64,000 nucleotides of DNA from contig NZ_LMRT01000001.1 of NCBI RefSeq assembly GCF_001426225.1, forward strand, positions 34,090 through 98,089, in the 5' to 3' direction. Shown piece by piece: positions 1 to 64,000 of this stretch (position 1 is its first letter; each line of letters begins with the position of its first letter). This DNA comes from Allobosea sp. Leaf344. GTDB taxonomy: Bacteria > Pseudomonadota > Alphaproteobacteria > Rhizobiales > Beijerinckiaceae. The position numbers and the translations under genes were made by a program. Below the pieces are notes generated by a model, which saw nothing but the letters and a program-made list of their open reading frames with translations, ran no database searches and was not told where the DNA came from.

Positions 1-51
1 GAGGAAATCCCCCTCGCTTATCTCGCCGTGCGGCCGCCGCAAGCGCGCGCG

Positions 52-95
52 AACCCCTCTCCTGTAAGGAGAGGGGCAGGGGTGAGGTGTCGGCC
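52..95 (+). repeat. Left arm of 44-bp inverted repeat
   Basis: A 44-base element containing the CCCTCTCC...GGAGAGGGG palindrome followed by CAGGGGTGAGGTGTCGGCC. Its reverse complement recurs nearly exactly at 205-248. The CCTCTCC/GGAGAGG core is of the kind dispersed between genes in many Rhizobiales genomes (family knowledge). Each arm also folds on itself. Confidence 0.8.
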
Positions 96-204
96 CCTCG
101 ACCAGCGAGGCGCAAACGTCACCAGCCGGCGCGGGAGCTGCAGGCGAACCGGCGTTTCCGGGCAGAACCCTGTTTTTCGTCGCCAAAACGCCTCCCCGTC
201 GAAC

Positions 205-248
205 GGCCGACACCTCTCCCCTACCCCTCTCCTTCCAGGAGAGGGGTT
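205..248 (-). repeat. Right arm of 44-bp inverted repeat
   Basis: Near-exact reverse complement of 52-95, differing at a few positions in the loops. Together the arms could form a long cruciform or an RNA hairpin with a loop of about 110 bases, or may simply be two insertions of a REP-like element in opposite orientation. Confidence 0.8.
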
Positions 249-348
249 CCTCGCGCGGGTTCATCATTAAGAGGTAAATCCCAGAAATCGGGTGGGTCCG
301 CCGGCCTCGGCCGTGTCACGAAAGCCGACGCAACCGGCCGAGGACGCC

Positions 349-1569
349 ATGATCTTGTCTCCCCATCTGCCCGCCCTGCTCGTCGCCGGCATCCTCGCGC
401 AATTCGCCGACAAGCTCGCGCTCGACACCCTCTCGCTCAGCGCGACGCAGGCCGGGGCGAGCACCCGTCTGGTCGGAATGCTGGTGGCGGCGCAATCCGC
501 CGCATGGTTGCTCGTCTCGCTTCCGGCCGGGGTCTATGCCGATCGCATCGCGCCGCGCGCCCTGATCCGGCTCGGCGGGGCGCTGATGACGGGCGGCTCG
601 CTCATGGGCGCGGCCCTGCTGGCGGGCGGGCATATCGGTGTCTGGCTCGCGGCCTCGACCTTCCTGGCGGCGGCGGGACCGGTCGTCATCGCGCTGTCGA
701 TCTTCGTTCTGATGCCGACCATGGTGCCGGTGGCGCTGTTGCCGCGTGCCAATGGCCGGCTCGAACTCGGCCGGGCCGTCTTCACCATCCTCTCGCCGCT
801 GATCGCCGGCTGGGCCGTGGCGCGGGCGGCGGGCGAGATCGGGCTCGGCATCTGCGCCGCCTGCGGCCTGCTCATCCTGGCCGCATCGTCGCGCCTGCCG
901 GCCGATCGCCCGCCGCCAGGGCCACGCCAGCCGCTGCATCGGGCGATCGCGGAAGGGGCGCGCTTCGTCGCCTCGCATCGCTATCTCCGGCCGATCGCGC
1001 TCTGCGCCATCGCCTGGAACTGCGCCTTCTTCGCCTTTCTCGGCGTGATGGCGCCCTATGCGTCGCGGGTGCTGGCGCTGTCGCCGGAGACGATCGGACT
1101 GGCCTCCTCGGTCTATGGGGCGGGGCTCGTCCTCGGCGCGCTCGCCGGTCCATGGCTGATCGCGCGCTCACCCACCGGCGTGCTGCTGGTGTTCGGCCCG
1201 GCCTCGTCGCTGGCCGGCGCGCTGCTGCTCGCGCTGACGCCCGCGACATCGGGCGGCGCCGTGCTGGGGCTGGCCTTCTTCCTCTTCGGCTTCGGCCCGA
1301 TCCTCTGGTTCATCGTCCAGACCAGCCTGCGTCAGGCGGTGACGCCGCAGGCGCTGCTCGGCCGCGTCAGCGCAACGCTCACCACCGCGATGTACGGGAT
1401 GCGCCCGGTCGGAGCGCTGGCCGGGGGATTGGCCGCCGAATGGCTCGGACTGTCCTGGGCGATCTGGCTGCCGGTGATCCTGTTCGCCCTGTCGACCCTG
1501 GCCATCCTGGCGTCGCGCATGCCGTCGCTGAAGACGCTGCCGGAGGCGGAGATCGGCCTTCCGGCATGA
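349..1569 (+). CDS. MFS transporter
   Basis: Predicted inner-membrane major facilitator protein of 406 residues, probably a drug, siderophore or metabolite exporter; the substrate cannot be told. The translation is a run of hydrophobic helices, enough for about 12 segments. The loop after the second helix reads GVYADRIAPRALIR, the usual MFS cytoplasmic signature between helices 2 and 3 (D-R at about residues 65-66). A longer frame starts at 292, but the ATG at 349 is preferred because AGGA sits just upstream and the extra 19 residues are not membrane-like. The gene is convergent with the pirin gene, with a 29-base gap. Confidence 0.85.
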   Translation: MILSPHLPALLVAGILAQFADKLALDTLSLSATQAGASTRLVGMLVAAQSAAWLLVSLPAGVYADRIAPRALIRLGGALMTGGSLMGAALLAGGHIGVWLAASTFLAAAGPVVIALSIFVLMPTMVPVALLPRANGRLELGRAVFTILSPLIAGWAVARAAGEIGLGICAACGLLILAASSRLPADRPPPGPRQPLHRAIAEGARFVASHRYLRPIALCAIAWNCAFFAFLGVMAPYASRVLALSPETIGLASSVYGAGLVLGALAGPWLIARSPTGVLLVFGPASSLAGALLLALTPATSGGAVLGLAFFLFGFGPILWFIVQTSLRQAVTPQALLGRVSATLTTAMYGMRPVGALAGGLAAEWLGLSWAIWLPVILFALSTLAILASRMPSLKTLPEAEIGLPA

Positions 1570-1598
1570 GCCGTGCCGCGACCCCGGGCGTGCCAGCC

Positions 1599-2522
1599 TC
1601 AGGGACCGTCCGGCAGGGGAATGAACTCGGCCTCGTCCCCGGGGACGGTGTCGAAACGGCCGGCCTTCCACTCCGCCTTGGCCTGGTCGATGCGCTCCTT
1701 CGAGGAGGAGACGAAATTCCACCAGATGTGGCGGGGACCGTCCATCGGCTCGCCGCCGACCAGCATCAGCCGGCTCTGGTCGAGGGCGAGAATCGAGATG
1801 CGGTCGCCCGGCTTGAAGATCAGCAATTGCCCGGCGCCGAACGCGTCTCCGGCGATGTCGATCCGCCCGGCCACGATATAGACGGCCCGCTCCTCATGAT
1901 CGGCATCCAGCGGCAGGATGGCGCCCGGCGCCAGCACGGCCTCGGCATAGAGAACCTCCCAGGGGAAGCGCACAGGGGAGGTCTCGCCATAGGCCTGGCC
2001 CATGATCAGGCTGATGCGCTTGCCCTCGCCGACGATGCGCGGCAGCTCCGGCGCGGCGTGATGGACGAAGGCGGGCGGGGCTTCCTCATGCGTCTTCGGC
2101 AAAGCGAGCCAGGCTTGGATGCCGTAGAGCTTGGGCGCCTTCAGCCGCTCCTCCGCCCCCGTCCGCTCGGAATGGACGATGCCGCTGCCGGCCGTCATCA
2201 GGTTCACGGCGCCGGGGCGGATGGCCTGCTCCGTGCCGAGCGAATCGCGGTGCATGATCTCGCCATCGAAGAGATAGGTGACCGTCGACAGGCCGATATG
2301 CGGGTGCGGCCTGACGTCGATCCCCTCGCCGAGCAGGAATTCGGCCGGGCCCATCTGGTCGAAGAAGATGAAGGGGCCGACCATCTTGCGCCCGATCGAG
2401 GGCAGCGCGCGGCGCACCGAGAATCCGCCGAGATCCCGGGCGCGCGGGACGATGACCTGCTCGATCGCCTGGCAGGAACGGGCATCGCCGAGGATCGGAT
2501 CATCGGCCGGGAGTTGGGACAT
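1599..2522 (-). CDS. Pirin family protein
   Basis: Bicupin iron-binding protein of 307 residues. Family members act as quercetin dioxygenases or redox-sensing cofactors; the role here is unknown. The N-terminal cupin carries the pirin signature [19 protein letters not shown] with the two metal-binding histidines (about residues 70-72), then HRDSLG and GSGIVHSE, which supply the third histidine and the glutamate. The C-terminal cupin is less conserved, as is normal. The ATG at 2522 is chosen over one 17 codons upstream because AAGGAG lies 6 bases before it and the protein then starts at the usual family point. It lies downstream of xseB on the same strand with a 116-base gap. Confidence 0.9.
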
Positions 2523-2638
2523 GGCGGCTCCTTGGCAAAACGGAACGCTGCCAGCCGCGCGCCCGCAGGGCAAGACCCGCCCCCCACAGAGCGGGACCCG
2601 GCGCGATCACCGCTGCGGCATCGCGCCGGTGCGGCCGC

Positions 2639-2896
2639 CTATTTGTCGACGTCGAGCGGCGCGGTCCCGGTCGGCCTGCCGTCGGCCCCGAGGGTGATCC
2701 GCTCGATCCGCGCCTCGGCCTGCTTCAACAGCGCGTCGCAGCGGGCCTTCAGCGCCTCGCCGCGGGTGTAGATGTCGATCGATTCCTCGAGCGGCACGTC
2801 GCCGCGCTCGAGACGGGCGACGATGGCCTCGAGCTGCTTCAGCGCCTCCTCGAAGGCAAGGCTGGCGACGTCGGCATTGGCGATGGTCTCGGTCAA
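2639..2896 (-). CDS. xseB: Exodeoxyribonuclease VII small subunit
   Basis: Small subunit of exonuclease VII, which with XseA degrades single-stranded DNA. The 85-residue helical hairpin has the typical [19 protein letters not shown] and [19 protein letters not shown] segments and ends in the common [11 protein letters not shown] tail. A TTG start at 2896, preceded by AGGA, gives the normal family length and the usual TETIAN N-terminus. The alternative is an ATG at 2959 that overlaps the lrp stop as TGATG and would add 21 residues. Either way the gene follows lrp closely on the same strand, apart from its usual dxs/ispA neighbours, which are not in view. Confidence 0.88.
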
Positions 2897-2958
2897 GGCG
2901 GCGATTCCTGTTGCGGCGCTCTTATCGGCTGTCGCGCAAGACGCCGCAAGCCCGGCCA

Positions 2959-3423
2959 TCAGACCGGCAGCACCGAGGTCTTCTTGATGGTGCGCAGCGT
3001 CAGCGTCGACTGCACCCGCGTGACGCCGGGGAGCTGGGTGATGATATCGGTGTGGATGCGCTCGAAATCGGCGCTGTCGCGGTAGATCACGCGCATCATG
3101 TAGTCATGCGCCCCGGCGAGCAGGTGGCATTCCAGGATCTCGGGCAGGTTCTGCACCGCCTGCTCGAAGCCCTCCAGCGAGGCGCGCCCCTGCTGGTCGA
3201 GCGTCACGAAGACGAAGGCCGTGCCGGGAAAGCCCGCGGTCCTGTCGTCGAGGACCATGGCATAGCCCTTGATCAGCCCGCTCTCCTCGAGCTGGCGGAC
3301 GCGGCGCAGGCAGGCCGAGGGCGAGAGATGCACCTTCTCCGCCAGATCCGAATTGGTAATGCGGCCATCCGTCTGCAGGATCCTGAGGATCGAGCGGTCG
3401 CGGGAATCGAGTTCGATGGTCAT
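2959..3423 (-). CDS. Lrp/AsnC family transcriptional regulator
   Basis: Leucine-responsive-type DNA-binding regulator of 154 residues. The N-terminal helix-turn-helix covers about residues 4-60 ([17 protein letters not shown], then [19 protein letters not shown]). The C-terminal RAM domain with the effector-binding GAHDYMMRV segment follows. The start at 3423 is taken because the longer frame adds 18 residues before the family-typical start TIELDS. Target genes are not evident from neighbours; the next gene on the strand is xseB. Most members respond to amino acids (family knowledge). Confidence 0.9.
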
Positions 3424-3560
3424 GGTGGAAACGCCCCTGGTTCCGCGATGCATTGTCGCAAAATCCCGGTGATGCAAGCAATATTCTGCTTAGCCTGCCG
3501 AAATGCGCGGCGCAAACCGCTCATTCTGGTGGCGGCGGCGGCAGGAGATACCGCGGCCGT

Positions 3561-4073
3561 TCAGGCCAGAGCGAGCTCGAAGGGCGTGCCCTCGAACGCA
3601 TCGGCGCCGCGTCCGATGCGGTCGATCGCGGCGATCATCCGCCCGTCGCGGCCGAGCATCGCATCGGCCAGCGCGACCAGCCGCGCATTGGGGGTGGCCG
3701 AGGGAGACGCGGCCCGCAAGGCGGCGGCGATGACCTCCTCGTCGCGCTCCGGAGCCAGAGCGCAGGCGGCGATATAGGCGCCGGCGGTGGAGCGGCTGAT
3801 GCCGGCCCAGCAATGGATGACGAGCGGCCCGCTGCGCCGCCACTCCCGGATGAAATCGAGGAAGCGCGAGACATGCGCCTCCGCCGGGACGATGTGCCCG
3901 TCCATCGGCGAGACGATGTCGGAGAGGCCGAGGAAGAGATGGCGCTCCGGGGCGATGCCGGCCGGCCGCTCGACCAGCGTGCTGGCGTTGATCAGCGTGA
4001 CGACATGGGTGGCGCCCACGCTGGCGACGGTGTCGTGAAGCTTCGACAGGGAGGAGACGTGCAGGGTGGGCAT
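3561..4073 (-). CDS. Tyrosine phosphatase family protein
   Basis: Predicted cytoplasmic cysteine-dependent phosphatase of 170 residues. The P-loop reads HCWAGISRS, a perfect HC-x5-R motif with nucleophile Cys88 and Arg94, in the right place after a Rossmann-like beta-alpha region. The fold is that of small dual-specificity or protein tyrosine phosphatases; substrates could be phosphotyrosine proteins or phosphoinositide-like molecules. It stands alone between the lrp gene (same strand, gap of about 80 bases) and a divergently transcribed thioesterase. No kinase partner is nearby. Confidence 0.82.
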   Translation of the reverse strand: MPTLHVSSLSKLHDTVASVGATHVVTLINASTLVERPAGIAPERHLFLGLSDIVSPMDGHIVPAEAHVSRFLDFIREWRRSGPLVIHCWAGISRSTAGAYIAACALAPERDEEVIAAALRAASPSATPNARLVALADAMLGRDGRMIAAIDRIGRGADAFEGTPFELALA

Positions 4074-4174
4074 CGCGGGTCCTGGCTGGATTCGGGCTGG
4101 GCGAAGCCTATCGACTTTTGCCGTGCCGCGGCTAGAAGCTGCTGCTCCCTGCCCGCCTGCCGCGACATCCGATC

Positions 4175-4735
4175 ATGAATCTCTGGCTGCGCCTGCTCTG
4201 GCTCCTCCTGACGACGCCGTTCCGCCCACGCCTGCATCCGCTGGGACAGGCCTCGCAGCTGGCCTTCCGGGTCTGGCCGCATGATCTCGACACCAGCCTG
4301 CACATGAATAACGGCCGCTACTGGTCGCTGATGGATCTCGGCCGCACCGATCTGATGCTGCGCACCGGGCTGTGGCGGGCGGTGCTGCGCCATCGCTGGG
4401 TGCCGGTGGTCAATGCCGGCGCGATCCGCTTCCGGCGCGAATTGCGGCTGTTCCAGCCGATCACGCTGGAAACCCGTATCCTGTGCTGGGGCGAGGGCTG
4501 GCTGGTGATGCAGCACCGGATCCTGCGCAAATCGCGCGATGGCGGGACCATCGTCGCCGCGAGCGCGCTGGTCAGGGCGGCGCTCTATGACAGGCAGGAA
4601 AAGAGCTTCGTGCCGGTGGCGCGGCTGATGGCCGAGATCGGCATCACCGCCGAGAGCCCGGCGCCGACGGCGGAGGTCGCGGCCTTTCTCGCGGCGGAGG
4701 ATGCGATGCGCCTGGCCGGAGCCGCTGCCGCCTGA
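4175..4735 (+). CDS. Acyl-CoA thioesterase (hotdog, THEM6-like)
   Basis: Hotdog-fold thioesterase of the 4HBT_2 type, 186 residues. A short hydrophobic N-terminus (about residues 3-15) may anchor it to the membrane. The hotdog core begins at about residue 30 and contains DLDTSLHMNNGRYWSLMDLG, the conserved D-x-N-x-H-x-N-N-x-x-Y pattern of this family, with the catalytic Asp near residue 37. Likely substrates are acyl-CoA or acyl-ACP esters; chain length cannot be inferred. It converges on the large sensor kinase gene. Confidence 0.85.
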   Translation: MNLWLRLLWLLLTTPFRPRLHPLGQASQLAFRVWPHDLDTSLHMNNGRYWSLMDLGRTDLMLRTGLWRAVLRHRWVPVVNAGAIRFRRELRLFQPITLETRILCWGEGWLVMQHRILRKSRDGGTIVAASALVRAALYDRQEKSFVPVARLMAEIGITAESPAPTAEVAAFLAAEDAMRLAGAAAA

Positions 4736-4759
4736 GCGGCCGGCCCGGAAGAGGGAGCC

Positions 4760-7700
4760 TCACTCCGCCGCCAGCCTCGTCGCACGCCATTGCGCCAGCA
4801 GAGCGCGCAGGGCGCCGGGCTTCAGCGGCTTGTTCAGCAGATGGACCTCCAGCGCCAGGGCCGCCTCCCGCACCTGCGGCGTCCGGTCCGCGGTGAGCAG
4901 GATCGCGGGCAGCCGGCCGCTGGCCCGCTCGCGCAGCGTGCTGATGGCGGTGAGCCCATTGCCCTGGTCGAGATGATAATCGGCGATGACCACGTCCGGC
5001 TGGCCGCCGCCGCGCATCTGCCGCAGCGCCTCGTCGACCCCCGAGGCCGTGGCGACGACGCAGCCCCAGCCCTCCAGCAGGCCCTTCATGCCGTCGAGGA
5101 TCGCCGGTTCATTGTCGATGACGAGCAGCCGCAGGCCGCCGAGCTGCCCCGCCGGACCCGGCCTCGCGGTGGAGGACACGGCCATGGCCGGCAGGGGCGC
5201 GGCGCGGGGCACGAGCACGCTGAAACGCGTGCCGCGGCCGGGCACCGAGGTCAGCGTCAGCCGGTGGTCCAGCGCGCGGGCGATGCGCTGCACGATGGAG
5301 AGGCCGAGCCCCAGCCCGCGCGCCACCCTGGCACCCTGGTCGAGCCGCTGGAACTCCCGGAACACGGTCTTCTGCTTGCTCTGCGGGATGCCGAGCCCGG
5401 TATCCAGCACCTCGACCGAGACCTGGCCGTCGCGCCGGCGGCAGCCGACCAGCACCTTGCCGCTCGGCGTGTATTTGATCGCGTTCGAGACCAGGTTCTG
5501 CAACAGCCGCCGCAGCAGCCTCCGGTCGGAGCGCAGGGTCAGCTGCGTCTGCGTGAAGACCAGCTTCAGCCCCTTTTCCTGGGCGCTCGGCTCGAATTCG
5601 CGCTGCAGCTGGCGCATCAGCTCGTCGAGGCGGAAGGAGGTGATCTCCGGCCGCAGCGCGCCGCCGTCCAGCCGCGAGATCTCGAGCAGCGCGGTCAGGA
5701 TCTCCTCGACCGCGTCGAGCGAGGCGTCGATGTTCTCGGCGAGCTCCGGCCTGCCGGCGCCGCGATCGCGCTCGACCAGCGAGGTCGCGTAGAGCCTGGC
5801 CGCATTGAGCGGCTGCAGGATGTCGTGGCTGGCCGCGGCGAGGAAGCGGGTCTTGGAGGCGTTGGCCTCCTCGGCCTCGGCCTTGGCCCGCTGCAGCTCG
5901 GCATTGACGCGCAGGATCTCCTCGGTGCGCTCGACGACGCGGCGCTCCAGGCTCTCATTGGTGCGTTCGAGCGCCTCCTGGGCCTCCACCGCCTCGGTGA
6001 TGTCGGTATAGGTGGTGACGAGGCCGCCATCGGGCAGCGGGTTGGAGCGGATCTCGATGACCTTCTTGGCCGGGTAGAGCTTCAGGCGCACCGGCTCGCG
6101 ATCATTGACGAAGCTCTCCAGCCGCGCCGCCATCAGCTCGTCCTCCTCGCCGACGCCATAGGCGCCGCGGGCGGCGTTGTAGCGCACGATTTCGTCGAGG
6201 CCGGTGCCGAAGCGGACCAGCGAGGGCGGCAGGTCGTAGAGCTGGATGAAGGCCTGGTTCCAGGCCAGCAGGCGCAGGTCGCGGTCCAGCACCGTGATGC
6301 CCTGCCCGGCATGGTCGAGCCCGTGCTGGAGGATGTCGCGATTGTACTGCAACGCGGCGGAGGCGTCGTCGAGCAGCTTGAAGGCCGCCTCGGTGCTGAG
6401 ATTGCGCCGCCGCAGCAGCAGCGACAGCACCAGCCGCGACGAGGCGGCGCCGATCGCCGAGGACAGCAGATGCTCGCCGAAGCGCAGCATGTGGATGTCG
6501 GCCTCGCGATTGGGCGCGAGCTCCTCGCCGCGCCCGGCGGCGAAGCCCTCGAAGGCGCGCTGCGTCCGCTCATGGCCGAGATAGCGGCCGATGGTGGATT
6601 GCAGCTCCATCTCGGTGACGCTGGAGCGCCAGAGCGAGAAGGATTGCGCCATGGTGGCCCGGTCGGAGGCGACGAAGGCGTTGGCCTGCAGCCTCTCCAT
6701 CGCATTGGCGGGCCGCATCAGCGAGAAGCCGAGATAGGCGAGGAGATTGAGGCCGAGGCTCCAGACAACGCCATGCGGCAGCGGATCGAGATCGAGGCCG
6801 AACAGCGCCTGCGGACGCAAAGCGGAGAGCCCGAGCGGGCCATGCGCGACGATCTCCGCCCAGGCCCCGGTCGGCGTGGCGATGCTGGGCATCAGCAGCG
6901 TGTAGGCCCAGACGGCGATGCCGGTGACCAGCCCCGCCGCGGCGCCCGGCGCCGTTCCGCGCCGCCAGACCAGCCCGCCGAAGAAGGCCGGCGCGATCTG
7001 CGCCGTCGCGGCGAAAGAGAGCAGGCCGATCGAGACCAGCGCCGCCTCGCCGGCCGCGCGGTAATAGGCGTAGCCGAGCAGGATGACGACGAGGATGGCG
7101 ATGCGGCGGATGACGACGACCTTCGAGCCGAGATCGCCGCCGGTCGCGCCCTCGCTCTGGGCCTGCGAGCGCACCAGCGCCGCGGAGGCCGGCGCGCTCA
7201 GGCCGCGGCGCCCGCGCAGCAGCAGCGGCATGACGAGGTGGTTCGAGATCATGATCGCCAGCGCCACCGAGGCGACGATCACCATCGCCGTGCCGGCCGA
7301 CAGGCCGCCGAGGAACACCAGCAGCGCCAGCAGGCCGGCCTCGCTCTGCAGCGGCAGCAGCAGCACGGTCATGTCTCGGTCGACGCCGCTGCCCGGCAGC
7401 AGCACCTCGCCGGCCACGGCGAGCGGCAGCACGAAGAGGTTGATCGCGATCAGATAGACCGGGAACATCCAGGCGGCGCGCCTGACGTCGCGGACATCGC
7501 GGTTCTCGACGATCGTCATGTGGAACTGCCGGGCCAGCAGCAGCGAGGCGCAGGACGAGAGCAGCGTCAGCGTCAGGAAGGTCGGCCAGTTCGACGTCCG
7601 CTCCCAGACCGGGCCGGCCGAGCCCGCCCGCTCGGCCGCCTGCGCGAAGAGATCGGTCGCGCCGTCGAACAGCCCGTAGACGACGAAGACCCCGATCACC

Positions 7701-8329
7701 AGGAAGGCGACGAGCTTGATCAGCGATTCCACCGCGATCGCGAGGACGAGCCCGTCCTGATGCTCGGTGGCGTCGATATGGCGCGTGCCGAAGGCGCAGG
7801 CGAAGCCGGCCAGCACAAGCGCGACGAGAAAGGCGAGATCGCTCAGCACGGGGAGATCCGGCGTCGTCGGCTGGCTGCCGGTCGCCGCCAGGAAGACCGA
7901 GAGCGAACTCGAGACCGCCTTGAGCTGCAGCGCGATATAGGGCAGCGCGCCGATCACCGCGACGAGGCAGACCAGCGCCGCGACGCGTTCGCTCTTGCCG
8001 TAACGGGCGCCGACGAAATCGGCGATCGAGGTGATGTTCTGCGATTTCGCGATCTCGACGATGCGCGCGACGAAGCGATGGCCGAAGCCGATGACGAGGA
8101 TCGGCCCGACATAGATGCCGAGGAAGTCGAGCCCGGCGCGGCTGGCGAAGCCGACCGATCCGTAGAAGGTCCAGGAGGTGCAATAGACGCCGAGGGCGAG
8201 CGCGTAGATCGTGGTCCGCGCCCGCCCGCTCATCAGGCGGCGGCCCGAGGTGTCGGCCATATGCGCGACGGCGAAGAGCCCGCAGAGATAGGCGAGCGCC
8301 CCCAATATGACCGTCCAGGCCGGGATCAT
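4760..8329 (-). CDS. SSS-transporter / PAS / histidine kinase / receiver hybrid
   Basis: An 1189-residue inner-membrane hybrid sensor. Residues 1-545 form about 13 hydrophobic segments resembling sodium:solute symporters (PutP-like; GYxxA-type SSS loops, motif RHIDATEHQDGLV at about 183-195). Residues about 660-785 are a PAS domain followed by a coiled coil. The phosphoacceptor His835 lies in SHDILQPLNAARL, the ATPase N-box around Asn949, and the G box in GLGLGLSIV near 1005. The C-terminal receiver domain (about 1067-1185) has Asp1117 in IADYHLD and Lys1167. This is the CbrA/ErcS'-like architecture, where the transporter half probably senses or imports an organic acid or amino acid. No partner response regulator is adjacent. 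MscL is transcribed divergently. Confidence 0.92.
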   Translation of the reverse strand: MIPAWTVILGALAYLCGLFAVAHMADTSGRRLMSGRARTTIYALALGVYCTSWTFYGSVGFASRAGLDFLGIYVGPILVIGFGHRFVARIVEIAKSQNITSIADFVGARYGKSERVAALVCLVAVIGALPYIALQLKAVSSSLSVFLAATGSQPTTPDLPVLSDLAFLVALVLAGFACAFGTRHIDATEHQDGLVLAIAVESLIKLVAFLVIGVFVVYGLFDGATDLFAQAAERAGSAGPVWERTSNWPTFLTLTLLSSCASLLLARQFHMTIVENRDVRDVRRAAWMFPVYLIAINLFVLPLAVAGEVLLPGSGVDRDMTVLLLPLQSEAGLLALLVFLGGLSAGTAMVIVASVALAIMISNHLVMPLLLRGRRGLSAPASAALVRSQAQSEGATGGDLGSKVVVIRRIAILVVILLGYAYYRAAGEAALVSIGLLSFAATAQIAPAFFGGLVWRRGTAPGAAAGLVTGIAVWAYTLLMPSIATPTGAWAEIVAHGPLGLSALRPQALFGLDLDPLPHGVVWSLGLNLLAYLGFSLMRPANAMERLQANAFVASDRATMAQSFSLWRSSVTEMELQSTIGRYLGHERTQRAFEGFAAGRGEELAPNREADIHMLRFGEHLLSSAIGAASSRLVLSLLLRRRNLSTEAAFKLLDDASAALQYNRDILQHGLDHAGQGITVLDRDLRLLAWNQAFIQLYDLPPSLVRFGTGLDEIVRYNAARGAYGVGEEDELMAARLESFVNDREPVRLKLYPAKKVIEIRSNPLPDGGLVTTYTDITEAVEAQEALERTNESLERRVVERTEEILRVNAELQRAKAEAEEANASKTRFLAAASHDILQPLNAARLYATSLVERDRGAGRPELAENIDASLDAVEEILTALLEISRLDGGALRPEITSFRLDELMRQLQREFEPSAQEKGLKLVFTQTQLTLRSDRRLLRRLLQNLVSNAIKYTPSGKVLVGCRRRDGQVSVEVLDTGLGIPQSKQKTVFREFQRLDQGARVARGLGLGLSIVQRIARALDHRLTLTSVPGRGTRFSVLVPRAAPLPAMAVSSTARPGPAGQLGGLRLLVIDNEPAILDGMKGLLEGWGCVVATASGVDEALRQMRGGGQPDVVIADYHLDQGNGLTAISTLRERASGRLPAILLTADRTPQVREAALALEVHLLNKPLKPGALRALLAQWRATRLAAE

Positions 8330-8511
8330 CTCGCCTCCATGGCCGCTCTCGTGCGGATGGATCGTAGCGGCCGCCGCCAGCCACCGCCATAGCGCTTTCG
8401 GCGGGGCCGGGACCGGACGGCCGGGCGGCGTCAGCCGGCGGAGCTATTCCCTCCCCGCAACTTCGCCCTATGCTGTCGGCGTGCGCGGACGCACCGGTTG
8501 GAGGGCTGGGG

Positions 8512-8931
8512 ATGCTGAAGGAATTTCGCGAATTCGCCCTGAAGGGCAATGTCATCGACCTCGCCATCGGCGTGGTCATCGGCGCGGCGTTCGGCAAGAT
8601 CGTGGAATCGCTGGTCGGCGACGTGATCATGCCGTTCTTCGGCGCGCTGGGCGGGGTGGATTTCTCGAATTACTTCATCGGGCTGAACAGCGCCGTCACC
8701 TCGCCGGTGCTGGAGGAGGCCCGCAAGCAGGGCGCCGTCTTCGCCTATGGCTCCTTCGTCACGGCGGCGATCAATTTCACGATCATCGCGGCCGTGCTGT
8801 TCGTGGTGGTGAAGCTGATCAACCGGCTGAAGCGGCAGGAGGCGGCCGCGCCGCCCGCGCCCGCGGTCCCGCCGGCCGATGTGGTGCTGCTGGCGGAGAT
8901 CCGCGACCTGCTGAAACAGCGCCAGCCCTAG
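8512..8931 (+). CDS. mscL: Large-conductance mechanosensitive channel
   Basis: Pentameric inner-membrane channel that opens under osmotic downshock. At 139 residues it matches the family. The N-terminus has the classic amphipathic helix and first membrane helix ([20 protein letters not shown]), a periplasmic loop ending near FAYGSF, the second membrane helix ([19 protein letters not shown]) and a C-terminal helical bundle. An upstream ATG at 8470 is rejected in favour of 8512, which has GGAGG eight bases before it and starts at the standard family position. It is a single-gene unit as far as can be seen. Confidence 0.97.
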
Positions 8932-9046
8932 CACGCGGCGGCGCCATCCATCAGCGCGGGCGATGGACCCGATCTCGCGAATTCATGCGCGCCGGCCCGC
9001 CGATGAGCTAAAGCAGGGCGGAAAGCGTTTTCGCGAGGCCATTGCC

Positions 9047-10237
9047 ATGAACAGCATGATCGGGGGCGGCGATTTTCTGTCCGCCATCCGCCCCGAGGCG
9101 CGCAGCGCCCCGGAGAGCGGCATCGTCGAAGTGGTCAATCACGGCCGGCTGAAGCAGGGGCTGATCCCGCTCTGGGTCGGCGAAGGCGACCTCCCGACGC
9201 CGGACTTCATCATCCGCGCCGCCGAGAAATCGCTGGCGGATGGCGAGACCTTCTACACCTGGCAGCGCGGCGTGCCGGAATTGCGCGAGGCGATCGCGCA
9301 ATATCATACAGCGCTGTACGGGCAGGATTTCTCGCCGGACCGCTTCTTCGTCACCGGCTCGGGCATGCAATCGGTCCAGATCGCCGTGCGCCTCGTCGCC
9401 GGGCCCGGTGACGAGCTGGTGATCCCGACCCCGGCCTGGCCGAATTTCGCCGCCGCCATCGGCATCGCCGGCGCCAAAGCGGTCTGCGTCGCGATGGATC
9501 TGTCGGAGGGGCGCTTCAGCCTCGATCTCGACAAGCTCGCCGCCGCGATCACGCCCCGCACCCGCGCGCTGGTGATCAACTCCCCCGCCAATCCGACAGG
9601 CTGGACGGCGACGCGCGAGGAGCTCTCGGCCCTGCTGGCGCTCGCCCGCAAACACGGCATCTGGATCATCGCCGACGAGATCTATGGCCGCTTCGTCTAT
9701 GACGGGCAGAAGCGGGCCGCATCCTTCCACGACGTCATGGACGCGCAGGACCGCGTGCTCTTCGTGCAGACCTTCTCGAAGAACTGGGCGATGACCGGCT
9801 GGCGCATCGGCTGGCTGGAGGCGCCGGCCGAACTCGGCCAGGTGATCGAGAATCTGATCCAGTATTCCACCTCGGGCAGCCCCGTCTTCGTCCAGCGCGC
9901 CGCGACCGCGGCCATGGTCGAGGGGGAGCCCTTCGTCGCCGAGCAGATCGCGCGGGCGACCGAGGGGCGGCGCATCATCGCGGAGGGGCTGAAGGCGACG
10001 AACAAGGTCTCGCTCGCCGCGCCGGCCGGGGCCTTCTACCAGTTCTTCAGCGTCGATGGCCGCAGCGATTCCCGCGCCCTGGCGATCGAGCTCGTCGACC
10101 GCGCCAATGTCGGCCTGGCGCCGGGGACCGCCTTCGGCCCCGGTGGCGAGACCGGCCTGCGGCTGTGTTTCGCGCGCAAATCCTCCGATCTGACGGAGAC
10201 GGTGGCGCGGCTGCAGAAGGCGCTGGGCGAGGCCTGA
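9047..10237 (+). CDS. Class I/II PLP-dependent aminotransferase
   Basis: Fold-type I aminotransferase of 396 residues, of the aspartate/aromatic aminotransferase AspC-like group. Motifs in order are YTWQRGVPELREA (substrate loop), the NSPANPTGW motif that contacts PLP, IIADEIYGRFVY with the Asp and Tyr that bind the cofactor, and SKNWAMTGWRIGW with the Schiff-base lysine. The C-terminal arginine that binds the substrate carboxylate is in GLRLCFA. Substrate is not determinable from sequence alone. The start at 9047 is used rather than 8963, because the upstream 28 residues look non-coding and GAGG precedes 9047. Confidence 0.9.
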   Translation: MNSMIGGGDFLSAIRPEARSAPESGIVEVVNHGRLKQGLIPLWVGEGDLPTPDFIIRAAEKSLADGETFYTWQRGVPELREAIAQYHTALYGQDFSPDRFFVTGSGMQSVQIAVRLVAGPGDELVIPTPAWPNFAAAIGIAGAKAVCVAMDLSEGRFSLDLDKLAAAITPRTRALVINSPANPTGWTATREELSALLALARKHGIWIIADEIYGRFVYDGQKRAASFHDVMDAQDRVLFVQTFSKNWAMTGWRIGWLEAPAELGQVIENLIQYSTSGSPVFVQRAATAAMVEGEPFVAEQIARATEGRRIIAEGLKATNKVSLAAPAGAFYQFFSVDGRSDSRALAIELVDRANVGLAPGTAFGPGGETGLRLCFARKSSDLTETVARLQKALGEA

Positions 10238-10409
10238 GCGGCGCGCCCGGCGGAAAGCTGCCGGGCCTAAGACGGGAGCCCCGGCGCAGGCCGGGTCTGC
10301 GTCCAGGCAAATTGACGCCGACGTCGGCTCTGGCGACATTAGGCGCGGCGCCATCCGCCCGATCGCGTCCCGCCCCCTGCCCTCGACGCGTCCCGGATCT
10401 GTCCCCGCC

Positions 10410-11468
10410 TTGCCGCTGTTGCCCCCAAGATTTTACGCGCCGCTCAAGGGAGAGCTGGCGGTCCTGTCGCTCGCCGCCATGGGCGGCGCACTCTTCGCAC
10501 TGACCGGGGCGGAGGCGGCCTGGCTGTCGGGCTCGATGCTCGCCGTCGCCGCTTTCGGCCTGGTCCGGCCCCTGCCAGGCCTGCGCAAGGGCTGGTTCGA
10601 GGCGACGATGCTGCTCTCGGGCGCGCTGATCGGCTCGGCCGCGACGCCGGAGGCCGTCGGTGCCGTGGCGCGCTATCCGGCCTCGCTCGCCGTGCTGTTC
10701 CTCGGCCTCACCGCGATCATCGTCGCGACCGGCGCCTATCTCCGCTATGTCGGGCGCTGGAGCTGGACGGACGCGATCCTCGCCTCCGCGCCCGGCGCGC
10801 TGACCGCGGTGATCGCGGTCGCCCATGCCAAGGGCGCCGATATCGGGCGGATCTCGGTGATCCAGCTGTTCCGCATCCTGGTCCTCGTCGCCTTCCTGCC
10901 GGGGCTGATGCAATATGGCGGGACGTCTGAGATCCTCGCGATCCGGCCGGCCGCCATCGTCTCGAGCCTGCCCGAAACGCTGCTCGTGCTCGGCTGCGGC
11001 GTGATCGGGGCCAAAATCTTCGCGCTGCTGCGCATCACCGCGCCGACCATCCTCGGCGCCACCATCGCCAGCGCCATCCTGCACGGCACCGGGCTGGTCG
11101 AGGGCAATCTGCCGGTGCTCGCCCAGAATGCCGTGCTGGTGATGCTGGGCGCCGTGATGGGCGGGCGCATCTCCACGGTGAAGCGCAGCGAATTGCTGAT
11201 GCTGTTCCCGCTGGCGCTGGGCGGCTTCGTGGTCTCGATCGGCGTGGCCTTCGCCTTCGCCTGGCCGGCGGCGCTGGTCGCCGGCGTGCCCTATTCCACG
11301 GCGATGCTGGCCTTCGCGCCGGGCGGTCTGGAGGCCATGGCGATGCTCGCCTTCACGCTGGGGCTCGATCCGCTCTATGTCGGCGCGCATCATCTCGCGC
11401 GCTTTCTCGGGCTGGGGCTGGCGATGCCGTTCCTCGTCGGCCGGCGCGATCCCGACCGCCGCGCCTGA
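10410..11468 (+). CDS. AbrB family membrane protein (putative transporter/regulator)
   Basis: A 352-residue polytopic inner-membrane protein made of two similar halves, each with hydrophobic helices and a G-rich re-entrant segment (for example WLSGSMLAVAAFGLV and FAPGGLEAMAMLAF). This matches the membrane AbrB family (sometimes mis-annotated as ammonia monooxygenase), whose biochemical role is poorly defined. The start appears to be TTG at 10410, in good agreement with the family N-terminus (PPRFYAPLKGE); the next ATG would delete the first helix. It converges with corA, 6 bases apart. Confidence 0.85.
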   Translation: MPLLPPRFYAPLKGELAVLSLAAMGGALFALTGAEAAWLSGSMLAVAAFGLVRPLPGLRKGWFEATMLLSGALIGSAATPEAVGAVARYPASLAVLFLGLTAIIVATGAYLRYVGRWSWTDAILASAPGALTAVIAVAHAKGADIGRISVIQLFRILVLVAFLPGLMQYGGTSEILAIRPAAIVSSLPETLLVLGCGVIGAKIFALLRITAPTILGATIASAILHGTGLVEGNLPVLAQNAVLVMLGAVMGGRISTVKRSELLMLFPLALGGFVVSIGVAFAFAWPAALVAGVPYSTAMLAFAPGGLEAMAMLAFTLGLDPLYVGAHHLARFLGLGLAMPFLVGRRDPDRRA

Positions 11469-11474
11469 TCCAGG

Positions 11475-12464
11475 CTACAGCCATTTCTTCCAGCGGAAGA
11501 ACAGATAGGGCAGCACGGCGAAGAGGAACATCAGGCCCAGCGCCATGGGATAGCCATAGGGCCACTCCAGCTCGGGCATCAGCTTGAAGTTCATGCCGTA
11601 GATCGAGGCGATCAGCGTCGGCGGCATCATCACCACCGAGACGACCGAGAACAGCTTGATGATCTTGTTCTGCTCGAGGCTGACCAGGCCCAGCGTCGCG
11701 TCCAGCATGAATTGCAGCTTGCTGGAGAGGAAGGTCGCGTGTTCCTCGATCGCCTGCACGTCCCGGATCGAGGTGCGCCATTCCGGCGAGAAGCCGCTGA
11801 CGGCCTTCTTGGGACGCTTGTAATTGGCCGAGAGGAACAGGAGCACGCGCTCGACCGAGACCATGCTCTCGCGCACATTGGAGATGATGTGCTCGTATTG
11901 GCCGATCTTCTGCAGCACTCCCTTATAGGCGCCGCCCCGCTCGACATCGGAGGATCGGCCCGCGAAGATCCGGCGCGAGGCGAAGTCGACCTTGTCGCCG
12001 ACGCCGCGCAGCACCTCCGCCGCCCGATCCACCACCGCCTCGAAGAGCCCTTCCATCACCGCCTCCGGCTCCATCCCGCAGCCGCCGGGCTTGGTCACGC
12101 GGTTGAGGAAGATGTTGAAAGCGCCGGGCTCGTCATAGCGCACCGTCACCAGCGCGCGCTCGGTCAGGATGAAGGTCACGTCGGCCAGCACCGGAACGTC
12201 GGAATCGGAGTGGCAGATCACGCGCGCGGTCATGTAATGCGCGCCATTCTCGGTGTAGATGATCTCGGAGGGTTCGAGATCGTGCATTTCCTCGCGGGTC
12301 GGGATCGAGATGCCGAGATGCGCCTCGACCTGCTTGTCCTCCGCGGCGACGGGATTGACCAGATCGATCCAGACGGCGCCTGCCGGAAACGGCTCTCCGG
12401 CCGCGAGCTGGCGATGGATCAGCCGATCGCCATGATCGGGGCAGATGCCGTGGATGAGGAGCAT
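11475..12464 (-). CDS. corA: CorA family magnesium/divalent cation transporter
   Basis: A 329-residue pentameric divalent-cation channel. The N-terminal two thirds form the cytoplasmic alpha/beta funnel and long stalk helix. Near the C-terminus lie two membrane helices, and the signature GMN triad (YGMNF, around residue 291) at the pore mouth is intact; the tail ends in basic RWKKWL, as is typical. The start at 12464 gives the usual LLIHGICPDHG N-terminus; a longer frame adds 23 unlikely residues. Mg, Co or Ni transport is expected from the family. No Mg-sensing leader was recognised upstream. Confidence 0.93.
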   Translation of the reverse strand: MLLIHGICPDHGDRLIHRQLAAGEPFPAGAVWIDLVNPVAAEDKQVEAHLGISIPTREEMHDLEPSEIIYTENGAHYMTARVICHSDSDVPVLADVTFILTERALVTVRYDEPGAFNIFLNRVTKPGGCGMEPEAVMEGLFEAVVDRAAEVLRGVGDKVDFASRRIFAGRSSDVERGGAYKGVLQKIGQYEHIISNVRESMVSVERVLLFLSANYKRPKKAVSGFSPEWRTSIRDVQAIEEHATFLSSKLQFMLDATLGLVSLEQNKIIKLFSVVSVVMMPPTLIASIYGMNFKLMPELEWPYGYPMALGLMFLFAVLPYLFFRWKKWL

Positions 12465-12575
12465 GGCGGACTTTCGCTGCGAATGGTGCCGTATCGGTCC
12501 GGCGGTATAGGCCGAGTCCGGCTCGAGGGCCAAGACGGCGTGCCGGGCCCGGCGGCCCGGTCTCGGCGCGGGCCG

Positions 12576-13097
12576 CTAGCGTCGCTCCAGCGACAGCGCC
12601 ATCAGCTGCGCGTCGGCGCCATAGGAGGCGAGCTTGCCGGCGAGCTCCGGCGTGCCGACCGGGAGGAAGCCGTGGCGGCGCCAGAACGGAGCCGAGCCGC
12701 CGACGGCGACGAGCCGGACCGTGCCGAGGCCCATGCGGGCGGCATGCGCCATCAGCATCGACAGGGCCGCGCCGCCGGCGCCCGCCTTGCGCAGCCCGGG
12801 CAGGATGGCGAGGTCGTGCAGGTAATAGGCGCTCGCCGGCCTGGGCAGGGCGCCGAGGCAGGTGTTCAGCGCCGGCGGCGCCTCGCCCTGCCAGGGATGG
12901 AAGATCAGATAACCGCCGATCCCCGCCCCGTTAGCGAGCACGTGACAGCCGGCGGGGTAGAGGGCGAGGCGCTCGGCGAAGACGGCTTCATCCTCCGGGA
13001 AATCCGGATGCACGCGCTCCGCCACGGCCAGCACCGCCGGCAGATCATCCTCCGCCATCGGCCGCCATTGCGCGGCCGCGACCGGGTCGCCGCTCAC
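12576..13097 (-). CDS. GNAT family N-acetyltransferase
   Basis: A 173-residue Gcn5-type acetyltransferase. The acetyl-CoA motif A is visible as LAILPGLRKAGAGGAALSMLM, followed by the C-terminal PFWRRHGF element typical of GNAT strand 6-7. The GTG start at 13097 overlaps the stop of the upstream SDR gene in a GTGA junction, indicating translational coupling. It is the last gene of the acyl-CoA dehydrogenase/SDR operon, so a small metabolite or lipid intermediate could be the acceptor, but this is inference only. Confidence 0.85.
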   Translation of the reverse strand: MSGDPVAAAQWRPMAEDDLPAVLAVAERVHPDFPEDEAVFAERLALYPAGCHVLANGAGIGGYLIFHPWQGEAPPALNTCLGALPRPASAYYLHDLAILPGLRKAGAGGAALSMLMAHAARMGLGTVRLVAVGGSAPFWRRHGFLPVGTPELAGKLASYGADAQLMALSLERR

Positions 13098-13954
13098 ATC
13101 CCGCCCTTCACGCCCTGCGGCGGCAGATGATCGGCCGGCACGAAGAAATCCGGCATCAGCGGGACCGAGGGATCGACACGGTAGGGCGTGAAATCGTTGA
13201 TGCCCTCGCCGGCCAGGAAGCTGTCGTCGATCAGGAACTGGCCGGAAAATTCCCGCGCCGGCTTGCCGAAGATCAGATGGGCGGCATCGGCCAGGATCTC
13301 GGGGGTGCGGCTCGCCTGTACCATTTTGTCGCCGCCGAGCAGGTTCTGCACCGCGGCGGTGGCGATGGTGGTGCGCGGCCAGAGCGCGTTGACGGCGATG
13401 CCCTTCGGCGCCAGCTCCCCCGCCAGCCCGAGCACGCAGAGGCTCATCCCGTATTTGGCGATGGAATATGCGAGATGCGGCGCGAACCAGCGCATGCTCA
13501 TGTCGAGCGGCGGCGAGAGCATCAGGATATGCGGGTTTTCGGCCTTTTCCAGATAGGGAATGGCATATTTCGAGACCATGAAGGTACCGCGCGTATTGAT
13601 CTGGTGCATCAGGTCGAAGCGCTTCATATCGGTCATCGCAGTATTGGTCAGCGAGATCGCGCTGGCGTTGTTCACGACGATGTCGATGCCGCCGAAGGTC
13701 TCGGCCGTCCGGGCGATCGCCGCTGCGACCTGCGCCTCCTCGCGCACATCGACCATCAGCGGCAAGCATTTGCCGCCCGCCGCCTCGATCTCGGCCGCGG
13801 CCGTGTAGATCGTGCCCTGGAGCTTGGGGTGGGGCTCCGCCGTCTTGGCCGCGATGGTGACATTGGCGCCGTCGCGGGCGGCTCGCAGCGCGATGGCGAG
13901 GCCGATGCCGCGCGAGCCGCCGGTGATGAAGAGCGTCTTGTTCCTGAGCGACAT
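13094..13954 (-). CDS. SDR oxidoreductase, HSDL2-like
   Basis: Short-chain dehydrogenase of 286 residues. The Rossmann glycine motif TGGSRGIG is at residues 11-18, NNAS at about 95-98, and the catalytic Tyr163-x3-Lys167 in AYSIAKYG. The pattern PPLDMSMRWFAPHLAYSIAK and the C-terminal DGE-like segment GINDFTPYR are those of the hydroxysteroid-dehydrogenase-like-2 group, linked in eukaryotes to fatty-acid metabolism. It lies 17 bases downstream of another SDR gene and overlaps the next acetyltransferase gene. The likely role is a beta-hydroxyacyl or branched/steroidal lipid redox step, by operon context. Confidence 0.88.
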   Translation of the reverse strand: MSLRNKTLFITGGSRGIGLAIALRAARDGANVTIAAKTAEPHPKLQGTIYTAAAEIEAAGGKCLPLMVDVREEAQVAAAIARTAETFGGIDIVVNNASAISLTNTAMTDMKRFDLMHQINTRGTFMVSKYAIPYLEKAENPHILMLSPPLDMSMRWFAPHLAYSIAKYGMSLCVLGLAGELAPKGIAVNALWPRTTIATAAVQNLLGGDKMVQASRTPEILADAAHLIFGKPAREFSGQFLIDDSFLAGEGINDFTPYRVDPSVPLMPDFFVPADHLPPQGVKGGM

Positions 13955-13971
13955 CGGTCGCGCCTCCCCTG

Positions 13972-14823
13972 TTACTGCGGAATGGTGAAACGGCCGGGCT
14001 GGCGGCCGTCGCGATCGGTGAAGCCGTAGATCCTGGCGAGATCGGCGACAGCCAGGGTCTGGCCGCCATAGCGGCCGACGGCCTCGTCGCCGAGCAGCGC
14101 CGCGACGCAGCGCCCGGCATAGGCGGGGGTCTCCGTGGTCTGCTCCGCCAGCCCGGCCTCGGCCACGCGTTCGGTCAGGACATGGCCCGGCGAGAGCCCG
14201 AGCGCGGTGACGCCGAAGGGCGCGAGCTCATGGCCCATGGCCAGGGTCAGCCGGTTCATCGCGGCCTTGGCGAGATCGTAGAAGACGTCGCCGAGATAGC
14301 CCGCGCCGGTGTCGAAGCTGATCGTGACGAAGAGGCCGCGGCGGGCCTGGACCATTGCCGGCGCGACCGCCCGCGCCAGCAGCAATTGCGCATAGACGCC
14401 GCTCTCGAAGCCCTGACCGAGACGTGCGACCGGCCGGCGCCAGAACGGGGCTCCGAATGCGGAGCCGTCGCTGTAGAGGCGGCCATCATAGCCCTCATTG
14501 CCGCCCCAGACCGCATCGACCACGCAATCGAGCCGGCCGAAGCGGCGCAGCGCCCAGGCGACCAGCATGTCGACGTCGCGCTCGCTGGTATGGTCGCAGC
14601 GATAGGGATGACCCTTGCCGCCGGCCGCCTCGACCGCACGGGCGGTGTCCTCGAAGGTCTCGGGGCGCTGATCGGTATGCGGCCCGGCTTCGCTGGAGCG
14701 GCCGGTGACGATGACGGTCGCCCCCGCCTCGCCCAGAGCCTGGGCGATGCCGCGGCCGAGTCCGCGCGACGCGCCTGCGACCAGGCAGATGCGGCCGGCC
14801 AGCGGGCGCGGGGCCTCGCTCAC
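13972..14823 (-). CDS. SDR oxidoreductase, DHRS1-like
   Basis: Short-chain dehydrogenase of 283 residues. It has GASRGLGRG at 17-25 for NAD(P) binding, an unusual VVDAVWGGNEG in place of the usual NNAG motif, and Tyr182-x3-Lys186 in FYDLAKAAM. The VWGGNEG feature resembles the DHRS1 subgroup. The start is GTG at 14823, overlapping the stop of the acyl-CoA dehydrogenase gene as GTGA; a much longer frame upstream is a shadow of that gene. Substrate unknown; the operon suggests a fatty-acyl or isoprenoid derivative. Confidence 0.87.
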   Translation of the reverse strand: MSEAPRPLAGRICLVAGASRGLGRGIAQALGEAGATVIVTGRSSEAGPHTDQRPETFEDTARAVEAAGGKGHPYRCDHTSERDVDMLVAWALRRFGRLDCVVDAVWGGNEGYDGRLYSDGSAFGAPFWRRPVARLGQGFESGVYAQLLLARAVAPAMVQARRGLFVTISFDTGAGYLGDVFYDLAKAAMNRLTLAMGHELAPFGVTALGLSPGHVLTERVAEAGLAEQTTETPAYAGRCVAALLGDEAVGRYGGQTLAVADLARIYGFTDRDGRQPGRFTIPQ

Positions 14824-16595
14824 GCCGCGAAGACCACGTCGGCATCGGCCACGGCGCCTGCCCCCTCGGTCACCGCCAGCTCCAGCGCCGGGGCCTCCGT
14901 GACGATCTGCTCGGCATAGAAGCGCGCGGTGGCGAGATGGGCGAGGCCGCCCTCCTCCCCCTTCAGCGCGAGCGCCTTGCGGGCGAGCCCGGTGCCGCCC
15001 TGGGCGAGGGCGAAGAGCTTGAGATAGGGCGTCGCGCCGGCGAGCGCGGCACCCTGATCGGCACCCATCGTCTCGAGCATCCAGTCGGTGGCGCGTTCCA
15101 GCGCGTCGACCGCGGCCTTCAGCCTGGCGGCGCTGTGGCCGAAGCCCGGCGTATTCGCCTGCTCGACCTGGGCGACGACGCCGCGCATCTCCGCGATCAG
15201 CGCCCTGACCGCCGCGCCGCCGGAGAGCGGCAGCTTGCGAAGCACGAGGTCGATCGCCTGGATGCCGTTGGTGCCCTCGTAGATCGTGCAGATGCGCGCG
15301 TCGCGCAGATGCTGGGCCGCGCCGGTCTCCTCGACGAAGCCCATGCCGCCATGGACCTGCACGCCGGTGGAGGCGACCTCGATGCCGATATCGGTGGCGT
15401 AGGCCTTTGCGACGGGGGTGAGGATGGCGGCGCGTTCGGAGGCCTGCTTGCGCGCCGCCTCGTCGGGCGCGCGGCGCGAGCGGTCGATCGCCTCGGCCAG
15501 CACGAAGCACAAAGCGCGGGCGCTCTGGGTCTTGGCGCGCATCTCCATCAGCATGCGGCGCACGTCGGGATGGACGATGATCGGGCTCATCGGCGCGCCC
15601 TTGGGGGCGTCGAGCGCCGTGCCCTGGCGGCGGTCCTGCGCGAAGGCCAGAGCCTGCTGATAGGCGCGCTCGGCGATGGCGACGCCCTGCAGCGCCACGT
15701 TCAGCCTGGCATTGTTCATCATCGTGAACATGCAGGCGAGGCCGCGATTCTCCTCGCCGATCAGCCAGCCGATGGCCCCGCCCCGATCGCCATAGGCCAT
15801 GGAGCAGGTCGGCGAGGCGTGGATGCCGAGCTTGTGCTCGATGCCGGAGCAGCGCAGGTCGTTATGCGCGCCGAGCGACCCATCCTCGTTGACCAGGAAT
15901 TTCGGCACCAGGAACAGCGAGATGCCGCGGGTGCCGGCCGGGGCGTCGGGCAGGCGCGCGAGAACGAGATGCACGATGTTCTCGGTCATGTCGTGCTCGC
16001 CATAGGTGATGTAGATCTTCTGGCCGGTGATGCGATAGGTGCCGTCCCCGGCGCGCTCGGCCTTGGTGCGCAGCGCGTTGAGATCGGAGCCCGCCTGCGG
16101 CTCGGTCAGGTTCATCGTGCCCATCCATTCGCCCGAGACGAGCTTGGCGAGATAGGTCCGCTTCAGTTGCTCGGAGCCATGCGCCTCCAGCGCCTCGATG
16201 GCGCCGACGGTCAGCAGCGGGCCGAGCGCGAAGGCGAGCGCGGCCGAGTTCCACATCTCGGTGCAGGCGGATTGCAGCATGAGCGGCAGGCCCTGCCCAC
16301 CATGCGCCTCGGGCGCCGGCAGCGCGTTCCAGCCGGCCTGGGCCCAGGCGTGATAGGCCTCCTTCCAGCCGGGCGGGGTGGTGACCGCCCCATCCTTCAG
16401 CACGGAGCCGTGCTTGTCGCCGATCCGGTTGAGCGGGGCGATCACGTCCTGCGCGAATTTCGCCGCCTCGTCGAGCACGGCCTCGGTGACGCCGCCCTCC
16501 AGCTCCGGCGCCAGCCCATCCGCGACCAGCCGGTCGAGCCCGGCGACATGGCGCAATGTGGCGATGATGTCTTCGACCGGCGCGCGATACTGCAT
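14820..16595 (-). CDS. Acyl-CoA dehydrogenase, DmdC/AidB-like long form
   Basis: FAD-dependent acyl-CoA dehydrogenase of 591 residues, about 200 longer than classical members and the size of the DmdC (3-methylmercaptopropionyl-CoA dehydrogenase) group. The mid-domain signature MNLTEPQAGSDL is at about 161-172, HASPTC at 259-264, and the catalytic-base region TIYEGTNGIQAID has Glu440. The extra N- and C-terminal domains match that long form. The ATG at 16595 follows GGAGGAGAAG, a strong binding site; a 32-residue upstream extension is rejected. It is the first gene of a four-gene operon (ACAD, two SDRs, GNAT). Similarity to DmdC does not prove a DMSP role; long or branched acyl-CoA substrates are equally possible. 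Confidence 0.92.
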   Translation of the reverse strand: MQYRAPVEDIIATLRHVAGLDRLVADGLAPELEGGVTEAVLDEAAKFAQDVIAPLNRIGDKHGSVLKDGAVTTPPGWKEAYHAWAQAGWNALPAPEAHGGQGLPLMLQSACTEMWNSAALAFALGPLLTVGAIEALEAHGSEQLKRTYLAKLVSGEWMGTMNLTEPQAGSDLNALRTKAERAGDGTYRITGQKIYITYGEHDMTENIVHLVLARLPDAPAGTRGISLFLVPKFLVNEDGSLGAHNDLRCSGIEHKLGIHASPTCSMAYGDRGGAIGWLIGEENRGLACMFTMMNNARLNVALQGVAIAERAYQQALAFAQDRRQGTALDAPKGAPMSPIIVHPDVRRMLMEMRAKTQSARALCFVLAEAIDRSRRAPDEAARKQASERAAILTPVAKAYATDIGIEVASTGVQVHGGMGFVEETGAAQHLRDARICTIYEGTNGIQAIDLVLRKLPLSGGAAVRALIAEMRGVVAQVEQANTPGFGHSAARLKAAVDALERATDWMLETMGADQGAALAGATPYLKLFALAQGGTGLARKALALKGEEGGLAHLATARFYAEQIVTEAPALELAVTEGAGAVADADVVFAA

Positions 16596-16738
16596 GATCT
16601 TCTCCTCCGACGCCCCCGTCGCCGCATCCCGGGCGGGGCTCTCGCTTTTGACGTTGCCGGGATGGTAGCGAGGAACTATCCCCCACGCCACGGAGAGGCT
16701 GGGTATCCAGCCCCCGGCGGCATGTCGCAGCCGATTTA

Positions 16739-16752
16739 GTTTATATGTAAAC
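16739..16752. promoter_or_regulatory. Palindromic AT-rich operator candidate GTTTA-N4-TAAAC
   Basis: A perfect inverted repeat, GTTTATATGTAAAC, in an otherwise GC-rich gap between the divergent acyl-CoA dehydrogenase operon and the tsaC-like gene. The size and symmetry suit a TetR- or MerR-type repressor of fatty-acid genes (inference). It also overlaps the 12-mer ATTTAGTTTATA that recurs upstream of the efe operon. Confidence 0.4.
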
Positions 16753-16764
16753 CATCAGGGGTCA

Positions 16765-17742
16765 ATGCCGTTGCGAGAGCGCGAAACGCCGAGACTGCAG
16801 GCGGATGCGGACGGCATCGCACAGGCCGCGGCGCTGCTGCGCGGCGGGGGCCTGGTGGCGATCCCGACCGAGACCGTCTACGGCCTCGCCGCCGATGCGA
16901 CATCGGGCGAGGCGGTGGCGGGGATCTACGCCGCCAAGGAGCGCCCCAGCTTCAACCCGCTGATCGCGCATCTGCCCGATCTCGCGGCGGCGCGCCGGCA
17001 GGGCGTGTTCGATGCGCATGCACTGGCCCTCGCCCGGGCCTTCTGGCCGGGCCCGCTGACGCTGGTCGTGCCGGCCGGCCCCGACTGCACGGTCTGCGAT
17101 CTCGCGCGGGCGGGTTTGCCGAGCGTGGCGCTGCGCGTGCCGGCGCATCCGGTCGCGCAGGCCGTGCTGCAGGCGGCGGGCCGGCCGATCGCCGCCCCGT
17201 CCGCCAATCGCTCCGGCCGGATCAGCGCCACCAGCGCCGCCCATGTGCTGGCCGATCTCGCGGGGCGGATCGATGCCGTGCTCGATGCCGGGCCCTGTGA
17301 GGTCGGGGTCGAATCGACGATCGTCTCCTGCCTCGACGGAGCGCCGCGGCTGCTGCGCCCGGGCGGCATCCCGCGCGCCGCGATCGAGGCGGTGATCGGC
17401 CGTCCCTTGGTGCTGGCTGGGGAGGCCGGGATGGCGCCGATCTCGCCGGGTCTCCTGGCGTCGCATTATGCGCCGGCGGCCAGGGTCAGGCTGGAGGCCG
17501 AGGCGCCGCGGGCCGGGGAAGCCTGGCTCGGCTTCGGCCCCGAACCCGATGCCGCGCTGCCCGAGGAATCGCTGAACCTCAGCCCGGCGGGCGATCTCAG
17601 GGAGGCGGCTTCCCGGCTCTTCGGCCATCTCCGCCGGCTCGACGCGATGGGGCCTGCGATCATCGCCGTAGCCGCCATCCCGCAGGAGGGGCTGGGCGAG
17701 GCGATCAACGACCGTCTGGCCCGCGCCGCCGCCCCGCGCTGA
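16765..17742 (+). CDS. tsaC: L-threonylcarbamoyladenylate synthase (Sua5-like)
   Basis: Makes threonylcarbamoyl-AMP from threonine, bicarbonate and ATP for the t6A37 modification of ANN-decoding tRNAs. At 325 residues it is the two-domain Sua5 type. The YrdC domain (about 15-205) shows PTETVYGLAADA, KERPSFNPLI and PSANRSG, the nucleotide/carbonate-binding motifs. A linker with SPGLLASHYAP, the Sua5-specific interdomain motif, precedes the C-terminal Rossmann-like domain. The ATG at 16765 fits the family start. It is divergent from the acyl-CoA dehydrogenase operon. Confidence 0.94.
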   Translation: MPLRERETPRLQADADGIAQAAALLRGGGLVAIPTETVYGLAADATSGEAVAGIYAAKERPSFNPLIAHLPDLAAARRQGVFDAHALALARAFWPGPLTLVVPAGPDCTVCDLARAGLPSVALRVPAHPVAQAVLQAAGRPIAAPSANRSGRISATSAAHVLADLAGRIDAVLDAGPCEVGVESTIVSCLDGAPRLLRPGGIPRAAIEAVIGRPLVLAGEAGMAPISPGLLASHYAPAARVRLEAEAPRAGEAWLGFGPEPDAALPEESLNLSPAGDLREAASRLFGHLRRLDAMGPAIIAVAAIPQEGLGEAINDRLARAAAPR

Positions 17743-17820
17743 ACGCGACGGCCGACGGCAAAGACTCGCTTGCAACCTCGCAAGATTTCGGCATGGTCAC
17801 GGCCAGGTCGAGAGGTGACG

Positions 17821-18726
17821 ATGCACAATAACCTGGCTTGGGACGATTTCCGCCTGATCAAGGCCATTGCCGATCATGATGGTCTGACCGGGGCGGCCCA
17901 TGCGCTCAACGTCAATCATTCCACCGTGTTCAGGCGGCTGGGGCAGATCGAGGAGCAGCTCGGCCTGCCGCTCTTCGAACGCCGGAAGACCGGCTATGTC
18001 GCCACCGTGGCCGGCACCGAGATGGCGGCGCTGGCGGCGCGGATGGAGGAGGACGTCACGGCCTTCGGGCGCAAGCTCGCCGGCCGCGACGTGGCACCCT
18101 CCGGCGAATTGCGCGTCACCACCACCGATACTTTGTATCTCAACGTGCTGCTGCCGATCTTCGCCGCCTTCCGCGCCGCGCATCCGCTGATCCGGCTCGA
18201 CGTCGTGATCGGCAACCAGACGCTCAACCTGTCGAAACGCGACGCCGACATCGCGATTCGCGCCAGCGACACCCCCGGCGAGACGCTGGTCGGGCGCCGC
18301 ATCGCGACGCTGACCTGGGCCATCTACGGCCGGGCCGAGCAGGGGCTGAGCCCGGACGAGCAGGCGGATCCGAAGGCGCTGTTCCAGCGCGACTGGGTCG
18401 CCCTCGGCGATCAGCTCAGCCATGTCAAAGCGGCGCGCTATGTCCGCGACCATGTCGATCCGCAGCGGATCGCGCTGCGCAGTTCGGCCGTGCTCGGGCT
18501 GACCGAGGCGGTCGAGCAGGGGCTGGGCATCGGCCCCCTGCCCTGTTTCATCGCCGATCAGCGCCCTGGCCTGATCCGGCTGATGCCGCCCGATCCGGAT
18601 TTCTCGACCGGGCTGTGGATCCTCACCCATCCCGACATCCGCAACGCCCCGCGCGTGCGCGCCTTCATGGATTTCTGCGGCAACGAGCTGGCCAAGCGCC
18701 GCGGGCTGATCGAAGGCGAGGGCTAG
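17821..18726 (+). CDS. LysR family transcriptional regulator
   Basis: A 301-residue LTTR. The winged helix-turn-helix (about residues 5-65) reads LIKAIADHDGLTGAAHALNVNHSTVFRRL, somewhat unlike the commonest A-A-R-L-x-x-S-Q form but typical for the amino-acid-regulator-like subgroup. The effector-binding domain follows from residue 90. The start at 17821 has GAGAGGTGACG before it; an earlier in-frame start would add 17 residues. It is convergent with the acuI-like gene rather than divergent from a target, so its regulon cannot be guessed. Confidence 0.9.
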   Translation: MHNNLAWDDFRLIKAIADHDGLTGAAHALNVNHSTVFRRLGQIEEQLGLPLFERRKTGYVATVAGTEMAALAARMEEDVTAFGRKLAGRDVAPSGELRVTTTDTLYLNVLLPIFAAFRAAHPLIRLDVVIGNQTLNLSKRDADIAIRASDTPGETLVGRRIATLTWAIYGRAEQGLSPDEQADPKALFQRDWVALGDQLSHVKAARYVRDHVDPQRIALRSSAVLGLTEAVEQGLGIGPLPCFIADQRPGLIRLMPPDPDFSTGLWILTHPDIRNAPRVRAFMDFCGNELAKRRGLIEGEG

Positions 18727-18796
18727 CCGCGGGCCGGAGCGAGAGCGCGTCTTCGCCGCGCAGCCGGCGCTCAGGCCGGCCGCGTGGGCCTCTCCC

Positions 18797-19783
<987 letters not shown>

Positions 19784-19867
19784 GATCGGTTCCTCCTGGA
19801 CCGGACTGTCGCAAATCCGGCCCGGCTCACGCAACGTCTATCGCAGGGGGAACCGACCGTCGCGCGG

Positions 19868-21103
19868 TCAGGCAGGCTGCGGGGCCGGCAGCGGCCGGTC
19901 GACCGGGCGCTCGACGATCGGCAGGTTGATCAGCGCGGAGAGAATGCCGAGTCCGATCGAGAGCCACCAGACGATGGTGTAGGAGCCGAACGCCTCATAG
20001 AGCACGCCGCCGAGCAGCACGCCGAGGAATCCGCCAACCTGATGCGAGAAGAAGGCGAAGCCATAGAGCATCGCCATGTATTTCGTGCCGAACATCAGCA
20101 TCACCAGCGAGGAGGTCGGCGGCACGGTGGAGAGCCAGAACAGGCCAATGACCACGCCGAACAGCATCGCCGTCGCCGGGCTGGGCGGCAGCATGATGAA
20201 GGCCAGGATGGCGACGGAGCGGCCGAAATAGATCCAGGCCAGCAGATGGCGCTTGGGCATGCGCGAGGACAGCCAGCCCGAGGAGAGCGAGCCGACGGCA
20301 TTGGACAGGCCGATGACGGCGAGCGTCCAGCCGCCGACCCAGGCGGGCATGCCGACATCCTTGAGATAGGCCGGCATATGGGCGGTGATGAAGGCGAGCT
20401 GGAAGCCGCAGGTGAAGAAGCCGAGCACCAGCAGCACATAGGAGCGGTGCTTGAAGGCCTCGCTCAGCGCCTGCGCCACCGACTGGTTCGGCAGATTGGC
20501 CGCCGAGACCGGCTGGGCCTGGCCCTTGCGGGTCCCCAGCACCACGGTCAGCGGCATCACCAGCAGCACCGACAGGGCGAAGACGTAAAGCGCCTGATGC
20601 CAGCCGATCTGCTCGATCAGGATATTGCCGATCGGCGGGAACAGGAACTGGCCGAAGGAGCCGGCGGCGGTGCCGGCGCCGAAGGCCATGGGGCGCCAGG
20701 ATTCCGGCAGCAGCTTGCCGAAGGCGGCGAGGACGAGGTTGAAGGAGCAGGCGGAGAGCCCGAAGCCGATCAGCACGCCGGCGCCCATATGCATGGCGAG
20801 CGGGGTGGTGGCGACGCCCATGGTGACGAGGCCGAGCGCATAGAGCACGGCGCCGAAGCAGAGCACGCGGATGGTGCCGAAACGGTCGGCGACCGCGCCG
20901 GCGAAGGGTGCGCCCAGGCCCCAGAGCAGGTTCTGGATGGCGATGGCGAGGCTGAAGGTGTCGCGGCCCCAGCCGAATTCCAGCGTCATCGGGATCTGGA
21001 ACAGCCCGGCGCTGGCGCGCGGCCCGAAGGTGATCAGGGCGATCAGGCAGCCGCCGGCGACGATGATCTCCGGAGCATAGCCCCGCTTGGCGGCAATGGT
21101 CAT
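19868..21103 (-). CDS. MFS transporter, monocarboxylate/oxalate-formate type
   Basis: A 411-residue inner-membrane carrier with about 12 helices. The N-terminal FGWGRDTFSLAIAIQNLLWG and loop ADRFGTIRVL match the monocarboxylate porter/oxalate-formate antiporter branch of the MFS. The second half has SGWLSSRMPKRHLL as the mirrored loop. A small organic acid is the probable substrate. The start at 21103 gives the usual short N-terminus, while the longest frame would add 37 unlikely residues. It follows the acuI-like gene on the chromosome and is on the same strand, with an 84-base gap, so transport and reduction of a related acid is possible. Confidence 0.88.
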   Translation of the reverse strand: MTIAAKRGYAPEIIVAGGCLIALITFGPRASAGLFQIPMTLEFGWGRDTFSLAIAIQNLLWGLGAPFAGAVADRFGTIRVLCFGAVLYALGLVTMGVATTPLAMHMGAGVLIGFGLSACSFNLVLAAFGKLLPESWRPMAFGAGTAAGSFGQFLFPPIGNILIEQIGWHQALYVFALSVLLVMPLTVVLGTRKGQAQPVSAANLPNQSVAQALSEAFKHRSYVLLVLGFFTCGFQLAFITAHMPAYLKDVGMPAWVGGWTLAVIGLSNAVGSLSSGWLSSRMPKRHLLAWIYFGRSVAILAFIMLPPSPATAMLFGVVIGLFWLSTVPPTSSLVMLMFGTKYMAMLYGFAFFSHQVGGFLGVLLGGVLYEAFGSYTIVWWLSIGLGILSALINLPIVERPVDRPLPAPQPA

Positions 21104-21283
21104 GGATCGGTCTCCGCGGCGCTCGCGCCGGATTGGGAAGCGGCCGCAAAATAGCGACAGACTCATCACGATCTCTAATGCCAATTGGTGAGATCGCGCA
21201 TCACAAACCTGCATGGACGCAAGCCGCCCTTTCAGTCCTTCGCTGCGGCTGTGCCAGTTTCCGCCAGCCCGCGCGACGGCTCA

Positions 21284-21298
21284 TTAACCCCGGCTCAA
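21284..21298 (+). promoter_or_regulatory. Near-consensus CtrA box (TTAA-N7-TCAA)
   Basis: TTAACCCCGGCTCAA, one mismatch from the CtrA consensus TTAA-N7-TTAA, about 90 bases before the chosen start of the SleB-type hydrolase. A single match of this quality can arise by chance; the context (cell-wall enzyme) makes it worth recording. Confidence 0.3.
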
Positions 21299-21388
21299 CC
21301 CTACCGAAGCCATAACGGAATTCTGCGCTTGCGATCCTCGATCCGGTCGCGCTGCGTGGCTGTCGATGGTCGAGTGGGTGTCAGTCAG

Positions 21389-22678
21389 GTGCGTCTTCGC
21401 AAACGGACAAGGCGGATCGGGTCGGTCGGGCTGAAATGGGCCGTGGCCACGGTCGCGCCCTGGGCGCTGTCGATGGGGCTGCTCGTCTCCTTCACCGCCT
21501 CCGCCGGCCAGAATTACGACGGCCCCGGCCTGCCCTATTCGCTGGTCCACCGCACGCCGCCGGCCTTCGCCTCGGCTCTGCCGGAAGGTCCCTCGCTGCT
21601 CATCGCCGCCAGCTCCTTCCGCCTGCCGGGCCTCGCGCTGCAATCCTCCTTCCGCCAGGCGCATCTCTCCTTTTCCGACCCGGAACGGGTGATCGCCATC
21701 GATCCGCGCCAGCCGCGCGAGGATCTGAAGCGCGCCGCCAAGAGCTTTCCGGAGGTCAATCGCAGCGCCAAGAGCGACCCGCTGCCCGGGCTGCGGCCGA
21801 GCCTGACCGGGCGTTTCCCGGGCGAGTTGGAGCAGGTCGTGTTCGGCGACACGCAGCCGAAGCTGATCTCGGCGGGCTTCACCCGCCCCGCCCCCGACGC
21901 CGAGCCGGGACAGGAGCTGCAGATCGGCTTCGTGCCCTATGCCAATGACCAGGGCCTGACCGATCCGGCCGCCTCCGACGCCTCGCCGCATGCGCTGCGC
22001 CCGCTGATCACCTCGCCGCGCCAGGCCGAGCTCTATCTCGAAAGCGTCGACGGCTCGACGCCGTCGGTCTCGCTGCGCTCCGCCTCGACCTCCAGCACGC
22101 CTTCGGTGACCTATAATGTCGCGACCCTGGCGCCCGTCAGCGCGCCGCTGCAGGTGTCGCTGGTGCGGCCGGAAGGGCTCGCCAAGACGCCGAATACGGG
22201 CAGCAGCGCCATCCGCAAGCAGGGCGACACGGGCCGCGAGATCTATACCGGCCTGATCCAGCCCGAGCAGATGGCGCGCGAGCAGCGCTGCCTGGCGGAA
22301 GCGGTGTATTTCGAAGCCCGCTCGGAATCGGATGAGGGCCGCGCCGCGGTGGCGCAGGTGGTGCTGAACCGCGTCAAGAGCCCGCTCTACCCCAACACCG
22401 TCTGCGGCGTCGTCTACCAGAACAGCAACCGGCACCTCGCCTGCCAGTTCACCTTCACCTGCGAAGGCAAATCCCTGCGCATCACCGAGCCCGGCCCCTG
22501 GCGCGACGCGGTCCGCATCGCCCGCGAGGTCTATGAAGGCACGACCTATCTCAGCGAAGTCGGCGCCTCGACCCATTACCACGCCAATTACGTCAGGCCG
22601 TATTGGGCCAAGAAGCTCAAGAAGATGGACACGATCGGCCAGCACATCTTCTACAAGCTGAAGCCGGGGCAGACATAA
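21389..22678 (+). CDS. SleB-type cell wall hydrolase, exported
   Basis: Predicted periplasmic peptidoglycan hydrolase of about 429 residues. A basic N-terminus (RLRKRTRR) precedes a hydrophobic stretch and an ASA-type cleavage site near residue 38, giving a signal peptide or membrane anchor. Residues about 40-295 are a low-similarity, Ser/Pro-rich region with no known domain. The C-terminal hydrolase_2/SleB domain (about 300-425) shows CLAEAVYFEARSE, with the catalytic glutamate, then GRAAVAQVVLNRV and ASTHYHANYV. The start is uncertain: GTG at 21389 is chosen because it places the signal sequence at the N-terminus, whereas the longest frame begins at 21185. Confidence 0.85.
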   Translation: MRLRKRTRRIGSVGLKWAVATVAPWALSMGLLVSFTASAGQNYDGPGLPYSLVHRTPPAFASALPEGPSLLIAASSFRLPGLALQSSFRQAHLSFSDPERVIAIDPRQPREDLKRAAKSFPEVNRSAKSDPLPGLRPSLTGRFPGELEQVVFGDTQPKLISAGFTRPAPDAEPGQELQIGFVPYANDQGLTDPAASDASPHALRPLITSPRQAELYLESVDGSTPSVSLRSASTSSTPSVTYNVATLAPVSAPLQVSLVRPEGLAKTPNTGSSAIRKQGDTGREIYTGLIQPEQMAREQRCLAEAVYFEARSESDEGRAAVAQVVLNRVKSPLYPNTVCGVVYQNSNRHLACQFTFTCEGKSLRITEPGPWRDAVRIAREVYEGTTYLSEVGASTHYHANYVRPYWAKKLKKMDTIGQHIFYKLKPGQT

Positions 22679-22810
22679 GACGGCGGGTCCCGACCGCATA
22701 GGACGGGGCGCGCCCGGCGCATGAGGCGACACCCCCGCCCGCCCGGGCCGCGGGATGCGCGCCCGGAGCCGGTCGCGCATCCTCGCCGTCCTGGCGACAC
22801 CCGCCTCGCC

Positions 22811-23650
22811 TCAGTCCAGCCCCAGCGTCCCGCGCAGCTTCGACAGATCCTCGGCCAGCGCATTCACAGGGCCGCGCATCGCGTTGCGGTGCTTCTGGGT
22901 GACCTTCTCATAGCTGACGAAGCCGCCGCCCGGCGCCGCATAGCTCTCCAGCAACTTGTCGACCTTGGCGAAATTGGCGTCGATGCGCTTGACCAGCTTC
23001 GGCGCTTCCCGCGTCGTCAGCGGGCGCAGCAGCTCGTGGATCTTGCGGGCGCCTTCGACATTGGCGTGGAAATCCCAGAGATCGGTGCGGCTGTAGCGGT
23101 CCTCCTCACCCGAGATCTTGGTCTTGGCGACCTCCTCGATCAAGGCGGCGGCACCGCCCACCACCTTTTCCGGCGGCACGGTCAGCGTCTTGATGCGGCC
23201 CTCGAGCTCCCGGATATCGGCGATCAGCCTGTCGGCGATCGGGCCGAGGCCCTCCGTCGAATTCTTGGCAAATAGCCCGTATTCCAGCCGGTGGAACCCG
23301 CTGAAGGCGGGATCGGCCTCCTTCTTCTCGAAATCATCGGCGCGCACGTCGATGCTCTTGTCGAGATCGGAGAAGAGCTCCGCGATCGGCTCGATGCGCT
23401 CGTAATGCACGCGCGCCGGCGCGTAGAGCGCCTTGGCCCTGGCGAGATCGCCCGCCTTGATCGCGTCGACGAAGCCTTGCGTCTTGTCGCGCAGCGCCTG
23501 CGTCTCCTGCGTCACCCAGATCTTGTAATCGGCGATCGGGGCGACGAGATCGCCCGGCGCGACCTTGGCGGCGAGCGGCCCGGCCAGCAGCGCGCCGGCG
23601 ATGAGCAGCGCCGCCGGCAGGGCCCGGCTCAGGAAACGGAAATCGGACAT
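22811..23650 (-). CDS. EfeO/EfeM-like imelysin-domain iron-binding protein
   Basis: Periplasmic M75/imelysin-family protein of 279 residues and last gene of the efe operon. A signal peptide covers residues 1-28 (RALPAALLIAGALLAGPLAA). The mature part is the helical EfeO M75 domain with the family metal motif HxxE intact as GFHRLEYGLF (His120, Glu123). Unlike E. coli EfeO it has no cupredoxin domain, so it corresponds to EfeM-type proteins. Its start lies 3 bases after the efeB stop. The expected role is capturing or handing iron to EfeU. Confidence 0.9.
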   Translation of the reverse strand: MSDFRFLSRALPAALLIAGALLAGPLAAKVAPGDLVAPIADYKIWVTQETQALRDKTQGFVDAIKAGDLARAKALYAPARVHYERIEPIAELFSDLDKSIDVRADDFEKKEADPAFSGFHRLEYGLFAKNSTEGLGPIADRLIADIRELEGRIKTLTVPPEKVVGGAAALIEEVAKTKISGEEDRYSRTDLWDFHANVEGARKIHELLRPLTTREAPKLVKRIDANFAKVDKLLESYAAPGGGFVSYEKVTQKHRNAMRGPVNALAEDLSKLRGTLGLD

Positions 23651-23653
23651 GGC

Positions 23654-24940
23654 TTAGCCTTCCTTCTGGGTGGGGAGTGCGCTGATGCCGGCCTCGCGCA
23701 GCAAAGTGTCGCCGAGGATGGCATCGGGGCCTTGGACGCCCGGCAGGGCGAAGAAATACCCGCCGCCGAAGGGCTTGATGTATTCCTCGAGCGGCTCGCC
23801 GTTCAGGCGCTGCTGCACGGCGACGAAGCCGTCGCGCAGGCTGTTCTGGTAGCAGATGAAGAGCAGCCCCATATCGAGCTGGCCCGAGAGCGTCGCGCCG
23901 TTGGAGTAGTTGAAGGCGCGGCGGATCAGCGGCGAGGCCAGGCCGCGGCGGCCATCGGGATTGGCCAGGCGGATATGCGCATCGAGCGGGATGCGGGCGC
24001 CGCCGGGATCGTCGGCATAGGCGGGATCGTCGAATTCGTCGCTGCGGCCGAGCGGGGCGCCGCTGTCGCGCTGGCGGCCGAAGATCGCCTGCTGCTCGCC
24101 GAGCGGGGTGCGGTCCCAGCGCTCGACATAATTGCGGATCAGCCGCACGACCTGATAGGAGCCGCCCGCCATCCAGCCCGGCCCATCGCACCAGACGATC
24201 CGCGCCATCTCCGCCGCATCGGCGATGTCGGGATTGGCGGTGCCGTCCTTGAAGCCGAGCAGATTGCGCCCGGCGCCGATCGGCTTGCTGCGGCGCTGGC
24301 CATGGGTCGAGGCGAAGCCTTCCTGCTTCCAGCGCAGCGAGAGCGTATCCGGCGTGTGCTTGATGATGTCGCGCAGCGCGTGCAGCGTCTCCTCCGGCGT
24401 CTCGGCGCAGAGCTGCAGCAGGAGATCGCCATGGCAGCGCTCCGCCTCCAGCGCATCATTGGGAAAATCCGGCATGGCGACGAGTTCGGGCGGACACAGC
24501 CTGCCCAAGCCGAAGCGCTCGTCGAAGAACGAGGCGCCGACCGAGACGGTGACCGTCAGCCGCTCCGGCTTGATCTCGGGACCGAGAATCCCGGAATCCG
24601 CCGGCGGGAAGCGCGGGTCGAGCTCGGGCGGGCGCCCGCCCTGGGTGAGGAACCGCGCCCGATCCGTCAGCAAGGCGAAGAGCTCCCGCAATTCGCCGCG
24701 GCTCTCGACCAGGAGATCGAAGGCCGCGACGAGGCCGGCATAGGGCTGCGGCGTGGCGATCCCGGCCTGATGCACCCCTTCGAACGGGATCAGGAGCGGC
24801 GCTTCCGCCGGTGCCGGTGGCTGGGCCTGCGCCTGCGCCTGCGCCTGCCCGCCCGACGGCAGGGCCGCGGCGGCGGCCAGGCCGGCGGCACCGGCCAGCA
24901 GGTGGCGGCGCGCGGGGGAGCGGGGCTGGTCGCGGTCCAT
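23654..24940 (-). CDS. efeB: EfeB, Dyp-type heme peroxidase (Tat-exported)
   Basis: DyP-type peroxidase of 428 residues, exported folded by the Tat system: the N-terminus carries SPARRHLLAGAAG, a twin-arginine signal, then an Ala/Gln-rich linker. The DyP hallmark GFKDG (GxxDG) with the catalytic Asp occurs in LLGFKDGTANPD, and the proximal heme-ligand histidine in DAHIRLANP near the C-terminal half. In the Efe system it oxidises ferrous iron or draws iron from heme in the periplasm. The gene sits 2 bases from the cupredoxin-EfeO gene upstream and 3 bases from the imelysin gene downstream. Confidence 0.95.
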   Translation of the reverse strand: MDRDQPRSPARRHLLAGAAGLAAAAALPSGGQAQAQAQAQPPAPAEAPLLIPFEGVHQAGIATPQPYAGLVAAFDLLVESRGELRELFALLTDRARFLTQGGRPPELDPRFPPADSGILGPEIKPERLTVTVSVGASFFDERFGLGRLCPPELVAMPDFPNDALEAERCHGDLLLQLCAETPEETLHALRDIIKHTPDTLSLRWKQEGFASTHGQRRSKPIGAGRNLLGFKDGTANPDIADAAEMARIVWCDGPGWMAGGSYQVVRLIRNYVERWDRTPLGEQQAIFGRQRDSGAPLGRSDEFDDPAYADDPGGARIPLDAHIRLANPDGRRGLASPLIRRAFNYSNGATLSGQLDMGLLFICYQNSLRDGFVAVQQRLNGEPLEEYIKPFGGGYFFALPGVQGPDAILGDTLLREAGISALPTQKEG

Positions 24941-24942
24941 GC

Positions 24943-25908
24943 TCAGCCGAGCCCCAGCACGCCCGGCAGCCGGGCGAGATCGCCCGCCAGAGCCAGGGAG
25001 GCCTGTTCCAGCGGCGCCTGCGCCTGGACCGCGAGGGCCAGCGCCGCGAGCTGCCGATCGAGCTGTTCGCCGAGCGCCGGATCCGCCCGCTTCACCAGCG
25101 GCAGGAGATGCCCGGCCGGGGCGGTGATCGCCACCAGCAGGGCGGCGGCCTCGGCCGCATCGGCCGCAGCGAGGCGCCGCGCCGTATCCGCCAGCCCGCG
25201 CAAAAGCTCCTGAGGCGCGGGTGAGAGCCCCCGGATCGCCACGGCATAGGCCGCGGCCGCCGCGCCCGGATCGCCATCGGGGCGGGCCAGCGCCGCCTGC
25301 AGCGCCTGCGCCTGTGGCGCCGCCAGCCGTTCGAGAGGGGCGAGATGCAGCAGCGCCGCGCGGGATGACGCGCGGTCCTTCGCCGCCACCGCCCGGGTGA
25401 GATCGTCCAGCGCCTGCAGCGTCCAGATCCGGTATTCGGCCGAGAGCCCGATCAGCTCGGCGGCGCCGGGTCGCGCCGCCGCGGGCATGGTCCCGCCGGC
25501 CGGGTTCAGCACGGTGAGCTTGCCGCGCGGATTGCTCAGCAGTCCGCAGGTGACCTCATAGGCGCCGGGTGCGAGGTTCGTCGTCAGCCGCTGCTTGAAG
25601 CCCGGCGCGATGTTCTCGCGCTCGTCGACGATCATCACCCCCTTCAGGATCTCCCATTCCAGAGCGCGGCTGCTGCGATTGGTGATCAGGAAGGTGACCC
25701 GGCCGGCCGGCACGGTCAGCTCATTGGGCTCGCAACCCTTGGCGGTGACCGTGACGGGCACGAGCGGAGGGTCGGCCGCGAGGGCCGGGGCGATGCCGGA
25801 GGCTGCCATGAGGGCCAGGGTCGCGACGAGCGAGGCCAGGACGGATGTGCGCGAGCTTCGGGAGCGCGAGCTTCGGGCGCGCGCGGCATGCAAACCGAGA
25901 TCAGGCAT
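24943..25908 (-). CDS. efeO: EfeO-like protein: cupredoxin plus degenerate imelysin domain
   Basis: Periplasmic 321-residue protein. After a long basic N-terminus and signal peptide (cleavage near residue 45, APALAAD), residues about 48-132 form an EfeO-type cupredoxin domain with [15 protein letters not shown] and, later, EVTCGLL; these supply likely metal-binding Cys and Glu. The remaining 180 residues resemble an imelysin-like helical bundle but lack the HxxE motif, so metal binding there is probably lost. The ATG at 25908 overlaps the efeU stop (ATGCCTGA), implying translational coupling. The normal single EfeO appears split: cupredoxin here, active imelysin in the gene two downstream. 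Confidence 0.85.
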
Positions 25909-26740
25909 TCTGCACCTTTTCGGCCCTGCGGCCGGCCGCGGCGGGGCGCAGGAACAGCGCCAGTGCGGGAAGGAGAAAAGCGAGATAGAGGAGAAGTTCG
26001 CCGAGGCTCGGCGCGTCGCGATAGCCGAACAGCCCGGCCAGCAGCGTCCCGGCGAGGCTGTCGAGCGGCAGGATCTCGCTGAGATCATAGGCGGTGGCCT
26101 GGAGCCCGTTCCACAGCCCGGCCTCATGGGCGGACCGCAGCGCGCCGGCCAAAAGCCCCGCCGCCACGAACAGGATCAGCACCCCGGTCCAGCGGAAGAA
26201 GCGCCGCAGATCGAGCCGGCGGCCGAAGCGAAACACCGCGACGCCGATCGCCACCGCCGCGAGCAGGCCGAGGCAGGCGCCGATCGCAGGCTGCCAGCCG
26301 AGATCCTCCTGCGAGAAGGCGGCCATCAGGAAAACCACGGATTCCAGCCCCTCCCGCGCCACGGCGAGGAAGGCCATCCCGGCCAGAGCGAGGCCGCCGC
26401 CCTCGGCGCGCGACAGCGCCTCGTCGACCCGGCCATGCAGCCGCGCCTTGATCGACTGCGCGGCCTCGCGCATCCAGAACACCATCAAGGTGAGGATGAT
26501 CGCGGCCAGCAGGCCGACCGCCGCCTCGAACAGCTCCTGCGCCTTCTGCGGGAACTCGGCCGCGGCCCGGTGCAGCTTCAGCCCGGTGGCGAGGCAGAGC
26601 AGGCAGGCGGCGCCGACGCCCAGCCACACGGCGTTCAGGGCCCGGCCACGCCCCGTCTGCACGAGGTAGCTCGCGATGATGCCGACGATCAGCGCCGCCT
26701 CGACGCCTTCGCGCAACATGATCAGGAAGGGAACGAACAT
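25901..26740 (-). CDS. efeU: EfeU/FTR1-type iron permease
   Basis: Inner-membrane high-affinity iron permease of 279 residues with seven predicted helices. Both diagnostic REGxE motifs are present: REGVE at residues 10-14 in helix 1 and REGLE at 129-133 in helix 4, which bind and translocate iron. The ATG at 26740 is used because GGAGG lies 9 bases upstream; an ATG three codons earlier is too close to that site. It is the first gene of the efeU-efeO-efeB-efeM-like operon. The AT-rich palindromic region about 90 bases upstream is the likely promoter/operator. Confidence 0.94.
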
Positions 26741-27158
26741 CGGCGCCATCCTCCTGCGCGTGCAGGACTGCCGTTTGGGCAGATTCGGCGTTCTTATAGT
26801 ATCGCTCGATCGACAACTCAAATCATTTAGTTTATAGCTTTTATAATGAAAGTATTCATGGTCGGCGCCCGTCTCGGCCGTTCGCGATGGCGCGGCCCGA
26901 GCGATACGTGGAGCGCGCCGATCTCAGCCGCCCCGGGGCCGGCCACGGCCCGGCTGCAGAAAGCGCCCTCGAAAGCGGGCGGATCGCTCAAATGCGAGCG
27001 AAGCCCTGCACGCATTTTCAATCTGCATGAACAGTGCGCTCGGATGCGAAATGGTTAATTTTACCTTGTTTCGCTGTTTACCTTGCGTTCATCACGTGGC
27101 TGCGGCTTTCTGGCCTGGCAGGCGATGCATGGACATCGCGAGGTGAGGTCGACAGGAC
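26741..27158. other. Divergent promoter region, efe operon / secreted repeat protein
   Basis: A 418-base gap between two divergent genes. It contains an unusually AT-rich patch at about 26815-26860, a GC-rich middle with two overlapping frames of 64 and 70 codons that lack family resemblance, and a second AT-richer patch near 27040-27085 that probably holds the promoter of the rightward gene. No RNA gene is seen. Confidence 0.55.
26825..26846. promoter_or_regulatory. AT-rich operator candidate upstream of efeU
   Basis: The sequence holds ATTTAGTTTATA (26825-26836), overlapping an inverted repeat TTATA-N5-TATAA (26832-26846). It is about 85-105 bases before the efeU start and stands out in GC-rich DNA. 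An iron regulator such as Fur, Irr or RirA would be expected for an efe operon, but the sequence does not match a textbook Irr box, so the regulator is unassigned. Confidence 0.4.
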
Positions 27159-27764
27159 ATGAAGCGCATCGCCATCACAGCCTCGGCTCTCAGCGCCGTG
27201 TTCACGCTCGGCACCGCCGCTGCCCAGGCCGGGTGCTATGGCGCCTCCTGCCGCCCCGCCCCCTGCCAGGGCAAGGCCTGCTACACCCTCGTGCAGACGC
27301 CGCCGGTCTATGGCTCCGTCGCCGAAACCTATCTGGCGCGGCCCGAGCAGATCCAGTCCGAGGTGGTCCCGGCGCAATACGAGACCCTGACCGAGACGGT
27401 GATGATCCATCCGGCGCGCAAGGTCGCCCATCATCGCCCGGCGCAATATGAAATGGTCTCGGAGAAGGTTTTGCTGTCCCCCGGCGGCAAGCGCTGGGAG
27501 GTCCGCCGCGACGCCCATGGCCGCATGGTCGGCTGCTGGGTCGAGACGCCCGCGCAATATGGCTATCAGCAGCGCAGGGTGGAGATCGCTCCCGCCAGCG
27601 TCGCCTATGAGATCGTGCCGCCGGTCTATACCCAGCGGCACCGCCGGGTGATGACGACGCCGACCCAGGTCGTGCGCCACAGCATCCCCCCGGTCTACGA
27701 GACGCGGCACCGCACGGTGCTGCTGCAGCCCGGCGCCAGTCACTGGGCGCGTGCGGGCTACTGA
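27159..27764 (+). CDS. Secreted tandem-repeat protein of unknown function
   Basis: A 201-residue protein I cannot assign to a function. It has a clean signal peptide (residues 1-24, ending AAAQA) and a Cys-rich start to the mature part (CYGASCRPAPCQGKAC). Then follow five or six imperfect repeats of about 22-26 residues built on P-[AP]-[QV]-Y-x5-R/E-x-V-x3-P: PAQYETLTETV, PAQYEMVSEKV, PAQYGYQQRRV, PPVYTQRHRRV, PPVYETRHRTV. The alternation of P-x-Y with charged residues suggests an extended beta-rich surface or cell-envelope protein. A rho-independent terminator follows, so it is monocistronic. Similar small repeat proteins exist in Rhizobiales (family impression only). Confidence 0.8.
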   Translation: MKRIAITASALSAVFTLGTAAAQAGCYGASCRPAPCQGKACYTLVQTPPVYGSVAETYLARPEQIQSEVVPAQYETLTETVMIHPARKVAHHRPAQYEMVSEKVLLSPGGKRWEVRRDAHGRMVGCWVETPAQYGYQQRRVEIAPASVAYEIVPPVYTQRHRRVMTTPTQVVRHSIPPVYETRHRTVLLQPGASHWARAGY

Positions 27765-27806
27765 ATTCGACTGCCAGACCCTATCGTCACGGATAGACAC
27801 CTATCA

Positions 27807-27832
27807 CCCCGGCTTCGGCCGGGGCTTTTTTT
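27807..27832 (+). terminator. Rho-independent terminator
   Basis: Stem CCCCGGC / GCCGGGG with a stable TTCG tetraloop, followed by seven T residues. It closes the transcript of the secreted repeat protein gene 43 bases after its stop codon. Confidence 0.93.
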
Positions 27833-27845
27833 GGTCGGGTGCCGA

Positions 27846-28118
27846 TCAGGCCAGACGGCCGGTGACGAGGATGAGCACGCCGAGGCCCATGGCGAAGGCG
27901 AGAATGCGCGCTCCCATGCGGATCAGCGCACCGGGCGGCGTCTGCGTGACGTAACCGGCCGCGATTTCGGCGAGGCCCAGCCCGAACAGCAGGAAGATGA
28001 AGGGAGGCACGGTGTCCGCGGCCCCGAGCAGCCCCGCCTGGGCGGCGAAGCCGACACAGGCGCCGAGGGCTGCGCCGACCGCGACGAGGAGCAATTCGTG
28101 GCGGGTCAGCCGGCCCAT
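27846..28118 (-). CDS. Small membrane protein, unknown function
   Basis: A 90-residue protein with three predicted hydrophobic helices (about residues 9-30, 36-58 and 67-88) and almost no polar core; no known family is recognised. Its start lies 3 bases after the infA-like stop, so it is probably cotranscribed with that gene and may be its accidental passenger. It could also be a small integral membrane protein of the DUF type common in Hyphomicrobiales. Confidence 0.65.
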   Translation of the reverse strand: MGRLTRHELLLVAVGAALGACVGFAAQAGLLGAADTVPPFIFLLFGLGLAEIAAGYVTQTPPGALIRMGARILAFAMGLGVLILVTGRLA

Positions 28119-28121
28119 CGC

Positions 28122-28394
28122 TCAGCGGCGGCGGAAGTTCTGGTTGCGCGGCGGGACGCCAGGGCCCGGGCCCGCGGTCTTCTGACGGAAATTGATGCGG
28201 CCGCGGTCGAGATCATAGGGCGACATCTCGACGACGACGCGGTCGCCGGCGATGGTCCGGATGCGGTTCTTCTTCATCTTGCCGGCGGCATAGGCCAGGA
28301 TGATGTGCTCATTGTCGAGCTTCACCCGGTAATTGCCGTCGGGCAGCACCTCGACCACGGTGCCGTCGAATTCGAGCAGTTCTTCTTTAGCCAT
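28122..28394 (-). CDS. infA: Translation initiation factor IF-1 with basic tail
   Basis: S1/OB-fold factor that binds the ribosomal A site during initiation. Residues 1-72 are a standard IF-1 ([21 protein letters not shown], then [23 protein letters not shown]). Here the chain runs on to 90 residues with a Gly/Pro/Arg tail ([18 protein letters not shown]), so it looks like the extended IF-1 variant known as a second copy in some Rhizobiales. Whether a shorter infA exists elsewhere cannot be seen. It is followed by the small membrane protein and preceded, 81 bases upstream, by an RNA helicase gene. Confidence 0.93.
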
Positions 28395-28475
28395 GCGTTC
28401 GTCCTTCGTGTGCCCAGAGGCGCTTGGACCGGACGGGCACGAGGGCCGATCCGGTCCGGCTTGACGGAAAGCGCG

Positions 28476-29912
28476 TCAGTTCGCGCGCCGCCGGGCGCCG
28501 TTGGTGCGTCGTTGATCTGTTCTTTGCTGCAAGAAAGCAACGCCGCCAAGCCCTTCCTTGGCGGGAGCGGAGTCTTTTCGCTGGACGGGCTGCTCGCTGC
28601 GGGCCGCGCGTTCGCCGCGCGGCGCCTCGTTGCGCTGGCCGGAGCCGGCGGGCTTGGCGCCCTGGCGCTGGCCGGAGGGCCGGCCATGGTCGCGCCCGGA
28701 GCCTCCCTCGCGTCCGCCGCCCTGCTGGCCACGGCCGCCACGGCCCTGGTTCTGCGGGGGCTTCTTCGGGGTGCGCCCGTCCCAATAGGGCACCTCGCCG
28801 ATCGGCGTGATGGCGACGCGGGTCAACTTCTCGATCGCCGCGAGATCGCCGCGCTCTTCCGGCGTGCAGAAGGCGATGGCCACGCCCGAGGCGCCGGCGC
28901 GCGCGGTGCGGCCGATGCGGTGGACATAGGTCTCGGAGACGTTGGGCAGGTCGAAATTCACGACATGGCTGATGCCGTCGACATCGATGCCGCGGGCGGC
29001 GATGTCGGTGGCGACCAGGATGCGCAGCTCGCCGTCACGGAAGGCCCCGAGCGCCCGCTCGCGCTGGCCCTGGCTCTTGTTGCCATGGATCGCGGCCGAT
29101 TTGATGCCGGCGATCTCGAGCTGGCGGACGACCTTGTCGGCGCCGTGCTTGGTGCGGGTGAAGACGATGGCGCGTTCCATCTCGGGAACGCTCAGCGTCT
29201 TCGCCAGCAAAGCCGGCTTCTGGCTCGCCTCGGTGAAGATCACGCGCTGGTCGATCTTCTCGGCCGTGGTCGCGACCGGCGCGACCGAAACCTCGACCGG
29301 GTCCTTGAGATAGGCCGAGGCGATGTCGCGGATCGGCTTCGGCATGGTCGCCGAGAACAGCAGCGTCTGGCGCTTGGCCGGGATCAGCGTGGCAATCCGG
29401 CGCAGCGCGTGGATGAAGCCGAGATCGAGCATCTGGTCGGCTTCGTCGAGCACGAGATATTCGATCTCGCGCAGCGAGACGGCGCGCTGGTCGACGAGGT
29501 CGAGCAGGCGGCCCGGCGTCGCGACCAGGATGTCGACATGCTGGCCGAGCGCGCGGATCTGCTTGCCGACCGGCACGCCACCGAAGACCACGGTCGATTT
29601 GACCGTCGAGAAGCTGGCATAGGCGCGGATGCTGGTCTCGATCTGGGCTGCCAGCTCGCGCGTCGGCGAGAGGATCAGCGCGCGGACCTGCCTGGTCTCC
29701 ATCCGGCGCGGATTGGTCAGGAGCCGGTGCAAGAGCGGCAGCGCGAAGGCTGCGGTCTTGCCGGTTCCGGTCTGGGCGGCGCCGAGCAGGTCGCGGCCCT
29801 GGAGGATCGGGGGAATCGCCTGGGCCTGGATCGGCGTGGGCGTGGTGTAACCTTCGGCAGCGAGCGCCTTGAGGAGCTGCTCGGCCAGGCCGAGGTCGGT
29901 AAATTGTGTCAA
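28476..29912 (-). CDS. DEAD-box RNA helicase (RhlE-like)
   Basis: ATP-dependent RNA helicase of about 478 residues. Helicase motifs in order are the Q motif with TPTPIQAQAIP, AQTGTGKT (I), PTRELA (Ia), DEAD (II), SAT (III), IHGNKSQGQRERAL, ATDIAARGIDVD (V) and HRIGRTAR (VI). The last 110 residues form a low-complexity RG/Q-rich tail (GRGGRGQQGGGREGG) of the kind that aids RNA binding and condensation. The start is probably TTG at 29912 (TQFTDLGL), the family N-terminus; the 12 upstream codons are doubtful. It sits between cspA and infA, all on the same strand, suggesting a role in cold or RNA-structure stress. Confidence 0.93.
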   Translation of the reverse strand: MTQFTDLGLAEQLLKALAAEGYTTPTPIQAQAIPPILQGRDLLGAAQTGTGKTAAFALPLLHRLLTNPRRMETRQVRALILSPTRELAAQIETSIRAYASFSTVKSTVVFGGVPVGKQIRALGQHVDILVATPGRLLDLVDQRAVSLREIEYLVLDEADQMLDLGFIHALRRIATLIPAKRQTLLFSATMPKPIRDIASAYLKDPVEVSVAPVATTAEKIDQRVIFTEASQKPALLAKTLSVPEMERAIVFTRTKHGADKVVRQLEIAGIKSAAIHGNKSQGQRERALGAFRDGELRILVATDIAARGIDVDGISHVVNFDLPNVSETYVHRIGRTARAGASGVAIAFCTPEERGDLAAIEKLTRVAITPIGEVPYWDGRTPKKPPQNQGRGGRGQQGGGREGGSGRDHGRPSGQRQGAKPAGSGQRNEAPRGERAARSEQPVQRKDSAPAKEGLGGVAFLQQRTDQRRTNGARRRAN

Positions 29913-30053
29913 AACAGGTCTTTCCGGACGCCGTGACGCAAGGGGCACATGTGGGTATCGGCTGTGCCGCCGGTTTGCGCCCGGCCAATGATCATTTGCT
30001 CTTCCCTGCCGGCGAACCGCTAAGCCACAGCGCCGGGAGGTGTCGTCGATGGA

Positions 30054-30077
30054 GCCGGGCGGGCGGACCCGCCCGGC
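30054..30077 (-). terminator. GC-rich hairpin after cspA
   Basis: A 10-base perfect stem (GCCGGGCGGG / CCCGCCCGGC) with a four-base loop, starting 12 bases past the cspA stop codon. No U-tract follows, so it may protect the mRNA 3' end or help Rho-dependent termination rather than act as a classical terminator. Confidence 0.45.
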
Positions 30078-30088
30078 ACTCTGCAGTC

Positions 30089-30298
30089 TCAGGCGATGGC
30101 GAGGTTGCCGGCCGAGGACTTGCCGGTCTTGCGATCGGCGACCAGCTCGTACGAGACGACCTGGCCCTCGACCAGCTCGCGCAGGCCGGCGCGCTCGACG
30201 GCGCTGATATGGACGAAGATGTCCTGGCCGCCGTTAGACGGGGTGATGAAGCCATAGCCCTTGGTGGCGTTGAACCACTTGACGGTGCCCTTATCCAT
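30089..30298 (-). CDS. cspA: Cold-shock protein (CspA family)
   Basis: A 69-residue single cold-shock domain that binds single-stranded RNA/DNA and melts RNA structure. RNP1 (KGYGFITP) and RNP2 (DIFVHISAV) are both intact, after the usual GTVKWFN start. The tail is [13 protein letters not shown]. The preceding 200 bases, before the palindromic repeats, could hold a long leader mRNA as is common for cold-shock genes; no specific element was recognised. It is the upstream member of the cspA-rhlE-infA run on the minus strand. Confidence 0.96.
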
Positions 30299-30513
30299 GG
30301 AAGCTAGTCCTTACGTTTCAGATCCGCGTATGGGTTGTGACCCAAGGCCCGACGCGCGGACGCCCAGCCCTGGTCTTGTAGCGATGTGTGGTGGATCTGA
30401 ATCGTACCGGCGGATAGAGCCGCAGGATAAATGGCCAGAACCCGGCCGCATCTCGTCTTACATGGGATGGGCTAGCACAATTTGCAACGCGGGTCCAGCG
30501 GAAGCGCTGGTTC

Positions 30514-30600
30514 GTCATTGCGAGGAGCGTTGGCGACGAAGCAAGCCAGGGGGGCGTAGAGCGCTACGATCTGGGTTGCTTCGCTAACGCTCGCAATGAC
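30514..30600. repeat. Palindromic repeat copy 1
   Basis: Begins GTCATTGCGAGGAGCG and ends with its near complement CGCTCGCAATGAC, with a variable centre between GAAGCAA and TTGCTTC. This is the dispersed palindromic element type found between genes in many alphaproteobacteria. Confidence 0.85.
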
Positions 30601-30608
30601 GGGTGTAC

Positions 30609-30692
30609 GTCATTGCGAGGAGCGCAGCGACGAAGCAACCTAGGGCCCGTAGAGCTCGACGCGCTGGGTTGCTTCGCTGCGCTCGCAATGAC
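30609..30692. repeat. Palindromic repeat copy 2
   Basis: 84 bases, same arms as copy 1 (GTCATTGCGAGGAGCG ... CTCGCAATGAC), centre AGAGCTCGACGCG. It is separated from copy 1 by 8 bases. It has a shorter arm spacing (GCAGCGACGAAGCAA) than copies 1 and 3. Confidence 0.85.
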
Positions 30693-30698
30693 AGGGCC

Positions 30699-30785
30699 GT
30701 CATTGCGAGGAGCGTCAGCGACGAAGCAACCCAGGGGGCGGCAGAGCTCGACGCGCTGGGTTGCTTCGCTCACGCTCGCAATGAC
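30699..30785. repeat. Palindromic repeat copy 3
   Basis: 87 bases, with arms as in the other copies and a centre nearly identical to copy 2 (AGAGCTCGACGCGCTGGGTTGC). It ends 14 bases from the ppdK stop codon, so its hairpin may serve as the 3' end of the ppdK mRNA. Confidence 0.85.
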
Positions 30786-30799
30786 AGCGGAACCCGCTC

Positions 30800-33484
<2,685 letters not shown>

Positions 33485-33706
33485 CGTTCAAGCCTTTTCC
33501 GGTTCGAGCCAGCGCAGCAACGCTATTGCACTGCAGAAGTTTCCTGTGCGGTGCATTCATCGACCGCCTCCGCGAGGGGCGGCGATGTCGCGCGGTCATG
33601 CCCAAAACCGGGAGAACAATCAATCTGCGGCGCCGCCGCGCGCCCTCTCCCGGGCCGGTGCGGCGCGGCGGCGCAGAACTATTAGAGACCGGCGCCGCGG
33701 GCCCGA

Positions 33707-34198
33707 CTAGCGCGTACCGCGCGCCGCTTTCGGCCAGCGCAGCGGCCATTTGACGATGCGGTCCGGCAGATCCTCCTCGTCGATCTCGCTCTCGCTGGCA
33801 TGGACGCGGCCGCGCACGGAGACGCCCGCCGCGACGACCGTGTCGGGATCGCCCGAGACGAGCGGATGCCACCAGGGCAGGTCGCGCCCCTCCGCCACCA
33901 GCCGATAGGCGCAGGTCGGCGGCAGCCAGGCCAGGCTGCGAGCGGTCTCCGGCGTCAGGGTGACGCAGTCCGGCACGGTCTGCGAGCGGTTGGCATAGTC
34001 GCGGCAGCGGCAGGAGCCGGCATCGAAGAGGCGGCAGCCGACATCGGTGGCCAGGATCGCGCCGGTATCCTCGTCCTCGAGCTTCAGCAGGCAGCAGCGG
34101 CCGCAGCCGTCGCAGAGCGATTCCCATTGCTCGCGGCTCATTTCCTCGAGCGGAATCCTGCGCCAGAACGGGGCAAGGGCTGCGTCATCTGCGGTCAT
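33707..34198 (-). CDS. YcgN family cysteine-cluster protein
   Basis: UPF0260/YcgN-family protein of 163 residues with unknown function. The conserved cysteines are in [11 protein letters not shown] (about residues 30-40) and [19 protein letters not shown], with a final CAYRL, a pattern of eight cysteines that looks suited to metal or Fe-S binding. The start at 34198 follows the family ([11 protein letters not shown]); the longest frame adds 21 residues. It is divergent from the PBP gene and upstream of ppdK with a 222-base gap. Confidence 0.9.
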
Positions 34199-34443
34199 GC
34201 CGGCGCTTATGCCCGGGATATGGGGCGGAAGGAAGCCGCGCGCCCGGAGGCTTTGCGCCATAATCGGCCAGGCCTGGCAGGCATGGTTCCTGCTCCCGGA
34301 TTCTTTCGCGGCCGAAGCGTGGCGAAAAATTGTTCGGCGCGCGGAACTTCAACCGCGGCAAAACGTGATTAGCTCGATATTGCCAACTCTGCCCTCACAC
34401 GGCAGGACTTCTGTCGCAGCTGAAATGAGGGGCCGGGTCGGCA

Positions 34444-36675
34444 ATGGAATTCCGCAAGGCAGGCTGGGGCACACGGATGAGGCGCTACGCCCTCGCCGTC
34501 GATTCCTGGGTCGATGCTGGCCTCTGGAACGCCGCTCGCCGCGCATCCGACCTGCATGAGCGCCTGCGCAGCTTCGCCGACCGCTTCACCGTCACCGGCG
34601 GCAAGCGGCTGGCCGCGGAATTCGCGAGCGAAGGGCTGAATATCGGCATCGCCGGCGCGCTGGTGATGCTGATGCTGGCGATCCCGTCATTCCAGGAGGG
34701 GCGCGAGGACGCGCTGAAGAACCAGGTCTTCGCCGTGACCTTCCTGGACCGCTACGGCTCCGAGATCGGGCATCGCGGCGCCCGCCACGACGATTCCCTG
34801 AAGCTCGAGGAGATGCCGGACCATCTGATCAAGGCGGTGCTGGCGACCGAGGACCGGCGCTTCTACGATCATTTCGGCATCGACGTGATCGGCACGCTGC
34901 GGGCGGTGACGGTCAACGCCCGGGCCTCGGGCGTGGTGCAGGGCGGCTCCTCGCTGACGCAGCAACTCGCCAAGAACCTGTTCCTGACCAATGAGCGCTC
35001 GCTCGACCGCAAGATCAAGGAAGCCTTCCTGGCGCTCTGGCTGGAATATCGCCTGACCAAGAACGACATTCTGAAGCTCTATCTCGACCGGGCCTACATG
35101 GGCGGCGGCACGTTCGGCGTCGCCGCGGCAGCCGATTATTATTTCGGGAAATCGGTGAAGGACGTCTCGCTGGCCGAGGCCGCCATGCTGGCCGGCCTGT
35201 TCAAGGCACCGACCAAATACGCGCCCCACGTCAATCTGCCGGCGGCCCGGGCCCGCGCCAACGACGTGCTCAACGCCATGGTCGATGCCGGCTTCATGAC
35301 CGCCGGCCAGGTCGACAGCGCCAAGCGCAACCCCGCCACCCCCGTCGACCGCAAGCGCGGGGCGAGCCCTGACTTCTATCTCGACTGGGCCTTCGACGAG
35401 GTCACCCGCCTGGCCGGAGAGGGCAAACTCGGGCCCGAGCGCGTGCTGACGGTCAAGACCCCACATGATCCGGCGATCCAGGCGCGCTCGGACGAGGCCG
35501 TCGAGAGCATCCTGCGGCAGCATGGCGCCGGCTACCGGGCGAAGCAGGCGGCGGTGACGATCCTCGATCCGGACGGAGCGGTGCGCGCCATCGTCGGCGG
35601 CCGCGATTATGGCATCAGCCAGTTCAACCGCGCGACCTCGAGCCTGCGCCAGCCGGGCTCCTCCTTCAAACCCTTCGTCTATGCGGCGGCGATGGCGGCG
35701 GGATTGTACAGGCCGAACACGATCGTGACCGATCGGCCGGTCTGCATCGGCAATTGGTGCCCGAATAATTACGGACGGTCCTTCGCCGGCTCGATGCCGC
35801 TGACCGTGGCGCTGGCGAAATCGATCAATACGATCCCGGTGCAGATGTCGATCGCGATCGGGCGCTCCGCCGGCGAGACGCATGAGGCGCGCGCCGCCCG
35901 GATCGGCCGCAACAGGATCGTCGAGACCGCCCGCGCCATGGGCCTGACCACGCCTTTGACCGACACGGTCTCGCTGCCGATCGGCGCGGCCGAGGTGACG
36001 GTGATCGACATGGCGGCGGGCTATGCGGTCTTCGCCAATGGCGGGCGCCGGGCCCGCCCCTATGCGGCGCTCGAGATCCGCAACTCACAGGGCGAGACGA
36101 TCTACAGCCATGAGCGCGACGAGCCGCCGGCCGCGCAGGTGCTGAGCACCCAGGTGGCGCAGGACATGAACGCCATGCTGGTCAAGGTGCCGACGGAAGG
36201 CACGGGCCGCCGGGCCGCGCTCGACGGCGTGGTCACCGCGGGCAAGACCGGCACCACCAACGGCTACAAGGACGCCTGGTATGTCGGCTATTCCGGCAAT
36301 CTCGTCGGCGCCGTCTGGTACGGCAACGATGATTCCTCCGAGACCGCGAACATGACCGGCGGCTCGCTGCCGGCGATGACGTGGAAGGAGATCATGCAGT
36401 TCGCCCATCAGGGCCTGGAGACGAAGCCGCTGCCCGGCGTGACGCCGCCCGATCAGAAGGGCGTGCCGGTGGCCAGGAGCCAATCCCCCGCCACGGCTGC
36501 GGCCGCACCCGCTCCCGGTCCCGGCGCCGGGCACATGCCGCGGCAATCCTTCGAGGTGCTGACCTCGGTGGGGAGCATGTTCAAGGCGGTCGAGCCGCCG
36601 CGCGCGGCGCGGCTCTCGGTCGAGGCGGGGCTGCGCGAGGTCCCGCCGACCGGGCGGGTCACGGCGCTGCGCTGA
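34444..36675 (+). CDS. Bifunctional penicillin-binding protein (PBP1A-type)
   Basis: Class A PBP of 743 residues that polymerises and cross-links peptidoglycan. A single membrane helix lies at about 66-82. The GT51 transglycosylase motifs are TEDRRFYDHFGID (Glu136), GGSSLTQQLAKN (167-178) and RKIKE. The transpeptidase domain has the active-site SSFKPF (Ser406, Lys409), SINT (SxN) and KTGTT. The C-terminal 80 residues are Pro/Ala-rich. No OB-like insert of the E. coli PBP1A kind is obvious, so a PBP1C- or MtgA-like alternative was considered, but both domains are complete. A short gap separates it from the DUF1214/DUF1254 pair. Confidence 0.95.
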   Translation: MEFRKAGWGTRMRRYALAVDSWVDAGLWNAARRASDLHERLRSFADRFTVTGGKRLAAEFASEGLNIGIAGALVMLMLAIPSFQEGREDALKNQVFAVTFLDRYGSEIGHRGARHDDSLKLEEMPDHLIKAVLATEDRRFYDHFGIDVIGTLRAVTVNARASGVVQGGSSLTQQLAKNLFLTNERSLDRKIKEAFLALWLEYRLTKNDILKLYLDRAYMGGGTFGVAAAADYYFGKSVKDVSLAEAAMLAGLFKAPTKYAPHVNLPAARARANDVLNAMVDAGFMTAGQVDSAKRNPATPVDRKRGASPDFYLDWAFDEVTRLAGEGKLGPERVLTVKTPHDPAIQARSDEAVESILRQHGAGYRAKQAAVTILDPDGAVRAIVGGRDYGISQFNRATSSLRQPGSSFKPFVYAAAMAAGLYRPNTIVTDRPVCIGNWCPNNYGRSFAGSMPLTVALAKSINTIPVQMSIAIGRSAGETHEARAARIGRNRIVETARAMGLTTPLTDTVSLPIGAAEVTVIDMAAGYAVFANGGRRARPYAALEIRNSQGETIYSHERDEPPAAQVLSTQVAQDMNAMLVKVPTEGTGRRAALDGVVTAGKTGTTNGYKDAWYVGYSGNLVGAVWYGNDDSSETANMTGGSLPAMTWKEIMQFAHQGLETKPLPGVTPPDQKGVPVARSQSPATAAAAPAPGPGAGHMPRQSFEVLTSVGSMFKAVEPPRAARLSVEAGLREVPPTGRVTALR

Positions 36676-36746
36676 CCGCCCGGTTGACGCCACCGGCCGC
36701 GCTGGTTCAACTCAGGGCTTCGCCCCCCACCGGATCGACCAGGCCC

Positions 36747-37322
36747 GTGCGCGTCCTCAGCCTCGCTTACGTGATCGCGCTCGGCGCCGGAATCGGCCTG
36801 GCCTCGGCGCATTACGCCGTCGCGCATCGCCCCGTGGTCGGGCTGGTGAAGATCGGCGCCTGGCAGACCTGGCCGAGCAGCGGCGGGCGCGACATCGACC
36901 CCTATATGCGCGCCTATCTCGCGCGCGGCGTCCACCTGCCGCTCGGCGCGGGCGAAGGCGTCGAGCTGGTGGCCGAGGCCGATGATACGGGCCAGGAGCT
37001 CGATGGGCGCTGCCGCTACCGCATCGCCGGCACCACGCCGCCGACCAGGGCCTGGACGCTGACGGTCAATGATCTGGAAGGGCGCGTCTTCGGCCCGCCG
37101 GTCTCGCGGACCGGCTTTACCGACCAGGAAATCGTCCGGGACGAGAGCGGCATGATCGCGATCGTCGCGGCCTCCGCCGTGCAGCCGGGCAATTGGTTGC
37201 CCCTGCCCGGCAACCGGCGCTTCGCCCTGCGGCTGCGGCTCTACGACACGCCGCTTTCGGGGCAGGCCGGGGAGCTGCGCCCCGACATGCTGCCCCGCAT
37301 CAGCCGGGTCGATTGCGGATGA
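36747..37322 (+). CDS. DUF1214 domain protein
   Basis: A 191-residue protein with an N-terminal signal anchor (VLSLAYVIALGAGIGLASA) and a C-terminal DUF1214 domain, recognisable from AWTLTVNDLEGRVF, SGMIAIVAASAVQPGNWLP and a RFALRLRLYDTP strand. The function is unknown; DUF1214 and DUF1254 proteins often travel together. The GTG at 36747 is a sensible start because the signal sequence begins directly after it; a longer frame upstream is a shadow of the PBP gene. It overlaps the DUF1254 gene by ATGA. Confidence 0.85.
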   Translation: MRVLSLAYVIALGAGIGLASAHYAVAHRPVVGLVKIGAWQTWPSSGGRDIDPYMRAYLARGVHLPLGAGEGVELVAEADDTGQELDGRCRYRIAGTTPPTRAWTLTVNDLEGRVFGPPVSRTGFTDQEIVRDESGMIAIVAASAVQPGNWLPLPGNRRFALRLRLYDTPLSGQAGELRPDMLPRISRVDCG

Positions 37323-37996
37323 TTGCGACGCCCATGACAGCGGATCCGGCACAGGATGCGCCCCCTCCCCCGCCCAAGGCAGGCGCCACGGGCCGCCGAG
37401 GCGGGCCGCTCTCCCGCCTCGGCCCCCTCACCCGGCTGGGCGGAGCCCTGCGCGGCTGGCTGCTGGCGACGCTGGCCGGGCTGGTGCTGGCGGGGATCGT
37501 GCACATCGTCACCATCCTGCTGATCCCGCGGCTCTCCGAGAGCGACGCGGCCAGCGCCTATCTGCTGCTCGGCGCCACTGGCCGGACGGAGCTGGTCACC
37601 GGACCCGGGCGAGGGCTGGCGGAGCTGCGCGATGCCGACCCGGCCGTGGCGACCGCGGCCTGCAGCTATGATCTGTCGGGCGGCCCGATGCGGATCGTCG
37701 CCCGCACCGGGCCGGTGCCGCTGGGGCTGACGCTGCACCGGCGCGGCGGCGGCGTGCTCTACGCCGTCACCGATCGCGCGGCGATCCGCGGGGTGATCGA
37801 GTTCATCCTGCTGACCGAGGAGCAGCTGGCCGAGCGGCTGACGCGCGACGGCGACGGCCAGGCGGTGCGCGAATTGCGGATCGTCTCCGACACGCTGGAA
37901 GGGCTCGTGGTGGCGCGGGCGCTGGCGCAGCGCCCCTCCGACCGCGCCGATGCCGAAGCCTCGGCGGCGAGCGTCGAGTGCGGCCTGGCGGAGTGA
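37319..37996 (+). CDS. DUF1254-like membrane protein
   Basis: A 225-residue partner of the preceding DUF1214 protein. A Pro-rich N-terminus is followed by one membrane helix (LLATLAGLVLAGIVHIVTILL at about residues 45-65) with the IPRLSESDA segment typical of the short DUF1254 proteins. The remainder is a soluble domain with CSYDLSGGPMRI and TGPVPLGLTL. The start ATG overlaps the upstream stop, so the pair is translationally coupled. A role in the periplasm is likely; none is proven. Confidence 0.82.
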   Translation: MIATPMTADPAQDAPPPPPKAGATGRRGGPLSRLGPLTRLGGALRGWLLATLAGLVLAGIVHIVTILLIPRLSESDAASAYLLLGATGRTELVTGPGRGLAELRDADPAVATAACSYDLSGGPMRIVARTGPVPLGLTLHRRGGGVLYAVTDRAAIRGVIEFILLTEEQLAERLTRDGDGQAVRELRIVSDTLEGLVVARALAQRPSDRADAEASAASVECGLAE

Positions 37997-38017
37997 CGAA
38001 GCGGCGTCCCCGCCGCC

Positions 38018-38767
38018 TCAACCCTTGGCGACGATGGGCACCGGCGGCTTGACGATGCCGTGCAGCGACATCTTGCACAGGGGGCCGATCTCGGCCTCCA
38101 GCGCCATGATCGTGCGCTCGCTCTGCAGAGCCTCGCGGGAGGGCATCTCCACCACGAGATTGGCCAGCGCGTAGCGGTAGCTCTCGAGGCGGAAACCGAC
38201 CCGCTCGCAGACCCAGAGTACCAGCCCCTCGTTCTCGAGCACGCGGGCGAGCGCCGGGTCCTGCTTCTCCGGCGGTACCATCGGCGAGGTTTCGAGCGTG
38301 CGCAGCCTGACCTTGTCGGCGGCGACGACGCGCTGGGCATTGCCGCGGAACGGCGTGATCAGCAGCCGGTCGGCATTGGCGTCCTCCGCCAGACGCGCAT
38401 AGCGCGAGGCCTGCGAGGCGTAGGAGCCGGAGGTCAGCGCGTTGTAATAGGCGGCGACGTCGCTGGACTGGGCGGATGTCGGCACGATGCGCGCATGGGC
38501 GAGCGCCGACAGCTCGGCGGCGAAATAGCTCTTCTCATGCGCGGGCATGATCAGCCGCCAGGCGCGGTCGCGCAGCTGCTGCTCGTCATCGGTCAGGCGG
38601 AAATAGGAGGCGGCCTCGCCCCGGGCGGTCGCGGACCAGAAGCCGATCTCCGGCGCCACGATCTGGTTCCAGATCGTCGGCCGCGGCCGGCCGAGATCGC
38701 CGGTGCAGGCGGCCAGGGCGAGCCCGAGCGTCGCCGCCGCGACCCTGCCTGCCGACCCGCGAATCAA
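38018..38767 (-). CDS. Putative lipoprotein of unknown function
   Basis: A 249-residue predicted lipoprotein: the N-terminus ends in the lipobox LALAACTG with Cys21 as the lipid attachment site. The mature domain is rich in helices (ASYFRLTDDEQQLRDRAWRLIMPA). It shows no catalytic motif I recognise. The start overlaps the stop of an upstream 70-residue gene (ATGA), and the two face away from the DUF2336 gene across a CtrA box, so it may be cell-cycle-associated. Related proteins seem restricted to Hyphomicrobiales (impression). Confidence 0.8.
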   Translation of the reverse strand: MIRGSAGRVAAATLGLALAACTGDLGRPRPTIWNQIVAPEIGFWSATARGEAASYFRLTDDEQQLRDRAWRLIMPAHEKSYFAAELSALAHARIVPTSAQSSDVAAYYNALTSGSYASQASRYARLAEDANADRLLITPFRGNAQRVVAADKVRLRTLETSPMVPPEKQDPALARVLENEGLVLWVCERVGFRLESYRYALANLVVEMPSREALQSERTIMALEAEIGPLCKMSLHGIVKPPVPIVAKG

Positions 38768-38976
38768 GCGGGTGTCCTGGCTCTCTGGGCGCGCCCGGTC
38801 GGCCGCGCGGCGCGGCGCTTGGGCTGCTCCTTGCGTTCGGCCGCTGCGGGCTCGGCATGGCGTTCATAGCGGATGCCGGTGAAGAACAGAATGGTCGCAG
38901 GAGTATCGGCGAGGGTCGTCGCCGGCTCGGCGGCTGCGGAGCGAGGGCGCGGCGCGAAGGGAATGACGACGGACAT
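38764..38976 (-). CDS. Small protein upstream of the lipoprotein
   Basis: A 70-residue protein of unknown function. It begins SVVIPFAPRPRS and contains the conserved-looking core ATILFFTGIRYER, then a basic tail (KRRAARPTGRAQRART). The core resembles short hypothetical proteins common in Rhizobiales genomes. Its stop overlaps the lipoprotein start by ATGA. The ATG at 38976 is used; the longer frame to 39096 overlaps the CtrA box and is unlikely. Confidence 0.65.
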   Translation of the reverse strand: MSVVIPFAPRPRSAAAEPATTLADTPATILFFTGIRYERHAEPAAAERKEQPKRRAARPTGRAQRARTPA

Positions 38977-39086
38977 GACGCGCCTCCTGGTTGCGCCGGT
39001 TTCGGGTCGGAGCTGGCCCGGAGCTGTGCGAGCACCTCGCCGCCGACGCCCAGGCCCTCCTAGACCTGCATCAAGAGCCGACATGG

Positions 39087-39101
39087 TTAACGCCAAATTA
39101 A
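39087..39101. promoter_or_regulatory. Perfect CtrA binding site
   Basis: TTAACGCCAAATTAA is an exact TTAA-N7-TTAA, the consensus of the alphaproteobacterial cell-cycle regulator CtrA. It lies 53 bases before the DUF2336 start and 111 bases before the divergent 70-residue gene. A GANTC (GACTC at 39121-39125), the CcrM methylation site that often accompanies CtrA promoters, lies between it and the DUF2336 start. Confidence 0.7.
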
Positions 39102-39153
39102 AGCCTCGGGGATTATTGCTGACTCGTCCCGATTTCCCCGCAGAGCAGCGTTC

Positions 39154-40290
39154 ATGCCCGGTCGCATCTCCTCAGAACTCGCCCATCTCGCCCGCCTCGC
39201 CCGCGATGGCGGGCTGGATCTCAGCCAGGTTTCGCTGCGGGTGAAGGCGGATCTGCTGCTGTCGACGCCGCAGCCGGCGCCGGACGACATCGCCGCCTTC
39301 GAGGCGATGGCGTCGGCGTCGATCCCCGTGATCGACGAGGCGACGGCCGTCATTCTCGCGACCAAACTGGCCGGCTGGCGCCATCTGCCGGCTTCGGTGC
39401 TGGCCGCCCTGCAGGCGCGCGGCGGCCCCGTGCTGGCGGCGCTGCTGCGCCACGGCGCGCCGGTGACGCAGGCCGAGATGGAGACGCTCGCCGAACATGG
39501 CGCGCCCGATACGGCCGCCGCTCTGGCCGAGCGGCCCGATCTCACCTCCGCGACCATGCTGCTGCTGGTGGAGCGGGACGAGCGCGCCGTCGATCTCGCC
39601 TTGATCGCCAATCAGAAGGTCGTTCTGCCGCGCGCGGCGGTCGACCGGCTTATCGAGCGCGCCCGCGCCGATGCCGCCTATGGCGCGGCCCTGCTGGCGC
39701 GCCGGGATCTCGGCCCCGCCGAGATCGCGCCGCTCTTCCTGCAGGCGGGGCCGGACCGGCGCGCCGCGATCATCGATTCGCTCGCCGCGATCGAGGCGAT
39801 CAACGATGGCGACCGCCGGCGCAGGACGCTCGAGCCGGACCGTCTGGCGGGCTGGCTCGACATGGCGGCGGCCGATCCGCCGAGCGCCTTCGGCGCCGTC
39901 GCGGACCATCTCGGCTTCGGGGCCGGGCTCGCCGAAGCCATGGAGGCCGATCGCTCGCGCGATCTCGTGGCGCTCGCGCTGGTGGCCGCCGGCGCGCGTG
40001 TCGAGGATGCGACGCGCTTCCTGATCAGGCTGGGCGACGAGGCGGCCCATTCCGTCGACCGGATCTTCGCGCTCGTGGCGCTGATGCGGCTCGTCCGGCC
40101 GGGGGTCGCGGAGCGGGTCGTGATGCAGGTCGCCGGGGCCCAGCCGCAGCAGACCACGCGGCGGGGCCGGCATCAGCCGGCGATGGACCCGTCCGGCACG
40201 CCGGTTCGGCCGGGCGCCAGCCAGCCCGAGAGCCACGCGGCGATCACGGGGATCATGCGCACGCTCGGCCTGCGGCGCGACCGGGCCTGA
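39154..40290 (+). CDS. DUF2336 domain protein
   Basis: A 378-residue, almost wholly alpha-helical protein with HEAT-like repeats (LAALLRHGAPVTQAEMETLA, LLARRDLGPAEIAPLFLQ), matching the DUF2336 family of alphaproteobacteria, whose function is unknown. The chain is about 20% Ala and 13% Asp/Glu with no membrane segment, so it is a cytoplasmic scaffold candidate. It sits behind a perfect CtrA box and converges on the kinase/DUF1491 operon. The start ATG at 39154 gives the standard family length. Confidence 0.87.
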   Translation: MPGRISSELAHLARLARDGGLDLSQVSLRVKADLLLSTPQPAPDDIAAFEAMASASIPVIDEATAVILATKLAGWRHLPASVLAALQARGGPVLAALLRHGAPVTQAEMETLAEHGAPDTAAALAERPDLTSATMLLLVERDERAVDLALIANQKVVLPRAAVDRLIERARADAAYGAALLARRDLGPAEIAPLFLQAGPDRRAAIIDSLAAIEAINDGDRRRRTLEPDRLAGWLDMAAADPPSAFGAVADHLGFGAGLAEAMEADRSRDLVALALVAAGARVEDATRFLIRLGDEAAHSVDRIFALVALMRLVRPGVAERVVMQVAGAQPQQTTRRGRHQPAMDPSGTPVRPGASQPESHAAITGIMRTLGLRRDRA

Positions 40291-40311
40291 CCGAAGCTTC
40301 GGCGGGGAAGG

Positions 40312-40644
40312 CTAGTCGACCAGGTCCAGGCGCGGATCCCCGGCCCGGTTCTCGATCTCCACCAGCCAGAGATCGGGGTCGAAGCGGCGCTCCTTCTCGA
40401 CCCGCTCCTCCACCGAGGCCGGATCGGATTGCAGAATCAGCTGGAAGCGGCGCCGGCCCGTCTCGTCCGCCAGAGCCTGCGGGGCGGGGCCGTACAGAGC
40501 CGCCGTGCCGTCGAGCCGGTCCAGCTTGACGAAGATCGCACCCGCCTCCTTCGCACCGCGACGGCGCAGCACCGCGACGAGCCCGTCCAGCGCCGCCTGG
40601 CGCAGAAAGGCGGAGACCCAGAAATCACTGGTCAGCCTGGCCAT
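40312..40644 (-). CDS. DUF1491 family protein
   Basis: A 110-residue protein of the DUF1491 family. It has the conserved SAFLRQAALDG region, a GAKEAGAIFVKLDRLDG hairpin and a C-terminal FDPDLWLVEIENR. Function unknown; widespread in Rhizobiales and Rhodobacterales. It lies 25 bases behind a proline-rich membrane protein that itself follows the PAS kinase gene by 16 bases, so the three form an operon driven from the 43134 CtrA box. Confidence 0.88.
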   Translation of the reverse strand: MARLTSDFWVSAFLRQAALDGLVAVLRRRGAKEAGAIFVKLDRLDGTAALYGPAPQALADETGRRRFQLILQSDPASVEERVEKERRFDPDLWLVEIENRAGDPRLDLVD

Positions 40645-40669
40645 GGCGGCCCAGCCTCGCCGGCCGCGC

Positions 40670-41242
40670 TCAGTTCTCCACCGGCTTGCGGGCCGGAGCC
40701 GGGCGGCCGGCGCCGCGGATCTCGGCCGGCGGGCGCATGTCGATGCCGTTGATCAGATCGGCGATCGGATCACGCGCAACTGCGCGGGCGGGCGTCACGG
40801 CCGGCGCCGGTGCCGGTGCCGGCGCGGCGGCGCGCTGCACCGGAGCCACGGGCGCAGGCGGCCGGAGCGGAGCCTCGCGGCCAGCGGGGGCGAAATCCTG
40901 GGGCCGCGCCGGGGGAAACGGAGCCGATGTCCCTTCCGGCTGCACGGCCGCCGCCTGAGGCGGCTCCGCCCGCCGCTCGACCGCGCGCGGCGGCGGGGTG
41001 ACCGCCGGCGCCGAGACGATCGGGGCGGGGTGGCGCACCGACTGGAACAGCAGCGCATTCGCCAGGATCGCCCCGGCGATCGCCGAGAAGGCGACGAGGG
41101 TCAGCGTCCGGCCCGGGCGCTTGGCCGCGAGCCGTCCCAGCCGCGTGAACAGCGCCGGCTTGCGGCGCGGCTTCTGCGGGCGCCGCGCCGGAGCGGACAG
41201 CGTGGCATGGCCATGGGAGCGGGCGGCGATGGTCGCGGACAT
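40670..41242 (-). CDS. Proline/alanine-rich single-pass membrane protein
   Basis: A 190-residue protein without a known domain. A basic cytoplasmic N-terminus (KPRRKPALFTRLGRLAAKRPGR) precedes one membrane helix at about 46-67 and a long Pro/Ala-rich segment (about 75-160), ending in DLINGIDMRPPAEIRG. Such tails usually span the periplasm to reach the cell wall or an outer-membrane partner. It is 16 bases downstream of the PAS histidine kinase stop, so it may be its accessory or be involved in polar localisation (inference). Confidence 0.65.
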   Translation of the reverse strand: MSATIAARSHGHATLSAPARRPQKPRRKPALFTRLGRLAAKRPGRTLTLVAFSAIAGAILANALLFQSVRHPAPIVSAPAVTPPPRAVERRAEPPQAAAVQPEGTSAPFPPARPQDFAPAGREAPLRPPAPVAPVQRAAAPAPAPAPAVTPARAVARDPIADLINGIDMRPPAEIRGAGRPAPARKPVEN

Positions 41243-41258
41243 GAAGCGGCACTCTCGA

Positions 41259-43064
41259 TCAGGCGGTCAGGCGGATGGGTTCTTTGGCTTCGAAGGCGCG
41301 GCGCGGCGCCCTCGCATAGGTGGTGATCGGCACGGGCTGGGCGTTGCTGGCGGCGCCGGCCACGGGCAGGCGCACGCACACCCTGGTGCCGGTCCCGGGC
41401 GCGCTCTCGATCGTCAGCTTGCCGCCATGCAGCCCGACCAGGCCGCGCACCACGGAGAGGCCGAGCCCGGTGCCCTCATGGGTGCGGTTATACGAGCTGC
41501 GCGCCTGGAAGAACGGCTCGCCCAGCCGGGGCAGGTCCGAGGCCGCGATGCCGATGCCGGTATCGGCGATCGACAGGTCGATCACATCGCCGTCCCGCAC
41601 CACGGCCAGCACGACGCGGCCGCCGGCGGGGGTGAATTTGACGGCGTTGGAAAGCAGGTTGATCAGCACCTGCTTCAGGGCCCGGCGATCACCCATGACG
41701 GCGGGCAGCTCCGGCCCCAGCACCTGCTCCAGCGCGACCGAACCGGTTTCGGCGCGCAGCGCGATCAGCGAGCAGCACTCCCTGGCCATCGCCGCCATGT
41801 CCAGCGGCTCCCGCTCGATCGTCATGGCGCCGCTCTCGATCTTCGAGATGTCGAGCAGGGTGTTGACGACATCGAGCAGGTGATGCCCGGATTCATGGAT
41901 GATCCGGGCATAGTCCAGCCGCTTCTCGGCGGTCAGGAAGTCCTGCGGCCCGGTCAGGATTTCCGAGAAGCCGATGATCGCGTTCAGCGGCGTGCGCAGC
42001 TCGTGACTCACCGTGGCCAGGAACTGCCCCTTGATGTCGCTGGCCTTCACCGCCTCGGCATGGGTGCGCGCCTGCTCCGCTTCCAGAGCGAGCCTGGCCG
42101 TGACGTCGCGCATCACGCTGACCACCACCACGCCGTCGCCGGCGGCACCGTTCTCGATGCGATGGGCCTGCATCTCCAGCCAGAGCGAGACCGGCGCGCG
42201 CGGCGCATCGGCTCCGGCTCTGGGCAGGAACAGCGTGCGGAAGGTCGCACTGGCCTGGCCCTTGCCATGGGCCGCCTCGCTGAGCGCGGTCAGGAATAGC
42301 GGCCGATCGGCGATGTGAACGCGCTCGAGCAGACCGCGTCCGAGCAGTTCGTTCGGCTCCGCCCCCGCCAGGTTCAGCGCCGCGGCATTGGCGTTGACGA
42401 CCGAGCCGCCGGCGTCGTGCCAGGTGACGAGGTCGCCGACCGTGTCCAGCAGCAGCCGGGCCCGGGCCGCGGTCGCCTGATGGGCACGCGCCTGGCTGTC
42501 GCGGCCGCGCAGGATCCAGAAGCCGAGACCGCCGGTATAGGCGATGGCGAGCGCGGCGAGGACCAGACCCGTGCCGGCCGACCAGGACGCCTCCCCGTTG
42601 CCGGGGCCGACGCCGTCGAGCGCGACCACCGCTACGAGTCCGGCCAGGGCGATCGCCATGGCGCGGCCGATGGCTGCGCAGGATCCGAGCAGCATCGCCT
42701 CCGCCGGAACCAGAGCGAGCGCGAATAGCAGTGGCGAGGCGACACCGCCCGTCACGCCTGCGAGGATGCAGATGGCGAGGCTCATGGCGGCGGCGGAGAC
42801 GCCATGGGCGAGGCCGAAGCGGGCGGTGCGGGAGAGCAGGACCACGGCCAGGAGCGGCAGCGAGACGGCGACGAGCAGCCCGGTCTCGACGGCGCCGAGC
42901 GTGCCGCGCCAGGCCAGATAGGCCGGCGCCAGCCCGAGGCCGAGCGCCCCTATGGCCAGACGCGACAGGATGAACCGTTCATGGCGGGACCATTCGGGGC
43001 TCGAGGGCAGGACGCTGGCGTGGATTAGCTCCGCCACCTGTGTCCTGATCGCCGCTATCGTCAT
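41259..43064 (-). CDS. PAS sensor histidine kinase, PleC/DivJ-like
   Basis: Membrane histidine kinase of 601 residues. Residues about 30-185 hold six hydrophobic helices; a PAS domain follows (about 205-331) with the NANAAALNLAG core. The HisKA dimerisation helix has His354 in LATVSHELRTPLNAIIGFSE, nearly the signature of the PleC/DivJ/PdhS cell-fate kinases. ATPase N, G1 and G2 boxes are NLLSNAVKF, ADTGIGI and GTGLGLSVVRG. A DivK-type partner is not nearby. The start at 43064 is favoured by family starts; the longest frame would add 19 residues. A perfect CtrA box lies 70 bases upstream, so it may be both controlled by and feeding into the CtrA circuit. Confidence 0.9.
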   Translation of the reverse strand: MTIAAIRTQVAELIHASVLPSSPEWSRHERFILSRLAIGALGLGLAPAYLAWRGTLGAVETGLLVAVSLPLLAVVLLSRTARFGLAHGVSAAAMSLAICILAGVTGGVASPLLFALALVPAEAMLLGSCAAIGRAMAIALAGLVAVVALDGVGPGNGEASWSAGTGLVLAALAIAYTGGLGFWILRGRDSQARAHQATAARARLLLDTVGDLVTWHDAGGSVVNANAAALNLAGAEPNELLGRGLLERVHIADRPLFLTALSEAAHGKGQASATFRTLFLPRAGADAPRAPVSLWLEMQAHRIENGAAGDGVVVVSVMRDVTARLALEAEQARTHAEAVKASDIKGQFLATVSHELRTPLNAIIGFSEILTGPQDFLTAEKRLDYARIIHESGHHLLDVVNTLLDISKIESGAMTIEREPLDMAAMARECCSLIALRAETGSVALEQVLGPELPAVMGDRRALKQVLINLLSNAVKFTPAGGRVVLAVVRDGDVIDLSIADTGIGIAASDLPRLGEPFFQARSSYNRTHEGTGLGLSVVRGLVGLHGGKLTIESAPGTGTRVCVRLPVAGAASNAQPVPITTYARAPRRAFEAKEPIRLTA

Positions 43065-43417
43065 GGGAAAACGCAACGCAAAACCTCTGCGGGCCGAGCC
43101 GCCCGTGTCGGAAACGACCATGCGCGGGCCGGTTTAAGCGGGATTTAAGCCGGCGGCGTCCGGCGGCCTGCGGCGGGCGGGCGGCTCGGTCAATTCTATA
43201 GATATTTCAACGTCTTGACTGATCTCCCGTCGACGGTACGAGTCCGGCGGATTGTTCCGGCAGGGTGAATGGATGCTGAAGATCGGCCGGCGCATTTGCC
43301 TCAAATCCGAGCAAACCGCCAAACCCGATCTTTCGGGTTGCAGGCTATGGTGCGGGCGTTGGAGAGATCAGCGGCCCGGCGCAGCGGATCGCGCCCGCGC
43401 CGAGACAGGGACCGGAC
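43065..43417. other. Divergent promoter region of the kinase and a small gene
   Basis: A 353-base gap. It holds the CtrA box at 43134-43148 about 70 bases from the kinase start, an AT-richer stretch around 43195-43215 and a GAGTC (CcrM-type GANTC) at 43240-43244. A 62-codon frame on the minus strand in the middle has no family likeness and is not called. Confidence 0.6.
43134..43148. promoter_or_regulatory. Perfect CtrA binding site
   Basis: TTAAGCGGGATTTAA matches TTAA-N7-TTAA exactly. It sits at -70 relative to the ATG of the PleC/DivJ-like kinase and 270 bases from the divergent small gene. In Caulobacter and Rhizobiales such boxes mark CtrA-controlled promoters. Confidence 0.7.
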
Positions 43418-43717
43418 ATGGCCTATATCCTTCGCAGCATCGCCATCATCGGCGCCATCGCGTTGAATTCGCCCGTTCACGGCGGCAAAAGCGAGACGGC
43501 CGAGCCCCCCGCCCAGACACGGGAGCTGGCGCGCAAGCCCGGGCTGATCGCGGCGAAGGAGGCGATCGGCACCGCCGTCCACGGGGTGACCGCGGCGCGC
43601 GAGGCGGCGCAGATCATGGCCGGCCTCGATCCGGAGATCCGCGACCGGCTGCTCGGCCTGGCCGCTTCCGGCTTGAAGGCGCAGGCCGAAGCGGGAAAGA
43701 CCGCCGCCCTGCGCTGA
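43418..43717 (+). CDS. Small exported helical protein, unknown function
   Basis: A 99-residue protein with a short N-terminal hydrophobic stretch (AYILRSIAIIGAIALNSPV) that may be a signal anchor, then a helical, Ala-rich remainder (AAKEAIGTAVHGVTAAREAAQIMA). No domain is recognised. It precedes sufE by 91 bases on the same strand, so may be cotranscribed; it is divergent from the kinase operon. The ATG follows GAGACAGGGACC. Confidence 0.6.
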   Translation: MAYILRSIAIIGAIALNSPVHGGKSETAEPPAQTRELARKPGLIAAKEAIGTAVHGVTAAREAAQIMAGLDPEIRDRLLGLAASGLKAQAEAGKTAALR

Positions 43718-43808
43718 GCCTGCGACCGGACGGCGCTTGACGGCCGCGCCGGACGCGCCGAAGACGCTGGCTCGCGCCGCGCGACCGCGGCTCCCAGACA
43801 GACAGGCC

Positions 43809-44234
43809 ATGAACCCCACACTCGACGAGATCATCGCCAATTTCGAGCTGCTCGACGATTGGGATGACCGCTACCGCTATCTGATCGAGCTCGGCAAAGG
43901 GCTGCAGCCCTTGCCCGAGGAGGCGCATAACGACGCCAACAAGGTCCGCGGCTGCGCCAGCCAGGTCTGGCTCGTCTCCTCGACCGAGGGCGCCGGCGCC
44001 GATGCGCGGCTCGATTTCGCCGGAGACAGCGACGCCCATATCGTGCGCGGCCTGGTGGCGCTGGCGCTGGCGATCTATTCCGGCCGGACCGCCCACGAGA
44101 TCCTGGAGACGGACGCCTTCGCCATCTACGAGACGCTGGGCCTCGCGGCCCATCTGACGCCGCAGCGCTCCAACGGCGTCCGCGCGATGATCGACCGCAT
44201 CAAGGCCGATGCGCGCGCCGCTTCGGCCGGCTGA
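43809..44234 (+). CDS. sufE: SufE family sulfur-acceptor protein
   Basis: Accepts persulfide sulfur from SufS cysteine desulfurase for Fe-S cluster assembly. The 141-residue chain has the SufE core, FELLDDWDDRYRYLIELGKGL and the active-site loop KVRGCASQVWL with Cys49 as sulfur carrier, then DAHIVRGLVALAL. A longer frame from 43737 is discarded since 43809 gives the family start (TLDEIIANFELL). No other suf genes are adjacent in this window. Confidence 0.94.
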   Translation: MNPTLDEIIANFELLDDWDDRYRYLIELGKGLQPLPEEAHNDANKVRGCASQVWLVSSTEGAGADARLDFAGDSDAHIVRGLVALALAIYSGRTAHEILETDAFAIYETLGLAAHLTPQRSNGVRAMIDRIKADARAASAG

Positions 44235-44279
44235 AGCGAAAAGCGGCGTCGGGCCACACCCCGCCACGGGGCGATCGGC

Positions 44280-45080
44280 TCAGGCGGCGGGGATACCGGG
44301 CCGCGCGCCCTCGGCCAGCCAGTGATGCGCATGGGCGCCGGGCCCGCGCCTGGCCTGTGACAGCCCGTAATGCCGCTCCAGCGCCGAGAGGGCCAGGCGC
44401 AGCACGATCTTGGCCGAGCGCGCCGGCCATTGCCGCTCGCGCTCGATCTGATCGAGCCCTTTCAGAAAGCCGCAGACATCGATCGCGATGCCGGCGAGGT
44501 CCGTGCCGAGGCGCTCGCAGGCGAGCCGCACCCGCTGGCGCGCCGCCAAGGCCGCATCCGTCGCCGCAGCGGGATCGCGCGTTCCCGGCGCCCGGTCATC
44601 GGGCGAGAGGGCGGCGTCCCAGTTCATCGTGGTGCGCGGCAGCATGCGGGCCGTGGTCAGATCGGCCCGGAACCGCTCGCCGGCGGCGAATTCGCCCGGC
44701 GTCAATTGCGGCTGGCCGTCCTTGCCCTTGCGCCGATACAGCCAGAGCAGAGGGCTTTCGCGCTCGTCGACCAGCACCTGGCGGGTCTCTCCGGCGATCA
44801 CCAGGCTGCGCGCGGCCAGCGCCCGTCCCTGCCCCTGCCCCGCGGCGAGTTCCAGCCGGCGGCCCCTGCCCTCCCCGGTCCAGAGCAGCAGCCCGTCGCG
44901 CACCAGCGCCTCCACCAGCTCCGCCGAGACATGCCCGGCCCCGAGGCTCGTCGCGCCTCTGGCGCGGTACAGCGCGATGCGGCCGCAGCCCAGCGGCGAC
45001 TCCCGGCCGAAGGCGCCGGCCTCGCCCAGCAGCGTGAGAAGCCGCGCGGTCTCGCGCTCCCTGTCCGGCGTGCCCGTCAT
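44280..45080 (-). CDS. DUF6456 domain protein
   Basis: A 266-residue protein of the DUF6456 family, unknown function. The recognisable core is ESPLLWLYRRKGKDGQ, LTPGEFAAGERFRADL and RTTMNWDAAL, then a helical segment ERLGTDLAGIAIDVCGFLKGL. The N-terminus looks like a winged-helix (LVEALVRDGLLLWTGEGRGRR). It overlaps the upstream DnaA-domain gene by ATGA and is therefore translationally coupled to it. DNA binding is plausible from these features; a link to replication or its control is inference. Confidence 0.83.
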   Translation of the reverse strand: MTGTPDRERETARLLTLLGEAGAFGRESPLGCGRIALYRARGATSLGAGHVSAELVEALVRDGLLLWTGEGRGRRLELAAGQGQGRALAARSLVIAGETRQVLVDERESPLLWLYRRKGKDGQPQLTPGEFAAGERFRADLTTARMLPRTTMNWDAALSPDDRAPGTRDPAAATDAALAARQRVRLACERLGTDLAGIAIDVCGFLKGLDQIERERQWPARSAKIVLRLALSALERHYGLSQARRGPGAHAHHWLAEGARPGIPAA

Positions 45081-45436
45081 GACAGCACCGCGCGGGACAG
45101 CGTGCCGTCGAGGGCGATCAGGGCGGTTTCGAGGGCCGACAGGCCGATATCGCAGGCGGGATCGTCCCGCCGATCCTCGATCAGCGCACAGGCATGGCGC
45201 ACCGTGGTGCGGTCGCGGCCGAAGCAGATGCCGACCCGGGTATAGGACAGGCCGAAGACGATATGCGCCAGATACATCGCGGTCTGGCGGGCGAGGGCGA
45301 CCGGCCGGGGGCCGCGCCGCCGCTGCCTCAGACCCTCGCAGGGCGTCGCAGCGGCAGCGGCCGTGGCGACCTCGACGAGGCGGGCGCAGGCCGAAAAACC
45401 CAGATCGACCAGCGGATCAGTCTCGATGTCGTTCAT
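45077..45436 (-). CDS. DnaA domain IV-like DNA-binding protein
   Basis: A 119-residue protein consisting mainly of the DNA-binding domain of the replication initiator DnaA, with no AAA+ domain. Residues about 45-90 read RQTAMYLAHIVFGLSYTRVG and FGRDRTTVRHAC, matching the DnaA helix-turn-helix and signature loop (usual form GRDHTTVxHA). It may bind DnaA-box-like sequences and compete with or modulate DnaA (inference); free-standing forms are common in Hyphomicrobiales. Coupled to the DUF6456 gene through an ATGA overlap. Confidence 0.85.
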   Translation of the reverse strand: MNDIETDPLVDLGFSACARLVEVATAAAAATPCEGLRQRRRGPRPVALARQTAMYLAHIVFGLSYTRVGICFGRDRTTVRHACALIEDRRDDPACDIGLSALETALIALDGTLSRAVLS

Positions 45437-45622
45437 TGTTTGTTCTCTCAGCGACTGCGGGCGGCACGGCGCCGCCCGGTGCTGTTATGAATAAATTCCT
45501 ATAGTCGATCTGGCAAGACGAGGGTGGGCTATCCCCGCCCCAAAGGAGTCAGGAGCGTAAGGCTCCCCTCACCGGCCGGGGCCGGGGCCGGGGCAGCCGC
45601 GGCGGGCGCGCGGCCAGAATGC

Positions 45623-45650
45623 AAAAAGCCGCCGGCGGGGCCGGCGGCTT
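45623..45650 (-). terminator. Rho-independent terminator for mucR-like gene
   Basis: On the minus strand GCCGCCGG / CCGGCGGC form a perfect stem around a five-base loop, followed by TTTTT. It lies about 23 bases past the stop of the MucR-type gene. Confidence 0.88.
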
Positions 45651-45672
45651 CGCGCTCTTCGGGATCGACGGC

Positions 45673-46089
45673 TCAGCGGCGCTTGCGGCGCTGCTGGCCC
45701 AGACCCATTTTCTTGGCCAGCTGCGAGCGGGCCTCGGCATAATTCGGCGCGACCATCGGATAATCCGGCGGCAGGCCCCATTTCTCGCGATACTGCTCGG
45801 GAGACATGTTGTACTGCGTGCGCAGATGGCGCTTCAGCGACTTGAACTTCTTGCCGTCCTCGAGGCAGACCAGGAAATCGGCCGTGATCGACTTCTTCAC
45901 CGGAATGGCGGGCTTGGGTGCCTCCGCCGGCGCTGCGGGCGCGACGCCCCCGAGAACCCGGCTCAAGGCGGAATGAACTTCGCTGATCAGCGCCGGCAGC
46001 TCGCCGGCGGGCACGGAATTGTTGGATACATAGGCCGAGACGATATCAGCCGTCAGCTCGATGAAGTCGGCGCCCTCATTGTCAACCAT
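45673..46089 (-). CDS. MucR family transcriptional regulator
   Basis: Ros/MucR-type H-NS-like global regulator of 138 residues, controlling exopolysaccharide, motility and cell-cycle genes in Rhizobiales. The oligomerising N-terminal half precedes the finger [20 protein letters not shown], then the conserved [20 protein letters not shown] and a basic RRKRR tail. Only one Cys remains and the second His of the canonical Cys2His2 set is Gln (RTQYN), so zinc-free folding is probable. The upstream divergent region (46090-46447) is AT-richer, as fits the TA-rich sites this family binds, including its own promoter. Confidence 0.94.
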
Positions 46090-46447
46090 CTCGTATATAC
46101 TCCATTCTCTTGTTGTTGGACCAGCGTCCGATTAACGACCCGCCGTGTCATTCGTGGCGATGACAACGAGGATTTCCATGAGCAGGGGCCGGTCGAGAGC
46201 CGATACGCAGGAGAATCATCTTTAACAGGCTGATCATTATTGGATGTAGGCGAAGCTTATGAGAGCCGCAAGAGAATATCCACAGCTCGCAGCCATTTTG
46301 CAGGCACGTTAATTCATCACCGTAAGTTCTCACTGCCCATTATCCTGTCCATGCGGTAAACCTAACGCGCATTGGTTGTATTACCCCTCGATCATCCGCC
46401 GACCAATCTCCTTCTCTGCCGCTCAACCTGAAGTGCGATCCAACACT
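46090..46447. other. AT-richer divergent promoter region
   Basis: A 358-base gap between mucR and the S9 peptidase gene, clearly lower in GC than its surroundings, with several T-A steps (TCGTATATACTCC, ACGTTAATTCATC, GATTAACG). It probably contains both promoters and MucR self-binding sites (inference). A 61-codon minus-strand frame and an N-terminal extension of the peptidase frame are not convincing genes. Confidence 0.6.
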
Positions 46448-48622
46448 ATGACAACCGAGTCCGCTGCAGTTTCATCCGAAAACGTGCGCCCCAAGGCTCC
46501 AAAACCGCCGGCGCGACCGGTTGAGCGTATCGTGCACGGCGCTGTGCTGAGAGATGATTATGCCTGGCTGCGGGCGGAGAACTGGAAGGAGGTTCTCCGC
46601 GATCCCGATACGCTGCCGCCGGCGATCGCCCGGCATCTGCGCGCCGAGAACAGCTATTGCCGCAAGTTGATGGAGCCGACGCGCGAGCTGCAACGCGATC
46701 TGATCAAGGAGATGCGCGGCAGGATCAAGGAGGACGACAGCAGCGTCCCCGAGCCGGACGGGCCGTTCCTCTACTATACGCGCTACCGCAAGGGCGGCGA
46801 GCATCCGCTGGTCTGCCGGAGGCCGCGCGACGCGCAGCCCGGCCGCAGCGGTCGGGCCGGCGAACAGGTGCTGCTGGACGCCGATGCCCTGTCGAAGGGC
46901 AAGGATTATTTCGACCTCGGCGATGCCGAGCACAGCCCCGACCATACGCTGCTCGCCTGGAGCAGCGACGAGGCGGGCTCGGAGCTACACGGCATCCGGG
47001 TGCGCAACCTGGCGACGGGCCAGGATCTCGACGACCGGGTCGAGGACAGCACGGGCGAGATCGTCTGGGCCCGCGACAGCCGCGCCTTCGCCTATGTCAG
47101 GCTCGATGCCGACCATCGGCCGTCCTGCGTCTATCTGCACAGGCTCGGCACCAGCCAGACGGAGGATGTGCTGCTGCATGAGGAGGCCGATGCAGGGATG
47201 TTCGTCGATATCGACCAGACCCAGTCCGGGCGGTTCCTGCTGATCTCGATCGGCGATCACGAGACCTCCGAGATCCGCCTGCTCGATCTCGCCGCGGCGG
47301 AGACCGAGCCACGCCTCGTCGCACCGCGGCAGGTCGGGCGGCAATACCGGGTTGAGCATCACGGCGACGAGCTCATCATCCTGACCAATGCCGACGAGGC
47401 CGAGGACTTCAAGATCGTCCGCGCGCCCCTCGACAACCCCGCCCCGGCGCAATGGATCGATCTCGTGCCGCATCGCGGCGGCCGGTTGATCCTGAGCCAT
47501 CTCTGCCTGCAGGGGCGGCTGATCCGGCTCGAACGCGAGGATGGGCTGCCGCGCATCGTCATCCACGACCTCGCGAGCGGCGAGGAGCGCAGCATCGCCT
47601 TCGACGAGGAGGCCTATGGGCTGGGGCTGGACGCGGGCTATGAATTCGAGACGCAGACGCTGCGCTTCATCTACGCCTCGATGGCCCGCCCGGCCGAGAC
47701 ATTTGATTACGACATGGCGACGGGCGAGCGCGTGCTGCTCAAGCGCCAGGAGGTGCCGTCCGGCCATGATACCGCGGCCTATCGCGTGCGCCGCATCTTC
47801 GCGACCGCGCCGGATGGCCAGCAGGTGCCGGTTTCGCTGCTGCACAGGGCCGATACGCCGCTCGACGGCAGCGCGCCCTGCCTGCTCTACGGCTATGGCG
47901 CCTATGGCTCGGCGATGTCGGCCTCCTTCCGCATAAGGCCGCTGAGCCTGGTCGATCGCGGCTTCGTCTATGCCATCGCCCATGTCAGGGGCGGCACGGA
48001 CAAGGGCTGGCGCTGGTATCTCGACGGCAAGAAGGACAAGAAGACCAACAGCTTCACGGATTTCATCGCCGCGGCGGGGGAGCTGGTGGCGCGGCGCTTC
48101 TGCGCGGCCGGGCGGATCGTGGCGCATGGCGGCAGTGCCGGCGGCATGCTGATGGGCGCTGTCGCCAACATGGCGCCGCAGCTATTCGCGGGCATCGTCG
48201 CCGATGTGCCCTTCGTCGACGTGCTGAACACGATCCTCGACGACACCCTGCCGCTGACCCCGCCGGAATGGCCGGAATGGGGCGATCCGATCCGCGATCC
48301 CGGCGCCTTCGCGACGATCCGCAGCTATTCGCCCTATGACAATGTCAGCCCGCAGGCCTATCCGCCGATCCTGGCGCTGGCCGGGCTCACCGATCCGCGC
48401 GTGACCTATTGGGAGCCGGCGAAATGGGTCGCGCGGCTGCGGGCGACCATGACGGGCGGCGGGCCGATCATGCTCCACACCAATATGGAGGCGGGCCATG
48501 GCGGCTCTGCCGGGCGCTTCGATTCGCTGAAGGAGACCGCGCTGTCCTATGCCTTCGCGATCCGCGCGGTGGGCGAAGCCTGGCCCGAGGCCACACTACA
48601 CCCACCGGGCCGATCGGCCTGA
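46448..48622 (+). CDS. S9 family peptidase (oligopeptidase B / protease II)
   Basis: Prolyl-oligopeptidase-family serine peptidase of 724 residues that cleaves short peptides after basic residues; cytoplasmic, without signal peptide. An N-terminal beta-propeller (about 80-420) starts after RIVHGAVLRDDYAWLRAENW. The catalytic alpha/beta-hydrolase domain has GYGAYG, HGGSAGG with Ser563, LTDPRV with Asp649, and EAGHGG with His684. The start at 46448 (TTESA) is preferred over 46376. It ends flush against the convergent membrane-protein gene, with no intervening bases. Confidence 0.94.
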   Translation: MTTESAAVSSENVRPKAPKPPARPVERIVHGAVLRDDYAWLRAENWKEVLRDPDTLPPAIARHLRAENSYCRKLMEPTRELQRDLIKEMRGRIKEDDSSVPEPDGPFLYYTRYRKGGEHPLVCRRPRDAQPGRSGRAGEQVLLDADALSKGKDYFDLGDAEHSPDHTLLAWSSDEAGSELHGIRVRNLATGQDLDDRVEDSTGEIVWARDSRAFAYVRLDADHRPSCVYLHRLGTSQTEDVLLHEEADAGMFVDIDQTQSGRFLLISIGDHETSEIRLLDLAAAETEPRLVAPRQVGRQYRVEHHGDELIILTNADEAEDFKIVRAPLDNPAPAQWIDLVPHRGGRLILSHLCLQGRLIRLEREDGLPRIVIHDLASGEERSIAFDEEAYGLGLDAGYEFETQTLRFIYASMARPAETFDYDMATGERVLLKRQEVPSGHDTAAYRVRRIFATAPDGQQVPVSLLHRADTPLDGSAPCLLYGYGAYGSAMSASFRIRPLSLVDRGFVYAIAHVRGGTDKGWRWYLDGKKDKKTNSFTDFIAAAGELVARRFCAAGRIVAHGGSAGGMLMGAVANMAPQLFAGIVADVPFVDVLNTILDDTLPLTPPEWPEWGDPIRDPGAFATIRSYSPYDNVSPQAYPPILALAGLTDPRVTYWEPAKWVARLRATMTGGGPIMLHTNMEAGHGGSAGRFDSLKETALSYAFAIRAVGEAWPEATLHPPGRSA

Positions 48623-50074
48623 TCACAGGCCGAGCCGGCTCTTCTCGCTCGCCAGATAGGCCTTGAGCTCGTCCATCGAGGCGAAATCATAGTCGCCATC
48701 GGGGGTGCGGGCCCGGATCGAGCCGTCGGAATAGATGGTGAAATGGGCGTCGCCGACCTGATAGGCGCCGATCACGCCCTCATCGGAGCTGGCCGGCGCG
48801 TCGTCGCGACCCGGCTGCTCGTCCGCCGTCGCCGCGGGCTCCGCCACGGGTTCCGGCGCCTCCTCCGCCACCGGCTCCGGCTCCGGCTCCGGAGCGGGCT
48901 CCGGCGCAACGGGGGGCGCGTGATCGCGGCTCGGGGCGATGGTGACCTGCTCGGAGGCCGGCGGCGCGGGCTCCTCCCGCACCGATGGCAGCGAGGTCAG
49001 CCAGCTCTCGTCGCGCCTGACGGCCAGCATCCAGGCATCCGCGGGCTCCGGCTCCGGCTCGGCCTCCTCGCCAGGCTCCGGCTCCGGCCCGGCATCGTGG
49101 CCTGTGGTCGCCGCGGCGGGCATCGGATCGGCAAAGCTCTTCCGCAGCAGATCGAGCCCGTCGAAATCTTGCGGGTCCGGCGGCCGGTCTTCGCTACCTT
49201 CAGCCCTGTCCACGGCCTCTTCCGACGGTTGCGGCAGCTCGTCCTCATGCGGGCGCATTGCGGCCGCGATCGCCTCGGCGAAAGGATCCGACGCACGCGA
49301 CGGCGCCGCCGCCTCGGGCCAGGAGGCGGGGGCCCAGCCATCCGCCGGCGCGAAGTGGTCCGGCTCCATCTCCGGCTCGCGTTCGGTTTCCGGTTCGCGC
49401 TCGGTTTCCGCTTCGCGCTCGGGGCTCGGCTCGGGCTCGTCCAGGCTCGGCTCGGGCTGGGGGCTCGGCTCGGGCTCCGGCGTCAGATCCGGCGCGTCCC
49501 GGTTCTCGTCATGCTGGAGCGGGAGCGGCTCCATCGGCGCGCTCACCAGGCTCTCCGGCTCGGGCGGCAGGCTGACTTCGGGCTCCGGACGGGCCGGCTC
49601 GCTGTCATGCTTCGTGGCGTCGGGCGGCGGGCTCGCCGTCCCGGCCATGGCTGCGACACCGGCACCGAGGGCGGCCCCTGCCCCTGCGCCCGCGCCGAGC
49701 GGACCCAGAGGAAACAGCCCCGCCGCACCCGAACCCGGCCGGCCGAAATCGGGCTCGGCCCGCTCGCCGAGCGGAGCCGATTCCGGCGCGACCTCGGTCA
49801 AGACCGGCTCCGGCAGCGGCCGGGTCGCCTCGGCAGGCACGGGAGCGCCCGTCCGCAGCGCCGTCTTGAGCCGCCTGATCTCGATCAGCACCCAGGCGAG
49901 ACCGAGAATGACGAGCCCTCCCGTCGCGGCCGTGACCCCGCCCAGCACCTGCGTGAAGCCGCGCTCCAGGACGAGATAGGGAAGCCCGTCGACGATCGTC
50001 GCCAAACCGCCGCCGAGCAGCGCGAGCCCAATAATGATGAAGAGCGTAATCAATGTTTGTCCTATCCCAGCCAC
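48623..50074 (-). CDS. Membrane protein with long Glu/Pro-rich region
   Basis: A 483-residue protein of unknown function. Two N-terminal membrane helices (about 5-29 and 43-66) are followed by a short loop, then some 340 residues dominated by Pro, Glu, Ser and Ala, with repeats such as PEPEPSPQPEPS and EREPETEREPEMEPD. The last 50 residues form a compact conserved end: GAYQVGDAHFTIYSDGSIRA followed by ASMDELKAYLASEK. Such design suggests a membrane anchor, a disordered acidic spacer and a C-terminal interaction domain. Its gene shares no bases with the peptidase, whose stop is immediately adjacent. Confidence 0.75.
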   Translation of the reverse strand: MAGIGQTLITLFIIIGLALLGGGLATIVDGLPYLVLERGFTQVLGGVTAATGGLVILGLAWVLIEIRRLKTALRTGAPVPAEATRPLPEPVLTEVAPESAPLGERAEPDFGRPGSGAAGLFPLGPLGAGAGAGAALGAGVAAMAGTASPPPDATKHDSEPARPEPEVSLPPEPESLVSAPMEPLPLQHDENRDAPDLTPEPEPSPQPEPSLDEPEPSPEREAETEREPETEREPEMEPDHFAPADGWAPASWPEAAAPSRASDPFAEAIAAAMRPHEDELPQPSEEAVDRAEGSEDRPPDPQDFDGLDLLRKSFADPMPAAATTGHDAGPEPEPGEEAEPEPEPADAWMLAVRRDESWLTSLPSVREEPAPPASEQVTIAPSRDHAPPVAPEPAPEPEPEPVAEEAPEPVAEPAATADEQPGRDDAPASSDEGVIGAYQVGDAHFTIYSDGSIRARTPDGDYDFASMDELKAYLASEKSRLGL

Positions 50075-50424
50075 CGGTCGAGCGAAGGAAAATTCGCAAA
50101 GGTCGAAGCCTTACCGGACGTTATCCTGTAACGTATTGAATAAGAGACAGTTTCATTTTTTCTGTTTCCCTTGGAGCGCCTCCTGCGCGGGAAAAGCGGC
50201 CGCCATGCGGCGAAGCCACCCGCCATGCCGCATCACGCCAAGGTCGGCCATGCCCCGGCAGGCGGCCGACGCGCGCCGCAATCGCACGCAGGGCGGTTGC
50301 CGCTGGCCGGGCGGAGGCTTAACTAGCAGGGCGAATGGAGGGCCGGGCTCGCCCGGCCCGACCCGGGCCGTCCTTCGGCTGACCATTCCCGAGCCCTTAT
50401 ATTTTTGCCATAGGAGAGGCCCCG
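50075..50424. other. Intergenic region upstream of sodB
   Basis: A 350-base gap between divergent genes. It holds an inverted repeat ACGTTA-N5-TAACGT (50118-50134), a T-rich tract near 50150-50165, GC-rich filler, and a probable sodB promoter with GGAGAGG ribosome-binding site just before the sodB ATG. No gene is visible. Confidence 0.6.
50118..50134. promoter_or_regulatory. Inverted repeat ACGTTA-N5-TAACGT
   Basis: A 6-base perfect palindrome with a 5-base spacer, about 45-60 bases before the start of the Glu/Pro-rich membrane protein gene. Symmetry and AT content suggest a dimeric regulator binding site; the identity is unknown. Confidence 0.35.
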
Positions 50425-51024
50425 ATGACCTTCACGCTTCCCGATCTTCCTTATGCCCATGATGCCCTGCAGCCCTTCATGTCGAAGGAGACGCTGGAGT
50501 ACCATCACGACAAGCATCATCTCGCCTATGTCAACAATGGCAACAACGCGATCAAGGGCACGGAATTCGAGGGCAAGTCGCTCGAGGAGATCGTCAAGGC
50601 CTCGCATGGCAAGAACCCCGCCGTCTTCAACAATGCCGGCCAACACTACAACCATCTGCATTTCTGGAAGTGGATGAAGCCGAATGGCGGCGGCAGCATC
50701 CCCGGCTCGCTGGAAAAGGCGATCGTCGACTCCTTCGGCTCGGTCGACAAGTTCAAGGAAGACTTCGTCGCCGCCGGCGTCGGGCAGTTCGGCTCGGGCT
50801 GGTGCTGGCTCGAGATGAAGGGCGGCAAGCTCGCCGTCAGCAAGACCCCGAATGGCGAGAGCCCGCTGGTCAATGGCGCGACGCCGCTGCTCGGCTGCGA
50901 CGTCTGGGAGCATTCCTACTATATCGACTATCGCAACCGTCGCCCGGACTATCTCAAGGCCTTCCTCGATAGCCTGGTGAACTGGGACTATGTGGCGGAG
51001 CTGTATGAGGGCGCCAAGGCCTGA
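50425..51024 (+). CDS. sodB: Fe-type superoxide dismutase
   Basis: Cytoplasmic enzyme of 199 residues that dismutates superoxide. Metal ligands are all visible: His27 (EYHHDKHH), His77 (AGQHYNHLHFW), Asp159 and His163 (DVWEHSYYIDY). Gln73 sits at the second-sphere position diagnostic of the iron form, and GSGWCWLE replaces the manganese-type pattern. The start follows GGAGAGGCCCC. A strong terminator follows 24 bases after the stop, so the gene is monocistronic. Confidence 0.97.
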   Translation: MTFTLPDLPYAHDALQPFMSKETLEYHHDKHHLAYVNNGNNAIKGTEFEGKSLEEIVKASHGKNPAVFNNAGQHYNHLHFWKWMKPNGGGSIPGSLEKAIVDSFGSVDKFKEDFVAAGVGQFGSGWCWLEMKGGKLAVSKTPNGESPLVNGATPLLGCDVWEHSYYIDYRNRRPDYLKAFLDSLVNWDYVAELYEGAKA

Positions 51025-51047
51025 GCCGGCAGCCGTCCGACATGCGA

Positions 51048-51075
51048 AAGCGGAGCCTCGCGGCTCCGCTTTTTT
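51048..51075 (+). terminator. Rho-independent terminator of sodB
   Basis: Stem AAGCGGAGCC / GGCTCCGCTT with a TCGC loop, followed by a short run of T residues. It is located 24 bases after the sodB stop and lies before the convergent chemoreceptor gene. Confidence 0.92.
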
Positions 51076-51117
51076 CGTTTCGGGTCGATGCTCGGATCCG
51101 GGCGCCCCGGCCCGACC

Positions 51118-52824
51118 TCAGGCCGCGACGTTGCGCAGGAACTGGTCCACCGTCTTGCGCAGGCGCAGCGCCTGGGCGGCGACTTCGCCGGCGGCGCCCC
51201 GCACCTGCTCGGCGGAGCGGCCGGTCTCCTCGACGCTGTCGGCGAGGACGCTGAGGTCGCTCGACACCGAGAGCGAGGAGGAGCTCGCCATGGCGACGCC
51301 GCTGGCGATCTCGCCGGTGGCGATCGCCTGCTGCTCGATCGAGGTGGCGACGGAATTGGCGAAGCTCTCGATCGCGCCCATGCGCTCGGCGATGTTCTGG
51401 ATGGCGCCGACGACCTGGCCGGTCGCGCCCTGGATGGCGCCGACCTGCGCGACGATGCGGTCCGTGGCGTCGGCGGTCTGCGAGGCCAGGCTCTTCACCT
51501 CCGAGGCGACGACGGCGAAGCCGCGGCCGGCCTCGCCGGCGCGGGCCGCCTCGATGGTGGCGTTCAGCGCCAGCAGATTGGTCTGGGCGGCGATGTCGCG
51601 GATCAGGTTCACGACCTCGCCGATGGCGCGGGCCGTCTCGTCCAGCGCCTTCACCGAATTGGCCGTGTCGCGGGAGACCGACGCGGCCTCGACGATCTCC
51701 GAGCGGACGCGGCGGACCTGGAACTCGACCTCGCGGATCGCGGCTCCCATCTCCTCCGCGGCCTGGGCGGCGTTCTCGACGTTGCCGGAGGCGCCATGTG
51801 CGTTCTGGGCGGCGCGGGCGGCCCGGCCGGAGGATTCAGCGGCGACCCGGGCGAGCCCGTCCGAGGCCTCGCTCATGCTGTCGGCATTCGTCTTGAAGGT
51901 CTCCAGCGCGGCGCCGACCTCGGCCCGGAAGACGCTGATCGCCTCGTCGACGCGCTGCTGCTTCAGCCGGCGCTCCTCCTCGGAGACCTGCTGCTTGTCC
52001 TGCAGCGTCGCCCGTTCGGCCAGCCGCACCTTCAGGATGCCGAGCGCGTGAGCGATGGCGCCGATCTCGTCACCGCGACCGACGACGTCGATGGGGGTGT
52101 CGAGCCGCCCATCGGAGATCCCGACGATCGCCGTGGTCATGTTCTTGAGCGGGCGCATGGTGCGCGACAGCGTGATCCAGAGCAGCGGCCCGAGCACGAC
52201 GAGCAGCGCCAGGCCGAGGCCGCCGGTGACCAGCTTCTCCCAATTGCTGCGCTCGATCAGGCGGGATTTGTCGAAGCGGATGGCGACGAAGCCGATGCGC
52301 TTCTGGCTGGTGCCGATGCCGACCGAATGCAGCACCGTGATGGAGGTGTCCGTCTCGACGCGGGCCGAGGGCTGGCTCGCCAGGATCAGCCAGGGCTCGC
52401 GGCCGAAAGCTTCGGTGAGGCTGCGCTGGGTCATCGAGAGCCGCGCGGTCTCGGAGCGCCCGGCGCTGGCGATGATGGTGAGGTCGTCGCCGACGACGCC
52501 GGCCTCGAAATCCGGGTCCCGCCGCAGCGATTCCAGGATGTAGCTCAGCGTGGTGTTGTCGCGGGAGAGAATCAGCGCCGGCGCGGCGTTCACCACCATC
52601 ATCGACAAAGCGAGGATCTTCTCCTCGAGATCGCCACGGGTCTTGCCGTCATTGTAGCGGGATACGCCGATCACGACCAAAACCACCGCGACGGCGACGA
52701 TGGTGACGGCCGCCGCGACGATCTGGCTGCTCAGCGACCGCGTGCGCTTCTCCCGAGGCGCGGCAAACTCCGCCGGATCGGAGGCAGTCGACGCAGCATT
52801 TGCACCACGCTTGAAGCCGTACAT
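51118..52824 (-). CDS. Methyl-accepting chemotaxis protein
   Basis: Chemoreceptor of 568 residues. The N-terminal membrane helix is about 34-54, the periplasmic sensor about 55-188, and the second helix about 192-215, followed by a HAMP domain ([22 protein letters not shown]). The signalling domain has the conserved hairpin tip [19 protein letters not shown] with neighbouring methylation helices. The ligand-binding domain is short and of no type I recognise. No che or flagellar genes are adjacent in this window. Confidence 0.94.
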
Positions 52825-52937
52825 GCGTTGGGTATCCCAAGACTGCGCAGCCGCCGACAGCCGGAGCCGCGCGCCGGGTCACCCTGAACGGACAAGGTAA
52901 AGAATGGCTTTCGCCCCGCCGCTTTATCTCTTTCGGA

Positions 52938-53795
52938 CTAGGCCCGATTCGCAGCGGCGAGCGCGCCGAAACGCAGCATCTTCAGGCCGGGCGGCGGCTC
53001 GAAGGCCAGGAGCGCCCGATGTTCCAGCGGCCGCGTTTCGACCACCGGGTCCAGTCCGCGCAACTCGTCATCGACGAAGCCGGGATGACACATGACCAGG
53101 TGCAGCGGGCCGGGGCGGATCAGGAACCGGGCGAGGTCCTGAGCGAAATCCGCCGCCGGATCGAAGGAGGCCACCCCGGAAAACCCGTGATTGACCGGGA
53201 TGCCGCGCCGCCGCGCCGCTTGGGCGAGGCCGCGCGAAAGGGTGGCGATGACCATCGCCTTCCCGGTGGCGACGCCGCGGGCCCTTATGGCGCTCAGCCT
53301 GTCGGCCGGATCGCGAAGATAGACCGAGCCCGCGGGATAGCGGCGCTGCAGCGCGTCGAGCACTGCGCGGCGGACGCCCGGCAGGACATGGGCGTGCTGG
53401 TGCCCGTCGAGGAAATCCGGCGCGCGGCCGGCCGCGTCCTCGAACGCATCGAGCTGCCTCGCGATCTCGGCGGCGATCTCGCGGCGCGCGGCGCGCGACG
53501 CGGCCGCGGCGCGGGCCAGAAGCGGCAGAGAGGGCAGGACGCCGCGCGGCGCGACGCGCGGCATCGAAGAAAGCGGGGCGGCGCAGGTGAGATTGAGGTG
53601 GAGGCCGAGATCGGCCCTCCCGCCCTGCGCGGCGAAAGACTGCGCGAGGCGGGGCCAATGCGGGCGGTTGGTCATGGCGCCGGCGGCGCTCAGCCGGCCC
53701 TCCTCCAGCAGCGCGAGGATCGAGCGGCTGACGCCGTCCGTCAGCGCGAAATCATCGGCGCAGAGGATAAAGCCGGTGGGCTTGGCGTCTGTCAT
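52938..53795 (-). CDS. ChbG/HpnK family carbohydrate deacetylase
   Basis: YdjC-type metal-dependent deacetylase of 285 residues; family members remove acetyl groups from chitooligosaccharides or from a hopanoid sugar (HpnK). Asp14-Asp15 (ADDF) and His66 (GLHLNL) with His132/His136 in DGHQHAH match the metal/catalytic set. It has no signal peptide. It is divergent from the glycosyltransferase gene 54006-55052 with a 210-base gap; together with that enzyme it may act on a membrane-linked N-acetyl sugar (inference). Confidence 0.88.
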   Translation of the reverse strand: MTDAKPTGFILCADDFALTDGVSRSILALLEEGRLSAAGAMTNRPHWPRLAQSFAAQGGRADLGLHLNLTCAAPLSSMPRVAPRGVLPSLPLLARAAAASRAARREIAAEIARQLDAFEDAAGRAPDFLDGHQHAHVLPGVRRAVLDALQRRYPAGSVYLRDPADRLSAIRARGVATGKAMVIATLSRGLAQAARRRGIPVNHGFSGVASFDPAADFAQDLARFLIRPGPLHLVMCHPGFVDDELRGLDPVVETRPLEHRALLAFEPPPGLKMLRFGALAAANRA

Positions 53796-54005
53796 CCCAT
53801 GTTCATCCCGTTGGCCCTAGAGCGTCGAAGCGAGCCGCCGGCCGGCGCTCCGCCCTGATGGCTGTAGGGGGCTGGCATCGCGTCGGCAAGGCTGCGACAA
53901 GAAGGGCCGCGGCCCCGTGCCGGCCAATGGGTGTGCGAGCCGCCCCGAGCTCCGGTCTGCCTCGGCGCGACCGGTCGAGCGGCGGTCGCTTGAGAGGTCG
54001 AAGAC

Positions 54006-55052
54006 GTGTCCGAGACGGTGGCCCAGATCGTTCATCCTCCATCCGCGCCGCGCCGCGAGCGGCCGGAGCTCTCCATCGTGGTGCCGGTCCATAACGAGGC
54101 CGACAATCTGCCGCTGCTGATCGAGCGGCTGGCCGCCGTGCTCACCCCCGCCGTCAGGTCCTGGGAGGTGATCGCCATCGACGATGGCAGCCGCGACGGC
54201 TCGCTCGCCGTGCTGAAACTGCTGCACGCGGCGGATCACCGCGTCAGCGCCATCTCCTTCAGCCGCAATTTCGGCAAGGAGGTGGCGATCGCCGCCGGGC
54301 TCGATCATGCCGCCGGCGATGCGGTCGTGATCATGGACGCCGATCTCCAGCATCCGCCCGAGACGATCCCGCTGTTTCTCGAGAAATGGCGCGAAGGCTT
54401 TCTCAACGTCTATGGCCAGCGCTCCGACCGGGCCGGCGAAGGCAAGCTGAAGCGCAATTTCGCCAAGGCGTTCTACCGGCTCTTCGCGCGCTTCGGCGAG
54501 ACGGAGCTGCCGGAAGGCGCCGGCGATTTTCGCCTGCTCGACCGCAAGGTGGTGGATGCGCTGCGGGCCCTGCCCGAACGCGCGCGCTTCTCCAAGGGCC
54601 TCTATGCCTGGGTCGGCTTCCGCTCGACCGGCGTGACCTTCGAGGTCGCCGACCGGCAGTTCGGCGAGACCAAGTTCCGCTTCGGCAAATTGTTCAGCTT
54701 CGCCTTCGACGGGCTGTCGTCCTTCTCGACCGTGCCCTTGAAGATCGCGACCTGGACGGGCGCGGTGATCGCCTGCATCGCGACGCTGACGGCGGTGTTC
54801 TTCCTGCTGCGCACCCTGTTCTTCGGCACCGACCTCCCCGGCTTCCCCTCGCTGATCGTCTCGATCATGTTCTTCTCGGGCATCCAGCTGATCTCGCTCG
54901 GGCTGATCGGCGAATATGTCGGGCGGATCTTCGCCGAGGTGAAGCGCCGGCCGCTCTACCTGATCGGCGAGCGCGTCGGCCTTCCCGCGGGCGCGGTCGA
55001 AGTGCAGCGCGGCGAGGCGCTGCCGCCGCCCATCGGTTCAAATCTGACGTAG
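54006..55052 (+). CDS. GT2 glycosyltransferase, DPM1/GtrB-like
   Basis: Family-2 glycosyltransferase of 348 residues with two C-terminal membrane helices, the architecture of dolichol/undecaprenyl-phosphate sugar transferases (DPM1, ArnC, GtrB). LSIVVPVHNEADNL (sugar nucleotide site), IAIDDGSRDGS and the DxD-type MDADLQHPPE (metal) are in the N-terminal 120 residues; GAGDFRLLDRKVVDAL supplies the acceptor-side segment. The membrane part starts near residue 240. The start is GTG. The next gene begins 94 bases later on the same strand, and MurJ follows. Confidence 0.92.
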   Translation: MSETVAQIVHPPSAPRRERPELSIVVPVHNEADNLPLLIERLAAVLTPAVRSWEVIAIDDGSRDGSLAVLKLLHAADHRVSAISFSRNFGKEVAIAAGLDHAAGDAVVIMDADLQHPPETIPLFLEKWREGFLNVYGQRSDRAGEGKLKRNFAKAFYRLFARFGETELPEGAGDFRLLDRKVVDALRALPERARFSKGLYAWVGFRSTGVTFEVADRQFGETKFRFGKLFSFAFDGLSSFSTVPLKIATWTGAVIACIATLTAVFFLLRTLFFGTDLPGFPSLIVSIMFFSGIQLISLGLIGEYVGRIFAEVKRRPLYLIGERVGLPAGAVEVQRGEALPPPIGSNLT

Positions 55053-55146
55053 CGTCGTCTCGTTATCCTCTCCGCAACACTCGTCCTTTAGGTTGCAGGG
55101 CATCGCATCGCCGGCGCGGACCCTGTCGCCTCTGGAGAGCTGAGCC

Positions 55147-56316
55147 TTGAGCCCTGGCACCACCGTTCGCGAGAGGACCGGACCGAAGGTGCCTGACCGC
55201 CTGGGCGGCCGCCTCGACCTCGAGGTGATCGCCGATCTCGACCGGCCCGGTGCCTGGTCCGGCTGGTCGGCGCTGGAGGCGGAGGCTGCCGGCACGGCCT
55301 ATCAGGCGCGGGCCTTCGTCGAGCCGCTGGCGCGGAGGCTGGCTCCGGCGCTGGGGCGCAGCGCCTTCCTGATCCAGATTCACGACGAGGCCGGGCCGGT
55401 GCTCGCCGCCGCGCTGGTGATGCGGCGCTGGTATGGCGCGCGCATCATCGAATTCGCCGATTTCGGCTATGTCGATTGCTGCGGCCCGCTGGTCAGGCGG
55501 GGGCTGGAAGCCGATCCGGAGGCGATCGGGCGGCTCGACGCGGCGCTGCAGGCGGGGCTGCCGCGGCATGACGCGCTGATCCTGAAGCGGATGCCGGCCG
55601 AGATCGCCGGGGAGGCCAATCCCTTCGCCCTGCTGCCCGGCGCGCGGCCCATGGGGTGCGGCACGTTCGAGCTGCCGCCGGGTTCCCGGATCAGCGGCTC
55701 CTCCGCCACCATCCGCAACAGCGAGCGGAAGGCGCGCAGGCTGATCCGCGATGGCGGTACCGTCCGCAGGATCACCGACCCCGCCGAGGCGCTGGCGGCG
55801 CTGGAGCTGGCGTTCGCCTGGCGCTCCGGCTCCGGCGACAGATATGATTGGGCGGCCTCGCCCCTCGCCCACCCCGCCGCCCGCGACTTCTACCGCGAGG
55901 TGATCGGCCAGGGCGTGGCGAGCGGCCATTCCGTGCTGCACCAGGTGGCGACGGCCCAGGGGCCGATCGGGCTGGTCCATGGCTTCGTCCATGCCGGGCG
56001 CTACCATGGCAGCCTGATGGCGGTGGACCGGACCGCGCCGGAAGCAAGGCTCTATTCGCCCGGGATGGTCGGCGTGCTGGCCGCGATCGGCGAGCATCTG
56101 GCCCGGGAGACGGGCGGGGTCGATCTCGGCGCCGGCAACAGCGAGTACAAGCGGCATTTCCGCGGGCGGTTCCGCCAGCACATCATGGTGGCGAGGGCGC
56201 GCACGTCGCTCGGCGCCCTCGCCGTCGCGCGCGCGAAGCTGCACGATGCCGGGCGCCATTGGATGCGGGCCCATCCCGCGCTCGCCCGCCAGATCCGCGC
56301 CTGGCGGGGGCTGTGA
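55147..56316 (+). CDS. GNAT/FemAB-like acyltransferase
   Basis: A 389-residue protein with the CelD/BcsL-type GNAT fold used in cell-envelope polymer modification: the two halves are FADFGYVDCCGPLV and SGSSATIRNSERKARRLIRDGG, and the C-terminal AIGEHLARETGGVDLGAGN-type segment is followed by EYKRHFRGRFR. A conventional acetyl-CoA motif is weak, as in this subgroup. The start is TTG at 55147, with GGAGAG 9 bases upstream. Position between a polyprenyl-phosphate glycosyltransferase and MurJ suggests it modifies a lipid-linked glycan (inference). Confidence 0.78.
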   Translation: MSPGTTVRERTGPKVPDRLGGRLDLEVIADLDRPGAWSGWSALEAEAAGTAYQARAFVEPLARRLAPALGRSAFLIQIHDEAGPVLAAALVMRRWYGARIIEFADFGYVDCCGPLVRRGLEADPEAIGRLDAALQAGLPRHDALILKRMPAEIAGEANPFALLPGARPMGCGTFELPPGSRISGSSATIRNSERKARRLIRDGGTVRRITDPAEALAALELAFAWRSGSGDRYDWAASPLAHPAARDFYREVIGQGVASGHSVLHQVATAQGPIGLVHGFVHAGRYHGSLMAVDRTAPEARLYSPGMVGVLAAIGEHLARETGGVDLGAGNSEYKRHFRGRFRQHIMVARARTSLGALAVARAKLHDAGRHWMRAHPALARQIRAWRGL

Positions 56317-56397
56317 CCGCCGGCACGCTGCCCGCTGGACCCGGGCCGCTGCCGCGGCTATGCGGCTGAGCGACAGGTGGACCGAAGCGACGCGCGC

Positions 56398-57924
56398 ATG
56401 CTCAGAAAAATCCTCTCCGTCAGCGGCTTCACGCTGCTGTCGCGCATCTCCGGCTTCGCGCGCGACATCGCGCTCGCCGCCGTGCTGGGCGCCGGCGCGC
56501 TGATGGACGCGTTTTCGGTGGCGCTGCGGCTGCCCAATCATTTCCGCGCCATCTTCGGCGAGGGCGCTTTCAACCAGGCCTATATCCCGACCTATCTGCA
56601 GACGCGCGAGCGGGCGGGGCAGGAGGCGGCGGCGCTGCTCTCCAACCGCGTCTTCACGCTGAACCTCCTGATCCAGCTGGTGCTGCTCGGCCTGGCGCTG
56701 CCGCTGATGCCCGAGATCGTCAGCCTGCTGGCGCCGGGCTTCCGCAACGATCCGCTGCGCTTCGAGCTCGCGGTCTCGCTGACCCGCATCACCTTCCCCT
56801 ATCTGCTGTTCGTCACGCAGGTGACGCTGCTTTCCGCCAATCTGAACGCGGTCGACCGGTTCGCGGCCGCCGCCGCCGCGCCGATCCTGCTGAACATCGC
56901 GCTGATCGCGGCGCTCGGCGTCGCCTTCCTGTTTCCCAACGCGGCCTATGCGGCGGCCTGGGGCGTCGCGATCGCCGGGCTCCTGGAATGGCTGCTGCTG
57001 GCCGTGGCCGCGCGCCAGGCGGGGGTGGCGACGGCGCTCGCCCGCCCTAGGCTCGATCCGCAGATGAAGACCTTCCTCAAGGCCTTCGGCCCGGCGGTGA
57101 TCGGCTCGGCCGGTGTCCAGATCGCGCTGTTCGCGGATACCATCATCGCCTCGCTGCTGCCGGCCGGCGCCTATGCGGCGCTGTATTACGCCGAGCGCCT
57201 CTATCAATTGCCGATCGGGGTGATCGCGATCGGCGTCGGCACCGTGCTGCTGCCGACGATGAGCCGGCTGCTCGCGGCCGGCGACGTCGCGGCGTCGGAT
57301 CGTGCGCAGAACCGCGCCGTGGCGCTGACCCTGCTCGCCTCGGCCCCCTTCGTCTCGATCTTCCTGGCGATCCCGGAGCTGATCGTCGCCGGATTGTTCG
57401 AGCGTGGCCGCTTCGACGCCGCGGCGAGCCAGGCGGCCGGTGCGGTGCTCTTCGCCTATGCCGTCGGCCTGCCGGCCATCGTGCTGATCCGCACCCAGAT
57501 CTCGACCTTCCAGGCGCGGGGCGACACGACGACGCCGATGGTGGTCTCGCTCTGTGCCATCGCCGCCAATATCGCGCTGAAGCTCGTGCTCTGGCGCGAT
57601 TGGGGTGCGCCGGGGCTCGCTTTCGCGACCGCCGCCGGGGCCTGGGTGAACGTCGTCGCGCTGACGGTGCTGGGCATCAGGCGCAGCTGGGCCCGCCCGG
57701 AAAAGGGGCTGGTGGCGCTGATGGCATGGCTGTGCCTGGCGACCCTGCTCGCCGGGCTGGCCGCTCGCTTCTCTGCGCAGCCCGTGCTGCGCCTGGCGCA
57801 GGCGGCGCCGATCGAGCCCAATCTCGTGGCGCTGATCGGCGTCGGTGCGATCGCCGCGACGAGCTATGTCGCGGCGAGCTTCGTGTTGCTGAAAGCGAGC
57901 GGCCTGATGCGGCTGCTGCGCTGA
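56398..57924 (+). CDS. murJ: MurJ lipid II flippase
   Basis: Polytopic inner-membrane flippase of about 508 residues and 14 helices that turns lipid II for cell-wall synthesis. The N-terminal LLSRISGFARDIALAAVLGAG and FRAIFGEGAFNQAYIPTY are the MurJ/MviN signatures; a central YYAERLYQLPIGVIAIGVGT block matches the family. The ATG at 56398 gives the standard start; a GTG 7 codons upstream (56377) is an alternative. The gene is 82 bases after the GNAT-like gene on the same strand, and its stop faces the convergent ilvE with 3 bases between. Confidence 0.95.
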   Translation: MLRKILSVSGFTLLSRISGFARDIALAAVLGAGALMDAFSVALRLPNHFRAIFGEGAFNQAYIPTYLQTRERAGQEAAALLSNRVFTLNLLIQLVLLGLALPLMPEIVSLLAPGFRNDPLRFELAVSLTRITFPYLLFVTQVTLLSANLNAVDRFAAAAAAPILLNIALIAALGVAFLFPNAAYAAAWGVAIAGLLEWLLLAVAARQAGVATALARPRLDPQMKTFLKAFGPAVIGSAGVQIALFADTIIASLLPAGAYAALYYAERLYQLPIGVIAIGVGTVLLPTMSRLLAAGDVAASDRAQNRAVALTLLASAPFVSIFLAIPELIVAGLFERGRFDAAASQAAGAVLFAYAVGLPAIVLIRTQISTFQARGDTTTPMVVSLCAIAANIALKLVLWRDWGAPGLAFATAAGAWVNVVALTVLGIRRSWARPEKGLVALMAWLCLATLLAGLAARFSAQPVLRLAQAAPIEPNLVALIGVGAIAATSYVAASFVLLKASGLMRLLR

Positions 57925-57927
57925 GGC

Positions 57928-58794
57928 TCAGGCCGCCTTGGTGCCGGCGAAATCCATGTAGAGCTCCCGCGCCTTGCGGAAGAGCGGGCCGGGCTGCAGC
58001 GTGATGTTGTCGATCCGCGAGACCGGCATGACCTTCGAGTAATTGCCGGAGATGAAGATCTCGTCGGCCTGCTCGAAATCGCTGTAGCGCAGGCTGGTCT
58101 CCTCGACGGTGATGCCGCTGTCGCGCATCAGCCCGATGACCCGCTGGCGCGTGATCCCGTTCAGGAAGGTGCCGTTCGGCACCGGCGTCTTCACCACGCC
58201 GTCCTTGGCCATGAAGATGTTGGAGGTCGCCGTCTCCGCGACATTGCCGAGCATGTCCAGCACCAGCGCGTTGTCGAAACCGGCCGCCTTGGCGGCGCGC
58301 AGGATGCGGGCATTGTTGGGGTAGAGGCAGCCGGCCTTCGAATCCGTCGGCATCGTCTCCATGGTCGGGCGGCGGAATTCGCCCTTGGTCACCGAGAAGC
58401 CCGAAGTCGGCTGCGGCATCGGCGCCTCGAACAGGCACAGGCAGAACTGGGTCGATTCGGGATCGCCCATGATCGTCGAGAGGCCGTCGGCCTCGGCCCA
58501 GTACATCGGCTTCACATAGAGCGCGGTGCCGGGGCTGAATTTACCGACGCCCTCTTGCGCCTTGGCGACGATCTCCTCCGCCGACATCGTCGGCTTGAGG
58601 CCCAGCGCGGTGGCGGAACGGTTCACGCGGGCGGCGTGCTTATCCATGTCCGGCATCCTGCCCTCGAAATAGCGGGCGCCGTCGAACACGCAGGAGGACA
58701 GCCAGCTCGCATGGGTGCGGGGTCCCATGATGCCGGGATTGCCCTCGTGCCACTCGCCATTGAACCAGGTCCAGGTCTGCGAATACCAAGCCAT
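57928..58794 (-). CDS. ilvE: Branched-chain amino acid aminotransferase
   Basis: Fold-type IV PLP enzyme of 288 residues that transaminates leucine, isoleucine and valine. The Schiff-base lysine lies in TDSKAGCLYPNNAR near 154, with NVAETATSNIFM and a later EIFISGNYSKVMPV supplying cofactor phosphate contacts. The alternatives DAAT and ADC lyase were considered; the length and N-terminal WYSQTWTWFNGEWHEG favour IlvE. It precedes the AzlC/AzlD branched-chain amino-acid export pair in map order (a 125-base gap, same strand, AzlCD upstream). Confidence 0.88.
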   Translation of the reverse strand: MAWYSQTWTWFNGEWHEGNPGIMGPRTHASWLSSCVFDGARYFEGRMPDMDKHAARVNRSATALGLKPTMSAEEIVAKAQEGVGKFSPGTALYVKPMYWAEADGLSTIMGDPESTQFCLCLFEAPMPQPTSGFSVTKGEFRRPTMETMPTDSKAGCLYPNNARILRAAKAAGFDNALVLDMLGNVAETATSNIFMAKDGVVKTPVPNGTFLNGITRQRVIGLMRDSGITVEETSLRYSDFEQADEIFISGNYSKVMPVSRIDNITLQPGPLFRKARELYMDFAGTKAA

Positions 58795-58919
58795 TGCGGC
58801 GCTCCGATTGAGAATGATCGTCTGCGGCCACCGTCTGCCGTGGCATGGCCCGCGTCAACCGCGGGAGCATCGGCAGGCGATGACGGGATGTGATGGATGC
58901 AATCGGCCGTGGTGATGGA

Positions 58920-59237
58920 TCAGAGGCCCAGCGCGCGCGCCGCCGAGACGACGCTCATCCCGACGATCAGCGCCAGCAATTCGCTGCGCCGCAGGACCAT
59001 GCTGCCGATCGCGGCCAGCAGCGCGAGGGCCGCGGCCAGGCCCAGCCGCTCGATCAGCGGGATGACGGTGGCGAAGACGATCGAACCCGGCAGCGCCGCG
59101 AGGCCACGCCGGACGCGCGGTGTCAGCGGGATGAAGCCCATCAGCACGACGCCGGAGATGCGGCAGGCATAGGTCGCCAGCGCCATGGCGAGGATGGCGA
59201 TATAGGGGCCCCAGGCCCCGAGCTCAGGCAGGGTCAT
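58920..59237 (-). CDS. azlD: AzlD family branched-chain amino acid exporter subunit
   Basis: Small (105-residue) membrane subunit that pairs with AzlC to export branched-chain amino acids. It has four predicted helices, ATYACRISGVVLMG near the N-terminus and LPGSIVFATVIPLI in the middle, both AzlD hallmarks. The start overlaps the azlC stop by 14 bases, typical for this operon. Confidence 0.9.
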   Translation of the reverse strand: MTLPELGAWGPYIAILAMALATYACRISGVVLMGFIPLTPRVRRGLAALPGSIVFATVIPLIERLGLAAALALLAAIGSMVLRRSELLALIVGMSVVSAARALGL

Positions 59238-59955
59238 CGAGGAAGGCTCCGAGCATCGCGCCGGTCAGCGACCCGACCAGGATGAAGGCGTAGCCCTCGA
59301 CCAGCTTCGTGGTCACCAGCGCGGTCAGCCCCGCGACCACCCAGGGTATGGCGGCGCGGCGGCCGCGCCAGAGCGGCACGATCATCGCCGCGAAAAAGAT
59401 CGGCATGACGAGATCGATGCCATAGGTGCGGGGATCGGCCACCAGCGCGCCGAGCAGATAGCCGGGGATCGTCGCCGCGACCCAGACCAGCCAAAGCAAC
59501 ACGCCGGCCCCGATCAGCACGCCGAGATCGCGCCCGCCCTCGGCGTGATAACGCGTGCCGATCATCCAGTTGGCATCGGTGAAAAAGAAGAGCTGCAGCG
59601 CGTTGAGGCGCTTGGGATAGGCGCCGAACCAGTGCTGGAGCGAGGCGCCCTGCAGCACCATCCGCGAATTCACCGTGGCCGTCAGCACCGCGAGCCCGGC
59701 AATAGCGCCCCAGCTCCATTCCGGGCGCCAGACCTCCATCGCGACGAGCTGCGCCACGCCGGCATAGACCAGCCCGCTCATCAGCAGCGCCTCGAGCAGC
59801 GACAGCCCCTTGGCCGAGGCGGCGGCGCCGAAGGCCACGGCGAAGACGACCACGCCCGGCATCAGCACGGTGACGCGACGCATGCCGAGCCAGATCCCGG
59901 CGGCGGACAAGGAAAGGCTGCGTGGGGCTTGCGGAGGGGTCTGGGGCGCGGACAT
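59224..59955 (-). CDS. azlC: AzlC family branched-chain amino acid exporter subunit
   Basis: A 243-residue, mostly hydrophobic inner-membrane protein and main subunit of the AzlCD exporter. Typical segments are PGVVVFAVAFGAAASAKGLS, MSGLVYAGVAQLVAMEVW and LTATVNSRMVLQGASL. Together with AzlD it removes excess branched-chain amino acids (family knowledge). The operon lies next to ilvE, the transaminase for the same substrates, which strengthens the assignment. The divergent phosphopantetheinyl transferase gene begins about 120 bases away. Confidence 0.92.
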   Translation of the reverse strand: MSAPQTPPQAPRSLSLSAAGIWLGMRRVTVLMPGVVVFAVAFGAAASAKGLSLLEALLMSGLVYAGVAQLVAMEVWRPEWSWGAIAGLAVLTATVNSRMVLQGASLQHWFGAYPKRLNALQLFFFTDANWMIGTRYHAEGGRDLGVLIGAGVLLWLVWVAATIPGYLLGALVADPRTYGIDLVMPIFFAAMIVPLWRGRRAAIPWVVAGLTALVTTKLVEGYAFILVGSLTGAMLGAFLDDPA

Positions 59956-60077
59956 CAGCCTGTCAAAGCGGTTGATTGTTGCCGCGTCAACGCTCGCCCG
60001 CGACGCCGGCTCATGAAGCCGACGCGGGTCGCGCCTGCCCGATTGGCCGGCGGGGCCGGCGCGCCTATGCTTCCCTC

Positions 60078-60668
60078 ATGAACTGGCTCGCTTCCGCCGA
60101 TGATCTGGCCGAGACGCTTCCCGCCGCCTGGCTCGTGGCGACCTCGGAGGCGCCGCGCAATCTCGACGAGCGCTCCCGCCTGCGCCGGATGGTGGGCGGG
60201 AGGGTGCTGGGGCGCCAGCTCGGCGAGCCGGTGACCATCGCGCATGAGCCAGGCGGCCGGCCATTCATCGCGGGCCGCCCCGGATTGCACGTTTCGCTGG
60301 CGACCCGGGCGGGGATCGTCGCCGTCGCCCTGGCGCGGGGTCCGGTCGGCGTCGATGTCGAGGCGCTGTCGGAGGCGCCCTTCCCTCTCGCGATGCTGCA
60401 TGAGGCGGAGCGGCGCTCGCTCGAATCCCTGCCCGAAGCCGCGAGACCTTTGGCCTTCGCCCGGCTCTGGGCCGCCAAGGAAGCCTATGTGAAGGCCCTC
60501 GGCACCGGTTTCCGGCGCGCGCCGGACAGTTTCGCCGTCACGCTCGACGGTGCCCGTTTCGGCGTCGACGATCCCTCGCGGCCGGCGCCGGCGCGGGGCT
60601 GGCTGCGCACAATGCACAACGGCGGCCAGGTCACCCTGGCCGCCGCCGCAATCAGTCTCGCGGAATGA
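60078..60668 (+). CDS. 4'-phosphopantetheinyl transferase family protein
   Basis: Sfp/AcpT-type enzyme of 196 residues that transfers phosphopantetheine from CoA to acyl-carrier proteins. GVDVEAL (Asp93, Glu95) and LWAAKEAYVKALGTG (Trp131, Lys134, Glu135) are the two diagnostic metal and CoA motifs. The start at 60078 has the family length; the longer frame adds 34 unlikely residues. The carrier protein served (fatty acid, polyketide or siderophore) cannot be inferred from neighbours. Confidence 0.9.
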   Translation: MNWLASADDLAETLPAAWLVATSEAPRNLDERSRLRRMVGGRVLGRQLGEPVTIAHEPGGRPFIAGRPGLHVSLATRAGIVAVALARGPVGVDVEALSEAPFPLAMLHEAERRSLESLPEAARPLAFARLWAAKEAYVKALGTGFRRAPDSFAVTLDGARFGVDDPSRPAPARGWLRTMHNGGQVTLAAAAISLAE

Positions 60669-60677
60669 TCCGCTCCG

Positions 60678-61421
60678 TCAGAGCCCGGTCTCGACGGGGC
60701 GCCGGCGCTTCAGCACATAGGCGATGATGCAGACCAGGGCCGCGCCGAGGATCGACGTCACGTAATGCGGCAGGGCCGCGGGGGTGAGGCCGAGCGGGTT
60801 CACATCCGGCGAGACCGGCACCACCCAGCTCGGCATGTTGACCTGCAGCCAGCGCACGACGAAGGCGTCGCCCAGGATCATCTCGGCCGCGATCCAGCCC
60901 AGCAGGGCGGCACCGAGCCAGACCAGGAGCGGATAGCGCTCGATGATCGAGGTCAGGAACTGCGCGCCCATGATGATCAGCGGGATCGACAGCAGCAGGC
61001 CGAAGATGAAGAGCTCGGGATGTCCGCGCGAGGCGGCGGCGATGGCGATGACGTTGTCCAGGCTCATCACCGCATCGGCGATGGCGATGGTGCGGACCGC
61101 CTTCCACAGGGAGTCGCTGGCCTCGATCTCGTTATGCGCCTCCTCCTCGCCCATGGCGAGCTTGATGGCGATCCAGAACAGCAGGATGCCGCCCGCGACC
61201 TTCAGGAAAGGCACGTTCAGCAGATAGGAGACGACCAGCGCGAAGATGATGCGCAGGCCGATCGCCGCGGAGGCGCCGAGCCAGATGCCGATCTTGCGCT
61301 GCTTCTCCGGCAGCGAGCGGCAGGCGAGCGCGATGACGACCGCATTGTCGCCCGACAGCAGGAGGTCGATCCAGATGATCTGGAGCAGCGACACCCAAAA
61401 TTGCGAGGAGGAAAAGTCCAT
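60678..61421 (-). CDS. TerC family membrane protein (YjbE-like)
   Basis: A 247-residue inner-membrane protein with seven predicted helices. LLSGDNAVVIALAC and MSLDNVIAIAAAS are the TerC hallmark motifs with the paired acidic residues for metal passage. YjbE/TerC members export manganese or calcium (family knowledge). A riboswitch was sought in the 120 bases upstream but none was convincing. Its 3' end faces the PPTase gene with a 9-base gap. Confidence 0.9.
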   Translation of the reverse strand: MDFSSSQFWVSLLQIIWIDLLLSGDNAVVIALACRSLPEKQRKIGIWLGASAAIGLRIIFALVVSYLLNVPFLKVAGGILLFWIAIKLAMGEEEAHNEIEASDSLWKAVRTIAIADAVMSLDNVIAIAAASRGHPELFIFGLLLSIPLIIMGAQFLTSIIERYPLLVWLGAALLGWIAAEMILGDAFVVRWLQVNMPSWVVPVSPDVNPLGLTPAALPHYVTSILGAALVCIIAYVLKRRRPVETGL

Positions 61422-61543
61422 CTCGTCAGCGATCCCTCAGTTCGGGGGGAAGTGATGCCCCCTGTGCCTCTATCGCGCGGTCCAGGCAACCCCTGAACCG
61501 CTCCGACAACGTGATTCCGGCAGGCTTTGGCGGGCTGCGCGGG

Positions 61544-62623
61544 TCAGCCCAGCGCCTGCTCGACGGCCTTGCCGGCCGCTTGCGTATCCAGCGTGCCTCC
61601 GAGATCGCGGGTGCGGGTGCGGGCATCGCCCAGCGCCCGCTCGATCGCGGCCTCGATGCCCTTCGCCGCCTCGTGCTCTCCGAGATGATCGAGCATCATC
61701 GCGCCGGACCAGATCTGGCCGATCGGATTGGCGATCCCCTGCCCGGCGATGTCCGGCGCCGAGCCATGGACCGGCTCGAACAGGGACGGAAATTCACGGG
61801 TCGGATTGATGTTCCCGGAGGGCGCGATGCCGATGGTGCCGGTGCAGGCCGGGCCGAGATCCGAGAGGATGTCGCCGAACAGATTGGAGGCCACGACCAC
61901 GTCGAAACGATCGGGATTCAGGACGAAATGCGCCGTCAGAATATCGATATGGTACTGGTCGACCGTCACCTCGGGATAGGCCTTGGCCATCTTCGTCACC
62001 CGCTCGTCCCAATAGGGCATGGTGATCGAGATGCCGTTCGACTTGGTGGCCGAGGTGAGCTTGCGGCGCGGCCGCCGCATGGCGAGTTCGAAGGCGTATT
62101 TCAGCACGCGATCGACCCCGACGCGGCTCATCACCGTCTCCTGCAGCACGATCTCGCGCTCGGTGCCGGCATACATGCGCCCGCCGACGGAGGAATACTC
62201 GCCCTCGGTATTCTCGCGCACCACGAAGAAGTCGATATCGCCGGGCTTGCGGCCGACCAGCGGCCCGGGCACGCCGGGCATCAGCCGGACCGGGCGCAGA
62301 TTGACGTATTGGTCGAATTCGCGCCGGAACAACAGCAGCGAGCCCCAGAGCGAGATATGGTCGGGCACCTGATCGGGCATGCCGACGGCGCCGAAGAAGA
62401 TCGCGTCATGCCCGCCGATCTGCGCTTTCCAATCGTCGGGCAGCATCTTGCCGTGCCTGGCATAATAGTCGCAGGACGAGAAATCGAAGCTGTCGAGCCG
62501 CAGCTCGAAGCCATAGCGCTTCGCGGCGGCCTCCAGCACGCGCAGCCCCTCCGGCATCACCTCCTTGCCGATGCCGTCCCCGGCGATGACGGCGATGCGA
62601 TAGACGCGATTGGTCCCGGTCAT
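61544..62623 (-). CDS. Isocitrate/isopropylmalate-type dehydrogenase (tartrate/D-malate-like)
   Basis: NAD-dependent decarboxylating dehydrogenase of 359 residues of the beta-decarboxylating family. GDGIGKEVMPEGL, LLLFRREFDQYVNLRPVRL, RENTEGEYSS (substrate-recognition motif) and GSAPDIAGQGIANPIG are all present. The FRREFDQYVN and HISLWGSLL features suggest tartrate or D-malate dehydrogenase (TtuC/DmlA) rather than LeuB, since no leuCD is nearby. The ATG at 62623 overlaps the stop of the upstream alpha/beta hydrolase gene (ATGA), so they are translationally coupled. Confidence 0.87.
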   Translation of the reverse strand: MTGTNRVYRIAVIAGDGIGKEVMPEGLRVLEAAAKRYGFELRLDSFDFSSCDYYARHGKMLPDDWKAQIGGHDAIFFGAVGMPDQVPDHISLWGSLLLFRREFDQYVNLRPVRLMPGVPGPLVGRKPGDIDFFVVRENTEGEYSSVGGRMYAGTEREIVLQETVMSRVGVDRVLKYAFELAMRRPRRKLTSATKSNGISITMPYWDERVTKMAKAYPEVTVDQYHIDILTAHFVLNPDRFDVVVASNLFGDILSDLGPACTGTIGIAPSGNINPTREFPSLFEPVHGSAPDIAGQGIANPIGQIWSGAMMLDHLGEHEAAKGIEAAIERALGDARTRTRDLGGTLDTQAAGKAVEQALG

Positions 62624-63531
62624 GATGCTTTTCCAAAGAAGGCGAGGAATTCGGCGGCGACGGCATCCGGCAGTTCCTCGGCGAGATAATGCCCGCCGGG
62701 CAGGCTGTGGCCCCTGACATCGTCGGCGCGCAGGCGCCACAGCGCCAGCGGATCGAAGCAGCGGCCGATCACGCCATGCTCGCCCCAGAGCGCCAGCAGC
62801 GGCTGCTCCAGCTTGCGGCCGCCATCCTCGTCGTCATGGCGGATGTCGATGGTGGCGGCGGCGCGATAATCCTCGCAGCTGGCGTGGATCGTCGCGTGAT
62901 CGGCGAAGCAGCGGAGATAGTCGGCCAGCGCCTCCTTCGAGAAGGGGCTGAGGCCGGCCGAGCCGGAGCCGCATTTCTTGCGCCAATAGGCCTCGGGATC
63001 GGCGCCGATCATCCGCTCGGGGAAGGGCGCGGGCTGGATCAGGAAGAACCAGTGCCAATAGGCCCGGGCGAAGGCATCGCCGGTGCCGGCATACATTTCG
63101 CGGGTCGGCGCGATGTCGAGCGTCGCCAGCCTGGCGACGCGGCCGGGATGGTCGAGCGCCAGGCGATGGCCGACGCGGGCGCCGCGATCATGGGCGCCGA
63201 CGAAGAAGCGCTGATGGCCCAGCGCCGTCATCACTTCGGCCATGTCCTGGGCCATGGCGCGCTTGGAATAGGGCGCGTGCTCGGCATCGGTCGGCGGCTT
63301 CTCGCTGTCGCCATAGCCGCGCAGATCGGCGCAGACCAGGGTGAAGCGCCGGCTCAGCCGGTCGGCGAGCTTGTGCCAGAGCGCATGCGTCTGCGGGTAG
63401 CCGTGGAGCAGCAGCAGCGCCGGGCCCTGCCCGCCCGTCCGCACCCGGATGCGCGCTCCCGACGTCGCGACATCGAGCAGGCGAAAGCCGGGAAACAGCG
63501 TGTCGGTGACGGGCAGGTCGGTCAGCATCAT
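62620..63531 (-). CDS. Haloacetate (fluoroacetate) dehalogenase-like hydrolase
   Basis: Alpha/beta-hydrolase of 303 residues, cytoplasmic. The nucleophile is Asp115, not serine, in GAHDRGARVGH; Arg116 and Arg119 bind the carboxylate. Asp139 (LDIAPT) completes the charge relay with His281 (GGHYLAEELPD). His160-Trp161 (YWHWFFLIQP) and Tyr222 (EDYRA) form the fluoride pocket known from Rhodopseudomonas fluoroacetate dehalogenase. All eight residues match, so the reaction predicted is hydrolysis of haloacetate to glycolate. An epoxide hydrolase would use a similar Asp but lacks the HW...Y set. The gene is coupled by ATGA to a tartrate/malate-type dehydrogenase. Confidence 0.85.
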   Translation of the reverse strand: MMLTDLPVTDTLFPGFRLLDVATSGARIRVRTGGQGPALLLLHGYPQTHALWHKLADRLSRRFTLVCADLRGYGDSEKPPTDAEHAPYSKRAMAQDMAEVMTALGHQRFFVGAHDRGARVGHRLALDHPGRVARLATLDIAPTREMYAGTGDAFARAYWHWFFLIQPAPFPERMIGADPEAYWRKKCGSGSAGLSPFSKEALADYLRCFADHATIHASCEDYRAAATIDIRHDDEDGGRKLEQPLLALWGEHGVIGRCFDPLALWRLRADDVRGHSLPGGHYLAEELPDAVAAEFLAFFGKAS

Positions 63532-63655
63532 GAGCCGCGTGTCTTCAGTCTTCTACAAGAGCTGGCGATAGCCCGTCTCCGGCCGGAATGCGCGATCGGA
63601 TTATTACACAATTGTTGATCAATAGCGGGACGCCTCGACCAGGAGTGGGATCCGC

Positions 63656-63683
63656 CCCGGCCGGCCTGTCAGGACCGGCCGGG
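63656..63683. other. GC-rich palindrome downstream of pheT
   Basis: CCCGGCCGG / CCGGCCGGG arms around a ten-base centre (itself partly self-complementary), about 25 bases past the pheT stop. It would form a strong hairpin but has no U-tract on either strand, so its terminator role is doubtful. Confidence 0.4.
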
Positions 63684-63707
63684 CGCGATCATTCGCCCGC
63701 GGGCGGG

Positions 63708-64000
63708 CTAGCCGCGCAGCGCCGCGCCGTAGCGCCTGGCCATCTCGACGATGATTTTTGCGCCCACGGCCTCGATCTCGGCCTCGGTCAGCGTCCGCTC
63801 CACCGGCTGCAGCGTCACCGCGAGCGCCACAGATTTGCGGCCGGGCTCGACGCCCTGGCCCTCATAGAGGTCGAAGACCGCGACGTCGGAGATCAAGGCG
63901 CGATCGGCGTTCTGCGCCGTCTTCTGCATCTCTCCGGCGGCCACGGCCCGATCGACGATGAAGGCGAAATCGCGCGTGACCGGCTGGAAGCCGGAGAGGG
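63708..64000 (-). CDS. pheT: Phenylalanine-tRNA ligase beta subunit, C-terminal part
   Basis: The gene runs off the window; only about 97 C-terminal codons are visible, in frame up to base 64000. They encode the ferredoxin-fold anticodon-binding (FDX-ACB) domain: SGFQPVTRDFAFIVDR, then DVAVFDLYEGQGVEPGRKSV and LAVTLQPVERTLTE, ending YGAALRG. This is the normal C-terminus of bacterial PheT. The apparent internal ATG start of a 78-residue frame is not a real start. pheS would lie upstream, outside the window. Confidence 0.93.
   Translation of the reverse strand, partial: LSGFQPVTRDFAFIVDRAVAAGEMQKTAQNADRALISDVAVFDLYEGQGVEPGRKSVALAVTLQPVERTLTEAEIEAVGAKIIVEMARRYGAALRG

Follow-up and report, generated by a model that had tools for sequence, protein, structure and literature searches.

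Two predicted CtrA boxes bracket four facing genes in the Bosea DNA that we analysed, and we think it quite likely that the best explanation of this arrangement is a divJ locus of two units, both activated by CtrA and subject to negative feedback. Since the boxes are kept in many relatives, the four genes between them probably form one cell-cycle module. An earlier note on this DNA had proposed that a cell-fate-type kinase and two DUF families make up a signalling module under CtrA control, and the conservation of the boxes favours this proposal. We infer the following circuit from what is observed at the locus and in the genome, namely the boxes and their conservation, the gene order and a CtrA gene. 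Phosphorylated CtrA would most likely bind both boxes, activating and timing two facing units, the right one with divJ, the membrane-protein gene and the DUF1491 gene, and the left one with the DUF2336 gene. DivJ would then phosphorylate DivK, which would lower CtrA activity, so that the circuit closes as negative feedback of the kind known from Sinorhizobium. The other three products (the membrane protein, DUF1491 and DUF2336) would be made together with DivJ and assist as accessory factors in the same polar or cell-cycle step.

Four facing genes between two predicted CtrA boxes

Within the window (the whole stretch of 64,000 nucleotides that was analysed), the locus has these features:

39087..39101, no strand assigned: left CtrA box (predicted), TTAACGCCAAATTAA, exact match
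39111..39116, plus strand: -10-like hexamer GATTAT, separated by 18 bases from the preceding TTAACG half of the left box, towards DUF2336
39154..40290, plus strand: DUF2336 protein, 378 aa (Pfam PF10098, 43.5 bits, cut-off 34.6)
40312..40644, minus strand: DUF1491 protein, 110 aa (Pfam PF07372, 102.5 bits, cut-off 25)
40670..41242, minus strand: probable single-pass membrane protein, with the motif NALLFQSVRHPAPIV after a hydrophobic stretch, then Pro/Ala-rich
41259..43064, minus strand: DivJ-type histidine kinase (HisKA and HATPase_c in Pfam), likely start 43064, longer ORF to 43121
43134..43148, no strand assigned: right CtrA box (predicted), TTAAGCGGGATTTAA, on the kinase strand TTAAATCCCGCTTAA, exact match

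The gene order and the strands agree with the earlier description, as do the gaps of 16 and 25 bases. The further claim that all genes point inward holds for those between the boxes, but not for their surroundings: small outward genes flank both boxes, one running leftward from about 38976 (start placed by inspection) and one rightward from 43418. Both boxes therefore sit in divergent intergenic regions, and this setting makes outward control possible as well.

We considered that the boxes might mainly serve these outward genes, with inward control being incidental. Besides the divergent setting, this idea draws on a block (CATCAGG...GACATGG) that is conserved in Bosea outward of the left box, and on four loci in which DUF2336 was not detected (L193, L221, L223 and L231), where an exact box follows closely on DUF1491 and may serve the outward gene. 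We nevertheless consider it unlikely, because the best -10-like signal is the one facing DUF2336 (mean TATAAT match of 3.5/6 at spacing 18, the best of 12 spacings in 34 loci, compared to at most 3.0/6, at spacing 20, on the outward side), and because the right-hand box stays near the next gene of the operon in 13 loci without the kinase (see below).

Inward control of both units thus remains our preferred reading, and on the left side the first TTAACG, the 18 bases and GATTAT make up a plausible promoter towards DUF2336. For the kinase, no clear -10 element was found at 12 spacings (best 2.0/6). The position of the kinase start needs a correction: the start at 43121 is only 13 bases from the right box, and the likely start at 43064 is 70 from it; an ATG equivalent to 43064 is found in many, but not all, Bosea relatives. 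We also considered the palindrome CCGAAGCTTCGG between the convergent stops, but it is not conserved in Bosea.

TTAA-N7-TTAA behaves as a CtrA box in this genome

The exact TTAA-N7-TTAA sites reported at 39087-39101 and 43134-43148 are both present, the window holds no further copies, and none arose in 100 shuffles. In the Bosea genome (4.35 Mb in 15 contigs) there are 22 such sites, compared to 28 summed over ten control spacings (N8-N17), or 2.8 per spacing; the N7 spacing is thus enriched about eightfold (Poisson P of at least 22 sites = 4e-13 against a background of 2.8). At this background, P of at least two sites per 64 kb is 0.0008, but at the real density of 22 sites, finding two within the window is no more than mildly unusual (P = 0.04). 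Moreover, a pair as close as this one occurs in 36% of random placements of 22 sites. Thus, the nearness of the two boxes is weak evidence; what carries weight is each site by itself, together with its conservation.

Every one of the 22 sites is intergenic, compared to 7 of 13 AATT-N7-AATT sites (simple codon-based gene caller; Fisher P = 0.001), although this control is imperfect since one reading frame of TTAA contains a stop codon; of the two controls, that by spacing is the stronger. Ten neighbouring proteins, hand-picked as likely CtrA-type genes at ten of the remaining 20 boxes, were scanned with Pfam and identified as FtsK, GGDEF-EAL, SLT, a sigma-54 activator, Ddl, a PBP1a-type protein, a flagellar rod protein, FliL, DUF1465 (which we take to be the RcdA family) and a DPBB/RlpA-type protein. 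Several other box neighbours have no obvious link to CtrA by eye (DapA-like, HemE-like and ABC-binding-protein-like). The genome also encodes a CtrA ortholog (G000:C12:170158), with 83% identity to the Caulobacter sequence over query residues 1-226. Given the spacing-specific enrichment and neighbours such as FtsK, FliL, Ddl and DUF1465, TTAA-N7-TTAA behaves in this organism as a CtrA box would, and the features expected of a full-box CtrA regulon, a spacing-specific TTAA-N7-TTAA in promoters and a CtrA gene, are found together in this genome.

Conservation of the boxes within and beyond Bosea

Both the kinase and the DUF2336 protein were matched in all 37 Bosea genomes of our genus sample (own genome included), and the two share a locus in 34 of them, while in G018, G034 and G036 they lie on separate contigs of split assemblies. 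The right box is exact in 34/34 typical Bosea genomes (34/37 overall); the three remaining kinase loci are divergent (42-44% identity), with TTAG-N7-TTAA readable there. The left box is exact in 25 of the 34 typical genomes and has one mismatch in the other 9; over all 37 genomes, 25 are exact, 10 read TTAA-N7-CTAA and 2 read TTAA-N7-TAAA, the variant seen in L088 and L115. This conservation, together with the spacing-specific enrichment and the intergenic position of every site, makes it extremely unlikely that the boxes are chance AT-rich sites, even if a close pair among 22 is not rare.

The spacer of the right box is also conserved (mean identity 95%; GCCCCGC in 26/34), more so than that of the left box. 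With this spacer, most Bosea copies of the right box read as a palindrome, TTAAGC-CCC-GCTTAA, and a second binding protein is possible.

We considered two further interpretations, that another regulator binds these elements or that CtrA acts there as a repressor. The palindrome and the conserved spacer exceed what TTAA halves need, as another regulator might explain, and CtrA represses minCD in S. meliloti (PMC4433202). However, the spacing is exactly that of CtrA, with no enrichment at the other spacings examined, while divJ is activated by CtrA in S. meliloti (PMC4433202). We therefore regard both interpretations as quite unlikely and prefer activation by CtrA.

Outside the genus, genomes were located via DUF1491 and the best 80 loci were used; the kinase was detected in 43 of these and DUF2336 in 54, with some contigs ending inside the locus, and DUF2336 faces DUF1491 in 52 of the 54. 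Adding eleven order-level loci to the best 80, with Bosea excluded, yielded 47 kinase promoters and 49 DUF2336 promoters. Among these, a box with a gap of 7 and at most one mismatch is present in 48/49 DUF2336 promoters and 33/47 kinase promoters, some at odd distances, compared to 2-9 matches for the other gaps (4-6 and 8-11) in the same promoters. Exact boxes are rare in this set (0/47 kinase and 1/49 DUF2336 promoters), and 14 of the 47 kinase promoters have not even a one-mismatch box, two of the 14 having no upstream sequence. Both boxes are thus present at the orthologous loci in Bosea and, beyond it, mostly with one mismatch, contrary to the absence that the earlier note had named as a refutation. 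The DUF2336 gene has a more widely conserved predicted box than the kinase, which is new here. These locus counts come from related species and are not independent, and 12 of the 13 kinase-less cases described below are Microvirga.

DivJ as the best reading of the kinase

In addition to HisKA and HATPase_c, the kinase shows weak PAS matches in Pfam, and its best named model is the DivJ model NF050805 (234.9 bits, model positions 36-527 of 531, near full length). It is also the top match to this model in the genome, the next protein scoring 217.6 bits over the catalytic half only. The kinase thus combines the features looked for in a DivJ: HisKA and HATPase_c, an upstream PAS-like region and a near full-length alignment. 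The curated cut-off of NF050805 (1000 bits) was not reached (232-235 bits), and all 61 genomes searched, own included, are far below it; this cut-off is narrow, and in a Caulobacter-type family it is reached by 1 genome out of 60. Since the score lies under the cut-off, the assignment to DivJ is by best match and gene order. The kinase had been called PleC/DivJ-like, and the best model, the genome-wide top match and the operon with DUF1491 narrow this to DivJ, as which it is best read from these comparisons.

A similar gene order is indicated in Agrobacterium, in which divJ is Atu0921 (PMC7003649) and is numbered directly before the DUF1491 gene Atu0922 (title of PDB 2knr). Outside the order, DivJ is also the best model for the kinases adjoining DUF1491 in G063, G123 and G200. 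In L278, likewise outside the order, a DivJ-type kinase adjoins DUF1491 with a second, divergent kinase alongside. Across the class, in 20 regions sampled from 74 DUF1491 genomes, a kinase of more than 200 bits lies near DUF1491 in 3; thus, the link between DUF1491 and the kinase is not universal.

The box stays with the operon in 13 loci without the kinase

Among 22 loci with the membrane-protein gene and no kinase detected (one of which, L232, is interrupted by a contig end), 13 have the box ahead of that gene, compared to 0-5 for other gaps. Where the kinase intervenes, this is so in only 1 of 48 loci. The 13 loci, from Microvirga (L171-L176, L178-L180, L182, L185 and L187) and Roseiarcus (L193), have kept the membrane protein and DUF1491, and most have kept DUF2336. 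No full-length kinase match was found anywhere in these 13 genomes (best 181-190 bits, catalytic half only), compared to 360-433 bits in three control genomes with the kinase. Thus, the kinase appears to have been lost there, assembly gaps apart.

That the predicted box stayed with the operon after this apparent loss is the best single argument that the box belongs to the operon, and its persistence at the operon head in 13 kinase-less genomes provides a natural test of the accessory genes without DivJ. One tentative extension, which we put forward as a possibility, is that the DUF2336 solenoid, the membrane protein with its NALxxQ...HPAPLF motif and DUF1491 form a dedicated CtrA-driven control module for DivJ-type signalling, which might have outlasted divJ in Microvirga and perhaps acts on another such kinase.

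The membrane protein, DUF1491 and DUF2336

The protein described earlier as a Pro/Ala-rich membrane protein is that and is probably single-pass; beyond that description, a shared motif (N-A...Q...H-P-x-P, downstream of the hydrophobic stretch) places it in a conserved membrane family, which is new here. The protein has no Pfam match. A regular expression for the motif picked out one protein in each of 70 of the 91 loci (best loci plus order-level loci), and in 68 of these 70 DUF1491 was detected with the motif protein upstream on the same strand; the distance is 0.5 kb in L184 and 1.5 kb in L125. The expression matched in 29/40 Bosea loci, split and divergent ones included, and the hydrophobic stretch was scored in 49/50 loci.

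We considered that the membrane protein might be a relative of Caulobacter FssA, which is CC_1064 (PMC7885107), but found no support for this in a comparison made by locus position. In five Caulobacter-type loci (in one of which, L291, DUF1491 was not detected), the profile of the membrane protein found nothing between divJ and DUF1491 on either strand; the best match (E 0.0066) lies elsewhere. The same-strand ORFs between divJ and DUF1491 in these five loci resemble shadow frames.

The DUF1491 protein also matches PDB 2knr (titled Atu0922, Agrobacterium) and 4goq (CC_1065, Caulobacter). The DUF2336 protein is predicted by AlphaFold2 to be an all-helical solenoid (mean pLDDT 89.2). A PDB fold search with it returned no match at E <=0.001, those listed being weak and mostly repeat solenoids, and no sequence relatives were found in the PDB at E 1. 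A 2019 study by Wang and Bowman is reportedly tied to Caulobacter SpbR, and we considered whether the DUF2336 protein is SpbR. It scores 18.6 bits against NF052659 (cut-off 400), compared to 212 for G000:C12:675143 in the same genome; it is a distant relative of SpbR by a weak profile match, not an ortholog.

Relation to known CtrA circuits

CtrA binds upstream of divJ in S. meliloti and directly activates it, as seen by ChIP-seq, depletion and lacZ fusions (PMC4433202); the Bosea locus likewise has a CtrA site, predicted from the sequence, upstream of divJ. Brilli et al. (2010, PMC2877005) predicted the same regulatory link in Rhizobiales with a weight matrix derived from Caulobacter. Because CtrA is already known to activate divJ in Sinorhizobium, the kinase arm is a further case of a known circuit and not new. 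In contrast, the accessible part of the S. meliloti account (PMC4433202) makes no mention of a paired DUF2336 promoter or of accessory genes, and that of Brilli et al. (2010) deals with established cell-cycle genes and includes neither DUF2336 nor the membrane protein. Searches for DUF2336, DUF1491 and Atu0922 in the literature collection that we used found no paper. What is new relative to these parts of the sources is that a DUF2336 promoter is paired with that of the kinase, that the membrane protein is conserved and that the box survives where the kinase is missing. Through the two conserved promoters, three protein families that are so far uncharacterised would be linked to the feedback loop of CtrA, DivJ and DivK, and the locus offers concrete deletion targets in laboratory Hyphomicrobiales.

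We also note that the minus strand nearby, at 45077-46089, encodes a MucR/Ros regulator and a small protein that carries the C-terminal DNA-binding domain of DnaA.
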